Origin: Streptomyces glaucescens
GTDB taxonomy: Bacteria > Actinomycetota > Actinomycetes > Streptomycetales > Streptomycetaceae
Assembly: GCF_002154375.1 (NCBI RefSeq)
Contig: NZ_MUND01000129.1
Coordinates: 1-44,914, forward strand
DNA: 44,914 nt
Reading direction: 5' to 3'
This document shows positions 1-44,914 of this stretch, in pieces. The notes beneath the pieces were generated by a model. The model did no database searches. It saw only the letters and a program-made list of their open reading frames with translations, and was not told where the DNA came from. Within the stretch, counting starts at the first letter, position 1. Each line of letters opens with the position of its first letter. Both the position numbers and the translations under genes were made by a program.

Positions 1-1
1 C

Positions 2-790
2 CCCATCTCGGTCCGCCCAGCCCCCAGCCCGCTGCGTCCGCTGCGCTACGAGCTGCGCCGGGCCACCGGGGTCGGCATCGGGTTTCTCACCGGCGCCGTG
101 GTGCTTGTGGTCTCGGCGCTCGCCGCGGTCGTCCTGGCCCGTTTCGGGCACACCCCGCAGGCGCGGCTGCTTGCCGCGTGGCCGCGGGAGCTGCCGCTGC
201 CGCCCGCGGCGCTCGGCGCGGGGCTGCTGGGCGCGCTGGCCTTCGGGGACGAGTTCCGTCACCCGGCTCTGGCGGCGGATCGCGGCACGGTGCCCCGCCG
301 GCTGGGGCTGCTCGCCGCCAAGCTCCTCGTGTCCGCGGTCACCGGGCTGGTCCTGGCCGTGCTGACCGTGGGGTGCGATGCCGAGGTGCTCTATCTGTTG
401 TACGGACGGGAGCTCGTGACGGTTCCCGTGGACTGGCTGTCGCTGGGGGTGAGTTGGATCGGGCTGGTGATCGGCTGTGCCTGGGCCGGGGTGCTGGCCG
501 CCGGGGTGTTCCGGTCCACCGCGGGCGGGCTCGCGGTTGTGGTGGCCGTGCCGGTGATCGTCGTACCGCTCGTACAGAAGTTCCTGGAGGGACCGTCCGT
601 GAGGAGCGCGGCGGGCTTTCCGCTGCGGCTGCGCGAGGTGCTGCTGTCGCAGTGGCCTCTCGGTGGGGAGCGCTATGTGTCGGCCGTGGCGCGAGTGGTC
701 GGCCAACCCGTCGGAAGTGCGCTGACGTTGTCGCTGGCCACGCTGCTCTGCGCGTATGTGCTCACGACACTGCGGCGCAGGGTCAGGTGA
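2..790 (+). CDS. Membrane protein, ABC-2 permease-like, 5'-truncated
   Basis: The reading frame is open from the first bases of the window, so the gene begins upstream; an internal GTG/ATG start near base 98 would cut into a hydrophobic segment. The visible 262 residues contain about six hydrophobic segments separated by short arginine-rich loops, and a segment around GDEFRHPALAADRG that resembles the cytoplasmic loop of ABC-2 type permeases (bacteriocin, drug or Na+ exporters). No nucleotide-binding domain is visible in this part, but one could be fused or encoded upstream. It ends with TGA 163 bases before whiH in the same direction. The membrane location is clear; the transporter assignment is inference from general resemblance only. 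Confidence 0.55.
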   Translation, partial: PISVRPAPSPLRPLRYELRRATGVGIGFLTGAVVLVVSALAAVVLARFGHTPQARLLAAWPRELPLPPAALGAGLLGALAFGDEFRHPALAADRGTVPRRLGLLAAKLLVSAVTGLVLAVLTVGCDAEVLYLLYGRELVTVPVDWLSLGVSWIGLVIGCAWAGVLAAGVFRSTAGGLAVVVAVPVIVVPLVQKFLEGPSVRSAAGFPLRLREVLLSQWPLGGERYVSAVARVVGQPVGSALTLSLATLLCAYVLTTLRRRVR

Positions 791-836
791 CAACCGTCCG
801 CGCCCATCCGGTCCGGCTCGTGCACAACTCCCTCGC

Positions 837-860
837 AGAACGCCCATTTCCTTCCGATAA
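837..860 (+). promoter_or_regulatory. Probable sigma-WhiG promoter of whiH
   Basis: TCCGATAA at 853-860 matches seven of eight bases of the WhiG -10 consensus GCCGATAA and lies 92 bases before the whiH GTG. The -35 is weak: the nearest match to TAAA is AGAA at 837-840, with a 12-base spacer instead of 14-16. whiH is an established WhiG target in S. coelicolor, which supports the call. Confidence 0.55.
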
Positions 861-952
861 GGCGTCAATTGCGACGCGGTGAGCGATCACCCTTTCGTGT
901 GCTTTTCACCAAAGACCTCAAGGGAGTTGGAGGCGACGCCGACAAAGGATCC

Positions 953-1840
953 GTGAGTACCCTTGCGCACACCATGATGACCTCCGCCCGCGCCGCAGAG
1001 TCCGGCCTCGCCGGCCCGGGCGAACTCGACCGCTATCCCTTCGCGGAGGCCGCCGCCGCGGACCGCGTCGGGGTCCCCGCCTGGGAGGGCGCGGACCCCG
1101 AGCTGGGCCGGGTGAGCCGACGCGCCGCGGGCAGCCGCGGCCGCGGCCTCCACGGCCAACTCGTCCAGCAGCTCGGACAGATGATCGTCTCCGGCGACCT
1201 CGGTGCCGACCGTCCGCTGGTGCCCGAGGAGATCGGCCAGCGCTTCGAGGTGTCCCGCACCGTCGTCCGTGAGTCGCTGCGCGTCCTGGAGGCCAAGGGC
1301 CTGGTCAGCGCCCGCCCGAACGTCGGCACGCGCGTGCGTCCCGTCAGCGACTGGAATCTGCTCGACCCGGACATCATCGAGTGGCGGGCCTTCGGTCCCC
1401 AGCGGGACGACCAGCGCCGCGAGCTGAACGAGCTGCGGTGGACGATCGAGCCGCTGGCCGCGCGGCTGGCCGCCGGCCACGGCCGCGAGGACGTCCAGCA
1501 GCGGCTGTCCGACATGGTGGAGATCATGGGGCACGCCATGGGGCAGGGCGACGCGCTCACGTTCTCCCGCGCGGACACCGAGTTCCACTCGCTGCTCATC
1601 CAGATCGCCGGCAACCGGATGCTGGAGCACCTTTCCGGCATCGTCACGGCGGCCCTCCAGGTCTCCGGAGGTCCGGTCACGGGCTGTGACCGCCCGAACG
1701 AGGCGACGCTGGTCCACCACGGCCGGATCGTCGACGCCCTCGCCGCGGGGGACGGCGCCGCGGCCGAGGAGGCCATGCGCCAGCTGCTCACCGTGCATCC
1801 AGAGGTGGAGCGCGTCGTTCCCGCGCCGCGCGAGCACTGA
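953..1840 (+). CDS. whiH: Sporulation transcription factor WhiH, GntR/FadR family
   Basis: DNA-binding regulator needed for sporulation septation in aerial hyphae of Streptomyces. The 295-residue protein has a poorly conserved, probably flexible N-terminus (1-64), a GntR winged helix-turn-helix at about 65-130 (recognition region EEIGQRFEVSRTVVRESLRV at 92-111) and a FadR-type FCD effector domain at about 145-285, where small organic acids or metals bind in relatives. The GTG at 953 was chosen because AAAGGA lies at 945-950 just before it and because this gives the 295-residue length I recall for WhiH; an in-frame ATG further upstream (869) has no ribosome binding site and would swallow the promoter spacer. 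It lies immediately before hrdB, the arrangement of model Streptomyces. Its ligand is not known. Confidence 0.95.
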   Translation: MSTLAHTMMTSARAAESGLAGPGELDRYPFAEAAAADRVGVPAWEGADPELGRVSRRAAGSRGRGLHGQLVQQLGQMIVSGDLGADRPLVPEEIGQRFEVSRTVVRESLRVLEAKGLVSARPNVGTRVRPVSDWNLLDPDIIEWRAFGPQRDDQRRELNELRWTIEPLAARLAAGHGREDVQQRLSDMVEIMGHAMGQGDALTFSRADTEFHSLLIQIAGNRMLEHLSGIVTAALQVSGGPVTGCDRPNEATLVHHGRIVDALAAGDGAAAEEAMRQLLTVHPEVERVVPAPREH

Positions 1841-1930
1841 GCGGAAGCGGAAACCCCGGACGTCGCGGCCGGGGGGCTTCCCTCTTCCTCGTCTGTGTGG
1901 CGTCGCCGGTCCGGCGAGCCGTCTCCCGTC

Positions 1931-1964
1931 GGACCCCGCAGGATCCACCGGACCTGCAGGGTCC
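1931..1964 (+). terminator. Hairpin downstream of whiH
   Basis: The arms 1931-1942 and 1953-1964 pair over 12 bp with one mismatch around a 10-base loop, about 90 bases after the whiH stop. There is no U tract, as is common for Streptomyces terminators. Confidence 0.45.
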
Positions 1965-2091
1965 GCCGCCGCGAGTGGCGCCGCGAGTGGCGCCGCGGCG
2001 GGCGTCCGCCAGACCGCACATGACCTTGTATGTCTGTGTCCGACCATTTTTGGGCACTTACGGGGTGTGACTCGGGCCACGCAAGTTGGGC

Positions 2092-2118
2092 GTAACGCTC
2101 GGGGGAACAGCGCGATGA
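2092..2118 (+). promoter_or_regulatory. ECF-type hrdB promoter candidate
   Basis: GTAAC (2092-2096) and CGATGA (2113-2118) are separated by 16 bases, the geometry of ECF sigma promoters. In Streptomyces the ECF factor ShbA is known to drive most hrdB transcription. The start would fall about 160 bases before the hrdB GTG. The rest of the 441-base gap (1841-2281) holds the whiH hairpin and a short direct repeat, CCGCGAGTGGCG, twice near 1969-1994; I see no gene in it. Confidence 0.4.
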
Positions 2119-2281
2119 CCTAAGAGGTGACAGCCGCGGAGGGAATACGGACGCCGTTCAAGGCGCTGTGCATCTTCCCGGCCCCCGCCCGCGCCGTCGG
2201 CCCATCCGCAAGCCGACGGTCGGCTCTCGTCCGCCGTGGACGGGGCCGGAAGTCGTTTTCCAACGTTCCGAGAGGTTGTTC

Positions 2282-3817
2282 GTGTCGGCCAGCACATCCC
2301 GTACGCTCCCGCCGGAGATCGCCGAGTCCGTCTCTGTCATGGCGCTCATTGAGCGGGGAAAGGCTGAGGGGCAGATCGCCGGCGATGACGTGCGTCGGGC
2401 CTTCGAAGCTGACCAGATTCCGGCCACTCAGTGGAAGAACGTACTGCGCAGCCTCAATCAGATCCTCGAGGAAGAGGGTGTGACGCTGATGGTCAGTGCC
2501 GCAGAACCCAAGCGCACCCGAAAGAGCGTCGCAGCGAAGAGCCCGGCCAAGCGCACCGCCACCAAGGCGGTCGCGGCGAAGACGGTGACCACTCGTAAGG
2601 CCACCACCTCCGCCGCGCCGGCCGCGCCCGTCGACCCTGCCGTCGACCCCACCGAGGAAGCCGCGCCCGCGAAGAAGGCCGCTGCCAAGAAGACCACCGC
2701 CAAGAAGGCGGTCGCGAAGAAGACCACCGCCAAGAAGACGGCGGCCAAGAAGACCGGCGCCAAGAAGGACGACGTCGAGCTGCTCGACGAAGAGGTCCTC
2801 GAGGACACCAAGGTCGCGGACGAGCCCGAGGGTGCCGAGAGTGCCGGCTTCGTCCTGTCCGACGAGGACGAGGACGACGCCCCCGCGCAGCAGGTCGCCG
2901 CGGCCGGCGCCACCGCCGACCCGGTCAAGGACTACCTCAAGCAGATCGGCAAGGTCCCCCTGCTCAACGCCGAGCAGGAGGTCGAGCTGGCCAAGCGGAT
3001 CGAGGCGGGTCTGTTCGCCGAGGACAAGCTGGCCAACGCCGACAAGCTCGCCCCTAAGCTCAAGCGCGAGCTGGAGATCATCGCCGAGGACGGCCGCCGG
3101 GCCAAGAATCACCTGCTGGAGGCCAACCTCCGCCTGGTGGTCTCCCTGGCCAAGCGCTACACCGGCCGCGGCATGCTCTTCCTGGACCTCATCCAGGAGG
3201 GCAACCTCGGTCTGATCCGCGCGGTCGAGAAGTTCGACTACACCAAGGGCTACAAGTTCTCCACGTACGCCACCTGGTGGATCCGTCAGGCGATCACCCG
3301 CGCGATGGCCGACCAGGCCCGCACCATCCGTATCCCGGTGCACATGGTCGAGGTCATCAACAAGCTCGCGCGCGTGCAGCGCCAGATGCTCCAGGACCTG
3401 GGCCGCGAGCCCACCCCGGAGGAGCTGGCCAAGGAACTCGACATGACCCCCGAGAAGGTCATCGAGGTCCAGAAGTACGGCCGCGAGCCCATCTCGCTGC
3501 ACACCCCGCTCGGCGAGGACGGCGACAGCGAGTTCGGTGACCTCATCGAGGACTCCGAGGCCGTCGTCCCGGCCGACGCGGTCAGCTTCACGCTCCTCCA
3601 GGAGCAGCTGCACTCGGTCCTGGACACCCTGTCCGAGCGTGAGGCGGGCGTCGTCTCCATGCGCTTCGGCCTCACCGACGGTCAGCCGAAGACCCTCGAC
3701 GAGATCGGCAAGGTCTACGGCGTCACGCGTGAGCGCATCCGCCAGATCGAGTCCAAGACCATGTCGAAGCTGCGCCACCCGTCGCGTTCCCAGGTGCTGC
3801 GCGACTACCTCGACTAG
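2282..3817 (+). CDS. hrdB: Principal RNA polymerase sigma factor HrdB
   Basis: Essential housekeeping sigma-70 factor that directs RNA polymerase to vegetative promoters. The 511-residue protein matches the length of HrdB. Residues 1-205 are the Streptomyces-type N-terminus, with an Ala/Lys-rich stretch of TAKK/AAKK repeats (about 95-160) followed by an acidic segment. Region 1.2 is near 210-245, region 2 near 275-345 ([20 protein letters not shown] and the -10 recognition segment ending [10 protein letters not shown]), region 3 near 350-430, and region 4 near 445-505 with the helix-turn-helix [20 protein letters not shown]. The GTG at 2282 ([14 protein letters not shown]...) gives this family length; the ribosome binding site is weak (AGAGG at 2270-2274). 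A longer in-frame start at 2168 is rejected because it lacks a binding site and family support. Confidence 0.98.
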
Positions 3818-3851
3818 GTCGCACCCGGCCCGATCGCGGTCGTACGACGTC

Positions 3852-3887
3852 GAAGGCCCGGTACCGCGGAAGCGGTACCGGGCCTTC
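3852..3887 (+). terminator. hrdB terminator hairpin
   Basis: A perfect 16-bp stem (3852-3867 with 3872-3887) closed by the tetraloop GGAA, 34 bases after the hrdB stop. Confidence 0.85.
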
Positions 3888-3940
3888 GGGCTGCGGGCGT
3901 GGGCGACGGGGAGCGGGTGCGGGGAGTGGTGCTCTGAATC

Positions 3941-3970
3941 ACTCTGGGGGTTCGATGAACGCCCCAGAGT
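3941..3970 (+). promoter_or_regulatory. Nested inverted repeat abutting the protease RBS
   Basis: ACTCTGGGG (3941-3949) is perfectly repeated inverted as CCCCAGAGT (3962-3970). Between them GTTC-GAT-GAAC (3950-3960) continues the stem, leaving one bulged G. The whole can fold as a 13-bp hairpin with a GAT triloop ending exactly where the GAGGAG ribosome binding site starts. It could be an operator or a 5'-UTR structure. Confidence 0.65.
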
Positions 3971-3981
3971 GAGGAGTGCGC

Positions 3982-4839
3982 ATGCGTCGCACCTTTGTCC
4001 GAGCACTGGCCCGCCCACTGGCCGGGGTCGCTGTCGCGGCCCTGATACCGCTGGTACCGGCGGTCTCCGCCGCTCCTGCCGCAGCCGAGGGCATAGTGGG
4101 CGGGTTCCCGGTCGATGTGTCCCAGGCTCCGTGGACGGTGGCGCTCTCCAGTCGTGACCGGTTCGGAGGAACGCGATCCGGGCAGTTCTGCGGTGGGGTG
4201 GCGGTCGGCCCCACCACCGTGCTCACGGCCGCGCACTGCCTGGAGGAGGACGTCCTTGGCTCACCGCCGCACCAGGTGCCCGATCTCAAGGTGATCGCCG
4301 GGCGTACGGATCTGCGCTCCGATCAGGGCCAGGAGGTCGCGGTGCGCGAGAGCTGGGTGAACCCGGGCTACGACGATGTCAGCAACAGCGGGGACTTCGC
4401 CGTGCTGACGCTCGCCGGGCCGTTGCCGTTCAACGCCGTCGTCGCGATGGCCGGCGCGGGCGACCCGGCGTACGCCGTCGGTACCGGGGCCACGGTCTAC
4501 GGCTGGGGCGATGCCTCGGGCCTGGGTGGCTACGCGGACGGGCTGCGGGCCGCGAGTGTGCAGGTGCTGCCCGACGCGCTGTGCGAGCGGGCGTATCCGC
4601 CCGGTGGCGACGGCAGTTACGTCGCCGAGGCCATGGTGTGCGCGGGGCGGCGGCAGGGCGGCCGCGACGCGTGCCAGGGGGACAGCGGGGGGCCGCTGGT
4701 GGCCCAGGGGCGCCTCATCGGGCTGGTGTCCTGGGGGAGCGGCTGCGGGCGCTCCGGGAGCCCCGGGGTCTACACGCGGATCTCGGACGCCCTGCGGAAG
4801 CTGGGCTGGGACCGCGCGGGGTCCCAGGGGCGGGTGTGA
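3982..4839 (+). CDS. Secreted trypsin-like serine protease (S1 family)
   Basis: Exported chymotrypsin-fold endopeptidase. The ATG at 3982 is chosen because GAGGAG lies 5 bases before it; a GTG at 3976 overlaps that site. A signal peptide (two Arg, hydrophobic stretch 10-28, Ala-rich cleavage zone near 30-36) is followed directly by IVGG at about 38-41, the mature trypsin N-terminus whose release activates the enzyme. The catalytic triad is visible: His85 in TAAHC, Asp138 in GDFAVLTL and Ser235 in CQGDSGGP. An Asp six residues before the catalytic Ser (DACQGDSGG) predicts cleavage after Lys/Arg. Cysteine pairs typical of S1 are present. At 285 residues it is a single-domain enzyme. It stands alone between two strong hairpins; the substrate is unknown. 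Confidence 0.93.
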
Positions 4840-4880
4840 GGACCCTCGACGCAGCCTGAGCCTACGGGCGGGCAGGACGA

Positions 4881-4916
4881 CGGGCGGCCGACCCTGGGTG
4901 CAGGGTCGGCCGCCCG
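4881..4916. terminator. Bidirectional terminator between protease and DUF7455 gene
   Basis: A perfect 15-bp stem (4881-4895 with 4902-4916) and a 6-base loop lie between two convergent genes. Confidence 0.85.
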
Positions 4917-4960
4917 TTCACCGGCCTGTGCCGGGGCTGGCTCGTCGATGGGCGCGAGGG

Positions 4961-5191
4961 TCAGCGTTCGTCTTCGGAGGCGTTGTCGGGAACGGTCGTG
5001 AGCCGCTCGGTCTCGTCCTGTATCTCAGCGGCGATCTTCTTGAGTTCCGGCTCGAACTTGCGGCCGTGGTGGGCGCAGAAGAGCAGTTCTCCGCCGCTCA
5101 GCAGGACGACGCGCAGGTATGCCTGGGCGCCGCAGCGGTCGCAGCGATCAGCGGCCGTCAGCGGGCTCGCGGGGGTCAGAACAGTAGTCAC
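4961..5191 (-). CDS. Small DUF7455-family zinc-ribbon-like protein
   Basis: A 76-residue conserved actinobacterial protein of unknown function. Two metal-ligand-like pairs are visible, CDRC (17-20) and CAHH (39-42), consistent with a small zinc ribbon, followed by a charged helical tail (KKIAAEIQDETERL). The GTG start at 5191 has GAAGAGGCGAC before it. It is transcribed divergently from parE across a 441-base gap. The family recurs beside parE/hrdB in streptomycetes, but its role is not established. Confidence 0.85.
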   Translation of the reverse strand: MTTVLTPASPLTAADRCDRCGAQAYLRVVLLSGGELLFCAHHGRKFEPELKKIAAEIQDETERLTTVPDNASEDER

Positions 5192-5632
5192 GTCGCCTCT
5201 TCTCTAGCTCGACGAGCTGTCGTACCAGGGTCAACATCCAACCAGCCCCAAAACGTTCCCGCTCGCGGCTTTTCCTCGAAAGATTTTTTCCGAGGCGGCT
5301 GGCTGCTGCCGGTTGGCGGCGAATGTGCCGTAGTGCGTGTCTGTGTGTCGTACGGTTTCGCGCGTTCGTATCGGTCTCGGTCCTCCCGGCTGGGTTGCCG
5401 GTTGTTCATGAGGACGTGCCCGGAGCCTAAATGGTTCATGCCTGGAAGGGAACGTGATGTGTACTTCACCCCATCGAGGGATCGAACATCCATACGACTC
5501 TGGACTAGTCTGCGTTCAGACGAGGGTGGCGTTACAACGGCTCTACCAGGCCTCGGTACCCTCTGAGCGGCAACCCAAGCCACGGCCTTACCCCGATGGG
5601 CCCCATCTGAAATTCAGCGAGGAGCGAACCGC
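5192..5632. promoter_or_regulatory. Divergent promoter region DUF7455 / parE
   Basis: A 441-base stretch with lower GC than the flanking genes and no convincing conserved gene. It must hold the promoters of both divergent genes. Two items are worth noting: a LexA-like sequence, TCGAAC-N4-ATACGA, at 5482-5497, and a short open frame 5457-5636 that ends in a GTGA overlap with the parE start (see findings). I could not assign -35/-10 pairs with confidence. Confidence 0.5.
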
Positions 5633-7756
5633 GTGACCGCCGAGACGTCCGTGCCGTCCACAGCTCTGCTGGCAGGAGCAGACCGGGACGGTTCCAACTA
5701 CACCGCGCGGCACCTGCTCGTCCTCGAGGGGCTGGAGGCCGTCCGCAAGCGCCCGGGCATGTACATCGGCTCGACCGACAGCCGCGGCCTGATGCACTGC
5801 CTCTGGGAGATCATCGACAACTCCGTCGACGAGGCCCTGGGCGGCTACTGCGACCACATCGAGGTGATCCTCCACGACGACGGCTCGGTGGAGGTGCGCG
5901 ACAACGGCCGCGGCATCCCGGTCGACGTCGAGCCCAAGACCGGCCTGTCCGGCATCGAGGTCGTGATGACCAAGCTGCACGCCGGCGGCAAGTTCGGCGG
6001 CGGCTCCTACGCCGCCTCCGGCGGTCTGCACGGCGTGGGCGCCTCCGTGGTGAACGCGCTCTCCGCGCGGCTGGACGTCGAGGTGGACCGCGGCGGCCAC
6101 ACCCACGCGATCAGCTTCCGGCGCGGCGTGCCCGGCGCCTTCGCCGCGGTCGGCCCGGACGCGAAGTTCGAGGCCAAGAGCGGCCTGCGCAAGGCCAAGA
6201 AGATCTCCAGGACCCGCACCGGCACGCGCGTGCGGTACTGGGCCGACCGCCAGATCTTCCTCAAGGACGCCAAGCTCTCCCTGGAGAACCTGCACCAGCG
6301 CGCCCGCCAGACCGCGTTCCTGGTGCCCGGCCTGACCATCGTCGTCCGCGACGAGTTCGGCCTCGGCGAGGGCGGCAGCAAGGGCGAGGAGTCCTTCCGC
6401 TTCGACGGCGGCATCAGCGAGTTCTGCGAGTTCCTGGCAGCCGACAAGCCCATCTGCGACGTGCTCCGCTTCACCGGCCAGGGCACCTTCAAGGAGACCG
6501 TCCCGGTCCTCGACGAGCACGGCCAGATGACACCCACCGAGGTCACCCGGGAACTCGGCGTCGACGTCGCCCTGCGCTGGGGCACCGGCTACGAGACGAC
6601 CCTCAAGTCCTTCGTCAACATCATCGCCACCCCCAAGGGCGGCACCCATGTCGCCGGCTTCGAGCAGGCGATCGCCAAGACCATGAACGAGGTGCTGCGC
6701 GCCAAGAAGCTGCTGCGCGTCGCCGAGGACGACATCGTCAAGGACGACGCCCTGGAGGGCCTGACCGCGGTCGTCACCGTCCGCCTCGCCGAGCCGCAGT
6801 TCGAGGGGCAGACCAAGGAGGTGCTCGGCACCTCGGCGGCCCGCCGCATCGTGAACAACGTGGTCTCCAAGGAACTCAAGGCGTTCCTGACCGCGACGAA
6901 GCGTGACGCCGCCCAGCAGGCCCGGGTGGTCATGGAGAAGGCCGTCGCCGCCGCGCGGACCCGCATCGCGGCCCGTCAGCACAAGGACGCGCAGCGTCGC
7001 AAGACGGCCCTGGAGTCGTCCTCGCTGCCCGCGAAGCTCGCCGACTGCCGCAGCGACGACGTCGACCGCAGCGAGCTGTTCATCGTCGAGGGGGACTCCG
7101 CGCTCGGCACCGCCAAGCTCGCCCGGAACTCCGAGTTCCAGGCACTGCTGCCGATCCGCGGCAAGATCCTCAACGTCCAGAAGTCGTCCGTGACCGACAT
7201 GCTCAAGAACGCCGAGTGCGGCGCGATCATCCAGGTCATAGGGGCGGGATCGGGCCGGACCTTCGACATCGACGCCGCCCGCTACGGCAAGATCATCATG
7301 ATGACCGACGCCGATGTGGACGGCTCCCACATCCGGACCCTGCTGCTCACGCTGTTCCACCGCTACATGCGGCCCATGGTCGAGGCCGGCCGGGTGTTCG
7401 CCGCGGTCCCGCCGCTGCACCGGATCGAGCTGATCCAGCCCAAGAAGGGCCAGGACAAGTACGTGTACACGTACTCGGACCGGGAACTGCGCGACAAGCT
7501 CATGGAGTTCCAGAGCAAGGGCGTCCGGTACAAGAACTCGATCCAGCGGTACAAGGGTCTGGGCGAGATGGACGCCGACCAGCTGGCCGAGACCACCATG
7601 GACCCGCGCCACCGCACCCTGCGCCGGATCAACCTCTCCGACCTGGACGCCGCCGAGCAGGTCTTCGACCTGCTGATGGGCAACGACGTGGCGCCCCGCA
7701 AGGAGTTCATCTCCAGTTCGGCGGCGACGCTGGACCGGTCGCGTATCGACGCGTAG
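5633..7756 (+). CDS. parE: DNA topoisomerase IV subunit B
   Basis: ATPase subunit of topoisomerase IV, which decatenates daughter chromosomes together with ParC. The 707-residue protein has a GHKL ATPase domain (EIIDNSVDEALGG near 57-69, DNGRGIPV near 88-95, GGLHGVGASVVNAL near 130-143), a transducer domain, and a TOPRIM domain at about 480-590 with EGDSALG (near 486) and DADVDGSH (near 560), ending in the conserved YKGLGEMDADQL segment. The first glycine of the usual EGDSAGG is Leu here, a substitution I believe is normal for actinobacterial ParE. The GTG start is supported by GCGAGGAGC at 5617-5625. It is the topoisomerase IV type rather than gyrase because its partner parC is 7.4 kb downstream and both sit apart from the replication-origin gyrase locus known in the genus. 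Confidence 0.95.
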   Translation: MTAETSVPSTALLAGADRDGSNYTARHLLVLEGLEAVRKRPGMYIGSTDSRGLMHCLWEIIDNSVDEALGGYCDHIEVILHDDGSVEVRDNGRGIPVDVEPKTGLSGIEVVMTKLHAGGKFGGGSYAASGGLHGVGASVVNALSARLDVEVDRGGHTHAISFRRGVPGAFAAVGPDAKFEAKSGLRKAKKISRTRTGTRVRYWADRQIFLKDAKLSLENLHQRARQTAFLVPGLTIVVRDEFGLGEGGSKGEESFRFDGGISEFCEFLAADKPICDVLRFTGQGTFKETVPVLDEHGQMTPTEVTRELGVDVALRWGTGYETTLKSFVNIIATPKGGTHVAGFEQAIAKTMNEVLRAKKLLRVAEDDIVKDDALEGLTAVVTVRLAEPQFEGQTKEVLGTSAARRIVNNVVSKELKAFLTATKRDAAQQARVVMEKAVAAARTRIAARQHKDAQRRKTALESSSLPAKLADCRSDDVDRSELFIVEGDSALGTAKLARNSEFQALLPIRGKILNVQKSSVTDMLKNAECGAIIQVIGAGSGRTFDIDAARYGKIIMMTDADVDGSHIRTLLLTLFHRYMRPMVEAGRVFAAVPPLHRIELIQPKKGQDKYVYTYSDRELRDKLMEFQSKGVRYKNSIQRYKGLGEMDADQLAETTMDPRHRTLRRINLSDLDAAEQVFDLLMGNDVAPRKEFISSSAATLDRSRIDA

Positions 7757-7851
7757 TCGCCGCGCCGGCTCGGGCGGGTGCCGGCCCCGGCTTCGCCGTC
7801 GGCCCGACGGGGGTTCCCACCCGGACCGCCGTGCGGTGTCCGTCATCGGGT

Positions 7852-7878
7852 GCGGGCGGCCCCATGGGGGCTGCCCGC
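7852..7878 (+). terminator. parE terminator hairpin
   Basis: A 12-bp stem (7852-7863 with 7867-7878, one G-U pair) around a 3-base loop, about 95 bases after parE. Confidence 0.6.
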
Positions 7879-7972
7879 CGCCGGTGGCCGCGCCGCCGTC
7901 ATGGTCACCTGATGGGGTGAAGGGCTCCGAGAAGAAGAGCCGGTCGTCTTTCCGTTCTGTCCATCCTTGGGC

Positions 7973-8494
7973 ATGCACTCAAGTGACGGTCGTCCCCGTG
8001 ACGCCATAAGTGTGCGGAACGACGATCCCTGGCACGCCGCCCTCGCCTCCGCCTGGGGCGAGGCGGACCGAGTCCCCGCACGCGTGCCCGCCGCGGCCTC
8101 CGAGTGGCCCGGGCGGGCCGAGCGGACGGAGCCCCGGGATGGCGCGGTGAGCGCCGCGGACATCTACCTCGAGGTGCAGCGCGGTGCGGCCTTCCAGGAG
8201 GTGCGCAGCCGGTACCGCCGGTTCGTCGTCCCGGCGTTCGCCGCCTTCTTCGCCTGGTACGTCGGCTACGTCGTCGTCGCCACCACCGCGCCCGGGCTCA
8301 TGGCCCGGCCCGTGGCGGGCGCGGTGAACGTGGCGATGCTGTCCGGGCTCGGGCAGTTCCTCTCCACCTTCCTGCTCACCTGGGCGTACGCCCGGCACGC
8401 CCGGCTGCGCAGGGACCGCGCGGCGCTCGAACTGCGCTGGGACACGCAGGAACTGACGCGCGGCATCCCAGGGGTGGTGCCCGGTGGCCGGTGA
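7973..8494 (+). CDS. DUF485 family membrane protein
   Basis: A small inner-membrane protein that typically precedes sodium:acetate-type symporters and may act with them. The C-terminal part carries the DUF485 signature: an EVRSRYRRFVVPAFAAFFAW stretch running into the first transmembrane segment, and a second near VAMLSGLGQFLSTFLLTWAY, then a basic helix RHARLRRDR. The start is uncertain: ATG 7973 gives 173 residues with a disordered N-terminus and no good ribosome binding site; GTG 8012 and GTG 8147 (SAADIYLEVQ) are alternatives, the last giving a length closer to the usual ~100-115 residues. Its end overlaps the symporter start by 11 bases, implying translational coupling. Confidence 0.8.
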   Translation: MHSSDGRPRDAISVRNDDPWHAALASAWGEADRVPARVPAAASEWPGRAERTEPRDGAVSAADIYLEVQRGAAFQEVRSRYRRFVVPAFAAFFAWYVGYVVVATTAPGLMARPVAGAVNVAMLSGLGQFLSTFLLTWAYARHARLRRDRAALELRWDTQELTRGIPGVVPGGR

Positions 8495-10076
8495 GCACCA
8501 GACCCTGGCCCTCCTGCTGTTCAGCGTCTTCGTCGCCGTGACACTGGCGATCACGAGCTGGGTGAGCCGCGACCGGCACGGCTCGGCGGTGGAGTTCTAC
8601 GCGGGCGGACGCCTCTTCTCGCCGATGGAGAACGGTTTTGCCATCGCCGGTGACTACATGTCGGCCGCATCCTTCCTCGGCATCTCCGGCCTCATCGCGC
8701 TCTTCGGGTACGACGGGCTGCTGTACTCGGTGGGCTTCCTGGTGGCCTGGCTGGTGGTGCTCTTCCTGGTCGCCGAACTGGTCCGCAACTGCGGGCGGTT
8801 CACCCTCGCCGACGTGGTCGCCGCGCGGATGCGGGAACGGCCGGTGCGGATCGCGGCGGGAACTTCCTCGGTGACCGTGTCCGTTCTGTACCTGGTGGCG
8901 CAGATGGTGGGGGCGGGCAGCCTGGTCGCGCTGCTGCTGGGCGGGACGAGCGCAGCCGCGCAGACCTGGACGGTGATCGGCGTCGGCGCGCTGATGGTCG
9001 TCTATGTGTCGTGGGGAGGGATGCGGGCCACCACCTGGATCCAGATCGTGAAGGCGGTCCTGCTGATGGGCGGGGCGATCACGCTGACCGCGCTCGTGCT
9101 GGTGCGGTTCCACGGCGACGTCGACCAGCTGCTGCGCACCGCGGCGGACCGCAGCGGCCACGGCACGGCGTTCCTGGCGCCCGGCCTGAAGTACGGCGGG
9201 GACTGGACCGCCCGCTTCGACTTCATCAGCCTCGGGCTCGCCCTGGTGCTGGGCACGGCCGGGCTGCCGCACATCCTGTCCCGGTTCTACACCGTGCCCA
9301 CGGCCCGCGCGGCGCGGCGTTCGGTCGTCTGGTCGATCGGACTCATCGGCGGCTTCTACCTGATGACGATCGTCCTCGGCTTCGGCGCGGCCGCGATCGT
9401 GGGCCCGCAGGCCGTGCGCGCGTCGAACGCGGCCGGGAACACGGCGGTCCCGCTGCTGGCGCTCGACCTGGGCGGCGGAGCGGACTCCACCGGCGGAACG
9501 GTTCTCTTCGCGGTCGTCGCCGCGGTCGCCTTCGCCACCATCCTCGCGGTGATCGCCGGAGTCACCCTCGCCTCCTCGGCGTCCGTGGCCCACGACCTGT
9601 ACGCCTCGCTGCGCAGCAGGCGCGCGAAGCCCCGCAGCGAGGTGGCCGTGGCGAGGGTGGCGGCGTTCGGCACCGGCGTCGTCGCGATCGCCCTCGGGCT
9701 GCTCGCCCGGGACCTCAATGTCGCCTTCCTGGTGGGCCTGGCCTTCGCCGTCGCCGCGTCCGCGAACCTGCCGGTGCTGCTCTATGCGCTGTTCTGGCGG
9801 CGCTTCACCACCCGGGGCGCGGTCTGGGCCGTCTACGGCGGCCTGGTGCCTGCGGTGGCGCTGGTGCTGCTGTCACCCGTGGTCTCGGGCAGCCCCGACG
9901 CGCTCTTCCCGCACGCCGACTTCCAGTTCTTCCCGCTGCAGAACCCGGGCCTCGTCTCCATCCCGCTGGGCTTCCTCGCCGGCTGGCTCGGCACCGTCAC
10001 CTCGGCGGAGCCGCCGGACGCGGCCAAGCACGCGGAGACGGAGGTGCGGTCGCTGACGGGGGCGGGCGCGGCGTGA
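8484..10076 (+). CDS. Solute:sodium symporter, acetate/monocarboxylate type (ActP/MctC-like)
   Basis: A 530-residue integral membrane transporter of the SSS family with about 13 transmembrane segments. The family signature is visible near 29-70 (RHGSAVEFYAGGRLF followed by NGFAIAGDYMSAASFLGISG) and again in the mid-protein GTAGLPHILSRFYTVPTARAAR segment, both typical of the ActP acetate permease branch. The GTG start lies inside the 3' end of the DUF485 gene, the usual paired arrangement. A CitA/DcuS-type sensor kinase and response regulator end just downstream on the other strand, which suggests that a carboxylate is the substrate and the signal. Acetate, pyruvate or propionate cannot be told apart by sequence. 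Confidence 0.85.
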   Translation: MAGEHQTLALLLFSVFVAVTLAITSWVSRDRHGSAVEFYAGGRLFSPMENGFAIAGDYMSAASFLGISGLIALFGYDGLLYSVGFLVAWLVVLFLVAELVRNCGRFTLADVVAARMRERPVRIAAGTSSVTVSVLYLVAQMVGAGSLVALLLGGTSAAAQTWTVIGVGALMVVYVSWGGMRATTWIQIVKAVLLMGGAITLTALVLVRFHGDVDQLLRTAADRSGHGTAFLAPGLKYGGDWTARFDFISLGLALVLGTAGLPHILSRFYTVPTARAARRSVVWSIGLIGGFYLMTIVLGFGAAAIVGPQAVRASNAAGNTAVPLLALDLGGGADSTGGTVLFAVVAAVAFATILAVIAGVTLASSASVAHDLYASLRSRRAKPRSEVAVARVAAFGTGVVAIALGLLARDLNVAFLVGLAFAVAASANLPVLLYALFWRRFTTRGAVWAVYGGLVPAVALVLLSPVVSGSPDALFPHADFQFFPLQNPGLVSIPLGFLAGWLGTVTSAEPPDAAKHAETEVRSLTGAGAA

Positions 10077-10159
10077 CGGGGGCGCGCGGCGTGAGAGGGC
10101 GCGCGTCGTGCGTGACGGGGACAGGCGCGGATGACGTCGGCCGAGGCCCTGCCGAGAGG

Positions 10160-10217
10160 ACGGCGGGCCCTGTCGGGACGACGGCGGGCCCTGTCGAGAC
10201 GACGGCGGGCCCTGTCC
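10160..10217. repeat. 21-bp tandem repeat, 2.8 copies
   Basis: The unit ACGGCGGGCCCTGTCG(G/A)GACG starts at 10160, 10181 and 10202; the third copy is cut after 16 bases. The units differ at one position. It lies in the 187-base gap between two convergent genes. Confidence 0.85.
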
Positions 10218-10228
10218 GTATCCAAGGG

Positions 10229-10263
10229 GGCACGGCCCTTCCCCCGCCCCACGGGGCCGTGCC
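10229..10263. terminator. Hairpin between convergent symporter and response-regulator genes
   Basis: GGCACGGCCC (10229-10238) pairs with GGGCCGTGCC (10254-10263) over a 15-base loop and abuts the response regulator's stop codon. Confidence 0.65.
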
Positions 10264-10944
10264 TCAGGCGCGGGTCGCCCACACGTAACGGTGTTCCGGG
10301 CGGCCCGCGTCGCCGTACTTCAGGGTCAGCGTGGCCCGTCCCGTGCGCTCCAGGAGCTTCAGATAGCGCTGGGCGGTCTGCCGGCTCACCCCGGTGCGCT
10401 CGGCGATCTCCTGGGCCGACAGCGGTCCCTCGGCGTTCATCAGGCACTGCCGCACCAGCTCGGCCGTGGTGGGGGAGTGCCCCTTGGGCAGATCCGGCTC
10501 CGACGGCGCGGACAGCGCCCCGAAGATGCGGTCGACCTCCGCCTGCTCCGCCTCGCCGCCGCCGTCGAGGGTGCGGCGCAGCTGCGCGTACGCCTCCAGC
10601 TTGGCGCGCAGCCCCGCGAAGGCGAACGGCTTGACCAGGTACTGCAGCGCGCCGTGCCGCATCGCCGCCTGCACCGTCGCGACGTCCCGGGCCGCCGTCA
10701 CCATGATCACGTCGGTCTGGTGGCCGCGCCGGCGCATCTCCTGCACCACCGCGAGCCCCGTCCCGTCGGGCAGATAGTGGTCCAGGAGGACCAGATCCAC
10801 GTGCGGCAGCGTCTCCAGCAGCCGCAGCGCCTCCGCGGCCTGGTGCGCCTCCCCGGCGACGTGGAAGCCCGGCACCTTCTCGACGTACGCGGCGTTCACC
10901 CGCGCGACCCTGGTGTCGTCGTCCACGACCAGGACCTCGATCAT
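10264..10944 (-). CDS. Response regulator, CitB/DctR family
   Basis: A 226-residue transcription regulator of the CitB class that pairs with CitA/DcuS-type kinases. The receiver domain (1-120) has acidic Asp8-Asp9-Asp10, the phospho-acceptor Asp55 (LVLLDHYLPDG) and the conserved Lys in YLVKPF near 106. After a linker there is a C-terminal helix-turn-helix near 165-210 (GPLSAQEIAERTGVSRQTAQ), as in DctR/DpiA relatives. The ATG overlaps the kinase stop codon as ATGA, with GAGGAGGAGACGCG before it, so the two are translationally coupled. Likely targets are genes for uptake of C2-C4 or tricarboxylic acids; the convergent symporter is an obvious candidate. Confidence 0.88.
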   Translation of the reverse strand: MIEVLVVDDDTRVARVNAAYVEKVPGFHVAGEAHQAAEALRLLETLPHVDLVLLDHYLPDGTGLAVVQEMRRRGHQTDVIMVTAARDVATVQAAMRHGALQYLVKPFAFAGLRAKLEAYAQLRRTLDGGGEAEQAEVDRIFGALSAPSEPDLPKGHSPTTAELVRQCLMNAEGPLSAQEIAERTGVSRQTAQRYLKLLERTGRATLTLKYGDAGRPEHRYVWATRA

Positions 10945-12719
10945 CGCGTCTCCTCCTCGGCGGACCGCGCGGCGGACGGCACGGCGCGGACGGACTGCGA
11001 GCCCGGGACGGGCTCTGCGCCCGGTACGGACCCGGCGGTCCGCGCGCCCGACACGGACCCGGCGGTCCGCGCGCCCCGCGCGCTCACCGCGGGCCGCGGC
11101 CCCGGCTCGGGGAGTGCCTCGGGCAGGACCACGGTGAACTCCGCGCCCCCGCCGGGCGCCTCGCCCACCGCCACCGTGCCGCCCTGCCGCTCCGCCAGCC
11201 GTCGCACCAGGGACAGCCCGATGCCGCGCCCGCGGTGGGCGGGCGGCTCCTTCGTCGACCACCCCTCGGTGAAGACGACCTCGCGCCGTTCCTCGGGGAT
11301 GCCGGGCCCGGTGTCGCGCACCGCTAGCACGGCGGTGCGGCCCTCGGCCTGCAACTCGACCTCCACGCGCGCGTGCGGTGTGCCGGCGACGGCGTCCAGC
11401 GCGTTGTCGACCAGGTTGCCGACGATGGTGACCAGACCCCGCGCGTCGATCAGCCGGTCCGGCAGGCCGGTGCGGCCGGAGAGCCGCAGCGCCACCCCGC
11501 GTTCGGCCGCGACGGTCGCCTTGCCGACCAGCAGGGCGGCCAGCAGCGGGTCCCGGATCCGCTCGGTGATCTGTTCCGCCGTGGCCCGGTGATCGCCGAC
11601 CACCTCGCCGACGAACTCCACGGCGTCGTCGTACATCTCCAGTTCGAGCAGCCCCAGCAGGGTGTGCATCCGGTTGGCGTGCTCGTGGTCCTGGGCGCGC
11701 AGGGCGTCGATCAGGCCGCGCGTGGAGTCCAGTTCCCGCCCCAGCTGCTCCAGCTCGGTGCGGTCGCGCAGGGTGGCCACCGCCCCTCCGTCGTCGGTGG
11801 GCATCCGGTTGGCGACCAGCACCCGCTGCCCGCGCACGGTGAGCAGATCGGTGCCCGTGACCCGGCCGGCCAGCACGTCGGCCGTACGTCCCCCGCCCAG
11901 CGCCTCGTCCAGGGAGCGGCCCACGGCCTCGTCCCCGATGCCGAGCAGGCGCCGCGCCTCGTCGTTCAGCAGGCGGATCCGGCCCGCGCGGTCCAGGGCC
12001 ACCACGCCCTCCCGGATGCCGTGCAGCATCGCCTCCCGCTCCGCCAGCAGGGCCGCGATGTCGGAGAAGGCCAGATCCCGGGTCTGCCGCTGGACCCGGC
12101 GGGCGATCAGCCACGCGGCGAGCGCGCCGACGGCCAGGGCGCCGCCGGCGTACGCCAGCAGCTCCGGGATCGCATGGACGAGCCGCGCGCGGACACTGTC
12201 GTACGCGATGCCGACCGACACCGCCCCGACGATCGCTCCCTCGCCGTCGCGCAACGGGACCTTGCCGCGCGCGGAGCGGCCCAGCGTGCCCTCGTCGATC
12301 TCCATGACCTCCCGGCCGGCGAGCGCCTCGCTGGGGTCGGTGGAGACGTGCCGGCCGATCTCCTCCGGCTCGGTGTGCGACCAGCGCACGCCGCGGGTGT
12401 CCATGACCACGATGTACTCGGCCCGGGTGGCCTTGCGGATCCGCTCCGCCTCCCGCTGGACGGGCCCGTCGGGCGCCGGCGGCGTGGCGCGGACGGCGTC
12501 GGCGAGCCGCGGCTGGGCGGCGGTGGTCTGCGCGATCGCCAGCGCCCGGCGCATCGCCTGGTCGTCGAGCTGATCGCTGAGCGGTGCGAGGAACAGCCCG
12601 GTCGCGAGCACCGCGACTCCCGCGGCGATCGCCACCTGCATCAGCAGCACCTGCGAGAACACCCGGCGCGGCAGGCCGAGACGCAGACGGCGGGCGGGGT
12701 GCGTGGGGCTCATACCCAT
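10941..12719 (-). CDS. Sensor histidine kinase, CitA/DcuS family
   Basis: A membrane kinase sensing extracellular carboxylates in this family. The 592 residues show TM1 near 22-48, a periplasmic-type (extracytoplasmic) Cache/PAS sensor at about 50-180 with the family segment GVRWSHTEPEEIGRHV, TM2 near 185-208, a cytoplasmic PAS near 225-330, a SpoB-type dimerization helix with the phospho-accepting His in QDHEHANRMHTLLGLLELEM, and a HATPase domain with NLVDNALDA, DTGPGI and GRGIGLSLV. The last ~55 residues are a low-complexity tail with two tandem GARTAGSV(S/P) nonapeptides. Start: ATG 12719, or ATG 12713 two codons later; neither has a clear ribosome binding site. ATGA overlap with its response regulator. 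Confidence 0.9.
   Translation of the reverse strand: MGMSPTHPARRLRLGLPRRVFSQVLLMQVAIAAGVAVLATGLFLAPLSDQLDDQAMRRALAIAQTTAAQPRLADAVRATPPAPDGPVQREAERIRKATRAEYIVVMDTRGVRWSHTEPEEIGRHVSTDPSEALAGREVMEIDEGTLGRSARGKVPLRDGEGAIVGAVSVGIAYDSVRARLVHAIPELLAYAGGALAVGALAAWLIARRVQRQTRDLAFSDIAALLAEREAMLHGIREGVVALDRAGRIRLLNDEARRLLGIGDEAVGRSLDEALGGGRTADVLAGRVTGTDLLTVRGQRVLVANRMPTDDGGAVATLRDRTELEQLGRELDSTRGLIDALRAQDHEHANRMHTLLGLLELEMYDDAVEFVGEVVGDHRATAEQITERIRDPLLAALLVGKATVAAERGVALRLSGRTGLPDRLIDARGLVTIVGNLVDNALDAVAGTPHARVEVELQAEGRTAVLAVRDTGPGIPEERREVVFTEGWSTKEPPAHRGRGIGLSLVRRLAERQGGTVAVGEAPGGGAEFTVVLPEALPEPGPRPAVSARGARTAGSVSGARTAGSVPGAEPVPGSQSVRAVPSAARSAEEETR
11026..11079. repeat. 27-bp tandem duplication in the kinase gene 3' end
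   Basis: Two adjacent copies with a 27-base period (11026 and 11053) encode the nonapeptides GARTAGSVS and GARTAGSVP in the kinase tail. The reading frame is kept. Confidence 0.75.
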
Positions 12720-12819
12720 GACGGTACGTGGCGGGGGCGCCCGCGCCGAAGCGCGGGGGCTCGCGCGTACCCACGGCCGCCCCCCGGCGCGCCTGTCTCC
12801 CGCACGCCGGGCGGACGGG

Positions 12820-13779
12820 TCAGCTCGCGAGGGCCGCCGGGGTCAGTTCGCGGACCGCCACGACGTCCATCCGCGCGGGGGCGCCCAGGACCGAGGTGCC
12901 GCAGCTCTCCGGCCGTGGCGGCTCCGACGCCCCCTGGGCGACGAGGACGCGCCAGCAGCGGCCGTCGGTGTGGGCGACGGTCACCTCCCAGCGCGGGGCC
13001 GCGCCGGCCGCCCGTACGGAGTTCTCGGTGCGCACGACGCTCAGCACGCCCGCCGCGTACTCCCGGACCGCCCGCCGCACCGCCAGCTCGGCCGCCTGGC
13101 CGGGCCGTTCCCAGGCGGAGCTGCCCCGGCACCCGTCGACCACGATCCGGCCCTCCTGGACGGCGTGCAGGACCTCCTTGACGCCGTGGGCCTCGGCCCG
13201 GCCGTAGGCGTAGCCGTACGGCAGGACGAGCAGCGTCGGCGAGAAGCGGTGACCGCCGAGATGGGTGACCTCCCAGACGCCCTCCACGCCGGACGCGGCC
13301 AGCTCGGCGGCGAGCGGGCGGCCCAGCAGGGCGCAGCAGCGGTCGCGCTTGCCGTTGGTGCACACCAGGGCGAGGGGGGCGCCGGTGTGGGGGCCGCCCT
13401 GGAGGGCGGTGTCGAAGGTGCGGTGGTCGCCCCGGCCCAGGGCGGCGAGATCCAGGTCGAGCAGCCGGCGGGGGTCGTCGGTGGTGGCGGTGCGCACCCA
13501 GGTGCCGCCGGGCACGGTGTGGGCGGCGTAGATCCGGCGGACGGCGGGTGTGCGGCAGTCCGCGTGGCGGCCGGGGCGGCGGATGAGCGCGATGCGTACG
13601 CCGGTGCCCTTCGCGGCGGCATCGAGGGCGCGGCCCAGCGCGGGATCCAGGTGGCTCGAGGTGAGCGCCCTGGCGCCCCACGGGCCGGGCTGCTCCACCA
13701 GGAGCCAGGTCCTGGCGGTGGCCGCGGTTCCGGAAATGGGCTCGTCGAGGCTCCGGGAGACGGTCGCACACGTACTCAC
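12820..13779 (-). CDS. Sucrase/ferredoxin-like (Suc_Fer) iron-sulfur protein
   Basis: A 319-residue protein of the Suc_Fer-like family, thioredoxin-fold ferredoxin relatives that bind [2Fe-2S]. Candidate ligands and family motifs are visible: DCRTP near 96, CTNGKRDRCCALLGRP near 157-172, and THLGGHRFSPTLLVLPYG near 190-207, plus a late DGCRGSSAWE. The GTG start at 13779 is immediately adjacent to an iron box (13780-13798), so transcription is probably iron-repressed and the mRNA leaderless. In related actinobacteria such proteins accompany siderophore and iron acquisition, where they may act in electron transfer; the exact reaction is unknown. No siderophore genes are beside it here. Confidence 0.8.
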   Translation of the reverse strand: MSTCATVSRSLDEPISGTAATARTWLLVEQPGPWGARALTSSHLDPALGRALDAAAKGTGVRIALIRRPGRHADCRTPAVRRIYAAHTVPGGTWVRTATTDDPRRLLDLDLAALGRGDHRTFDTALQGGPHTGAPLALVCTNGKRDRCCALLGRPLAAELAASGVEGVWEVTHLGGHRFSPTLLVLPYGYAYGRAEAHGVKEVLHAVQEGRIVVDGCRGSSAWERPGQAAELAVRRAVREYAAGVLSVVRTENSVRAAGAAPRWEVTVAHTDGRCWRVLVAQGASEPPRPESCGTSVLGAPARMDVVAVRELTPAALAS

Positions 13780-13798
13780 ACAGGTGAGCCTAACCTGA
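13780..13798. promoter_or_regulatory. Iron box (DmdR1/IdeR-type operator)
   Basis: The 19-mer matches 15 positions of the actinobacterial iron box TTAGGTTAGSCTAACCTAA, with AGGT, GCCTAACCT and the spacing intact. It touches the GTG start of the Suc_Fer gene. On that strand TAGGCT inside it can serve as a -10, seven bases before the GTG. Confidence 0.8.
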
Positions 13799-13961
13799 CT
13801 TGGTCATCACATGCCTCCGGTTGCTCGGTTGTCCTGCTCCGAGCGGGTATGAGGAGTCCGGTACGGCCCTGCCGACTGCTCGTATTCTGAGCGCCGCAGG
13901 CAGTTTCCGATGTGCGCCGGTCACGGTCCGGCGCACACACCGCTGGGAGAGAGGTCGCACG

Positions 13962-15128
13962 TTGGGGCAGAGCCCGAGGCCACACCAGATCCCGGTCGTC
14001 GTCCTCGCCGGATTCCTGGGCTCCGGCAAGACGACCCTCCTCAACCACCTGCTCCACCGCAGCGGGGGCAGCCGGATCGGCGCCGTGGTGAACGACTTCG
14101 GCGCGATCGAGATCGACGCCATGGCGGTGGCCGGCGCGCTCGGCGACTCCACCGTCTCGCTCGGCAACGGATGCCTGTGCTGCGCCGTCGACGCCGGCGA
14201 GCTGGACCTCTACCTCGACCGGCTCGCCCGGCCCGAGACCGGCATCGACGTCATCGTGATCGAGGCCAGCGGGCTCGCCGAGCCGCAGGAGCTGGTCCGT
14301 ATGGTCCTCGCGAGCGAGAACCCGCGCGTGGTCTACGGCGGGCTCGTCGAGGTCGTCGACGCCGCCGAGTTCGATGCCACGCGCGCGAAGCATCCCGAGA
14401 TCGACCGGCACCTCGCCCTCGCCGACCTCGTGGTGGTCAACAAACTGGACCGGGCCACGGACGCCGAGCGCGTCCTTCGCCAGGTCCGCTCCCGCACCGA
14501 CCGGGCCGCCGTCGTTCCCGCCACCTACGGCCGGATCGACCCCGAGTTCCTGTTCGACTGCCGGCCGAGCGAGGAGCGCATCGGACAGCTGTCGTTCGAC
14601 GACCTGCACGACGACGCCCACGACACCCACGGCCCGGACGGCGAGGCCCACGGCCACGCCGGGCATCTGCACACCGGCTACGACAGCCTGTCCTTCGTCT
14701 CCGACGTCCCGCTCGACCCCCGGCGGCTGATGCGGTTCCTCGACAGCCGTCCCGAGGGGCTCTACCGGATCAAGGGGTACGTCGACTTCGGTGCCCACGA
14801 CCCCCGCAACCGCTACGCCGTCCACGCCGTCGGGCGGTTCCTGCGGTTCTACCCGGAGCCCTGGGCACCCGGCGCCGGACGGCTCACCCAGCTGGTGCTG
14901 ATCGGCTCCGGCATCGACGCCCCACTCCTCGGCAAGGAACTGGAGGCGTGCCGGAGCGACGCCCCGCACACCGCCGACGAGCACGGCATGTGGGGCGTCC
15001 TGCGCTACGTCCAGGACCCGGACGAGCCGGACCCCGGGGCGGACGACGCGCCGGACCGGGACTCCGAGCCCCTGTACGACCCGGAGTCCGAGCCCTTGTA
15101 CGACCCGGAGTCCGCCTCGGAGGCCTAG
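13962..15128 (+). CDS. COG0523 (CobW/YjiA family) metal-trafficking GTPase
   Basis: A GTPase of the family that delivers metals, often zinc or cobalt. The TTG at 13962 was chosen because GGGAGAGAGG precedes it and because the P-loop then sits at the usual position; an upstream in-frame GTG at 13800 lacks a binding site. In the 388 residues, Walker [10 protein letters not shown] is at 17-25, the metal-binding CxCC motif (CLCC) at 71-74, EASGLAEP near 105, and the guanine-specificity NKLD near 160. A His/Asp-rich loop, with 8 His in [20 protein letters not shown], follows near 212-235, then the CobW C-terminal domain. The end carries an SEPLYDPE direct repeat. No Zur-type site is obvious upstream. 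The metal and client are unknown. The stop codon overlaps the parC stop on the other strand. Confidence 0.88.
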
Positions 15129-17581
15129 ACCGGCCCGGCCACCGCCGCCACCGGCTTCGGCAGCGACACGCCCGAGCCGTCGCGGCGCGGGTCGATGTCG
15201 GGCAGCTCGGTCGGCAGGCCGTTCCGCTGCGCGGCCCGCGCCGGCGTCGCGCCCGCCCAGGCGAAGGCCAGGCAGTCCTCGCCCTTCAGGAACCGCTGGC
15301 AGCGCACCCCGCCGGTGGCGCGGCCCTTGCGCGGGAACTGGTCGAACGGGGTCACCTTGGCGGTCGTCTGGACCGAGTCGTCGAGCGTGCCGCGCGAGCC
15401 GGCGACGGTGAAGACGATCGCGTCCGCGGCCGGGTCCACCGCCGTGAACGAGATGACCTTGGCGCCGTCGGCGAGCTTGATGCCCGTCATACCGCCGGCG
15501 GGACGGCCCTGCGGGCGGACCTGCGCGGCCTGGTAGCGCAGCAGCTGGGCGTCGTCGGTGATGAAGACCAGGTCCTCCTCGCCGGTGCGCAGCTCCACCG
15601 CGCCGACGATCCGGTCGCCCTCCTTGAGGGTGATCACCTCCAGCTCGTCCTTGTTGGCCGGATAGTCCGGGACCACGCGCTTGACCACGCCCTGTTCCGT
15701 GCCGAGCGCCAGACCGGGCGAGGACTCGTCGAGGGTGGTCAGGCAGACCACCGTCTCGTCACCCTCCAGGGAGACGAACTCCGCGAGCGGCGCGCCGCCC
15801 GAGAGGGTGGGCGCCGTCGCCGTCTCCGGCAGCTGCGGCAGGTCGACGACGTTGATCCGCAGCAGCCGGCCGGCCGAGGTCACCGCGCCGACCTCGCCGC
15901 GGGCCGTGGCCGGCACCGCCGAGACGATCACGTCGTGCTTGGCGCGCTTGCCGCCCTCGTCCTCCGTGAACGGCTCGGCGTTGGCCGTGCGGGCCAGCAG
16001 ACCCGTCGAGGACAGCAGCACCCGGCACGGATCGTCCGCCACCTGCAGCGGCACCGTGGCGGCGGTGCTGCCCGCGGACTCCAGCAGGACCGTACGCCGC
16101 TCGGTGCCGAACTTCTTGGCCACCGCGGCCAGTTCCGAGGAGACCAGCTTGCGCAGCTCCGCGTCCGACTCCAGGATCCGGGTCAGCTCCTCGATCTCGG
16201 TGTTGAGCTTGTCCTTCTCCGCCTCCAGCTCGATCCGGTCGTACTTGGTGAGCCGGCGCAGCGGGGTGTCGAGGATGTACTGCGTCTGCACCTCGCTCAG
16301 CGAAAAGCGCTCGATCAGTCGCTCCTTGGCCTGCGCGCTGTTCTCGCTGGAGCGGATCAGCCGGATGACCTCGTCGATGTCGACCAGCGCGGTGAGCAGG
16401 CCCTCGACCAGGTGGAGCCGGTCGCGCCGCTTGCTGCGGCGGTGCTCCGAACGGCGCCGGACGACCTCGAAGCGGTGGTCGAGATAGACCTCCAGCAGCT
16501 CCTTCAGGCCCAGCGTCAGCGGCTGGCCGTCCACCAGGGCGACGTTGTTGATGCCGAAGGACTCCTCCATCGGCGTCAGCTTGTACAGCTGCTCCAGGAC
16601 CGCCTCCGGCACGAAGCCGTTCTTGATCTCGATGACCAGGCGCAGCCCGTGCTCACGGTCGGTGAGGTCCTTGACGTCGGCGATGCCCTGGAGCTTCTTG
16701 GAGCCGACCAGGTCCTTGATCTTGGCGATGACCTTCTCCGGGCCGACCGTGAAGGGCAGCTCGGTGACGATCAGGCCCTTGCGGCGGGCCGTGACGTTGT
16801 CGATGGTGACCGTGGCGCGCATCTTGAAGGTGCCGCGGCCAGTCTCGTACGCGTCGCGGATGCCGGACAGGCCGACGATCCGGCCGCCGGTGGGCAGGTC
16901 GGGGCCCGGCACGTGCCGCATCAGGGCGTCGAGATCGGCGTTCGGGTGCCGGATGAGGTGGCGGGCGGCCGCGATGACCTCGCCCAGGTTGTGCGGCGGC
17001 ATGTTGGTGGCCATGCCGACCGCGATGCCGGACGCGCCGTTCACCAGCAGGTTCGGGAAGGCGGCGGGCAGGGCGACCGGCTCCTGCTCCTGGCCGTCGT
17101 AGTTCGGGGCGAAGTCGACCGTGTCCTCGTCGATGGACTCGGTCATCAGGCCCGTGGCCGCGGCCATCCGGCACTCGGTGTACCGCATGGCGGCGGGCGG
17201 GTCGTCGTTGCCCAGCGAACCGAAGTTGCCGTGGCCGTCGACCAGCGGCAACCGCATCGAGAAGGGCTGGGCCATGCGGACCAGGGCGTCGTAGATCGAC
17301 GCGTCGCCGTGCGGGTGCAGCTTGCCCATGACCTCGCCGACCACGCGGGCGCACTTCACATAGCCGCGTTCGGGGCGCAGGCCCATCTCGTTCATCTGGT
17401 AGACGATGCGCCGGTGCACCGGCTTCAGGCCGTCGCGGGCGTCCGGCAGCGCTCGGGAGTAGATGACCGAGTACGCGTACTCGAGGAAGGAGCCCTGCAT
17501 CTCGTCGACGACGTCGATGTCGAGGATCCGCTCCTCGTACGAGTCGTCGGGCGGCGGGGTCTTCGTGCTGCGGCGGGCCAT
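15125..17581 (-). CDS. parC: DNA topoisomerase IV subunit A
   Basis: The DNA-cutting subunit that with ParE decatenates chromosomes. The 818-residue protein has the winged-helix/CAP region with catalytic Tyr134 in AMRYTECRM, the quinolone-pocket segment [17 protein letters not shown] (89-105; Ala94 at the GyrA Ser83 position), a tower and coiled-coil region (about 330-470), and a C-terminal beta-pinwheel from about 500 on. The start is ATG 17581 ([12 protein letters not shown]...), with AAGGAG ten bases upstream; a longer in-frame extension to 17866 is low-complexity, made of intergenic repeat, and is rejected. It is divergent from the M16 pair and tail-to-tail with the CobW-family gene. The stop codons interlock in CTAG, and no hairpin separates the two. 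Confidence 0.96.
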
Positions 17582-17886
17582 CGCTGCCTGGCTCCTTGCT
17601 GAAGCGTGGTGAACGGGATCTGACGCGGACCATTGTGGACCGCGGCACTGACAACGCGGAGCGGGACCCGGCGTCGCCGCCCGGCCCCCCGCTGCGCGCA
17701 GGCTACGCCTGTCGCCGCCCGGCCCCGCTGCCCGCAGGCTACGCCCTCGCGGCGGGCAATCCCTTTCTCGCTCTCGGCGTACGCGCTGCGGGAACTTCGC
17801 AGACGGTCCGCACGCTTGCATACAGTGGCAGGACCGGCAGGAAACAAGCGGTCTCAGCCACCGCATCCGCGATCGAAGGGACGTAC
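17582..17886. promoter_or_regulatory. Divergent parC / M16 promoter region with a 37-bp duplication
   Basis: The 305-base gap contains two adjacent near-identical blocks, 17673-17710 and 17711-17747, each GTCGCCGCCCGGCCCC... through CGCAGGCTACGCC, differing by two bases of length and two substitutions. The rest must carry both promoters; I could not identify boxes with confidence. Confidence 0.6.
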
Positions 17887-19281
17887 ATGCCCAAGGGTCA
17901 CACGGCCACAGCCGAGGCAGGCACCGGCGGCCTGACAGCGACCGAGCACCGCCTGGCCAACGGCCTGCGCGTGGTGCTCTCCGAGGACCACCTGACCCCG
18001 GTCGCGGCGGTGTGCCTCTGGTACGACGTCGGCTCGCGCCACGAGGTCAAGGGGCGTACCGGCCTGGCTCACCTTTTCGAGCACCTGATGTTCCAGGGCT
18101 CCGCCCAGGTGAAGGGCAACGGCCACTTCGAACTGGTGCAGGGCGCCGGCGGCTCCCTCAACGGCACCACCAGCTTCGAGCGCACCAACTACTTCGAGAC
18201 CATGCCCGCCCACCAGCTGGAGCTGGCGCTCTGGCTGGAGGCCGACCGCATGGGGTCCCTGCTGGCCGCCCTGGACGACGAGTCCATGGAGAACCAGCGC
18301 GACGTCGTCAAGAACGAGCGCCGCCAGCGCTACGACAACGTCCCCTACGGCACCGCCTTCGAGAAGCTGACCGCCCTCGCCTACCCGGAGGGCCACCCCT
18401 ACCACCACACGCCGATCGGCTCGATGGCCGACCTGGACGCGGCGACCCTGGAGGACGCGCGGGAGTTCTTCCGCACCTACTACGCGCCCAACAACGCGGT
18501 GCTCTCGGTCGTCGGCGACATCGACCCGGAGCGGACCCTCGCGTGGATCGAGAAGTACTTCGGCTCGATCCCCTCCCACGACGGCAAGCCCGCCCCGCGC
18601 GACGGCTCGCTGCCCGACGTCATCGGCGAGCAGCTGCGCGAGGTCGTCGAGGAGGAGGTCCCGGCGCGCGCCCTGATGGCCGCCTACCGGCTCCCGCACG
18701 ACGGCACACGCGCGTGCGACGCGGCGGACCTGGCGCTGACCGTCCTGGGCGGCGGCGAGTCCTCCCGGCTGTACAACCGGCTGGTGCGCCGGGACCGCAC
18801 GGCGGTCGCGGCCGGCTTCGGCCTGCTGCGGCTGGCGGGCGCGCCCTCGCTCGGCTGGCTCGACGTGAAGACCTCCGGTGACGTGGAGGTGCCGGTCATC
18901 GAGGCCGCGATCGACGAGGAGCTGGCCCGGTTCGCCGAGGAGGGCCCCACCGCCGAGGAGATGGAGCGCGCCCAGGCCCAGCTGGAGCGCGAGTGGCTGG
19001 ACCGGCTGGGCACGGTCGCGGGCCGCGCCGACGAACTGTGCCGGTACGCCGTGCTGTTCGGCGACCCGCAGCTCGCCCTCACCGCCGTCAAGCGGGTGCT
19101 GGACGTGACACCCGAGGAGGTCCAGGAGGTCGCCAAGGCCCGCCTGCGGCCCGACAACCGCGCGGTGCTCGTCTACGAGCCGCTCGCCCCCGAGCAGCCG
19201 GAGCAGGTGGAGGGCACCGAGGACCCGGAATCCGCGGCGACCGTGGAAGCCGCCGACGCCAACGAGGAGGCGGCCAAGTGA
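17887..19281 (+). CDS. M16 family zinc peptidase, active subunit
   Basis: A 464-residue pitrilysin-like metallopeptidase. The inverted zinc motif HxxEH is present as H62-L-F-E65-H66 in [13 protein letters not shown], with the downstream glutamate ligand region [21 protein letters not shown] about 75 residues later, so it should be catalytic. The start ATG 17887 has GAAGGGAC before it; the longer upstream frame has no binding site. The C-terminus is an acidic Ala/Glu-rich tail. Its stop overlaps the next gene's start as GTGA. Bacterial heterodimeric M16 enzymes pair an HxxEH subunit with one lacking it, exactly the arrangement here. Lack of a signal peptide suggests a cytosolic enzyme; substrate unknown. 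Confidence 0.92.
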
Positions 19282-20666
19282 CCGAGCTGACCAGCATGGA
19301 GTTCCACCCCCGGCCGCAGCCGGGCGAGGCCAGGCCGTGGGCGTTCCCGGCGCCCTCGCGCGGGGCCCTCGACAACGGCCTCACCGTCCTGCGCTGCCAC
19401 CGCCCGGGTCAGAAGGTCGTCGCCGTCGAGGTGCTCCTCGACGCCCCCCTGGACGCCGAGCCCGCCGGCCTGGACGGTGTCGCCACGATCATGGCGCGCG
19501 CCTTCTCCGAGGGCACCGACAAGCACTCCGCCGAGGAGTACGCCGCGGAGCTGGAGCGCTGCGGCGCCACCCTCGACGCGCACGCCGACCACCCGGGCGT
19601 CCGGCTGAGCCTGGAGGTTCCGGCGTCCCGCCTGGAGAAGGGCCTCGGGCTGCTCGCGGACGCGCTGCGGGCGCCCGCGTTCGCCGACGGCGAGGTCGAG
19701 CGGCTGGTCCGCAACCGCCTGGACGAGATCCCGCACGAGCTGGCCAACCCCGCCCGGCGGGCCGCCAAGGAGCTGTCCAAGGAGCTGTTCCCGGCGACGT
19801 CGCGCATGTCGCGTCCGCGCCAGGGCACCGAGGAGACGGTCGCGAAGATCGACTCGGCGGCCGTCCGCGCCTTCTACGAGCGGCACGTCCGCCCGGCCAC
19901 CGCCACCGCCGTGGTGGTCGGCGACCTCACCGGCATCGACCTGGACGCCCTGCTCGGCGAGACCCTCGGCGCGTGGGCCGGCTCCCCGGGGCAGCCGCGG
20001 CCGGTGCCTCCGGTGACCGCCGACGACACGGGACGCGTGGTCATCGTCGACCGCCCCGGCGCCGTCCAGACGCAGCTGCTCATCGGCCGCGTCGGCCCGG
20101 ACCGGCACGACCGCGTCTGGCCCGCCCAGGTGCTCGGCACCTACTGCCTCGGCGGCACCCTCACGTCCCGCCTGGACCGGGTGCTGCGCGAGGAGAAGGG
20201 CTACACCTACGGCGTGCGCGCCTTCGGGCAGGTCCTGCGGTCCGCACCGGACGGCACGGGCGCCTCGATGCTCGCCATCAGCGGCTCGGTGGACACCCCG
20301 AACACCGGGCCCGCCGTGGAGGACCTGTGGACGGTGCTGCGCACGCTCGCCGCGGAGGGCCTGACCGACGCCGAGCGGGACGTCGCCGTGCAGAACCTGG
20401 TCGGAGTGGCACCGCTCAAGTACGAGACGGCGGCGGCCGTGGCGAGCACCCTGGCCGACCAGGTCGAGCAGCACCTGCCCGACGACTACCAGGCCACGCT
20501 GTACCGGCAACTGGCCGCCACCGGCACGGTCGAGGCCACCGCGGCGGTCGTCAACGCCTTCCCGGTGGACCGTCTGGTGACCGTCCTCGTCGGTGACGCG
20601 GCGCAGATCAAGGAGCCGGTGGAGGCCCTGGGCATCGGCGAAGTCACCGTCGTCACGGCCGAGTAG
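19278..20666 (+). CDS. M16 family peptidase, non-catalytic partner subunit
   Basis: A 462-residue M16 homologue without the zinc motif: the position of HxxEH reads MARAFSEG. It keeps the late Arg/Tyr substrate-binding segment RLDRVLREEKGYTYGVRAF near 300-318, which in two-component M16 enzymes contacts the substrate's C-terminal side. It starts with GTG overlapping the stop of the catalytic subunit (GTGA), with GAGGAGGCGGCCAA before it, so the two chains are probably made in equal amounts and form a clam-shell heterodimer. The heterodimer is inferred from known Sphingomonas and mitochondrial processing peptidase pairs. Confidence 0.9.
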   Translation: MTELTSMEFHPRPQPGEARPWAFPAPSRGALDNGLTVLRCHRPGQKVVAVEVLLDAPLDAEPAGLDGVATIMARAFSEGTDKHSAEEYAAELERCGATLDAHADHPGVRLSLEVPASRLEKGLGLLADALRAPAFADGEVERLVRNRLDEIPHELANPARRAAKELSKELFPATSRMSRPRQGTEETVAKIDSAAVRAFYERHVRPATATAVVVGDLTGIDLDALLGETLGAWAGSPGQPRPVPPVTADDTGRVVIVDRPGAVQTQLLIGRVGPDRHDRVWPAQVLGTYCLGGTLTSRLDRVLREEKGYTYGVRAFGQVLRSAPDGTGASMLAISGSVDTPNTGPAVEDLWTVLRTLAAEGLTDAERDVAVQNLVGVAPLKYETAAAVASTLADQVEQHLPDDYQATLYRQLAATGTVEATAAVVNAFPVDRLVTVLVGDAAQIKEPVEALGIGEVTVVTAE

Positions 20667-20714
20667 GACAGCCACGCGGGCGCGCCCGCGCGGCCGGCGG
20701 CACATACGCGCGGA

Positions 20715-20748
20715 GGGGCCCTGGTGACCGAAGCGTCACCAGGGCCCC
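20715..20748 (+). terminator. Terminator after the M16 operon
   Basis: A perfect 14-bp stem (20715-20728 with 20735-20748) and a 6-base loop, 48 bases after the operon. Confidence 0.85.
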
Positions 20749-20772
20749 CTGGTGTCCGAATTGAGGCGGAGG

Positions 20773-20802
20773 TTGCCTGTCTGGCCTGTGGGATGCGCTA
20801 CA
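20773..20802 (+). promoter_or_regulatory. Candidate promoter for the riboswitch/M23 transcript
   Basis: TTGCCT (20773-20778) and GCTACA (20797-20802) are 18 bases apart, followed by an AT-richer stretch. A weak but correctly placed housekeeping-type match. Confidence 0.35.
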
Positions 20803-20894
20803 AAACCCCGCATTCGTTTGAGCTTTGAAAGCCGTCCCCCTTAGCGTCGTCCGGGCTGTTCGTCAGGCAGTGCGCCGCACCCGCGGCACCGGAC

Positions 20895-21052
20895 AGTCAT
20901 CGCCGAGTCCCCGTACGGCGCGAGCCAGGGGAGCCGGGGACCCAACCATGAAGTCCCTGGGGTGAATCGGACGCCCGCGCCGTGCGCGAGGGGGTCCGTA
21001 GGAGACCTTCCTGCTCCGAACCCGTCAGCTAACCCGGTAGGCGAGAGGGAAG
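20895..21052 (+). ncRNA. ydaO/yuaA c-di-AMP riboswitch
   Basis: The leader of the M23 peptidase gene carries the conserved blocks of this class in order: GCCGAGTCC (20903-20911), GAGCCAGGGGAGCCGGGGAC with CCAAC following (20932-20945), CCCTGGGGTGAATCGG (20955-20970), and CCGAACCCGTCAGCTAACCC followed by GGTAGGCGAGAGG (21016-21048). Variable helices lie between. ydaO riboswitches bind c-di-AMP and usually turn expression off; in Streptomyces and other actinobacteria they sit before cell-wall hydrolase genes. The aptamer ends only about 20 bases before the ATG and its 3' end overlaps the purine-rich ribosome binding site, so control of translation initiation is possible in addition to transcription. 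Confidence 0.93.
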
Positions 21053-21070
21053 GAAAGGACCAGCCACTTC

Positions 21071-21838
21071 ATGGCGTTCACCCGCGCCACCGGGAAGCAC
21101 CGTCGTCCCAGCCGGATGCAGCGTTCCACCGCCCGCGCGGCGGGCGTCGCGGCGCTCACCACCACCGGCGTCATCGGCACCCTGGCCGGCCCGGCACTCG
21201 CCGCCGTCGAGTCCCCCGCCGAGCAGACCGGTCTGACACCCGTCCTGACCATCGGCGACGAGGTCGCCGACCAGATCGACGCGCAGGCCGCCGCGCAGCA
21301 GCAGGCCGCGGAGCATGCCGCCGCCGTCAAGAGGGCCGAGGCGGCCGCCATGGAGCGCGCCGAGGAGGAGGCCCGCAAGGCCCGCGAGGCCGCGGAGCGG
21401 GCGGCCCGGGAGGCCGAGCGCAAGCGCCTCAACACCTTCGTGCTGCCGATCAGCGGCTCCTACGTCTCCACCGGCTACCAGGCCGGCAGCTCCCTGTGGT
21501 CCTCCGGCAGCCACACCGGCGTCGACTTCCACGCCGCCAGCGGCACCTCGGTGCACTCGGTCGGCGCCGGCACGGTCGTCGAGGCCGGCTGGGGCGGGGC
21601 GTACGGCAACCAGGTGGTCATCCGGATGCACGACGGCACGTACACCCAGTACGGGCACCTGTCCTCCATCGGCGTGTCCGTCGGCCAGACGGTGACGCCG
21701 GGCCAGCAGATCGGCCTGTCCGGCGCGACCGGCAACGTCACCGGCCCGCACCTGCACTTCGAGGCCCGCACCGGCGCGGAGTACGGCTCCGACATCGACC
21801 CGGTCGCCTACCTGCGCGCGCACGGCGTGAGCATCTGA
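21071..21838 (+). CDS. Secreted M23 (LytM-type) peptidoglycan endopeptidase
   Basis: A cell-wall hydrolase expected to cut peptide cross-links outside the membrane. The 255 residues comprise a basic N-terminus and hydrophobic signal segment (21-45, Ala-x-Ala near 42-44), a long Ala/Glu/Arg helix likely to be a coiled coil (about 64-119), and the M23 domain (120-252). Zinc ligands are His148 and Asp152 in HTGVD and His229 in PHLHF, with His196 and His227 completing the active site. GGGAAGGAAAGGA precedes the ATG and is embedded in the riboswitch end. Control by c-di-AMP links wall hydrolysis to osmotic and growth state, as known for riboswitch-regulated rpf and M23 genes in the genus. Confidence 0.94.
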   Translation: MAFTRATGKHRRPSRMQRSTARAAGVAALTTTGVIGTLAGPALAAVESPAEQTGLTPVLTIGDEVADQIDAQAAAQQQAAEHAAAVKRAEAAAMERAEEEARKAREAAERAAREAERKRLNTFVLPISGSYVSTGYQAGSSLWSSGSHTGVDFHAASGTSVHSVGAGTVVEAGWGGAYGNQVVIRMHDGTYTQYGHLSSIGVSVGQTVTPGQQIGLSGATGNVTGPHLHFEARTGAEYGSDIDPVAYLRAHGVSI

Positions 21839-21865
21839 CGCGTCCCTGACGCCCCCGCGCACTTC

Positions 21866-21896
21866 CCGAAGCCCCGGCCCCGCGCCGGGGCTTTCG
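21866..21896 (+). terminator. M23 gene terminator
   Basis: AAGCCCCGGC (21869-21878) pairs with GCCGGGGCTT (21884-21893) over a 5-base loop; a CCG/CGG extension with one bulge precedes TATTT. Confidence 0.8.
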
Positions 21897-22032
21897 GTAT
21901 TTAGGCCGCTCCCTTGTCCAAAAAATATCCATGGATTCCGGCCCGCCGTCGGAAATACCGGCTCATTGCCATAACATCGCTGAACACACGTCAGTCGTCG
22001 ACGTTTCACGGGGATTAAGGCGGAGGTCGGTC

Positions 22033-22728
22033 ATGCGTATTCCGGCGCACTCGGTATGCACGGCGATCCGGGACGACATCGTCGCGGGTGTCCACGAGCG
22101 CGGCAGCCGGCTCACCGAGGAACTGCTCGCCCGCCGCTACGGCGTCTCGCGCGTCCCCGTCCGGGAGGCCCTGCGCACGCTGGAGGCGGAGGGCTTCGTG
22201 GTGACCCGGCGGCACGCGGGCGCGTGCGTCGCGGAACCCACCGAGCAGGAGGCCTCCGACCTGCTGGAGATGCGTCTGCTGCTGGAGCCGCTGGGCGCCT
22301 CCCGCGCGGCCCAGCGGCGCACGGAGGCGCATCTGAAGGTGCTGCGCGGTCTGGTCCGGCTGGGCCAGGAGCGCGCCCGCCGGGGTCACAGCGACGATCT
22401 GCGCTCCCTGGACGGCTGGTTCCACGAGACGCTGGCCCAGGCTTGCGGCAGTCCCGCGCTGACCTCGACGCTGACCCAGCTGCGGCACAAGATCGCCTGG
22501 ATGTACGCGGTCGAGGCGCCGGCCGGCCCGGTGGAGTCCTGGGCGGAGCACGGGGCGATCGTGGATGCCGTGGCGCGCGGCGACAGCGAACGCGCGCGGG
22601 CGATCACCGCGGTGCACACCGAGCGCGCGACGGCCGGGCACCGGCTGCGGTTCGGCTCGGGCGGGGATCGCGCGGAGCGTGTGAGGAACTCGCAACATGC
22701 CGTAAACACGTCGGGCCTGCGGCATTAA
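22033..22728 (+). CDS. GntR/FadR family transcriptional regulator
   Basis: A 231-residue one-component regulator. The N-terminal winged helix (about 1-70) contains the recognition helix in RYGVSRVPVREALRTLEAEG, and an FCD effector domain of all-helical type follows (75-215), with candidate metal/ligand residues in SLDGWFHETLAQACG and a late HTERATAGH. The ATG at 22033 is used because GGCGGAGG lies before it. It stands alone between the M23 gene and ptsH. An unusually AT-rich upstream segment (21914-21936, with the palindrome ATCCATGGAT) and repeated CGG(G)TATTT motifs on both sides are likely to be its control sites. Target and ligand are unknown; it is distinct from DasR, which is of the HutC/UTRA type. 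Confidence 0.85.
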   Translation: MRIPAHSVCTAIRDDIVAGVHERGSRLTEELLARRYGVSRVPVREALRTLEAEGFVVTRRHAGACVAEPTEQEASDLLEMRLLLEPLGASRAAQRRTEAHLKVLRGLVRLGQERARRGHSDDLRSLDGWFHETLAQACGSPALTSTLTQLRHKIAWMYAVEAPAGPVESWAEHGAIVDAVARGDSERARAITAVHTERATAGHRLRFGSGGDRAERVRNSQHAVNTSGLRH

Positions 22729-22749
22729 CACGGGCGCCGTATACAAAGA

Positions 22750-22776
22750 CCGGGTATTTCGACGGCCGGGTATTTC
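22750..22776. repeat. Direct repeat CCGGGTATTTC, two copies
   Basis: Perfect 11-base copies at 22750-22760 and 22766-22776 in the AT-richer gap after the GntR gene; the reverse-oriented relative GGAAATACCGG is at 21951-21961 before that gene. Confidence 0.7.
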
Positions 22777-22875
22777 CCTGCTCATTTTCCAGCGCGCCGA
22801 TAATTGTCGCCCGCGCGGCCGACGCCTGCCCGGAAATGTGTCGGAAATGCCGCGGACGGCAACCCTCAAGAAAAG

Positions 22876-22912
22876 CGGGACCGCGCCGCCCGGAAAGGGC
22901 GACGCGGTCCCG
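22876..22912 (-). terminator. ptsH terminator hairpin
   Basis: A 10-bp stem (22876-22885 with 22903-22912) with an inner CGCCC/GGGCG helix, 20 bases past the ptsH stop. Confidence 0.7.
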
Positions 22913-22932
22913 GCGTGACTGCCGCGCGAGCG

Positions 22933-23214
22933 TCAGACGGTCTCGGGGAGCTCCTCGAGACCCTCGGCGACCAGCTTGGCCAGGCGGTCGAGCGCGGCGT
23001 CCGCGCCCTCGGCGTCGGAGGCGAGGACGATCTCCTCGCCGCCCTGGGCGCCCAGGCCGAGGACGGCCAGCATGGAGGCCGCGTTGACGGGGGTGCCGCC
23101 GGCCTTGGCGATCGTCACCGGGACGCCTGCGGCCGTGGCGGCTCGGACGAAGATGGAGGCGGGGCGGGCGTGGAGACCCTCGGCCCAGCCGACGTTGACG
23201 CGGCGCTCAGCCAT
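22933..23214 (-). CDS. ptsH: Phosphocarrier protein HPr
   Basis: The general phosphotransferase carrier that passes phosphate from enzyme I to sugar-specific enzymes II in the cytosol. The 93-residue sequence has the phospho-acceptor His15 in GLHARPAS and the regulatory Ser47 in NAASMLAVLGLGA, both in canonical context. Its 5' region carries a good match to the DasR operator, so N-acetylglucosamine-dependent control is expected, as known for ptsH in S. coelicolor. It is a single gene; enzyme I and the sugar enzymes II are elsewhere. It is divergent from the GNAT/acyl-CoA-synthetase gene. Confidence 0.97.
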   Translation of the reverse strand: MAERRVNVGWAEGLHARPASIFVRAATAAGVPVTIAKAGGTPVNAASMLAVLGLGAQGGEEIVLASDAEGADAALDRLAKLVAEGLEELPETV

Positions 23215-23239
23215 GTGATGCTGCCCTTCAGGTGTTCAG

Positions 23240-23255
23240 GGTTGTCTAGACCAGT
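23240..23255. promoter_or_regulatory. DasR operator (dre) upstream of ptsH
   Basis: On the ptsH strand the site reads ACTGGTCTAGACAACC, 13 of 16 positions of the dre palindrome ACTGGTCTAGACCAGT with the core GGTCTAGAC intact. It lies 26-41 bases before the ptsH start. Confidence 0.82.
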
Positions 23256-23393
23256 TTCCCACATCGTGAAGCATGCCCGGAGCGGACGTGCGTCCCCTCC
23301 ACCGGGTGGCTCCGGACCGCGGCCTCGGTCCGGTGCTCCGTCCTCACAGACTGCCCCGCGCCCCTGCCGGACGCGAGCCGTACTCTGGGGCCC

Positions 23394-26258
23394 ATGCAGA
23401 CCTCGTCGGACCGGCACGAGTACCCCGCCCACTGGGAAGCCGACGTGGTGCTGCGCGACGGCGGCACCGCGCGCATCCGCCCCATCACCGTCGATGACGC
23501 CGAGCGCCTGGTCAGCTTCTACGAGCAGGTCTCGGACGAGTCGAAGTACTACCGCTTCTTCGCGCCCTACCCGCGCCTGTCCGCGAAGGACGTCCACCGC
23601 TTCACGCACCACGACTTCGTGGACCGGGTGGGACTCGCGGCCACGATCGGCGGCGAGTTCATCGCCACCGTACGCTACGACCGCATCGGCAGGAACGGAC
23701 TGCCCGCCTCCGCCCGCCCGGCGCCCGCCGGCGCCCTGGCCGGAAGCCGCTTCGCGCCCGCCCCCGACATCCCCGACGAGGCCGAGGTCGCCTTCCTCGT
23801 GCAGGACGCCCACCAGGGCCGCGGCGTCGCCTCCGCCCTGCTGGAGCACATCGCCGCCGTCGCCCGCGAGCGCGGCATCCGCCGCTTCGCCGCCGAGGTG
23901 CTGCCCGCCAACACCAAGATGATCAAGGTGTTCACGGACGCCGGGTACACCCAGAAGCGCAGCTTCGAGGACGGCGTCGTCCGCCTGGAGCTGGACCTCG
24001 AACCCACCGACCGCTCCCTGGCCGTGCAGTACGCGCGCGAACAGCGCGCCGAGGCCCGCTCCGTGCAGCGACTGCTCGCCCCCGGCTCGGTCGCCGTCGT
24101 CGGCGCCGGCCGCACCCCCGGCGGCGTGGGACGCGGTGTGCTCGGCAACATCCGGGACGCCGGCTTCACCGGGCGGCTCCACGCGGTCAACCGCGCCCTG
24201 CCCGACGGGCAGAAGGAACTGGACGGGGTCCCCGCGTACCGGTCCGTGCGGGACATCGACGGGCCCGTCGACCTCGCGGTCGTCGCCGTGCCCGCCGAGC
24301 ACGTGCCCGAGGTCGTCACCGAGTGCGGCGAGCACGGCGTCCAGGGGCTGGTCGTGATCTCCGCCGGATACGCCGAGAGCGGCCCCGAGGGACGCGAGCG
24401 CCAGCGGGCCCTGGTGCGCCTCGCGCGCGCGTACGGCATGCGGATCATCGGCCCCAACGCCTTCGGGATCATCAACAACTCCCCGGAGGTACGCCTCAAC
24501 GCCTCCCTCGCCCCCGAACTGCCGCGCCCCGGACGGATCGGTATGTTCGCCCAGTCCGGCGCGATCGGCATCGCCCTGCTGTCGCGGCTGCACCGGCGCG
24601 GCGGCGGCGTCACGGGGGTCACCGGCGTGTCGACCTTCGTCTCCTCCGGCAACCGCGCGGACGTCTCCGGCAACGACGTCCTCCAGTACTGGTACGACGA
24701 CCCGGACACCGACGTCGTCCTGATGTACCTGGAGTCCATCGGCAACCCCCGCAAGTTCACCCGCCTCGCCCGCCGGACGGCGGCGGCCAAGCCGCTGGTC
24801 GTGGTCCAGGGCGCCGGGTCCGCCCCACAGGGCCACGCGGTCCGCGCCACGCGACTGCCGCACGCCACGGTGTCCGCGCTGCTCCGGCAGGCCGGCGTGA
24901 TCCGCGTGGACACCATCACGGAACTGGTGGACACGGGCCTGCTGCTCGCCCGCCAGCCGCTGCCGCCCGGGCCGCGCGTGGCGATCCTCGGGAACTCCGA
25001 GTCCCTGGGCGTGCTGACCTACGACGCCTGTCTCGCCGAGGGCCTCAGGCCCGCGCCGCCCCTGGACCTGACGACCGCCGCGACGCCGGAGGACTTCCGC
25101 GCGGCCCTGTCCCGCGCGCTCGCCGACGACACCTGCGACGCGGTGGTGGTCACGGCGATACCCGCGATCGGGGAGGAGTCCGCCGGGGACGCGGCGCTGG
25201 CCGAGGCGCTACGGTCCGCGGCCGAGCGGACGCCGTCCAAGCCGGTCCTGGTCGTCCACGTGGAGCTGGGCGGACTCGCCGAGGCCCTGTCGGCCGCCAC
25301 GAGCACCGCCCCACGCGCGCGTGCCGCGACCGCCGGCCCCGCCGAGCCCGACACCCGCCCGGAACCGGCCTCCCCGGCCGAGCCCGCCGAGGGCACCCGA
25401 CTCATCCCCGCCTACCCCGCCGCCGAACGCGCCGTCCGCGCCCTCGCCGAGGCCGTGCGGTACGCGCAGTGGCGGCGCGAGGCCACCGACCCCGGCAAGG
25501 TGCCGGAGTACGAGGACATCGACGAGAAGGGCGCCGCCCGGCTGATCGGCGGCCTCCTCGCGCGCGGCCAGGGCCTCACCCTCGGCACCGACGAGACCTG
25601 CGAGCTGCTCGGCCGGTACGGCATCCCGGTGCGCCGCGCCCTGCCCGCCCCCACCCCCGAGGAGGCCGTCGCCGCGGCCCGCGCCCTCGGCTACCCGGTC
25701 GCCCTCAAGGCCACCGCGCCGCACCTGCGGCACCGCGCGGACCTCGGCGGCGTCCGCCTGGACCTCGCGGACGAGGAGCAGCTGCGCCGGGCGTACGCCG
25801 AACTGGCCGGCCTGTTCGGCACGCCTGAGGAGCTGCGCCCGGTGGTGCAGGCCATGGCGCCGCGCGGGGTGGACACCGTCGTCCGCGCGGTGATCGACCC
25901 CGCCGCCGGAGCGGTGCTCTCCTTCGGGCTCGCCGGGGCGGCCTCGCAACTGCTCGGCGACATGGCGCACCGGCTGATTCCGGTCACCGACCGGGAGGCG
26001 ACCTCCCTGGTCCGGTCGATCCGGACGGCACCGCTGCTGTTCGGCTGGCGCGGCTCGGCACCGGTCGACACCCCCGCCCTGGAGGAGCTGCTGCTGCGGG
26101 TCTCCCGGCTGGTCGACGACCACCCCGAAGTGGTGGCCGTCACGCTGGAGCCGGTGGTCGTCGCCACCGAGGGCCTGAGCGTGCTCGGCGCCTCGGTGCG
26201 GCTGGCCCCGCCCCCCGCCCGCGACGACCTGGGCCCGCGCACGCTCCCCGCCTACTGA
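23394..26258 (+). CDS. GNAT acetyltransferase fused to NDP-forming acyl-CoA synthetase (SlPatA-type)
   Basis: A 954-residue protein, probably a protein lysine acetyltransferase. An N-terminal GNAT domain (about 18-200) has the acetyl-CoA loop motif QDAHQGRGVASALLEH. It is followed by a CoA-binding Rossmann domain (about 222-345, VAVVGAGRTPGGVGRGVLG), succinyl-CoA-synthetase-like domains (345-620) and an ATP-grasp domain (about 720-945). A proline/alanine-rich linker sits near 640-670. N-terminal GNAT order is the unusual layout described for SlPatA of S. lividans, which acetylates and inactivates acetoacetyl-CoA synthetase; in the Salmonella Pat order the GNAT is C-terminal. The place of the usual catalytic SHTG-type histidine motif reads RLPHATVS, so the synthetase part is probably regulatory. 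The ATG is 179 bases from divergent ptsH. Confidence 0.87.
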   Translation: MQTSSDRHEYPAHWEADVVLRDGGTARIRPITVDDAERLVSFYEQVSDESKYYRFFAPYPRLSAKDVHRFTHHDFVDRVGLAATIGGEFIATVRYDRIGRNGLPASARPAPAGALAGSRFAPAPDIPDEAEVAFLVQDAHQGRGVASALLEHIAAVARERGIRRFAAEVLPANTKMIKVFTDAGYTQKRSFEDGVVRLELDLEPTDRSLAVQYAREQRAEARSVQRLLAPGSVAVVGAGRTPGGVGRGVLGNIRDAGFTGRLHAVNRALPDGQKELDGVPAYRSVRDIDGPVDLAVVAVPAEHVPEVVTECGEHGVQGLVVISAGYAESGPEGRERQRALVRLARAYGMRIIGPNAFGIINNSPEVRLNASLAPELPRPGRIGMFAQSGAIGIALLSRLHRRGGGVTGVTGVSTFVSSGNRADVSGNDVLQYWYDDPDTDVVLMYLESIGNPRKFTRLARRTAAAKPLVVVQGAGSAPQGHAVRATRLPHATVSALLRQAGVIRVDTITELVDTGLLLARQPLPPGPRVAILGNSESLGVLTYDACLAEGLRPAPPLDLTTAATPEDFRAALSRALADDTCDAVVVTAIPAIGEESAGDAALAEALRSAAERTPSKPVLVVHVELGGLAEALSAATSTAPRARAATAGPAEPDTRPEPASPAEPAEGTRLIPAYPAAERAVRALAEAVRYAQWRREATDPGKVPEYEDIDEKGAARLIGGLLARGQGLTLGTDETCELLGRYGIPVRRALPAPTPEEAVAAARALGYPVALKATAPHLRHRADLGGVRLDLADEEQLRRAYAELAGLFGTPEELRPVVQAMAPRGVDTVVRAVIDPAAGAVLSFGLAGAASQLLGDMAHRLIPVTDREATSLVRSIRTAPLLFGWRGSAPVDTPALEELLLRVSRLVDDHPEVVAVTLEPVVVATEGLSVLGASVRLAPPPARDDLGPRTLPAY

Positions 26259-26354
26259 GGGCCTCCTCCGGGAGCCTCCCGAGACGGATCCGAACCCGGT
26301 CCGTGGCCGCCGAGCGGTGCCTCGCAGTCAGTGCGCCCCCGTAGGATGGACGGC

Positions 26355-26942
26355 ATGGCCAAGACCAGTACGACGACCCAGGGGCTGCGAGCGGCGATCG
26401 AACGCAGCGGCTACTACCCGGCCCTCGTGGCCGAGGCGGTGGAGGCCGCCGTGGGCGGCGAGCCCATCCGGTCGTACCTGGTCCACCAGGAGACGACGTT
26501 CGACCAGAACGAGGTCCGCCGGCACGTGACCGTGCTGGTCCTCACCGACACCCGCTTCATCGTCAGCCACACCGACGAGCAGGCCGCCGACAACACCTCG
26601 CCGACGCCGTACGCCACCACCTCCACGGAGTCCGTGAAGCTCGGCCGGATCTCGTCGGTGGTGGTCAGCCGCGTGGTCGCCAACCCGGAGTCGTACACGC
26701 CGGGCAGCCTCCCGCGCGAGGTCGTGCTCACCATCGGCTGGGGCGCCGTCTCCCGGATCGACCTGGAGCCCGCCGCCTGCGGCGACCCCAACTGCGAGGC
26801 CGACCACGGCTACACCGGCAGCGCCACGGCCGACGACCTCAGCCTGCGCGTCAGCGAGGCCGGCGACGGCCCGGAGACGGTGCGCCAGGCGCTCGCCTTC
26901 GCGCAGGCCATCTCCGAGGCGACCGCGGACCCGACCCGCTGA
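26355..26942 (+). CDS. DUF5998 family protein
   Basis: A 195-residue conserved actinobacterial protein of unknown function. ATG 26355 is chosen because GGATGGA precedes it; an in-frame GTG at 26331 has no site. The fold appears soluble, mixed alpha/beta, with a possible metal cluster in AACGDPNCEADHGYTG (Cys, Cys, His near 144-152). The stop and next start overlap as TGATG, so it is cotranslated with the alkaline-phosphatase-like gene, and the pair is conserved beside thymidine kinase. No function can be read from the sequence. Confidence 0.8.
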   Translation: MAKTSTTTQGLRAAIERSGYYPALVAEAVEAAVGGEPIRSYLVHQETTFDQNEVRRHVTVLVLTDTRFIVSHTDEQAADNTSPTPYATTSTESVKLGRISSVVVSRVVANPESYTPGSLPREVVLTIGWGAVSRIDLEPAACGDPNCEADHGYTGSATADDLSLRVSEAGDGPETVRQALAFAQAISEATADPTR

Positions 26943-28138
26943 TGGTGCAGCCGCCCACCGCCTGGGGCCCCCATCCGGAACCCCTCGCCGTCGACTCCGC
27001 CCCCCTGCCCGAGTACGGCACGGGATCGCTCGCCGATCTGCTGCCCACGCTCGCCGCGGGCATGGGCGTGCCCGGTATGACGGCCGCCATCCCGGAGCTG
27101 ACCCCCGCCGACCGCAACTGCGTGTTCCTGATCGACGGCCTCGGCTGGGAGCAGCTGAAGGCGCACCCGGACGAGGCACCGTTCCTTACCTCGCTCCTCG
27201 CCGCCTCGCGCGGCGGCACCGGCCGCCCGCTGACCACCGGCTACCCGGCGACCACGGCCACCTCCCTGGCGTCCGTCGGCACCGGCCTGCCCCCGGGCGC
27301 GCACGGCCTCCCCGGCTACACCGTACGGAATCCGGCCACCGGCGAGCTGATGAACCAGCTGCGCTGGCAGCCGTGGACCGAGCCGGGCGCCTGGCAGCCG
27401 TACCCCACCGTCTTCGAGCTGGCCGACCGCGCGGGCGTGCACGCCGCCCAGGTGTCCTCCCCGGCCTTCGCGAACACCCCGCTGACCAAGGTGGCGCTCA
27501 GCGGCGGCACCTTCCACGGGCGGCTGTCCGGCGAGGACCGCATGGACCTCGCGGCCGAGCAGCTGGCCGCCGCGGACCGCAGCCTGGTCTACACGTACTA
27601 CGCCGAGGTCGACGGCGCCGGCCACCGCTTCGGCGTCGACTCCGACACCTGGCGCGGCCAGCTGATGTACGTCGACCGCCTGGTCCAGCGTCTGGCCGAG
27701 CAGCTGCCCCCGCGCAGCGCGCTGTACGTCACCGCCGACCACGGCATGGTCGACGTGCCGTTCGACGAAGAGCACCGGATCGACTTCGACGAGGACTGGG
27801 AGCTGCGCGCCGGGGTCGCCCTGCTGGGCGGCGAGGGCCGCGCCCGGCACGTCTACGCCGTGCCGGGCGCCGCGAACGACGTCCTGACCTGCTGGCGGGA
27901 AGTGCTCGGCGAGCAGTTCTGGGTGGCCTCGCGCGACGAGGCGATCACCGCGGGCTGGTTCGGGCCGCGGGTCGACGAGCGGGTGTACGCGCGCATCGGC
28001 GACGTCGTCGCCGCCGCGCGGGACGACGTGCTGCTCATCGCCTCCGAGCGGGAGCCCAACGAGTCGGCGATGGTCGGCAACCACGGTTCGATGACCCCGG
28101 CCGAGCAGTTGGTCCCGCTGCTCGAAGTACGGCCCTGA
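26942..28138 (+). CDS. Alkaline phosphatase superfamily / nucleotide pyrophosphatase-phosphodiesterase
   Basis: A 398-residue metal-dependent phosphodiesterase-type hydrolase. The two-metal active site is visible: Asp in FLIDGLGW (about 64), the nucleophile Thr in TGYPATTATS (about 101-105), Asp and His in EVDGAGHRFG (about 222-229), DH in TADHGMVD (about 261-265) and His in GNHGSM (near 380). No signal peptide is seen, so it probably acts in the cytosol. It starts inside the DUF5998 stop (TGATG) and precedes thymidine kinase by 52 bases, which suggests a nucleotide-related role; that is inference from context. Confidence 0.85.
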   Translation: MVQPPTAWGPHPEPLAVDSAPLPEYGTGSLADLLPTLAAGMGVPGMTAAIPELTPADRNCVFLIDGLGWEQLKAHPDEAPFLTSLLAASRGGTGRPLTTGYPATTATSLASVGTGLPPGAHGLPGYTVRNPATGELMNQLRWQPWTEPGAWQPYPTVFELADRAGVHAAQVSSPAFANTPLTKVALSGGTFHGRLSGEDRMDLAAEQLAAADRSLVYTYYAEVDGAGHRFGVDSDTWRGQLMYVDRLVQRLAEQLPPRSALYVTADHGMVDVPFDEEHRIDFDEDWELRAGVALLGGEGRARHVYAVPGAANDVLTCWREVLGEQFWVASRDEAITAGWFGPRVDERVYARIGDVVAAARDDVLLIASEREPNESAMVGNHGSMTPAEQLVPLLEVRP

Positions 28139-28190
28139 AGCCCGCCGACCGCACACCATGACGATCTCGCCGAAAGGTGCTCAACCTCCC

Positions 28191-28841
28191 ATGCCCGAGC
28201 TGGTCTTCTTCTCCGGAACCATGGACTGCGGGAAGTCGACCCTGGCTCTCCAGATCGAGCACAACCGCTCCGCGCGCGGGCTCCAGGGCATGATCTTCAC
28301 CCGTGACGACCGCGCGGGCGAGGGCAAGCTGTCCTCCCGGCTCGGCCTGGTCACCGACGCGGTCGAGGTCGAGGACGGCATGGACCTCTACGCGTACCTC
28401 GTCGACCATCTCTCGCACGGCGGCCGCGCGGACTACGTGATCGCCGACGAGGCGCAGTTCCTCGCCCCCGAGCAGATCGACCAACTCGCGCGCGTGGTCG
28501 ACGACCTGGGGCTCGACGTCTACGCCTTCGGCATCACCACCGACTTCCGCACCAAGCTCTTCCCCGGCTCGCAGCGGCTGGTGGAACTGGCCGACCGGGT
28601 CGAGGTCCTCCAGGTCGAGGCCCTGTGCTGGTGCGGCGCCCGCGCCACTCACAACGCCCGCACCGTCGGCGGCGAGATGGTCGTCGAGGGCGCCCAGGTG
28701 GTCGTCGGCGACGTCAACCAGGCCGAGGCGGTCGGCTACGAGGTGCTGTGCCGCCGCCACCACCGCCGCCGGATGACCGCGGCGACGGCCCACGCGGCGG
28801 CCCTGTCCCCGGACGTCCTGCCGGTGCCGCAGACCACCTGA
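28191..28841 (+). CDS. tdk: Thymidine kinase
   Basis: Phosphorylates thymidine to dTMP with ATP in pyrimidine salvage. The 216-residue, type II (human TK1-like) enzyme has the P-loop SGTMDCGKST (8-17), the catalytic DEAQFLAP (near 88-95), and a structural zinc site from CWC (about 145-147) and the late CRRHH. The ATG at 28191 is chosen because AAAGG lies 13 bases upstream and because the family starts just before the P-loop strand; an in-frame ATG at 28158 lacks a ribosome binding site. It is the last gene of the DUF5998 cluster. Confidence 0.95.
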   Translation: MPELVFFSGTMDCGKSTLALQIEHNRSARGLQGMIFTRDDRAGEGKLSSRLGLVTDAVEVEDGMDLYAYLVDHLSHGGRADYVIADEAQFLAPEQIDQLARVVDDLGLDVYAFGITTDFRTKLFPGSQRLVELADRVEVLQVEALCWCGARATHNARTVGGEMVVEGAQVVVGDVNQAEAVGYEVLCRRHHRRRMTAATAHAAALSPDVLPVPQTT

Positions 28842-28872
28842 CCCCTTCGCGCGGCCCTGCCGGGCCCGTCGC

Positions 28873-29670
28873 TCAGGGGCGCTGGAGCAGGCAGAAGCGG
28901 GCACCTTCGGGATCGGTCACCGTCGCGACCCGGCCGCGTCCGCCGTCCTCGGCCGGTTTCACGACGTGCCCGCCCAGCTCGGTCAGCCGGAGGAGGGCCT
29001 CGTCGGTGTCCGCGACCTCGAAGTACGTCAGCCAGTGCGGGCCCCGGTCGCGCGGCAGGGCGTGGCCGACACCGTGGATGCCGGCCACGGCCCGGCCCTC
29101 GACTGAGAGGGTCACGTAGTCGAAGTCGGCGGAGACCACGGGCTCCTCCTCGTAGCCGAAGACGGTCTCGTAGAACTTGGCGACGGTCGCGGACTCGAAG
29201 GTCACCAGCTCGTTCCAGACGGGAGTGCCGGGCATCCCGGAGACGGCCGTGCCGCGGTGCCGCGCCGCCTGCCAGATCCCGAAGACGGCACCCGTGGGAT
29301 CGGACCCGATCGCCATCCGCCCCGCCTCACCGGCGTCCAGCGGACCCACGCCGATCGTGCCGCCGCACAGCCGCGCGGTCTCCGCCGTCCGGTGCGCGTC
29401 GTCGGAGGCGAGATACGGCGTCCAGGCGATGGGCAGATGCCGGTCGGGCGGCAACTGCCCGATGCCCGCCACCTCGCGGCCGTCGAGCAGGGCCCGCACG
29501 TAGGGGCCGAGCTGCTGGGGACCAGGGCGGAACTGCCAGCCGAACAGCGCCGCGTAGAACTCTTGGGTCGCCGCCATCCCGTGCACCATCAGACTCACCC
29601 AGCAGGGCGTGCCGGGCGCGTACCGGGCGTGTTCGCCGGGCCGGCCTTCCGACCCCCGTGCCTCGGTCAT
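28873..29670 (-). CDS. Tandem VOC (glyoxalase/bleomycin-resistance fold) protein
   Basis: A 265-residue cytosolic protein with two VOC domains, about 18-130 (PCWVSLMVHGMAATQEFYAAL) and 145-265 (PVWNELVTFESATVAKFYET), ending with VTDPEGARFCLLQRP. This double layout resembles the CFP-32/hydrolase-like actinobacterial family. Metal-ligand positions are only partly conserved, so catalysis is uncertain. ATG 29670 has GAGGAGAGAGTGACG before it. It is divergent from the sulfurtransferase gene. A substrate cannot be inferred. Confidence 0.82.
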   Translation of the reverse strand: MTEARGSEGRPGEHARYAPGTPCWVSLMVHGMAATQEFYAALFGWQFRPGPQQLGPYVRALLDGREVAGIGQLPPDRHLPIAWTPYLASDDAHRTAETARLCGGTIGVGPLDAGEAGRMAIGSDPTGAVFGIWQAARHRGTAVSGMPGTPVWNELVTFESATVAKFYETVFGYEEEPVVSADFDYVTLSVEGRAVAGIHGVGHALPRDRGPHWLTYFEVADTDEALLRLTELGGHVVKPAEDGGRGRVATVTDPEGARFCLLQRP

Positions 29671-29976
29671 CGTCACTCTCTCCTCGGCCCCTCGCGGCGC
29701 CGCGTCGCTTCCGCTCTCCGGACCCCGTGCCGATGCTCGCACCACCGTCGGTGTCACGCGCTCGGGCGCGCCGCCGCATCTCGTCCGGTCACCGGAAAAT
29801 GTTCCGACCGGCGGGTTCCGGCCCGTTTCGGGGGACGGCACGCGGATGTCGATCGGTGCCACCCGGTCCTGCACTGCGCGTGCCCGATCCCGCACGGCGC
29901 GTGATCGGGCCTGCTTGGCGGAGCAGAGTAGCCGGACACGGGCGCCGCGGCCACCCCGTACGCCAGGATGGTCGCC
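29671..29976. promoter_or_regulatory. Divergent VOC / sulfurtransferase promoter region
   Basis: A 306-base gap without a gene. It holds an inverted repeat with perfect 8-base arms, GCCCGATC (29882-29889) and GATCGGGC (29903-29910), 13 bases apart and 66 bases before the sulfurtransferase ATG, and a smaller one, CGGAA-AATG-TTCCG, at 29793-29806. Promoter boxes are not clear. Confidence 0.45.
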
Positions 29977-30825
29977 ATGAACGCCATCATCTCCGCATCC
30001 GCACTCGCCGACGCACTGGCGGGGCCGAACCCGCCCGTACTGCTCGATGTCCGCTGGCAGCTCAGTCTGGCCAAGGCGGCGGGCGAGCCGCCCTTCGACG
30101 GCCGCGCGGCGTACGCGGCTGGTCACCTCCCCGGCGCCGTCTTCGTCGACCTGGACCGGGAGTTGGCCGGGACGCCGGGGGAGCGCGGCCGGCATCCGCT
30201 GCCCGGCCTCGCGGAGTTCGGCGCCGCGATGCGCCGCGCGGGCGTGTCGTCCGGGACGCCGGTCGTCGTCTACGACGGGGGGCAGGGCTGGGCCGCGGCC
30301 CGCGCCTGGTGGATGCTGCGCTGGACGGGGCACCCGGACGTGCGGGTCCTGGACGGCGGGTTGCCGTCCTGGGAGGGGCCGTTGTCCCAGGAGGAGCCGA
30401 CGCCCCGGGAAGGCGATTTCGAGCCGGTCGCGGGGGCGGGGCTGCTGGATGCCGACGGTGCGGCCGCGCTGGCCCGTTCCGGCGTGCTGTTCGACGCGCG
30501 CGCGGCGGAGCGGTACCGCGGTGACGTGGAGCCGATCGACCGGGTCGGCGGACACATCCCGGGCGCGATCTCGGCGCCGACCACCGAGAACGTGACCTCA
30601 GACGGCCGTTTCCTCCCCGCCGGGGAACTGCGTGCCCGTTTCCAGGCCCTGGGTGCCGCCGAGGGCACGGAGGTCGGCGTGTACTGCGGCTCGGGCGTCT
30701 CCGGCGCCCACGAGGTGCTGGCCCTGGCGGTGGCGGGCATCCCGGCGGCCCTCTACGTGGGCTCCTGGTCGGAGTGGTCGTCGGACCCGGAGCGCCCGGT
30801 CGCCGTCGGAGCGGAGCCGCAGTAG
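29977..30825 (+). CDS. sseA: 3-mercaptopyruvate-type sulfurtransferase (two rhodanese domains)
   Basis: Transfers sulfur from 3-mercaptopyruvate (or thiosulfate) to a thiol acceptor or cyanide. The 282 residues form an inactive N-terminal rhodanese domain (about 5-130) and an active C-terminal one (about 155-275) with the catalytic Cys237 in YCGSGVSGAHE. The small, non-basic loop CGSGV(S/T) fits mercaptopyruvate rather than thiosulfate (CRKGVT). ATG 29977 is chosen over ATG 29968 because AGGATGG at 29965-29971 is correctly spaced only for it. It ends 123 bases before a very strong hairpin. Confidence 0.9.
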   Translation: MNAIISASALADALAGPNPPVLLDVRWQLSLAKAAGEPPFDGRAAYAAGHLPGAVFVDLDRELAGTPGERGRHPLPGLAEFGAAMRRAGVSSGTPVVVYDGGQGWAAARAWWMLRWTGHPDVRVLDGGLPSWEGPLSQEEPTPREGDFEPVAGAGLLDADGAAALARSGVLFDARAAERYRGDVEPIDRVGGHIPGAISAPTTENVTSDGRFLPAGELRARFQALGAAEGTEVGVYCGSGVSGAHEVLALAVAGIPAALYVGSWSEWSSDPERPVAVGAEPQ

Positions 30826-30948
30826 CACGGGGGCGCGGGGGCGCGGACGGGCGTACTGAAGCTCGGGGAGCGTCCGGACGCACTCCGCGGCCCCCGGCGC
30901 GCCCGGTCACTCCCGCTGCGCCCCAAGTCGCTCCCCGTCTGCGCCAGA

Positions 30949-31004
30949 CGTACGAGAGGTCCGGGCCCGCGCCGTTCACGGCGCGGGCCCGGACCTCTCG
31001 TACG
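30949..31004. terminator. 25-bp perfect hairpin, bidirectional terminator
   Basis: The arms 30949-30973 and 30980-31004 are perfectly complementary over 25 bp with loop GTTCAC. It sits between the convergent sulfurtransferase and sepH genes, 5 bases from the sepH stop. Confidence 0.92.
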
Positions 31005-31009
31005 GCCGG

Positions 31010-32077
31010 TTACTCCTGCTTCTTGCGGCGTGTGCCGAAGACGATCTCGTCCCAGCTGGGGACGGCCGCCCGGCGGCCCGGGCGGACGCCGTCCGCTTCG
31101 GCCTGGCGGTCGGTGGCACCGATCAGGCGGTCGCGGTGGCTGCCCACCGAGCGGGGCATGAGGACGTCGGCGTAGGCGGAACCGGCCGAGGCGGCGGGCG
31201 GCGGCGGCTCCTCCACCGCGGGCTCGTCGTCATCGGGTTCCTCCGTGGCCTCGGCCCGTTCGGGCACCACGAGGTCCCCGCGGAAGCTCGGCACGGCCTC
31301 CAGCAGGCTGGTCAGCGAGTCCCGCTCGCCCGACGCCGTCGCCGCGGTCTCCTCCGCGGGCTCGGGCACCGGTGCGGGCAGGCTCGGCCGCTCCCGCTCC
31401 CGCTCCCGGTCGCGGTCCCTGTCGAGGGATCCGGCCAGCGCGCGGTCCCGCGGCAGCCGGGCGATCCGCGGCACGAACGGGAAGCTGGGCTCGGGCGCCC
31501 CGAGGTCGTCGGACTCGCCGATCAGCGAGCGCGCCTCGGAGTCGACGGCCTGCACGAGCCGCCGGGGCGGGTCGTACGTCCAGCTCGCCGAGTGCGGCTC
31601 GCCCGCGACGCGATAGACGAGCAGCACCTCCCAGGTGCCGTCGTCGCGGCGCCAGGAGTCCCACTGGACGGTGTCCTTCTCGGCACCGCGCAGCAGCAAC
31701 CGCTCCTGGACGGCCTCGCCGAGCAGCGGACCGGAGTTCTCGCCGGGGCGGCGGACCGGGGTCTTGCGGGCCCGCTCGGCCATGAAGGCGCGCTCGGCCA
31801 GCACGGGACCCTCGAAGCGGCGTACGCGATCGACGGGGATGCCGGCCATCTGGGCGACCTCTTCCGCGGTCGCACCCGCGCGTATACGCGCCTGGATGTC
31901 GCGGGGGCGGAGATGGCTCTCCACCTCGATCTCGATCTGGCCGAGGCGGGGACGGTCGCCGCGCACGGCGGCGCGGAGCCGTTCGTCGATCGGAAGCGTG
32001 TACTCCGTGCTGTCCGCAGCCTTCAGCACCAGCCGTGTGCCGTCATTGGAGACGGCCACGACACGCAGTTCGGGCAT
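31010..32077 (-). CDS. sepH: Cell division protein SepH (DUF3071)
   Basis: An actinobacterial divisome protein shown in Streptomyces venezuelae to bind FtsZ and promote its assembly into rings. The 355 residues have the N-terminal DUF3071 domain (about 1-165), including the helix-turn-helix-like GATAEEVAQMAGIPVDRVRR near 69-88, then WDSWRRDDGTWEVLLVY, and a long disordered acidic C-terminus with an RDRDRERERERP run (near 235-247) and a conserved basic end WDEIVFGTRRKKQE. ATG 32077 follows GGGAGGTCC; the in-frame upstream region is not conserved-looking. In this window it stands with whiH as a sporulation-division gene. Confidence 0.93.
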   Translation of the reverse strand: MPELRVVAVSNDGTRLVLKAADSTEYTLPIDERLRAAVRGDRPRLGQIEIEVESHLRPRDIQARIRAGATAEEVAQMAGIPVDRVRRFEGPVLAERAFMAERARKTPVRRPGENSGPLLGEAVQERLLLRGAEKDTVQWDSWRRDDGTWEVLLVYRVAGEPHSASWTYDPPRRLVQAVDSEARSLIGESDDLGAPEPSFPFVPRIARLPRDRALAGSLDRDRDRERERERPSLPAPVPEPAEETAATASGERDSLTSLLEAVPSFRGDLVVPERAEATEEPDDDEPAVEEPPPPAASAGSAYADVLMPRSVGSHRDRLIGATDRQAEADGVRPGRRAAVPSWDEIVFGTRRKKQE

Positions 32078-32548
32078 GGGGACCTCCCGGGTGGTGCCTG
32101 CCGACGTCACGTGCGTCGCTGCTTCCGCTAGTCGAGTGTGGCCTGCCCGGGTGCAGCCTGCCACAACCTTGCCGAGTTGCCCGGCGTGTCGGGCAAGGGC
32201 CCTGGATCGCCGTTATGGCACGGTTACCTATTCGCAACGCTAAGTGACCAACGTCGTCACCCTGTGCAACAAGCCCCCTCCCGGCGGTCCTTGACGGGCC
32301 CCGGACACCCTGGCGGGAGACCGGACCCAGGGCTCGCAACAGTACTCCATTCGGACCACGTGCGTGGATCGGCGCGCCGCCGAACTTCTCGCGTGGCGTG
32401 GGACTTGACCGTCCGTGGCCGATTTTCGTGATCAGGAACGTGGCGTACTTCACGGAATCACCAGAATCGGAACTAGCGGTTTCGGTCGTACGTCCCCCTC
32501 TCGTACGGCAAGTCGATCTGGTGCGGGAAAGGCAGGCAAGGCCCGGGA
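32078..32548. promoter_or_regulatory. Divergent sepH / membrane-protein promoter region
   Basis: A 471-base gap with lower GC around 32215-32280 and 32400-32520 and no credible gene on either strand. Imperfect inverted GGTTAC/GTGACC copies at 32221-32226 and 32243-32248 flank an AT-richer core. No promoter pair is convincing. Confidence 0.4.
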
Positions 32549-33418
32549 ATGCGTGAAAAGCCCGATGTCGTCCGGGAGTCGAGTTCCGAGGCGCCCGAGA
32601 AGGAGGTGCAGCAGAAGCGGATCGACCTCAGCGTTCCCCAGGTCGCGGGCAGCGCGGTGGCCGCGGTCCTGGCGGCCAAACTCGCCTCCTCCTTCGGGGT
32701 GTACGGGACGATCGCGGGCGCGGGCGTGGTCAGCGTCATCGCCACCTGCGGCGGTTCGCTGTTCCAGCACTTCTTCAAGCGGACCGGCGAACAACTGCGG
32801 ACCGGCAGGACACCGGTACGGGTGGCGATGGGGGCGGCCCCGCAAGCGCCTTCCGCACCGGGGGAGTTCTCCGAGGGAGCCGTCTACCGCGCGCGCGTGC
32901 GCGGCTGGAAGCGCTGGGCGCCGGCGGCGGCCGTGGTCTTCGGCATCACCATGACCGGCATCACGGCGTACGAACTGGCTTCCGGCGACAGCTTCAGCGG
33001 CCGGGGCGGGACGACGGTCGGCGGCGCGCTGACGCGGCAGGGCACGTCGTCCTCCGACTCCGATTCCGACTCCGATTCCGACTCGGGCTCGGACTCGGGC
33101 CGTTCCAGTTCCGGGGCGTCGGAGGACACGGGGGAGACCGGCGGTCCCGGTGGGGGCACGCCCTCCGCCTCACCGTCCCGGGCTCCCGGCGAACAGGGTG
33201 ACGGCACGCCGTCCGGCGGCGACGGCGGTACGGCCGGCAGCCCGACGCCCGCCCCGACCGCCCCCGGGGAGACCGGCGGGGAGAGCGGGGCGGGCGGCGG
33301 GGAGACGAGCGCCGGGACGCCGTCCCCGCCGGCCCCGTCCGCTACGCCCCCAGAACCCGGCGCAAGTAGTCGTTCCGGAAGCGCCGCTCCGGGTCCAGCC
33401 GGTCCCGCAGCGCCGTGA
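32549..33418 (+). CDS. Membrane protein with disordered Ser/Asp and Gly/Pro tail
   Basis: A 289-residue protein I do not recognise beyond a conserved Streptomyces membrane protein. Residues 28-75 contain a hydrophobic, Ala/Val-rich segment (AGSAVAAVLAAKLASSFGVY and onward), a second transmembrane segment is at about 122-143 (WAPAAAVVFGITMTGITAYE), and the remaining half is disordered, with an SD dipeptide run (about 169-185) and Pro/Gly/Ser/Thr repeats. The ATG follows GGCAAGGCCCGGGA. Its last 77 bases overlap the convergent FAD-oxidase gene. The low-complexity tail may be extracellular. Function unknown. Confidence 0.7.
   Translation: MREKPDVVRESSSEAPEKEVQQKRIDLSVPQVAGSAVAAVLAAKLASSFGVYGTIAGAGVVSVIATCGGSLFQHFFKRTGEQLRTGRTPVRVAMGAAPQAPSAPGEFSEGAVYRARVRGWKRWAPAAAVVFGITMTGITAYELASGDSFSGRGGTTVGGALTRQGTSSSDSDSDSDSDSGSDSGRSSSGASEDTGETGGPGGGTPSASPSRAPGEQGDGTPSGGDGGTAGSPTPAPTAPGETGGESGAGGGETSAGTPSPPAPSATPPEPGASSRSGSAAPGPAGPAAP
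33050..33102 (+). repeat. Hexamer-type coding repeat (Ser-Asp)
   Basis: TCCGA(C/T) units in tandem encode the alternating SDSDSD run of the membrane protein tail; a likely site of slippage and length variation. Confidence 0.75.
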
Positions 33419-34661
33419 ACTCGCCGAAGCGCGGGTACACCCCGGCGAAGTACTCCGCGTCGCGCGTGTGCACCTTGCCCCAGTGCGGGCGCCCCTCGTG
33501 CGCCGTGAAGATGCGCTCGGCGGCGGTGAAGTACCGCTGGTAGGGCGTGCCGCGGAACATGTGGACGGCGATGTACGCGCTGTCCCGGCCGGACGCCGTG
33601 GACAGCGTGATGTCGTCGGCCGGGGCGGTGCGCACCTCGACCGGGAAGCTGATCCGCAGCGGGGAGCGGTCGACCATCGCCTTCAGCTCGCGCAGGGTGT
33701 CCACCACGGCCTCGCGCGGGACGGCGTACTCCATCTCCACGAAGCGCACCCGGCGCGGCGACGTGAAGACCTTGTAAGGGATGTCGGTGTAGCTCCGCGC
33801 GGACAGCGCCTTGCTGGAGATCCGGGCGATGGCGGGGATGGCGGCGGGCGCCGCGCGGCCGACCCAGCTGGCCGCCTGGAAGACCCCGTTGGACAGGAAC
33901 TCGTCCTCGAACCAGCCCTTGAGCGGGCTCACCGGCCGCTCCGGCCCGGCGCTGCGGTTGTTCCGCTTGGTGGTGGTGCTGCCGGTGTGCGGGAACCAGT
34001 AGAACTCGAAGTGCTCGTTCTCCGCCCACAGCTCGTCGAACTCGGCGAGCACCCGGTCCAGCGGCATCGGCTCCTCGCGCGCGTGGAGCAGGAAGACGGG
34101 CTCCACGGCGAGGGTGATCGCGGTGACGATGCCCAGGGCCCCCAGGCCGATCCGGGCCGCCGCGAAGACCTCCGGGTTCTCCTCCGCGGAGCAGGTGAGC
34201 ACCGAGCCGTCGGCGGTGACCATCTCCAGCGCGGTGATCTGGGCGGCGATCGAGCCGGAGTCGCGGCCGGTGCCGTGGGTGCCGGTGCTGGTGGCGCCCG
34301 CGACGGTCTGCTCCATGATGTCGCCCATGTTGGTCAGCGACAGACCCTCGCGGGCCAGGGCCAGGTTGAGCCGCTTGAGCGGAGTGCCGGCCAGAACCGT
34401 GACCGTGCCGGCCTCCCGGTCGATGTCACGGATGCCGGTCAGCAGCTCCGGGCGTATCAGGACCCCGCCGGTGGCGGCTATGGACGTGAAGGAGTGCCCC
34501 GTACCGACGGCCTTCACCGGCAGGCCGTCCTCCGCCGCCCTGAGCACCGCCGCGGCCAGTTCCTCCACCGTCGCCGGAGTCACCTCCCGCGCGGGGCGGG
34601 CGGCGACATTGCCGCCCCAGTTACGCCACGTGCCGTTCTTCCCGCTCGCTGTGCTGCTCAA
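33342..34661 (-). CDS. FAD-linked oxidase, L-gulono/D-arabinono-1,4-lactone oxidase type
   Basis: A 439-residue flavoprotein that should oxidise a sugar lactone or sugar alcohol. The N-terminal FAD-binding (VAO-type) domain covers about 10-180: WRNWGGN, the PATVEEL segment, VGTGHSFTSIAATGGVLI and GATSTGTHGTGRDSGSIAAQ. The C-terminal ALO domain ends in the conserved HWGKVHTRD (near 392-400) and LDPERRFRNDYLRRVLG. TTG 34661 is chosen because GGGGAGG is 5 bases upstream; no ATG or GTG with a binding site is near. The start lies 41 bases inside the MFS gene 3' end, so the two are coupled. Vitamin C synthesis is not implied; bacterial members act on xylitol, gulonolactone or arabinose derivatives. 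Confidence 0.85.
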   Translation of the reverse strand: MSSTASGKNGTWRNWGGNVAARPAREVTPATVEELAAAVLRAAEDGLPVKAVGTGHSFTSIAATGGVLIRPELLTGIRDIDREAGTVTVLAGTPLKRLNLALAREGLSLTNMGDIMEQTVAGATSTGTHGTGRDSGSIAAQITALEMVTADGSVLTCSAEENPEVFAAARIGLGALGIVTAITLAVEPVFLLHAREEPMPLDRVLAEFDELWAENEHFEFYWFPHTGSTTTKRNNRSAGPERPVSPLKGWFEDEFLSNGVFQAASWVGRAAPAAIPAIARISSKALSARSYTDIPYKVFTSPRRVRFVEMEYAVPREAVVDTLRELKAMVDRSPLRISFPVEVRTAPADDITLSTASGRDSAYIAVHMFRGTPYQRYFTAAERIFTAHEGRPHWGKVHTRDAEYFAGVYPRFGEFTALRDRLDPERRFRNDYLRRVLGA

Positions 34662-35862
34662 CGGTGCCTCCCCGACCCGGAGCCGGCCGCTTGAGCCGGC
34701 GGTAACCGAGGAAACCGACCGCGACCGCGACGGCACCGGACACCGCCGGAACCCCGTACCCGGCACGCGCGCCGGCGGCGTCGATCACCCAGCCGGCCGC
34801 CGAGGAGCCGAGGGCGACCCCCACCGCGAGACCGGTGCTCACCCAGGTCATGCCCTCGGTCAACTGCGCGCGTGGTACGTGCTCTTCGATGAGGGACATC
34901 GTCGTGATCATCGTGGGAGCGATGGACAGACCCGCGACGAAGAGCGCCACGGCCAGAAACGGCAGGTTCCCGACCAGTAGGAGGGGGATCATACTCACGG
35001 CCATCGCACACACACCCAGCAGCCAGCGAGGTTCGGGCGCCCCCTTGAAGTGCAGCAGCCCGAAGACGGCCCCCGCCACACAGGAGCCCGCCGCGTACAG
35101 CGCGAGGACGAGGCTGGCCGCGCCCTTGTGCCCCTGCTCGTCGGCGAAGGCCACGGTGACCACGTCGACCGCGCCGAAGATCGCGCCGGTCGCCACGAAC
35201 GTGACGACGAGGACCTGGAGCCCGGGGGCGCGCAGCGCGCTGCGGCCCCGGCCGTGCTCCGCGCGCGGGTGCGGGGCGGGCTCGGTGGCGCGCTGCGCGG
35301 TCAGCCAGAAGACGCCGACCGCCAGGAAGCAGCCCGCGAGCAGCGGCCCGGCCTCCGGGAACCAGGTCGTGGACAGGCCGATGGAGATGATCGGCCCGAA
35401 GATGAAGCAGACCTCGTCCACCACGGACTCGAACGAGTACGCGGTGTGCAGCTGCGGGGTGCCCCGGTAGACGGCCGCCCAGCGGGCCCGGATCATCGCG
35501 CCGACGCTCGGCACGCAGCCGATGCCGACACAGGCCACGAACAGCACCCAGTCCGCCCACTCGTAGTGCGCGGCGAACAGCAGCAGCGCGCCCGCGGCCA
35601 GCGAGACCAGCGTCGCGGGACGCAGGACCCGCCGCTGTCCGTACTGGTCCACCAGCCGGGACACCTGCGGACCGGCCACCGCCGCCGACAGCGCGATCGT
35701 CGCCGAGAGCGCGCCCGCGAGCCCGTAGCGCCCGGTGAGCTGGGAGATCATCGTGACGACGCCGATGCCCATCATCGACAGCGGCATCCGGCCGAGGAAA
35801 CCGGCGGCGGAGAACGCCTTGGAGCCGGGGGCGGCGAACAGGGCGCGATACGGGCTGGGCAC
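34621..35862 (-). CDS. Major facilitator superfamily transporter
   Basis: A 413-residue, 12-transmembrane-segment transporter. The MFS loop 2-3 signature appears as VDQYGQRRVLRPATL (about 70-84) and the helix bundle repeats in the second half (ALRAPGLQVLVVTFVATGAI). GTG 35862 (PSPYRALFAAPGSKAF...) is preferred because GGAGAG is 4 bases upstream; an in-frame ATG at 35955 lacks a site and would add a low-complexity leader. Cotranscribed with the FAD oxidase, it may move that enzyme's substrate or product. It is divergent from ferrochelatase across a gap with a GTTAGG/CCTAAC palindrome. Drug export is an alternative. Confidence 0.87.
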   Translation of the reverse strand: MPSPYRALFAAPGSKAFSAAGFLGRMPLSMMGIGVVTMISQLTGRYGLAGALSATIALSAAVAGPQVSRLVDQYGQRRVLRPATLVSLAAGALLLFAAHYEWADWVLFVACVGIGCVPSVGAMIRARWAAVYRGTPQLHTAYSFESVVDEVCFIFGPIISIGLSTTWFPEAGPLLAGCFLAVGVFWLTAQRATEPAPHPRAEHGRGRSALRAPGLQVLVVTFVATGAIFGAVDVVTVAFADEQGHKGAASLVLALYAAGSCVAGAVFGLLHFKGAPEPRWLLGVCAMAVSMIPLLLVGNLPFLAVALFVAGLSIAPTMITTMSLIEEHVPRAQLTEGMTWVSTGLAVGVALGSSAAGWVIDAAGARAGYGVPAVSGAVAVAVGFLGYRRLKRPAPGRGGTVEQHSEREERHVA

Positions 35863-35979
35863 GGGGCTCTCCGGCGGCTCGGTCAGGCGGGCGGGTGGAC
35901 GCGGACATGCTGCGGCATGCGGCGACATGGCGGCACGCACGCGCCCGTAAGGCATAAAGATGGTCGATACAGCTTACGA

Positions 35980-35995
35980 GTTAGGTCACCCTAAC
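35980..35995. promoter_or_regulatory. Palindrome GTTAGG-TCAC-CCTAAC between MFS and ferrochelatase genes
   Basis: Perfect 6-base inverted arms with a 4-base spacer. It shares TTAGGT and CTAAC with the iron box (13 of 19 positions) but not its arm spacing. It lies 82 bases before the ferrochelatase start and 118 before the MFS start. Confidence 0.5.
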
Positions 35996-36076
35996 GCACC
36001 CCTCGGGACCAGCCCGGAGCGCGTCCCCGCCCCCGCCGTTGCCGCACTGTCGGTGGCGGGTGGCAGGATCGGTCCC

Positions 36077-37204
36077 ATGCCAGACGCGCTCGATGCCACC
36101 CCCTACGACGCCCTGCTCCTGCTCTCCTTCGGCGGCCCGGAAGGGCCGGACGACGTGGTCCCGTTCCTGGAGAACGTGACGCGCGGGCGCGGCATCCCCA
36201 AGGAACGCCTGAAGGAAGTCGGGCAGCACTACTTCCTGTTCGGCGGGGTCAGCCCGATCAACGACCAGAACCGTGCCCTGCTGGACGCCCTGCGCAAGGA
36301 CTTCGCCGGCCACGGCCTGAACCTGCCGGTGTACTGGGGCAACCGCAACTGGGCGCCGTACCTCACGGACACCCTGCGCGAGATGGTCCGCGACGGCCGC
36401 CGCCGCATCCTGGTCCTGGCCACCAGCGCCTACGCCTCCTACTCGGGCTGCCGTCAGTACCGCGAGAACCTCGCCGACTCCCTCGCCGCCCTGGAGGCCG
36501 AGGGCCTGGAACTGCCGAAGATCGACAAGCTGCGGCACTACTTCAACCACCCGGGCTTCGTCGAGCCCATGGTCGACGGTGTCCTGGAGTCCCTCGCCGA
36601 CCTCCCCGAGGAGATCCGCGACGGCGCCCACATCGCCTTCACCACCCACTCCATCCCGGTCTCCGCGGCCGACACCTCCGGCCCGGCCGAGGAGCACGGC
36701 GACGGCGGCGCCTACGTCCGGCAGCACCTGGACGTCGCGCGGCTGATCGCCGACGCCGTCCGCGAGCGGACCGGCGTCGACCACCCCTGGCAGCTCGTCT
36801 ACCAGTCCCGCTCCGGCGCCCCGCACATCCCGTGGCTGGAGCCCGACATCTGCGACCACCTGGAGGAGCGGCACGCCGCCGGGGTCCCGGCCGTCGTCAT
36901 GGCCCCCATCGGGTTCGTCTCCGACCACATGGAGGTCCTGTACGACCTCGACACCGAGGCCACGGCCAAGGCCGAGGAGCTGGGCCTGCCGGTGCGCCGC
37001 TCGGCCACCGTCGGCGCCGACCCGCGGTTCGCCGCCGCCGTCCGCGACCTGCTCCTGGAGCGCTCCGCCGTCGAACGCGGGCAGGAGGTCACGCCCTGCG
37101 CCCTCGGCGCGCTCGGCGCGAGCCACAACCTGTGCCCGGCCGGCTGCTGCCCGGCCCGCGCCCCCCGGCCCGCCGCCGCGGGCGCCGACAGCCCCTACAC
37201 GTGA
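36077..37204 (+). CDS. hemH: Ferrochelatase (coproporphyrin III type), [2Fe-2S]
   Basis: Inserts Fe2+ into a porphyrin; in actinobacteria the substrate is coproporphyrin III (also called cpfC). The 375 residues include the N-terminal [13 protein letters not shown], the active-site His in AFTTHSIP (about 193) with Glu in [17 protein letters not shown] (about 240-256), and the metal-handling [18 protein letters not shown]-terminal cysteines Cys341, Cys353, Cys357 and Cys358 fit the [2Fe-2S] cluster typical of actinobacterial enzymes. ATG 36077 follows AGGATCGG; longer in-frame starts lack a site. The following inositol-monophosphatase gene begins 8 bases later, so they form an operon. Confidence 0.95.
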
Positions 37205-37212
37205 GGAGCGCC

Positions 37213-38028
37213 GTGACCGACCCCCTGCACACGGACCTGCTCGCCCTCGCCCAGGAGGCCGCCCGCCGGGCAGGCGAGCTGCTGCGCGACGGCCGCCCGG
37301 CGGACCTCGGTGTCGCCGCCACCAAGTCGAGCCCCATCGACGTGGTCACCGAGATGGACATCGCCGCCGAGAAGCTGATCACCGGCTTCCTCGCCGAGCG
37401 CCGCCCCGACGACGGCTTCCTCGGCGAAGAGGGCGCCGCCACGGAGGGCACCAGCGGCATCCGCTGGGTGATCGACCCGCTCGACGGCACCGTGAACTAC
37501 CTCTACGGGCTGCCCACCTGGGCCGTCTCCATCGCCGCCGAACAGGACGGCGAGACGGTGGTCGGCGTCGTCGCGGCCCCCATGCGCGGCGAGACGTACA
37601 GCGCCGTCCGCGGACGCGGCGCCCGCGCCACCGGCTCCTGGGACGGTGAGCGCGAGCTGCGCTGCCGCCCGGCACCCCCGCTGGACCAGGCGCTGGTCTC
37701 CACCGGCTTCAACTACGTCACCGACGTCCGCGCCCGCCAGGCCGACATCGTCCAGCGGCTGATCCCGCTGCTGCGGGACATCCGGCGCGGCGGCTCCGCC
37801 GCGATCGACCTGTGCGACGTCGCCGCGGGCCGCCTCGACGGCTACTACGAGCGCGGGCTGCATCCCTGGGACCTCGCGGCGGGGGACCTGATCGCCCGGG
37901 AGGCGGGCGCGCTGACCGGTGGACGGCCCGGAGAGCGCCCCTCACGCGAGCTGACGGTCGCGGCTGCCCCGGGCGTCTTCGAGCCCCTCCAGCGGCTCCT
38001 GGAGGACCTGGGCGCCTGGCACGACTGA
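37213..38028 (+). CDS. Inositol monophosphatase family phosphatase
   Basis: A 271-residue Mg2+-dependent, Li+-sensitive phosphatase. Metal and catalytic motifs are in order: the GEEG loop (about 70-73), WVIDPLDGTVNYLYG (about 84-98) and GSAAIDLCDVAAGRLDGYYE with HPWDLAAG (about 195-222). GTG 37213 is used because GAGGAG ends 4 bases before it; GTG 37201 overlaps the ferrochelatase stop. It could act on inositol-1-phosphate, histidinol phosphate or other sugar phosphates; the motifs do not distinguish them, and the coupling to ferrochelatase gives no clear clue. Confidence 0.9.
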   Translation: MTDPLHTDLLALAQEAARRAGELLRDGRPADLGVAATKSSPIDVVTEMDIAAEKLITGFLAERRPDDGFLGEEGAATEGTSGIRWVIDPLDGTVNYLYGLPTWAVSIAAEQDGETVVGVVAAPMRGETYSAVRGRGARATGSWDGERELRCRPAPPLDQALVSTGFNYVTDVRARQADIVQRLIPLLRDIRRGGSAAIDLCDVAAGRLDGYYERGLHPWDLAAGDLIAREAGALTGGRPGERPSRELTVAAAPGVFEPLQRLLEDLGAWHD

Positions 38029-38055
38029 GTCCGTGCGACGCCGTACGACGACGAA

Positions 38056-38088
38056 GCGGGCCCCGGCGATGGATTCGCCGGGGCCCGC
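38056..38088. terminator. Bidirectional terminator after the hemH operon
   Basis: A perfect 14-bp stem (38056-38069 with 38075-38088), loop TGGAT, between convergent genes. Confidence 0.85.
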
Positions 38089-38107
38089 CTCATAACGGGT
38101 GGACCGG

Positions 38108-38281
38108 TCAGACGCGGTACGCGCCGACTTCCACGCCATGTTCGGCGGCGAGGCGGCGCAGGTCGTCGAGCTCACCCTGCTCCACCTCGACGAGGAAGTC
38201 GTCGCCCTCGTCACGAGCCCGCGTCAGGTCGGACTCGGTCGCCCTTATGCGCTGCAGAAGTCCTGCGGTGAATGCGTCCAT
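38108..38281 (-). CDS. 57-residue conserved hypothetical protein
   Basis: A short acidic, entirely helical-looking protein (DAFTAGLLQRIRATESDLTR..., ending GVEVGAYRV) that I do not recognise as a named family. The ATG at 38281 has a GAGGGGG-type site about 8 bases before it. A longer in-frame frame to 38539 reads through arginine-rich low-complexity sequence and is unlikely to be coding. The amino-acid pattern, with regular heptad-like Leu spacing, suggests a small coiled coil. It is convergent with the inositol-monophosphatase gene and divergent from cutR. Confidence 0.6.
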   Translation of the reverse strand: MDAFTAGLLQRIRATESDLTRARDEGDDFLVEVEQGELDDLRRLAAEHGVEVGAYRV

Positions 38282-38842
38282 GCTGCGCCCCCTCGTCCTG
38301 GGTCGTGGGTCGATGGCACGGGGGTGTGCCGGTTCGGAAGGGGCGATCACGTCTCCCATGAGTGCCCAGCGCTGCCCTGCTGGGCGGCGACGGCGCCGGA
38401 CACCCACGCCCACTCTGCGAAGCGGACCGCGGCGTACCGCATGGTGCTGCGGCACAAGCAGAGCGTGATCGCGGGGTGTAAACCGTCCTCCCCCCGCTCC
38501 CTTCCGCGGAAACCTCAACCGGAGCAGAAAATCTGGCATTCCCGGGCCCCCGCCGCGGACGCACCGAACCGCCGCCGGCCGTTTCCCGGAGCTTCGCCCC
38601 GGCGTCCCCCGAGCCTCCCGCGTGCCTCAGGCCTCCGCCGTTCCCGGGCCTCGCCGGGTCCCTGCCCCGAGGACCTGTCCGGCGCCTCCCGCCCGCCCCG
38701 CGGTGTCGGACAGGTCCCTGGACCCACCCGGCTTACCGCCGACTTACGGCCGAAAAGGGCAGGATGGAGGCCAACACACCCACCACCCCCTGCCCGCGTG
38801 CGCCCATCGGCCGCGCGGGCGGCCACAGGAAGGACAAGCGAC
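38282..38842. promoter_or_regulatory. 561-base region upstream of cutR
   Basis: No convincing gene. It contains an inverted repeat with perfect 11-base arms, GGACCTGTCCG (38671-38681) and CGGACAGGTCC (38707-38717), 25 bases apart, and the direct repeat described separately at 38732-38747. The AT-richer stretch 38505-38540 may hold a minus-strand promoter. Confidence 0.5.
38732..38747 (+). promoter_or_regulatory. Candidate CutR operator (direct repeat CTTAC-N6-CTTAC)
   Basis: CTTAC at 38732-38736 and 38743-38747 are 11 bases apart, the spacing at which OmpR-family regulators bind as head-to-tail dimers. It is 95 bases before cutR, suggesting autoregulation. Confidence 0.55.
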
Positions 38843-39496
38843 GTGCGCGTACTCGTCGTCGAGGACGAGCAGCTGCTCGCCGATGCGGTGGCCACCGGGC
38901 TGCGCCGGGAGGCCATGGCCGTCGACGTCGTGTACGACGGTGCGGCCGCCCTGGAACGCATCGGCGTCAACGACTACGACGTGGTCGTCCTCGACCGCGA
39001 CCTCCCGCTCGTGCACGGCGACGACGTGTGCCGCAAGATCGTCGAACTGGGCATGCCCACGCGCGTGCTGATGCTCACGGCCTCCGGCGACGTCAGCGAC
39101 CGCGTCGAGGGCCTGGAGATCGGCGCGGACGACTACCTGCCCAAGCCGTTCGCGTTCAGCGAGCTGATCGCGCGCGTGCGTGCTCTCGGCCGGCGCACCA
39201 GCCTGCCGCTGCCGCCCGTCCTGGAGCGGGCCGGGATCAAGCTCGACCCCAACCGCCGCGAGGTCTTCCGCGAGGGCAAGGAGGTCCAGCTGGCGCCCAA
39301 GGAGTTCGCCGTCCTGGAGGTGCTGATGCGCAGCGAGGGCGCCGTCGTCTCCGCCGAGCAGCTGCTGGAGAAGGCCTGGGACGAGAACACCGACCCGTTC
39401 ACCAACGTGGTCCGCGTCACCGTCATGACCCTGCGCCGCAAGCTGGGCGAGCCGCCCGTCATCGTCACCGTCCCCGGCTCCGGCTACCGGATCTGA
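38843..39496 (+). CDS. cutR: Response regulator CutR (OmpR family)
   Basis: A transcription regulator paired with CutS, first linked to copper and melanin traits in S. lividans and later to envelope/secretion stress. The 217 residues comprise a receiver domain (1-115) with phospho-acceptor Asp51 (VVVLDRDLP), Lys in LPKPFAF near 100, and an OmpR winged-helix domain (about 130-217) ending in FTNVVRVTVMTLRRKLGEPP and VPGSGYRI. The GTG at 38843 has AGGAAGGA upstream, and this gives the published CutR length. It is 4 bases from cutS. Confidence 0.94.
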   Translation: MRVLVVEDEQLLADAVATGLRREAMAVDVVYDGAAALERIGVNDYDVVVLDRDLPLVHGDDVCRKIVELGMPTRVLMLTASGDVSDRVEGLEIGADDYLPKPFAFSELIARVRALGRRTSLPLPPVLERAGIKLDPNRREVFREGKEVQLAPKEFAVLEVLMRSEGAVVSAEQLLEKAWDENTDPFTNVVRVTVMTLRRKLGEPPVIVTVPGSGYRI

Positions 39497-39500
39497 CCCC

Positions 39501-40748
39501 GTGGCCGCCACCCCCGCGCCGCCCGAGGCGCCTCCGAAACCCACCTGGGACCCCCGACGGCCGGAGCCGCCGTTCCCCTGGCTGCGACCGACCATCCGGA
39601 TAAGGCTCACGCTGCTGTACGGCGGCATGTTCCTGATCGCCGGCATCCTGTTGCTGTCGATCATCTACCTGCTGGCGGCCCAAGCCCTCAACACCGGCAA
39701 CGAACCGCTCTTCAAGATCGTCGACGGCACCGACATCAAGGTCGCCAGTGAGGACTGTCCCCCGGTCAACTCCAGGAGTCTGACCCTCGCCGAGTTCAAC
39801 GCCGCGATCAGCGAGTGCATCGACCATCAGCGCCGGGTCGCCCTGGACACCCTCCTCAGCCGCTCCCTCCTCGCCCTCCTCGGCCTCGCCGTGATCGCCT
39901 TCGCCTTCGGCTACGCCATGGCCGGGCGCGTGCTCTCGCCGCTCGGCCGGATCACCCGCACCGCGCGCGCGGTGGCCGGCTCGGACCTGTCCCGCCGGAT
40001 CGAGCTGGACGGCCCGGACGACGAGCTGAAGGAGCTGGCCGACACCTTCGACGACATGCTGGAGCGCCTCCAGCGGGCGTTCACCGCCCAGCAGCGCTTC
40101 GTCGGCAACGCCTCGCACGAGCTGCGCACCCCGCTGGCGATCAACCGCACGCTGCTGGAGGTGCACCTGTCGGACCCGAACGCGCCCGTGGAGCTCCAGC
40201 AGCTCGGCAAGACGCTGCTGGCGACCAACGAGCGCAGCGAGCAGCTGGTGGAGGGCCTGCTGCTGCTCGCGCGCAGCGACAACCAGATCGTCGAGCGCAA
40301 GCCGGTCGACCTGGCCGAGGTGGCCTCGCAGGCCGTCGACCAGGTGCACGCCGAGGCCGAGGCCAAGGGCGTGGAGATCCGCGGCGAGCGCGAGCCCGCG
40401 GTGGTCCGGGGCAACGGCGTCCTGCTGGAGCGGATCGCCCTCAACCTGGTCCAGAACGCGGTCCGGTACAACGTCCCCGAAGGCGGCTGGGTCGAGGTCA
40501 CCACCGAGATCCAGCACGGCCAGGCGGTGCTGATGGTCACCAACACCGGCCCCGTGGTCCCGGCGTACGAGATCGACAACCTCTTCGAGCCGTTCCGGCG
40601 GCTGCGCACCGAGCGCACGGGCAGCGACAAGGGCGTCGGTCTCGGCCTGTCCATCGTGCGCTCGGTGGCCCGGGCGCACGGCGGGCACATCGCGGCCCGG
40701 CCGCGCGAAGGCGGGGGGCTGGTGATGCGAGTCACCCTGCCACTCTGA
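39501..40748 (+). CDS. cutS: Sensor histidine kinase CutS
   Basis: Membrane kinase of the CutRS system. The 415 residues have TM1 at about 37-60, a short extracytoplasmic sensor with Cys86 and Cys106 (the two cysteines thought to read extracellular redox/disulfide state), TM2 at about 120-142, a HAMP segment, a HisKA domain with His206 in GNASHELRTPL, and a HATPase domain (about 290-412) with the N box NLVQNAVRYN, then NTGP and GVGLGLSIV. The GTG start follows the cutR stop closely and has only a weak binding site, so translation is probably coupled. Confidence 0.94.
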   Translation: MAATPAPPEAPPKPTWDPRRPEPPFPWLRPTIRIRLTLLYGGMFLIAGILLLSIIYLLAAQALNTGNEPLFKIVDGTDIKVASEDCPPVNSRSLTLAEFNAAISECIDHQRRVALDTLLSRSLLALLGLAVIAFAFGYAMAGRVLSPLGRITRTARAVAGSDLSRRIELDGPDDELKELADTFDDMLERLQRAFTAQQRFVGNASHELRTPLAINRTLLEVHLSDPNAPVELQQLGKTLLATNERSEQLVEGLLLLARSDNQIVERKPVDLAEVASQAVDQVHAEAEAKGVEIRGEREPAVVRGNGVLLERIALNLVQNAVRYNVPEGGWVEVTTEIQHGQAVLMVTNTGPVVPAYEIDNLFEPFRRLRTERTGSDKGVGLGLSIVRSVARAHGGHIAARPREGGGLVMRVTLPL

Positions 40749-40821
40749 GACCATGGGCGGACACACCCGAGGTTGTTCGCTTTGCGCGGAATTTTCTGGG
40801 CACCCGTACAGCCGTCTCGTG

Positions 40822-40835
40822 TGTGATCGATCACA
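40822..40835. promoter_or_regulatory. CRP-like palindrome TGTGATCGATCACA
   Basis: A perfect 14-base palindrome with the CRP half sites TGTGA and TCACA, but 4 rather than 6 bases between them. It lies 74 bases after cutS and about 310 before the DUF4193 gene. Confidence 0.5.
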
Positions 40836-40884
40836 AGAACGATTTTCAGGCCATCTACTCTCCGTGAACACTCAGGCCGCCGGA

Positions 40885-40916
40885 AAGCCGGGAAAATGCG
40901 GGTTTTCTGGGGGCTT
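40885..40916 (+). terminator. Weak hairpin after cutS
   Basis: AAGCC/GGCTT (40885-40889, 40912-40916) and GAAAA/TTTTC (40892-40896, 40903-40907) form a two-part stem about 140 bases after the stop. The remaining gap to 41142 shows no gene; it should contain the DUF4193 promoter (a TTGAGT at about 41024 has no good -10). Confidence 0.4.
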
Positions 40917-41142
40917 GATCACGGGAAGTACACGGTGAGACGCCTTTGAAGTGCGCCATTCGGACCGTGTACGGTCCCGATCGCCGTCCAACCCGATCAC
41001 TCGCGAGGGGTCCGGTTGGGTGTCGATTGAGTAACAGACCTTGATGTGAGGCAAAATCTCCGCCTCGGGTCGGGCACAAGTCCGGCCTCTCACGCGTTAC
41101 GTGCGCTGGAGACACCGCAGACACCCGGAGGGGGAGAGCGAC

Positions 41143-41439
41143 ATGGCAACCGATTACGACACTCCACGCAAGACCGACGACGACGTCGACTCGGACAGCC
41201 TCGAAGAGCTGAAGGCTCGTCGAAACGACAAGTCGGCGTCGTCCGTAGACGTCGACGAGTTCGAGGCCGCAGAAGGCCTGGAACTGCCCGGCGCGGACCT
41301 CTCGAACGAGGAACTGGCCGTCCGGGTGCTGCCCAAGCAGCAGGACGAGTTCACCTGCATGAGCTGCTTCCTGGTGCACCACCGCAGCCAGCTGGCCCGG
41401 GAGAAGAACGGCCAGCCGATCTGCCGCGACTGCGACTGA
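41143..41439 (+). CDS. DUF4193 family small protein
   Basis: A 98-residue conserved actinobacterial protein. An acidic N-terminal half (TDDDVDSDSLEELKARRNDK) is followed by a compact C-terminal zinc-ribbon-like module: CMSCF (near 72-75) and CRDC at the very end. GGAGGGGGAGAG precedes the ATG. The size, acidity and treble of Cys pairs suggest an RNA-polymerase- or protein-binding factor, but no function is established. It is followed 14 bases later by the EcsC-like gene in the same direction. Confidence 0.87.
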   Translation: MATDYDTPRKTDDDVDSDSLEELKARRNDKSASSVDVDEFEAAEGLELPGADLSNEELAVRVLPKQQDEFTCMSCFLVHHRSQLAREKNGQPICRDCD

Positions 41440-41452
41440 GGCGGGGTCGGCC

Positions 41453-42412
41453 GTGACTGGCTCGACCCCACCCTGGAAGCGCCGCTTCCCCCGCCGGGAA
41501 GCGGACACGGGGCCGTCCGACGGCCCTCACGGCGCGCGTGACGACGAGCGAGGCTCACCCGGCACGGGGCAGGTCCCGGCGGGGTCGGCCTCGCTCGAAG
41601 CGGCCGGCGACCGGGACGGGCTCCCGGTGCCGGCGCAGAGCCCCGCACCCACCGCCGGCCGGCGCGTGGCCGCCTTCCGGGACAGGGCGCGAGAACTGGC
41701 GAAGGACGGCGCCCGCAAGAGCGGCGAGCGGGCCCGCGCGGGCCTCGGGCATCTCGCCGACCGGCTCATCGACATGGCGCCGCGCATCCCCGTACGGGAC
41801 CTCGCGACGCTGCGCAGGCAGTTCCCGGGCCTCGGCCCCGAGGAGCTGGCCGACAAGCTGGTGGCGGGCGCCTCGAAGGCCTCCGCGACCGTCGGCGCGG
41901 GCGTGGGCGCCGCCGCCATGCTGCCCGTGCCGCCCGCCATGCCGACGGAACTGGCCGCCGAGATCACCGGCGTCGCCGCGATCGAGCTCAAGCTCATCGC
42001 CGAACTGCACGAGGTGTACGGCGTACGGCCGCCCGGCACCCTCAAGGACCGCAGCAGCGCCTACCTGAACTCGTGGACGGAGGAGCGCGGGATCGACCCC
42101 CGCAAGCCCTCCACGGTCAACGCCGCCTTCGGCGGCCCGATGAGGAAACAGCTGCGGCAGCAGATCATGAAGCGGATGGTCCGCAACCTGCCGAATCTGA
42201 TGCCGTTCATGGTGGGCGCCGCGGTCGGCGCGGTCATGAACAGGCGTGACACCCGCAAGCTCGCCGCGCGGATCCGCGCCGACCTGCGCAGGACGCAGGT
42301 GCCGTGGGACGCGCTGACCGGCCTGCCACCGCTGGAGCAGCCGGCCGAGCCGCTGCCGCTGGAGGACGGCCTCGGGGAACCCGGCGCCGGACCGGGAGAA
42401 CCCGGCCGCTGA
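41453..42412 (+). CDS. EcsC-like hypothetical protein
   Basis: A 319-residue protein I recognise only weakly. Residues 1-70 are disordered; 75-255 are helical, with a hydrophobic Ala/Gly segment VGAGVGAAAMLPVPPAMPTE followed by LAAEITGVAAIELKLIAELH, reminiscent of the EcsC family, and a second one, MPFMVGAAVGAVMNRRDTRK. The C-terminus is Pro/Glu-rich. GTG 41453 follows GAGGCGGGG. It may associate with the membrane. No function is known. Confidence 0.65.
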   Translation: MTGSTPPWKRRFPRREADTGPSDGPHGARDDERGSPGTGQVPAGSASLEAAGDRDGLPVPAQSPAPTAGRRVAAFRDRARELAKDGARKSGERARAGLGHLADRLIDMAPRIPVRDLATLRRQFPGLGPEELADKLVAGASKASATVGAGVGAAAMLPVPPAMPTELAAEITGVAAIELKLIAELHEVYGVRPPGTLKDRSSAYLNSWTEERGIDPRKPSTVNAAFGGPMRKQLRQQIMKRMVRNLPNLMPFMVGAAVGAVMNRRDTRKLAARIRADLRRTQVPWDALTGLPPLEQPAEPLPLEDGLGEPGAGPGEPGR

Positions 42413-42452
42413 GCCCGGCGGCGGTCCGCGCCGGTGGGTGCCGGCCGGCTCA
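42410..42452. terminator. Hairpin joining two convergent stop codons
   Basis: TGAGCCCGGC (42410-42419) and GCCGGCTCA (42444-42452) are inverted with one bulge; each arm includes a stop codon of one convergent gene. Confidence 0.5.
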
Positions 42453-42917
42453 GGAGGCCGTGGCCGTCCTGGCCGCCTCGATGGCCGCCGCCAGCCGCTC
42501 CGGTTCCCGCGTCGACAGGTACAGATACGGCGTCGGGTCCTCGGGGTCCGTGACCTCCACCCGCAGCGCCGTCGGGATGTAGGCCCGCAGCAGCAGGAAG
42601 GCGCGGGTGTCGGCCTTGTAGGTGCGCCAGGCCCGGGCCTCCTCCGGGTCCAGGACGTGGGCCTCGCCCAGCGCCGTCACCGGGATCTTCGCCTCGCCCG
42701 CGATCAGCGAGCCGCCCACCACGCGGATGCGCTGCGAGCCGTACGAGCTGGCCGCCACCGCCGCGACCGCCGTGCCGCCGACCAGGCCGCCGAGCATCGG
42801 AAGGGTGCCGAACGGCAGCAGGATGAGGGCCATCGAGAGCCCCACCAGGAAGCTGATCAGCCACCAGGAGCGGGGGGCGGTGAGGCGTTCGTCGTACGAG
42901 GTGGCGGAGAGCTGCAT
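42450..42917 (-). CDS. DUF3093 family membrane protein
   Basis: A 155-residue protein with two adjacent transmembrane segments (about 18-60: SWWLISFLVGLSMALILLPF then GGLVGGTAVAAVAASSYG) and a cytoplasmic beta-rich domain that ends in the family block ALRVEVTDPEDPTPYLYLST, RKP-like region REPERLAAAIEAA. It is ubiquitous in actinobacteria and often lies by dut, as here. The ATG 42917 is divergent from the thioesterase start by 58 bases. Function unknown. Confidence 0.87.
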   Translation of the reverse strand: MQLSATSYDERLTAPRSWWLISFLVGLSMALILLPFGTLPMLGGLVGGTAVAAVAASSYGSQRIRVVGGSLIAGEAKIPVTALGEAHVLDPEEARAWRTYKADTRAFLLLRAYIPTALRVEVTDPEDPTPYLYLSTREPERLAAAIEAARTATAS

Positions 42918-42975
42918 GAATCCAAGCTTGGCACGGTGTCGGCGGGGGGCCGACGCGCGGGTAAGGTCTGCGCCT

Positions 42976-43560
42976 GTGAGTGGTACATCCGCAAGCCTTC
43001 AGCCTCCCGCCGACGCCGCGAAGCCGGTGCGGCACCCCGACGCCCCCGCGCCCGGCGAACTCCTCGGCGCGCACTACGGCCAGTGCTTCGGCTGCGGCGG
43101 CGAGCAGCCGCACGGCCTGCACCTGGCGGCGCGGGCCGGTGAGGGCGTGTCCATCACAGCCGAGTTCACGGTCCGCCCCGAGCACCAGGGCGCCCCGGGT
43201 CTCGCGCACGGCGGCATCCTCGCCACCGCACTGGACGAGACGCTGGGCTCGCTGAACTGGCTGCTGCGCACCATCGCCGTCACCGGACGGCTGGAGACCG
43301 ACTTCGTGCAGCCCGTGCCGGTGGGCACCACGCTCCACCTGGAGGCCGAGGTGACCGCGGTGGCCGGGCGGAAGATCTACTCGACCGCCACCGGACGCGT
43401 CGGCGGCCCCGACGGGCCGGTCGCCGTGCGGGCCGACGCCCTCTTCATCGAGGTCAAGGTCGAGCACTTCGTCAACCACGGCCGGGACGAAGAGATCCAG
43501 GCCGCCATGAACGACCCGGACCAGCTCCGGCGGGCCCGTGCCTTCGAGGTGAACCCGTGA
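42976..43560 (+). CDS. Hot-dog fold thioesterase (PaaI-like)
   Basis: A 194-residue predicted acyl-CoA thioesterase. The hot-dog domain (about 30-165) has CFGCGGEQPHGLHL, and the active-site helix APGLAHGGILATALDETLG with the conserved His-Gly-Gly and Asp. The GTG 42976 follows AAGG and is 58 bases from the divergent DUF3093 start. The stop overlaps the dut start as GTGA. The acyl group is unknown; association with dut is conserved but unexplained. Confidence 0.87.
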   Translation: MSGTSASLQPPADAAKPVRHPDAPAPGELLGAHYGQCFGCGGEQPHGLHLAARAGEGVSITAEFTVRPEHQGAPGLAHGGILATALDETLGSLNWLLRTIAVTGRLETDFVQPVPVGTTLHLEAEVTAVAGRKIYSTATGRVGGPDGPVAVRADALFIEVKVEHFVNHGRDEEIQAAMNDPDQLRRARAFEVNP

Positions 43561-44108
43561 GCCGCGAGCCGCTGAACGTCCTGATCCGCCGCGTCGACCC
43601 CGACGTCCCGCTCCCGGCGTACGAGCACCCCGGGGACGCGGGGGCGGATCTGCGCACCACCGAGCCGTGCGAGCTGGCGCCCGGCGAACGGGCCGTTCTG
43701 CCCACGGGGGTGTCGATCGCGCTCCCCGAGGGGTACGCGGCCTTCGTGCACCCCCGGTCCGGGCTGGCCGCCCGCTGCGGTGTCGCCCTCGTGAATGCCC
43801 CGGGGACGGTTGATGCCGGGTACCGTGGGGAGATCAAGGTGATCGTGGTGAATCTCGACCCGCGCGAGGCCGTGCGGTTCGAGCGCTTCGACCGGATTGC
43901 CCAACTGGTCGTCCAGCAGGTCGAGAAGGTCCGCTTCCAGGAGGTGGCGGAGCTTCCCGACTCCGCGCGGGCCGAGGGGGGCTTCGGTTCCACCGGCGGC
44001 CATGCCGCGGTGGACGGCGGGAACGGCACAAGCGGTCAGGCCGCCGTGGGCGGCACGACGGGTGGGTATCGATACGCTTCGGTCGTATCCGACCGGGAAG
44101 GACAGTGA
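43557..44108 (+). CDS. dut: dUTP diphosphatase
   Basis: Hydrolyses dUTP to dUMP and pyrophosphate, keeping uracil out of DNA and feeding dTMP synthesis. The 183-residue subunit of a homotrimer has the five motifs: PGDAGADL (25-32), HPRSGLAARCG (about 66-76), the catalytic-Asp motif GTVDAGYRGE (about 84-93), RIAQLVVQ and the C-terminal P-loop-like GGFGSTG (about 142-148). A 30-residue Gly/Thr-rich extension follows motif 5, longer than the usual ~150-residue enzyme. GTGA overlap with the thioesterase gene implies coupling. The next gene starts 2 bases after its stop. Confidence 0.95.
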   Translation: MSREPLNVLIRRVDPDVPLPAYEHPGDAGADLRTTEPCELAPGERAVLPTGVSIALPEGYAAFVHPRSGLAARCGVALVNAPGTVDAGYRGEIKVIVVNLDPREAVRFERFDRIAQLVVQQVEKVRFQEVAELPDSARAEGGFGSTGGHAAVDGGNGTSGQAAVGGTTGGYRYASVVSDREGQ

Positions 44109-44109
44109 C

Positions 44110-44871
44110 GTGTTCGGACGTCGCAAGAAGAAGGGTGCCGCCGAGGACGCGGCCGGCGAGGCCGAGCAGGTCGTCGACAGCGTCGACACCAAGTCGGACG
44201 AGGGCGAGCGCGAGCGGGTGCGGCTGGAGCCGGAGCCCCGGCCCGACGGCCCCTGGGACAGCAGTGAGGTCCGTGACCCGGCCGAGGGCCGGGTCGACCT
44301 GGGCGGTCTGTTCGTGCCGGGCGTCGACGGGATGGAGCTGCGGGTCGAGGTCGCGGGCGACGCGATCGTCGCGGCGACCGTCGTGCTGCGCGACAGCGCC
44401 ATCCAGCTCCAGGCCTTCGCGGCTCCCAAGCGGGAGGGCATCTGGGGCGAGGTGCGCGAGGAGATCGGGGCCGGCATCACCCAGCAGGGTGGCATCGTCG
44501 ACGAGGTCGAGGGACCGCTGGGCTGGGAGCTGCGCGCCCAGGTGCCGGTGCAGCTGCCGGACGGCACCGGCGGTTTCCAGGTCGTGCGGTTCGTCGGCGT
44601 CGACGGCCCCCGCTGGTTCCTGCGCGGTGTGATCTCGGGGCAGGGCGCGGTGCAGCCGCAGGCCGCCGGACTGCTCGAGCAGATCTTCCGGGACACGGTC
44701 GTGGTCCGCGGCGAGGGCCCGATGGCGCCCCGCGACCCGATCGTCCTGAAGCTGCCGAACGACGCGCAGATGGTGCCCGAGAGTGTCCAGCAGGACGACC
44801 AGGGCAGCTCCCGCTTCGCCGGCGGCATGGGGCAGCTCCAGCGGGGGCCGGAGATCACCGAGGTCCGCTGA
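44110..44871 (+). CDS. DUF3710 family protein
   Basis: A 253-residue conserved actinobacterial protein of unknown function, regularly found after dut. A basic start (FGRRKKKGAAEDAAGE) and acidic linker are followed by a soluble beta-rich domain (about 65-225) with VDLGGLFVPGVDGMELRVEV and the tryptophan-containing GIWGEVREEIGAGI and GPRWFLRGVISG motifs. The GTG 44110 is used because GGAAGGAC lies before it and because the stop of dut is 2 bases away. No catalytic residue pattern is evident. Confidence 0.87.
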   Translation: MFGRRKKKGAAEDAAGEAEQVVDSVDTKSDEGERERVRLEPEPRPDGPWDSSEVRDPAEGRVDLGGLFVPGVDGMELRVEVAGDAIVAATVVLRDSAIQLQAFAAPKREGIWGEVREEIGAGITQQGGIVDEVEGPLGWELRAQVPVQLPDGTGGFQVVRFVGVDGPRWFLRGVISGQGAVQPQAAGLLEQIFRDTVVVRGEGPMAPRDPIVLKLPNDAQMVPESVQQDDQGSSRFAGGMGQLQRGPEITEVR

Positions 44872-44894
44872 CGGCACGTGAGAGCGCGAAGGGC

Positions 44895-44914
44895 CGCACC
44901 CCGGCCGGGGTGCG
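44895..44914 (+). terminator. Terminator stem cut by the window end
   Basis: The last 20 bases, CGCACCCCGG-CCGGGGTGCG, form a perfect palindrome 24 bases after the DUF3710 stop; the stem may continue outside the window. Confidence 0.5.

Follow-up and report, generated by a model that had tools for sequence, protein, structure and literature searches.

Why should an inverted repeat lie against the ribosome binding site of a protease gene whose upstream neighbor encodes the principal sigma factor? We addressed this question in a 44,914-nt stretch of Streptomyces glaucescens DNA (contig NZ_MUND01000129.1), which we call the window. A sequence-only reading had proposed either a repressor operator or an mRNA structure controlling the translation or stability of a secreted protease.

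An inverted repeat overlaps the protease ribosome binding site

We observed 100% complementarity between the two 11-nt arms (Table 1), which are separated by 12 nt. The inner GTTC/GAAC adds four more pairs next to one bulged G, giving a 15-bp stem. Complementarity and folding both confirmed the repeat itself, for which 13 bp had been counted previously. The stem had also been said to end exactly before GAGGAG; it does adjoin this sequence, but its right arm shares the first two bases. The hairpin folded at −25.2 kcal/mol (z = −4.0), a stability equaled in 0 of 200 shuffles, and the wider region 3888-4010 folded at −66.1 (z = −4.45). The window's leader had the lowest minimum free energy of 136 Streptomyces leaders (−47.0; z = −7.2); in that structure, each of the four GGAG bases pairs with upstream sequence. 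The predicted cost of opening its Shine-Dalgarno core was 4.7 in read-through RNA, compared to 6.0 in RNA from its own promoter and 5.6 with the left arm scrambled.

The stem is followed by GGAGTGC, without the T-run that an intrinsic terminator would have, and a terminator scan requiring a T-run did not find a terminator at the hairpin. It is possibly a terminator of the kind that lacks U residues.

Table 1. Features of the hrdB-protease region, in window coordinates
Feature	Position	Strand	Basis
hrdB, principal sigma factor gene, upstream neighbor and possible read-through source	2168-3817	+	Open reading frame; Pfam Sigma70 r1.2/r2/r3/r4
hrdB terminator-like hairpin, 17-bp perfect stem, no T-run; arms 3851-3867/3872-3888	3851-3888	+	Complementarity
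TGCG, −35-like element, fixed spacing	3918-3921	+	97-99% conserved per base, 114 rows; spacing kept in other genera
Left arm of inverted repeat, TCACTCTGGGG	3939-3949	+	Complementarity and folding
−10-like element CACTCT, inside left arm	3940-3945	+	A3941 and T3945 columns invariant, 114/114
Predicted transcription start region, inner stem and loop	3950-3955	+	Inference from −10 position
Inner stem GTTC/GAAC, loop GAT; G3961 bulged	3950-3960	+	Folding
Right arm of inverted repeat, CCCCAGAGTGA, abutting Shine-Dalgarno sequence	3962-3972	+	Complementarity and folding
Shine-Dalgarno sequence GAGGAG	3971-3976	+	Sequence; GGAG columns 95-100% conserved
Trypsin-like serine protease gene	3982-4839	+	Open reading frame; Pfam Trypsin 3.2e-51

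Flanking genes

We take the sigma factor gene to be hrdB. Directly upstream of it, at 869-1840, lies a GntR-FCD regulator gene (Pfam FCD and GntR) that we presume, by position, to be probably WhiH. A literature search for a WhiH motif, with WhiH as a candidate regulator, found no such paper among the matches listed. The protease starts at ATG 3982, with an in-frame GTG at 3976, and orthologues mostly back the ATG start (MRR...) over the GTG. The protein looks secreted, judging by eye from an N-terminus that resembles a signal peptide, and by position we assume it to be the orthologue of SCO5821. Deletion of SCO5821 slightly decreased pellet density, according to part of PMC4391728.

A terminator-like hairpin had been placed behind hrdB at 3852-3887. 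It is present, one base wider on either side, and the protease-side hairpin is distinct from it, as previously supposed. A simple scan that needs a T-run found no terminator at the hrdB hairpin. In S. lividans, 3′ ends without U are often read through, as stated in a section of PMC6742748.

The element is conserved among Streptomyces orthologues

A protein search matched the protease in 289 of 295 Streptomyces genomes. We compared 110 leaders, the window's included, made up of the top 30 loci by score plus 80 selected from the rows that followed, with most rows that contained internal stops left out. The left arm and the GNGAGG right end occurred at the same spacing in all 110 leaders. The conservation upstream of orthologues on which the sequence-only reading had let its hairpin depend was thus present. 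Arm-to-arm match quality varied among these leaders, and the dyad was weak in some genomes. The left arm lay 38 nt from the end of GGAG in 86 of 107 leaders (37 nt in 19, 39 nt in 2), unlike the distance from the hrdB stop, which varied widely among loci. A HrdB-like end was found upstream in 106 of the 110 loci (L018, where it is 1252 nt away, is doubtful), and the element was kept in the four loci without a HrdB end within the stretch fetched. Four loci came from named genomes; all three with the leader in reach had the element, and the fourth match begins inside the protein.

Columns were compared over 138 Streptomyces rows and 21 rows from seven other genera (L154 excluded), and two incomplete Streptomyces rows (L141 and L186) were excluded from later counts. 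Among the 114 Streptomyces rows with 38-nt leaders, the left-arm columns A3, C4, T7 and G10 were invariant (114/114), followed by G8 (113), G9 (112) and T11 (112). In the window's own genome, the pattern CTCTGGGG-N0-30-CCCCAGAG matched nowhere else. Its reversed control likewise gave one match there, so the short pattern alone is not rare; the element is above chance because it is conserved in orthologues.

In one deep-branching Streptomyces locus (L223), a GGCGGCCCG...CGGGCCGCC hairpin lies between hrdB and the protease gene with TGCG in its loop, as if terminator and promoter had been fused.

The left arm is very probably a promoter core

We read the left arm as promoter DNA because of its conserved columns, its likeness to HrdB −10 elements and the recurrence of TA[CG]NCTG in distant genera. 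On these sequence comparisons, the protease promoter very probably has its core in this arm. In the 114 rows, TGCG is 97-99% conserved within an nTGCGg hexamer that precedes the −10 element SACTCT by a fixed 17 nt; columns A3 and T7 correspond to A(−11) and T(−7) of that element. HrdB −10 elements keep thymine −7 and adenine −11, and most HrdB promoters have an absent or poorly conserved −35 element (PMC6344877, in part); the Streptomyces consensus is given as −10 TANNNT and −35 NTGACC in a portion of PMC4895711, which also places the commonest 5′UTR class of S. coelicolor at 30-39 nt. The putative protease promoter shares with HrdB-type promoters A(−11), T(−7), a 17-nt spacer within the 16-18 nt range and a predicted 5′UTR near the commonest length. 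It differs in that 113 of 114 Streptomyces rows carry C or G instead of T(−12) (position 2), that the −35 element is TGCG rather than TGAC, and that GGGT after the −10 element is nearly invariant. T at −12 was found in L064, in L199 and in distant genera; L199 (genus g12) and L064 have TACTCTGGGT and TACGCTGGGT, respectively, in the Streptomyces register.

TA[CG]NCTG, mostly TACGCTG, occurred ahead of this protease gene in 21 of 27 leaders from nine distant genera, compared to 1.5 in shuffles. The six leaders without it belong to g2, g5, g15 and one of two g9. Counting against the promoter reading, an E. coli-type sigma-70 promoter scan of 3700-4100 found no site.

The predicted start at positions 12-17 (3950-3955) would give a leader of about 27-32 nt, and HrdB would be the likely sigma factor. 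The protease's own mRNA would then be without the left arm, because the predicted start is in or beside the loop. The hairpin would form only in RNA entering from upstream, from hrdB.

Other candidates were set aside. TGCG could pair in RNA with YGYA ahead of the ATG, but a −35 role is preferred because TGCG stays where that partner is broken (for example in L089, L012 and L011). Motifs of sigma-B type promoters (GGGTAY), BldD, BldM, Crp and HspR were compared, and none fits. A leader peptide, GTG GAT CAC TCT ... GAG TGA, is open in many leaders; on inspection, 37-nt leaders break the frame and the starts vary.

The dyad exceeds promoter plus Shine-Dalgarno sequence

Shuffle and register tests showed that the dyad exceeds what a promoter plus a Shine-Dalgarno sequence supply. 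Over the eight pairs outside the Shine-Dalgarno end, 5.85 of 8 were matched, compared to 2.46 with the leader shuffled (97 unique rows). The dyad in the consensus alone gave a shuffle P of 0.0002, which is the fairer figure because the rows are related. The inverted register scored 0.61 in 38-nt rows and 0.74 in 37-nt rows, compared to at most 0.44 in slid registers for both. Row by row, the arm's best inverted partner exceeded shuffles (P = 0.05) in 75 of 136 Streptomyces rows and in 10 of 12 rows of a sister genus, g7, which we suspect to be Kitasatospora.

Folding of Streptomyces leaders gave a mixed picture of the ribosome binding site. Three or four GGAG bases were paired upstream in the minimum free energy structures of 41 of 136 leaders, and all four were free in 23. 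Opening the Shine-Dalgarno core cost on average 2.5 in read-through RNA, compared to 4.2 in own-promoter RNA and 4.3 with the left arm scrambled (107 rows). Simple masking of the Shine-Dalgarno sequence is thus disfavored in Streptomyces, because the hairpin makes the core easier to open on average. The corresponding means from Shine-Dalgarno to AUG were 8.8, 8.1 and 9.9 (107 rows). Only the region including the nine bases before the Shine-Dalgarno sequence cost more to open in read-through RNA (17.6 compared to 11.2 and 13.3). Burial of the site was predicted in 6 of 26 deep-branching Streptomyces rows.

The sister genus g7 is predicted to bury the ribosome binding site

A strict pattern matched 23 of 35 g7 genomes. 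In these, the RNA from the −35 element to the AUG folded as one hairpin of ~30 bp. In this hairpin, AUGCGGCCUCC is matched by GGAGGCCGUAU and the −10 region by the adjoining CCAGAG, with the predicted start in the loop. Opening the Shine-Dalgarno sequence cost 15.7 in read-through RNA, compared to 4.7 in RNA from position 13 and 5.9 kcal/mol with the upstream 25 nt scrambled (23 rows). In 12 g7 rows taken from the protein search and not from the pattern, many of whose genomes are shared with the 23, the stretch from Shine-Dalgarno to AUG was predicted to be buried in 12 of 12 (18.3 in read-through RNA, 7.2 in own RNA and 8.1 scrambled).

We also folded 9 of the 12 genomes missed by the pattern, comparing read-through with own RNA only. 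Five are predicted to bury the site and two (L256 and L257) are not; L255 and L261 stand outside the burial count, having a longer leader. Among the other three misses, L221 already counts within the 12 rows, L154 lies outside the computed set and G382 holds a fragment only. In L255 and L261, GGAG lies farther from the left arm and GGGTCAG occurs twice, a pattern resembling a partial duplication of the leader.

In the alignment of the 23 g7 rows, 90.4% of cells were paired, compared to at most 46.2% in slid registers. Among 500 alignment shuffles, one reached the covariation score and 8 reached the number of paired cells, in a test that favors the structure because it was drawn from one of the aligned sequences. 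Covariation was modest: both sides had changed in 2 of 29 pairs. Apparently compensatory changes were AACTCT with GAGTTG (L254, L259), GACGCTG with CAGCGTC (L262) and GGCGCT with AGCGTC (L231). In three g7 loci (L165, L218 and L220), the hrdB stop lies ~85 nt before the protease ATG and a separate hrdB terminator is missing; the g7 hairpin may double as that terminator, because this distance leaves no room for another.

Other lineages folded differently. In g16, the AUG was buried by a different stem in both genomes; g6 had a stable fold without burial (one row, z = −2.9); and g8, g12, g13 and g17 showed neither a stable fold nor burial. On these folding models, g7 favors an RNA structure in read-through transcripts, and Streptomyces alone does not decide. 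Of the repressor operator and the mRNA structure proposed earlier, either may hold, the RNA structure as part of read-through RNA; a structure in the protease's own mRNA is unlikely.

A promoter may be embedded in a read-through hairpin

Our leading explanation is a promoter embedded in a hairpin that would form only in read-through RNA and would insulate the protease from hrdB. Taken as a whole, we hold this statement to be close to, if just short of, evenly likely. The protease would have its own weak HrdB-type promoter just past the hrdB terminator, composed of a −35 element nTGCGg, a 17-nt spacer, a −10 element SACTCT and a GGGT start region. The complement of the −10 and start region would sit in the leader against the Shine-Dalgarno sequence. 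RNA from the protease promoter would start at or near the loop and have a free leader without the left arm, and hrdB read-through RNA would carry both arms and fold. The protease would be insulated from that read-through by hindered ribosome binding and/or by a second terminator-like hairpin. From this model we infer an effect on protease expression. In Streptomyces, hindrance beside the Shine-Dalgarno sequence or a second, U-less terminator are possible routes. The weak point of insulation is that the Shine-Dalgarno core is predicted to be mostly free in Streptomyces, and the four loci that keep the element without a HrdB end in the stretch fetched also oppose insulation from hrdB, as does the weak dyad of some genomes. 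The explanation is further opposed by the missing T(−12), the empty E. coli-type promoter scan, the uncompensated left-arm changes at positions 5 and 6, the modest g7 covariation and the rows and genera without predicted burial.

Tn10/IS10 and similar insertion sequences protect their transposase from outside transcription, as Davis, Simons and Kleckner reportedly described for Tn10/IS10 in 1985. The protease locus resembles them in having, on the predicted start, its own promoter in or beside the left arm, such that only outside RNA carries both arms, and in having the ribosome binding site within or next to the right arm (completely in g7, by folding). It differs in that the gene is a chromosomal protease rather than a transposase, that the outside RNA would come from a fixed neighbor, hrdB, and that the Shine-Dalgarno core itself is unpaired upstream in most Streptomyces; the likeness is known from sequence and folding. 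A rather doubtful extension is that Streptomycetaceae carry a chromosomal version of this transposon trick, in which the protease would be translated from its own transcripts and silenced in hrdB leak-through, and some g7 hairpins would replace the hrdB terminator. The left arm would then be at once −35/−10 promoter, anti-Shine-Dalgarno sequence and terminator half. A literature search of titles and abstracts found nothing on the hairpin, which is no proof that it is unpublished. Protection from outside transcription is not described in the sections consulted of PMC4265352 and PMC8450116.

If the embedded-promoter explanation is true, a secreted protease that might do harm could sit head to tail with a housekeeping gene without cross-expression, and ~70 bases would serve as promoter, leader and insulator. 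It would also supply a search rule, namely to look for promoters in which the −10 region can pair with the leader downstream, and a caution that a hairpin before a ribosome binding site need not belong to the mRNA.

The element belongs to one locus, and a DNA operator is the main rival

Genome searches suggest that the hairpin element is a feature of a single locus and not a regulon. An exact-sequence regulon was rejected: CTCTGGGG-N0-30-CCCCAGAG matched in 31 of 295 genomes, at places scattered among the matches listed, and where the protease place was also listed, only the window's own match lay at the protease gene. The clustering upstream of secreted proteases in general that the sequence-only reading had envisaged was not found; the element belongs to one gene. 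ACTCTGGG-N15-23-GAGTGA matched in 45 of 121 genomes, mostly at the protease locus, and its other matches look unrelated. TGCG-N19-ACTCTGGGT was found in 58 of 121 genomes, nearly always once per genome. All 20 fetched matches stood before the ATG of what is, by eye, the start of a protease-like product, and the few unfetched ones (G052, G066 and G099) look unrelated. With up to 3 mismatches, the dyad occurred at the right spacing in 55 of 101 genomes. The chance control, with the spacing one longer, gave 12 places in 11 of 101 genomes, including a protease locus whose leader is 39 nt long. Right-spacing matches outside the protease locus numbered about seven to nine in the 101 genomes, no more than the control. 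Matches were sorted into locus and non-locus by coordinates where known, and otherwise by eye.

These searches bear on the main rival, a DNA operator, in which a repressor on the inverted repeat (about −12 to +21) would shut the promoter and no RNA structure would be needed. Repressors classically bind where this dyad lies, over the −10 element and start. Besides A(−11) and T(−7), further left-arm bases (C4, G8, G9, G10 and T11) are nearly invariant, and the changes in Streptomyces are not compensated as pairs. The searched genomes, however, have no second site above the wrong-spacing control, and the spacing of the arms is not constant across genera: the left arm's partner usually begins at position 25 or 24 in Streptomyces but at 13 in g7. 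In addition, CTG preceded by TA[CG]N is kept in genera outside the dyad-bearing group. We consider an operator unlikely.

Accidental complementarity and an mRNA hairpin are less probable still

A second rival is that promoter and Shine-Dalgarno sequence are each conserved separately and that their complementarity is a functionless inherited accident. Pair 2-33, with 11 of 24 left changes matched, was the sole covarying pair in Streptomyces; pairs 5-30 and 6-29 had 0 of 24 left changes with a Watson-Crick match (two give G-U), and their lack of covariation suits an accident. So do the absence of dyad or burial from several genera and a mean whole-leader z in Streptomyces that reaches only −1.4 across the 110 main rows and −1.3 across the 26 deep ones. 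Against it, right-arm columns outside GGAG are conserved (GAGT 84-99%, C25 92%), the inverted register exceeds the slid registers in both leader lengths, and g7 and g16 have different complementary arms. An accident is improbable on this evidence.

The least probable rival, which we regard as quite improbable, is a hairpin in the protease's own mRNA, started upstream of 3939 and acting as a 5′ stabilizer or in translational control (a thermosensor or a protein-bound leader). It could account for the stable fold, for the inner stem, present with 6 or more pairs in the minimum free energy structures of 117 of 136 Streptomyces leaders, and for a Shine-Dalgarno core that is freer than in scrambled controls. 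The hairpin is nevertheless unlikely in this mRNA because the left arm is very probably promoter, matching a −10 element and start region. Some clades (for example L015) have ~30 nt between hrdB terminator and arm, where TGCG was the sole other conserved element seen, and a g7 mRNA of this kind would have its Shine-Dalgarno sequence and AUG buried. A search of Rfam 15 likewise gave no match above the gathering score; hits up to E = 1 lay at 3799-3889, none of them at the hairpin.

Other repeats seen in the searches

Several repeats were observed away from the element. A near-perfect 27-bp palindrome, CTCTGGGGCAA-N5-TTGCCCCAGAG with small variants, was present in 8 Streptomyces genomes, around 1501-1527 of the fetched loci (L038, L040, L042, L044, L045, L046, L047 and L059). 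CTCTGGGGCGAGGA...GCGCCCCAGAG-like and CTCTGGGGAGATCCCCAGAG palindromes occurred in several genomes (L033, L037 and L043; G054, G095, G149 and G164). ACTCTGGGACTGAGGGACGTCTGTGAGTGA was identical at G056:C1:6128156 and G081:C1:1427445, away from the protease.
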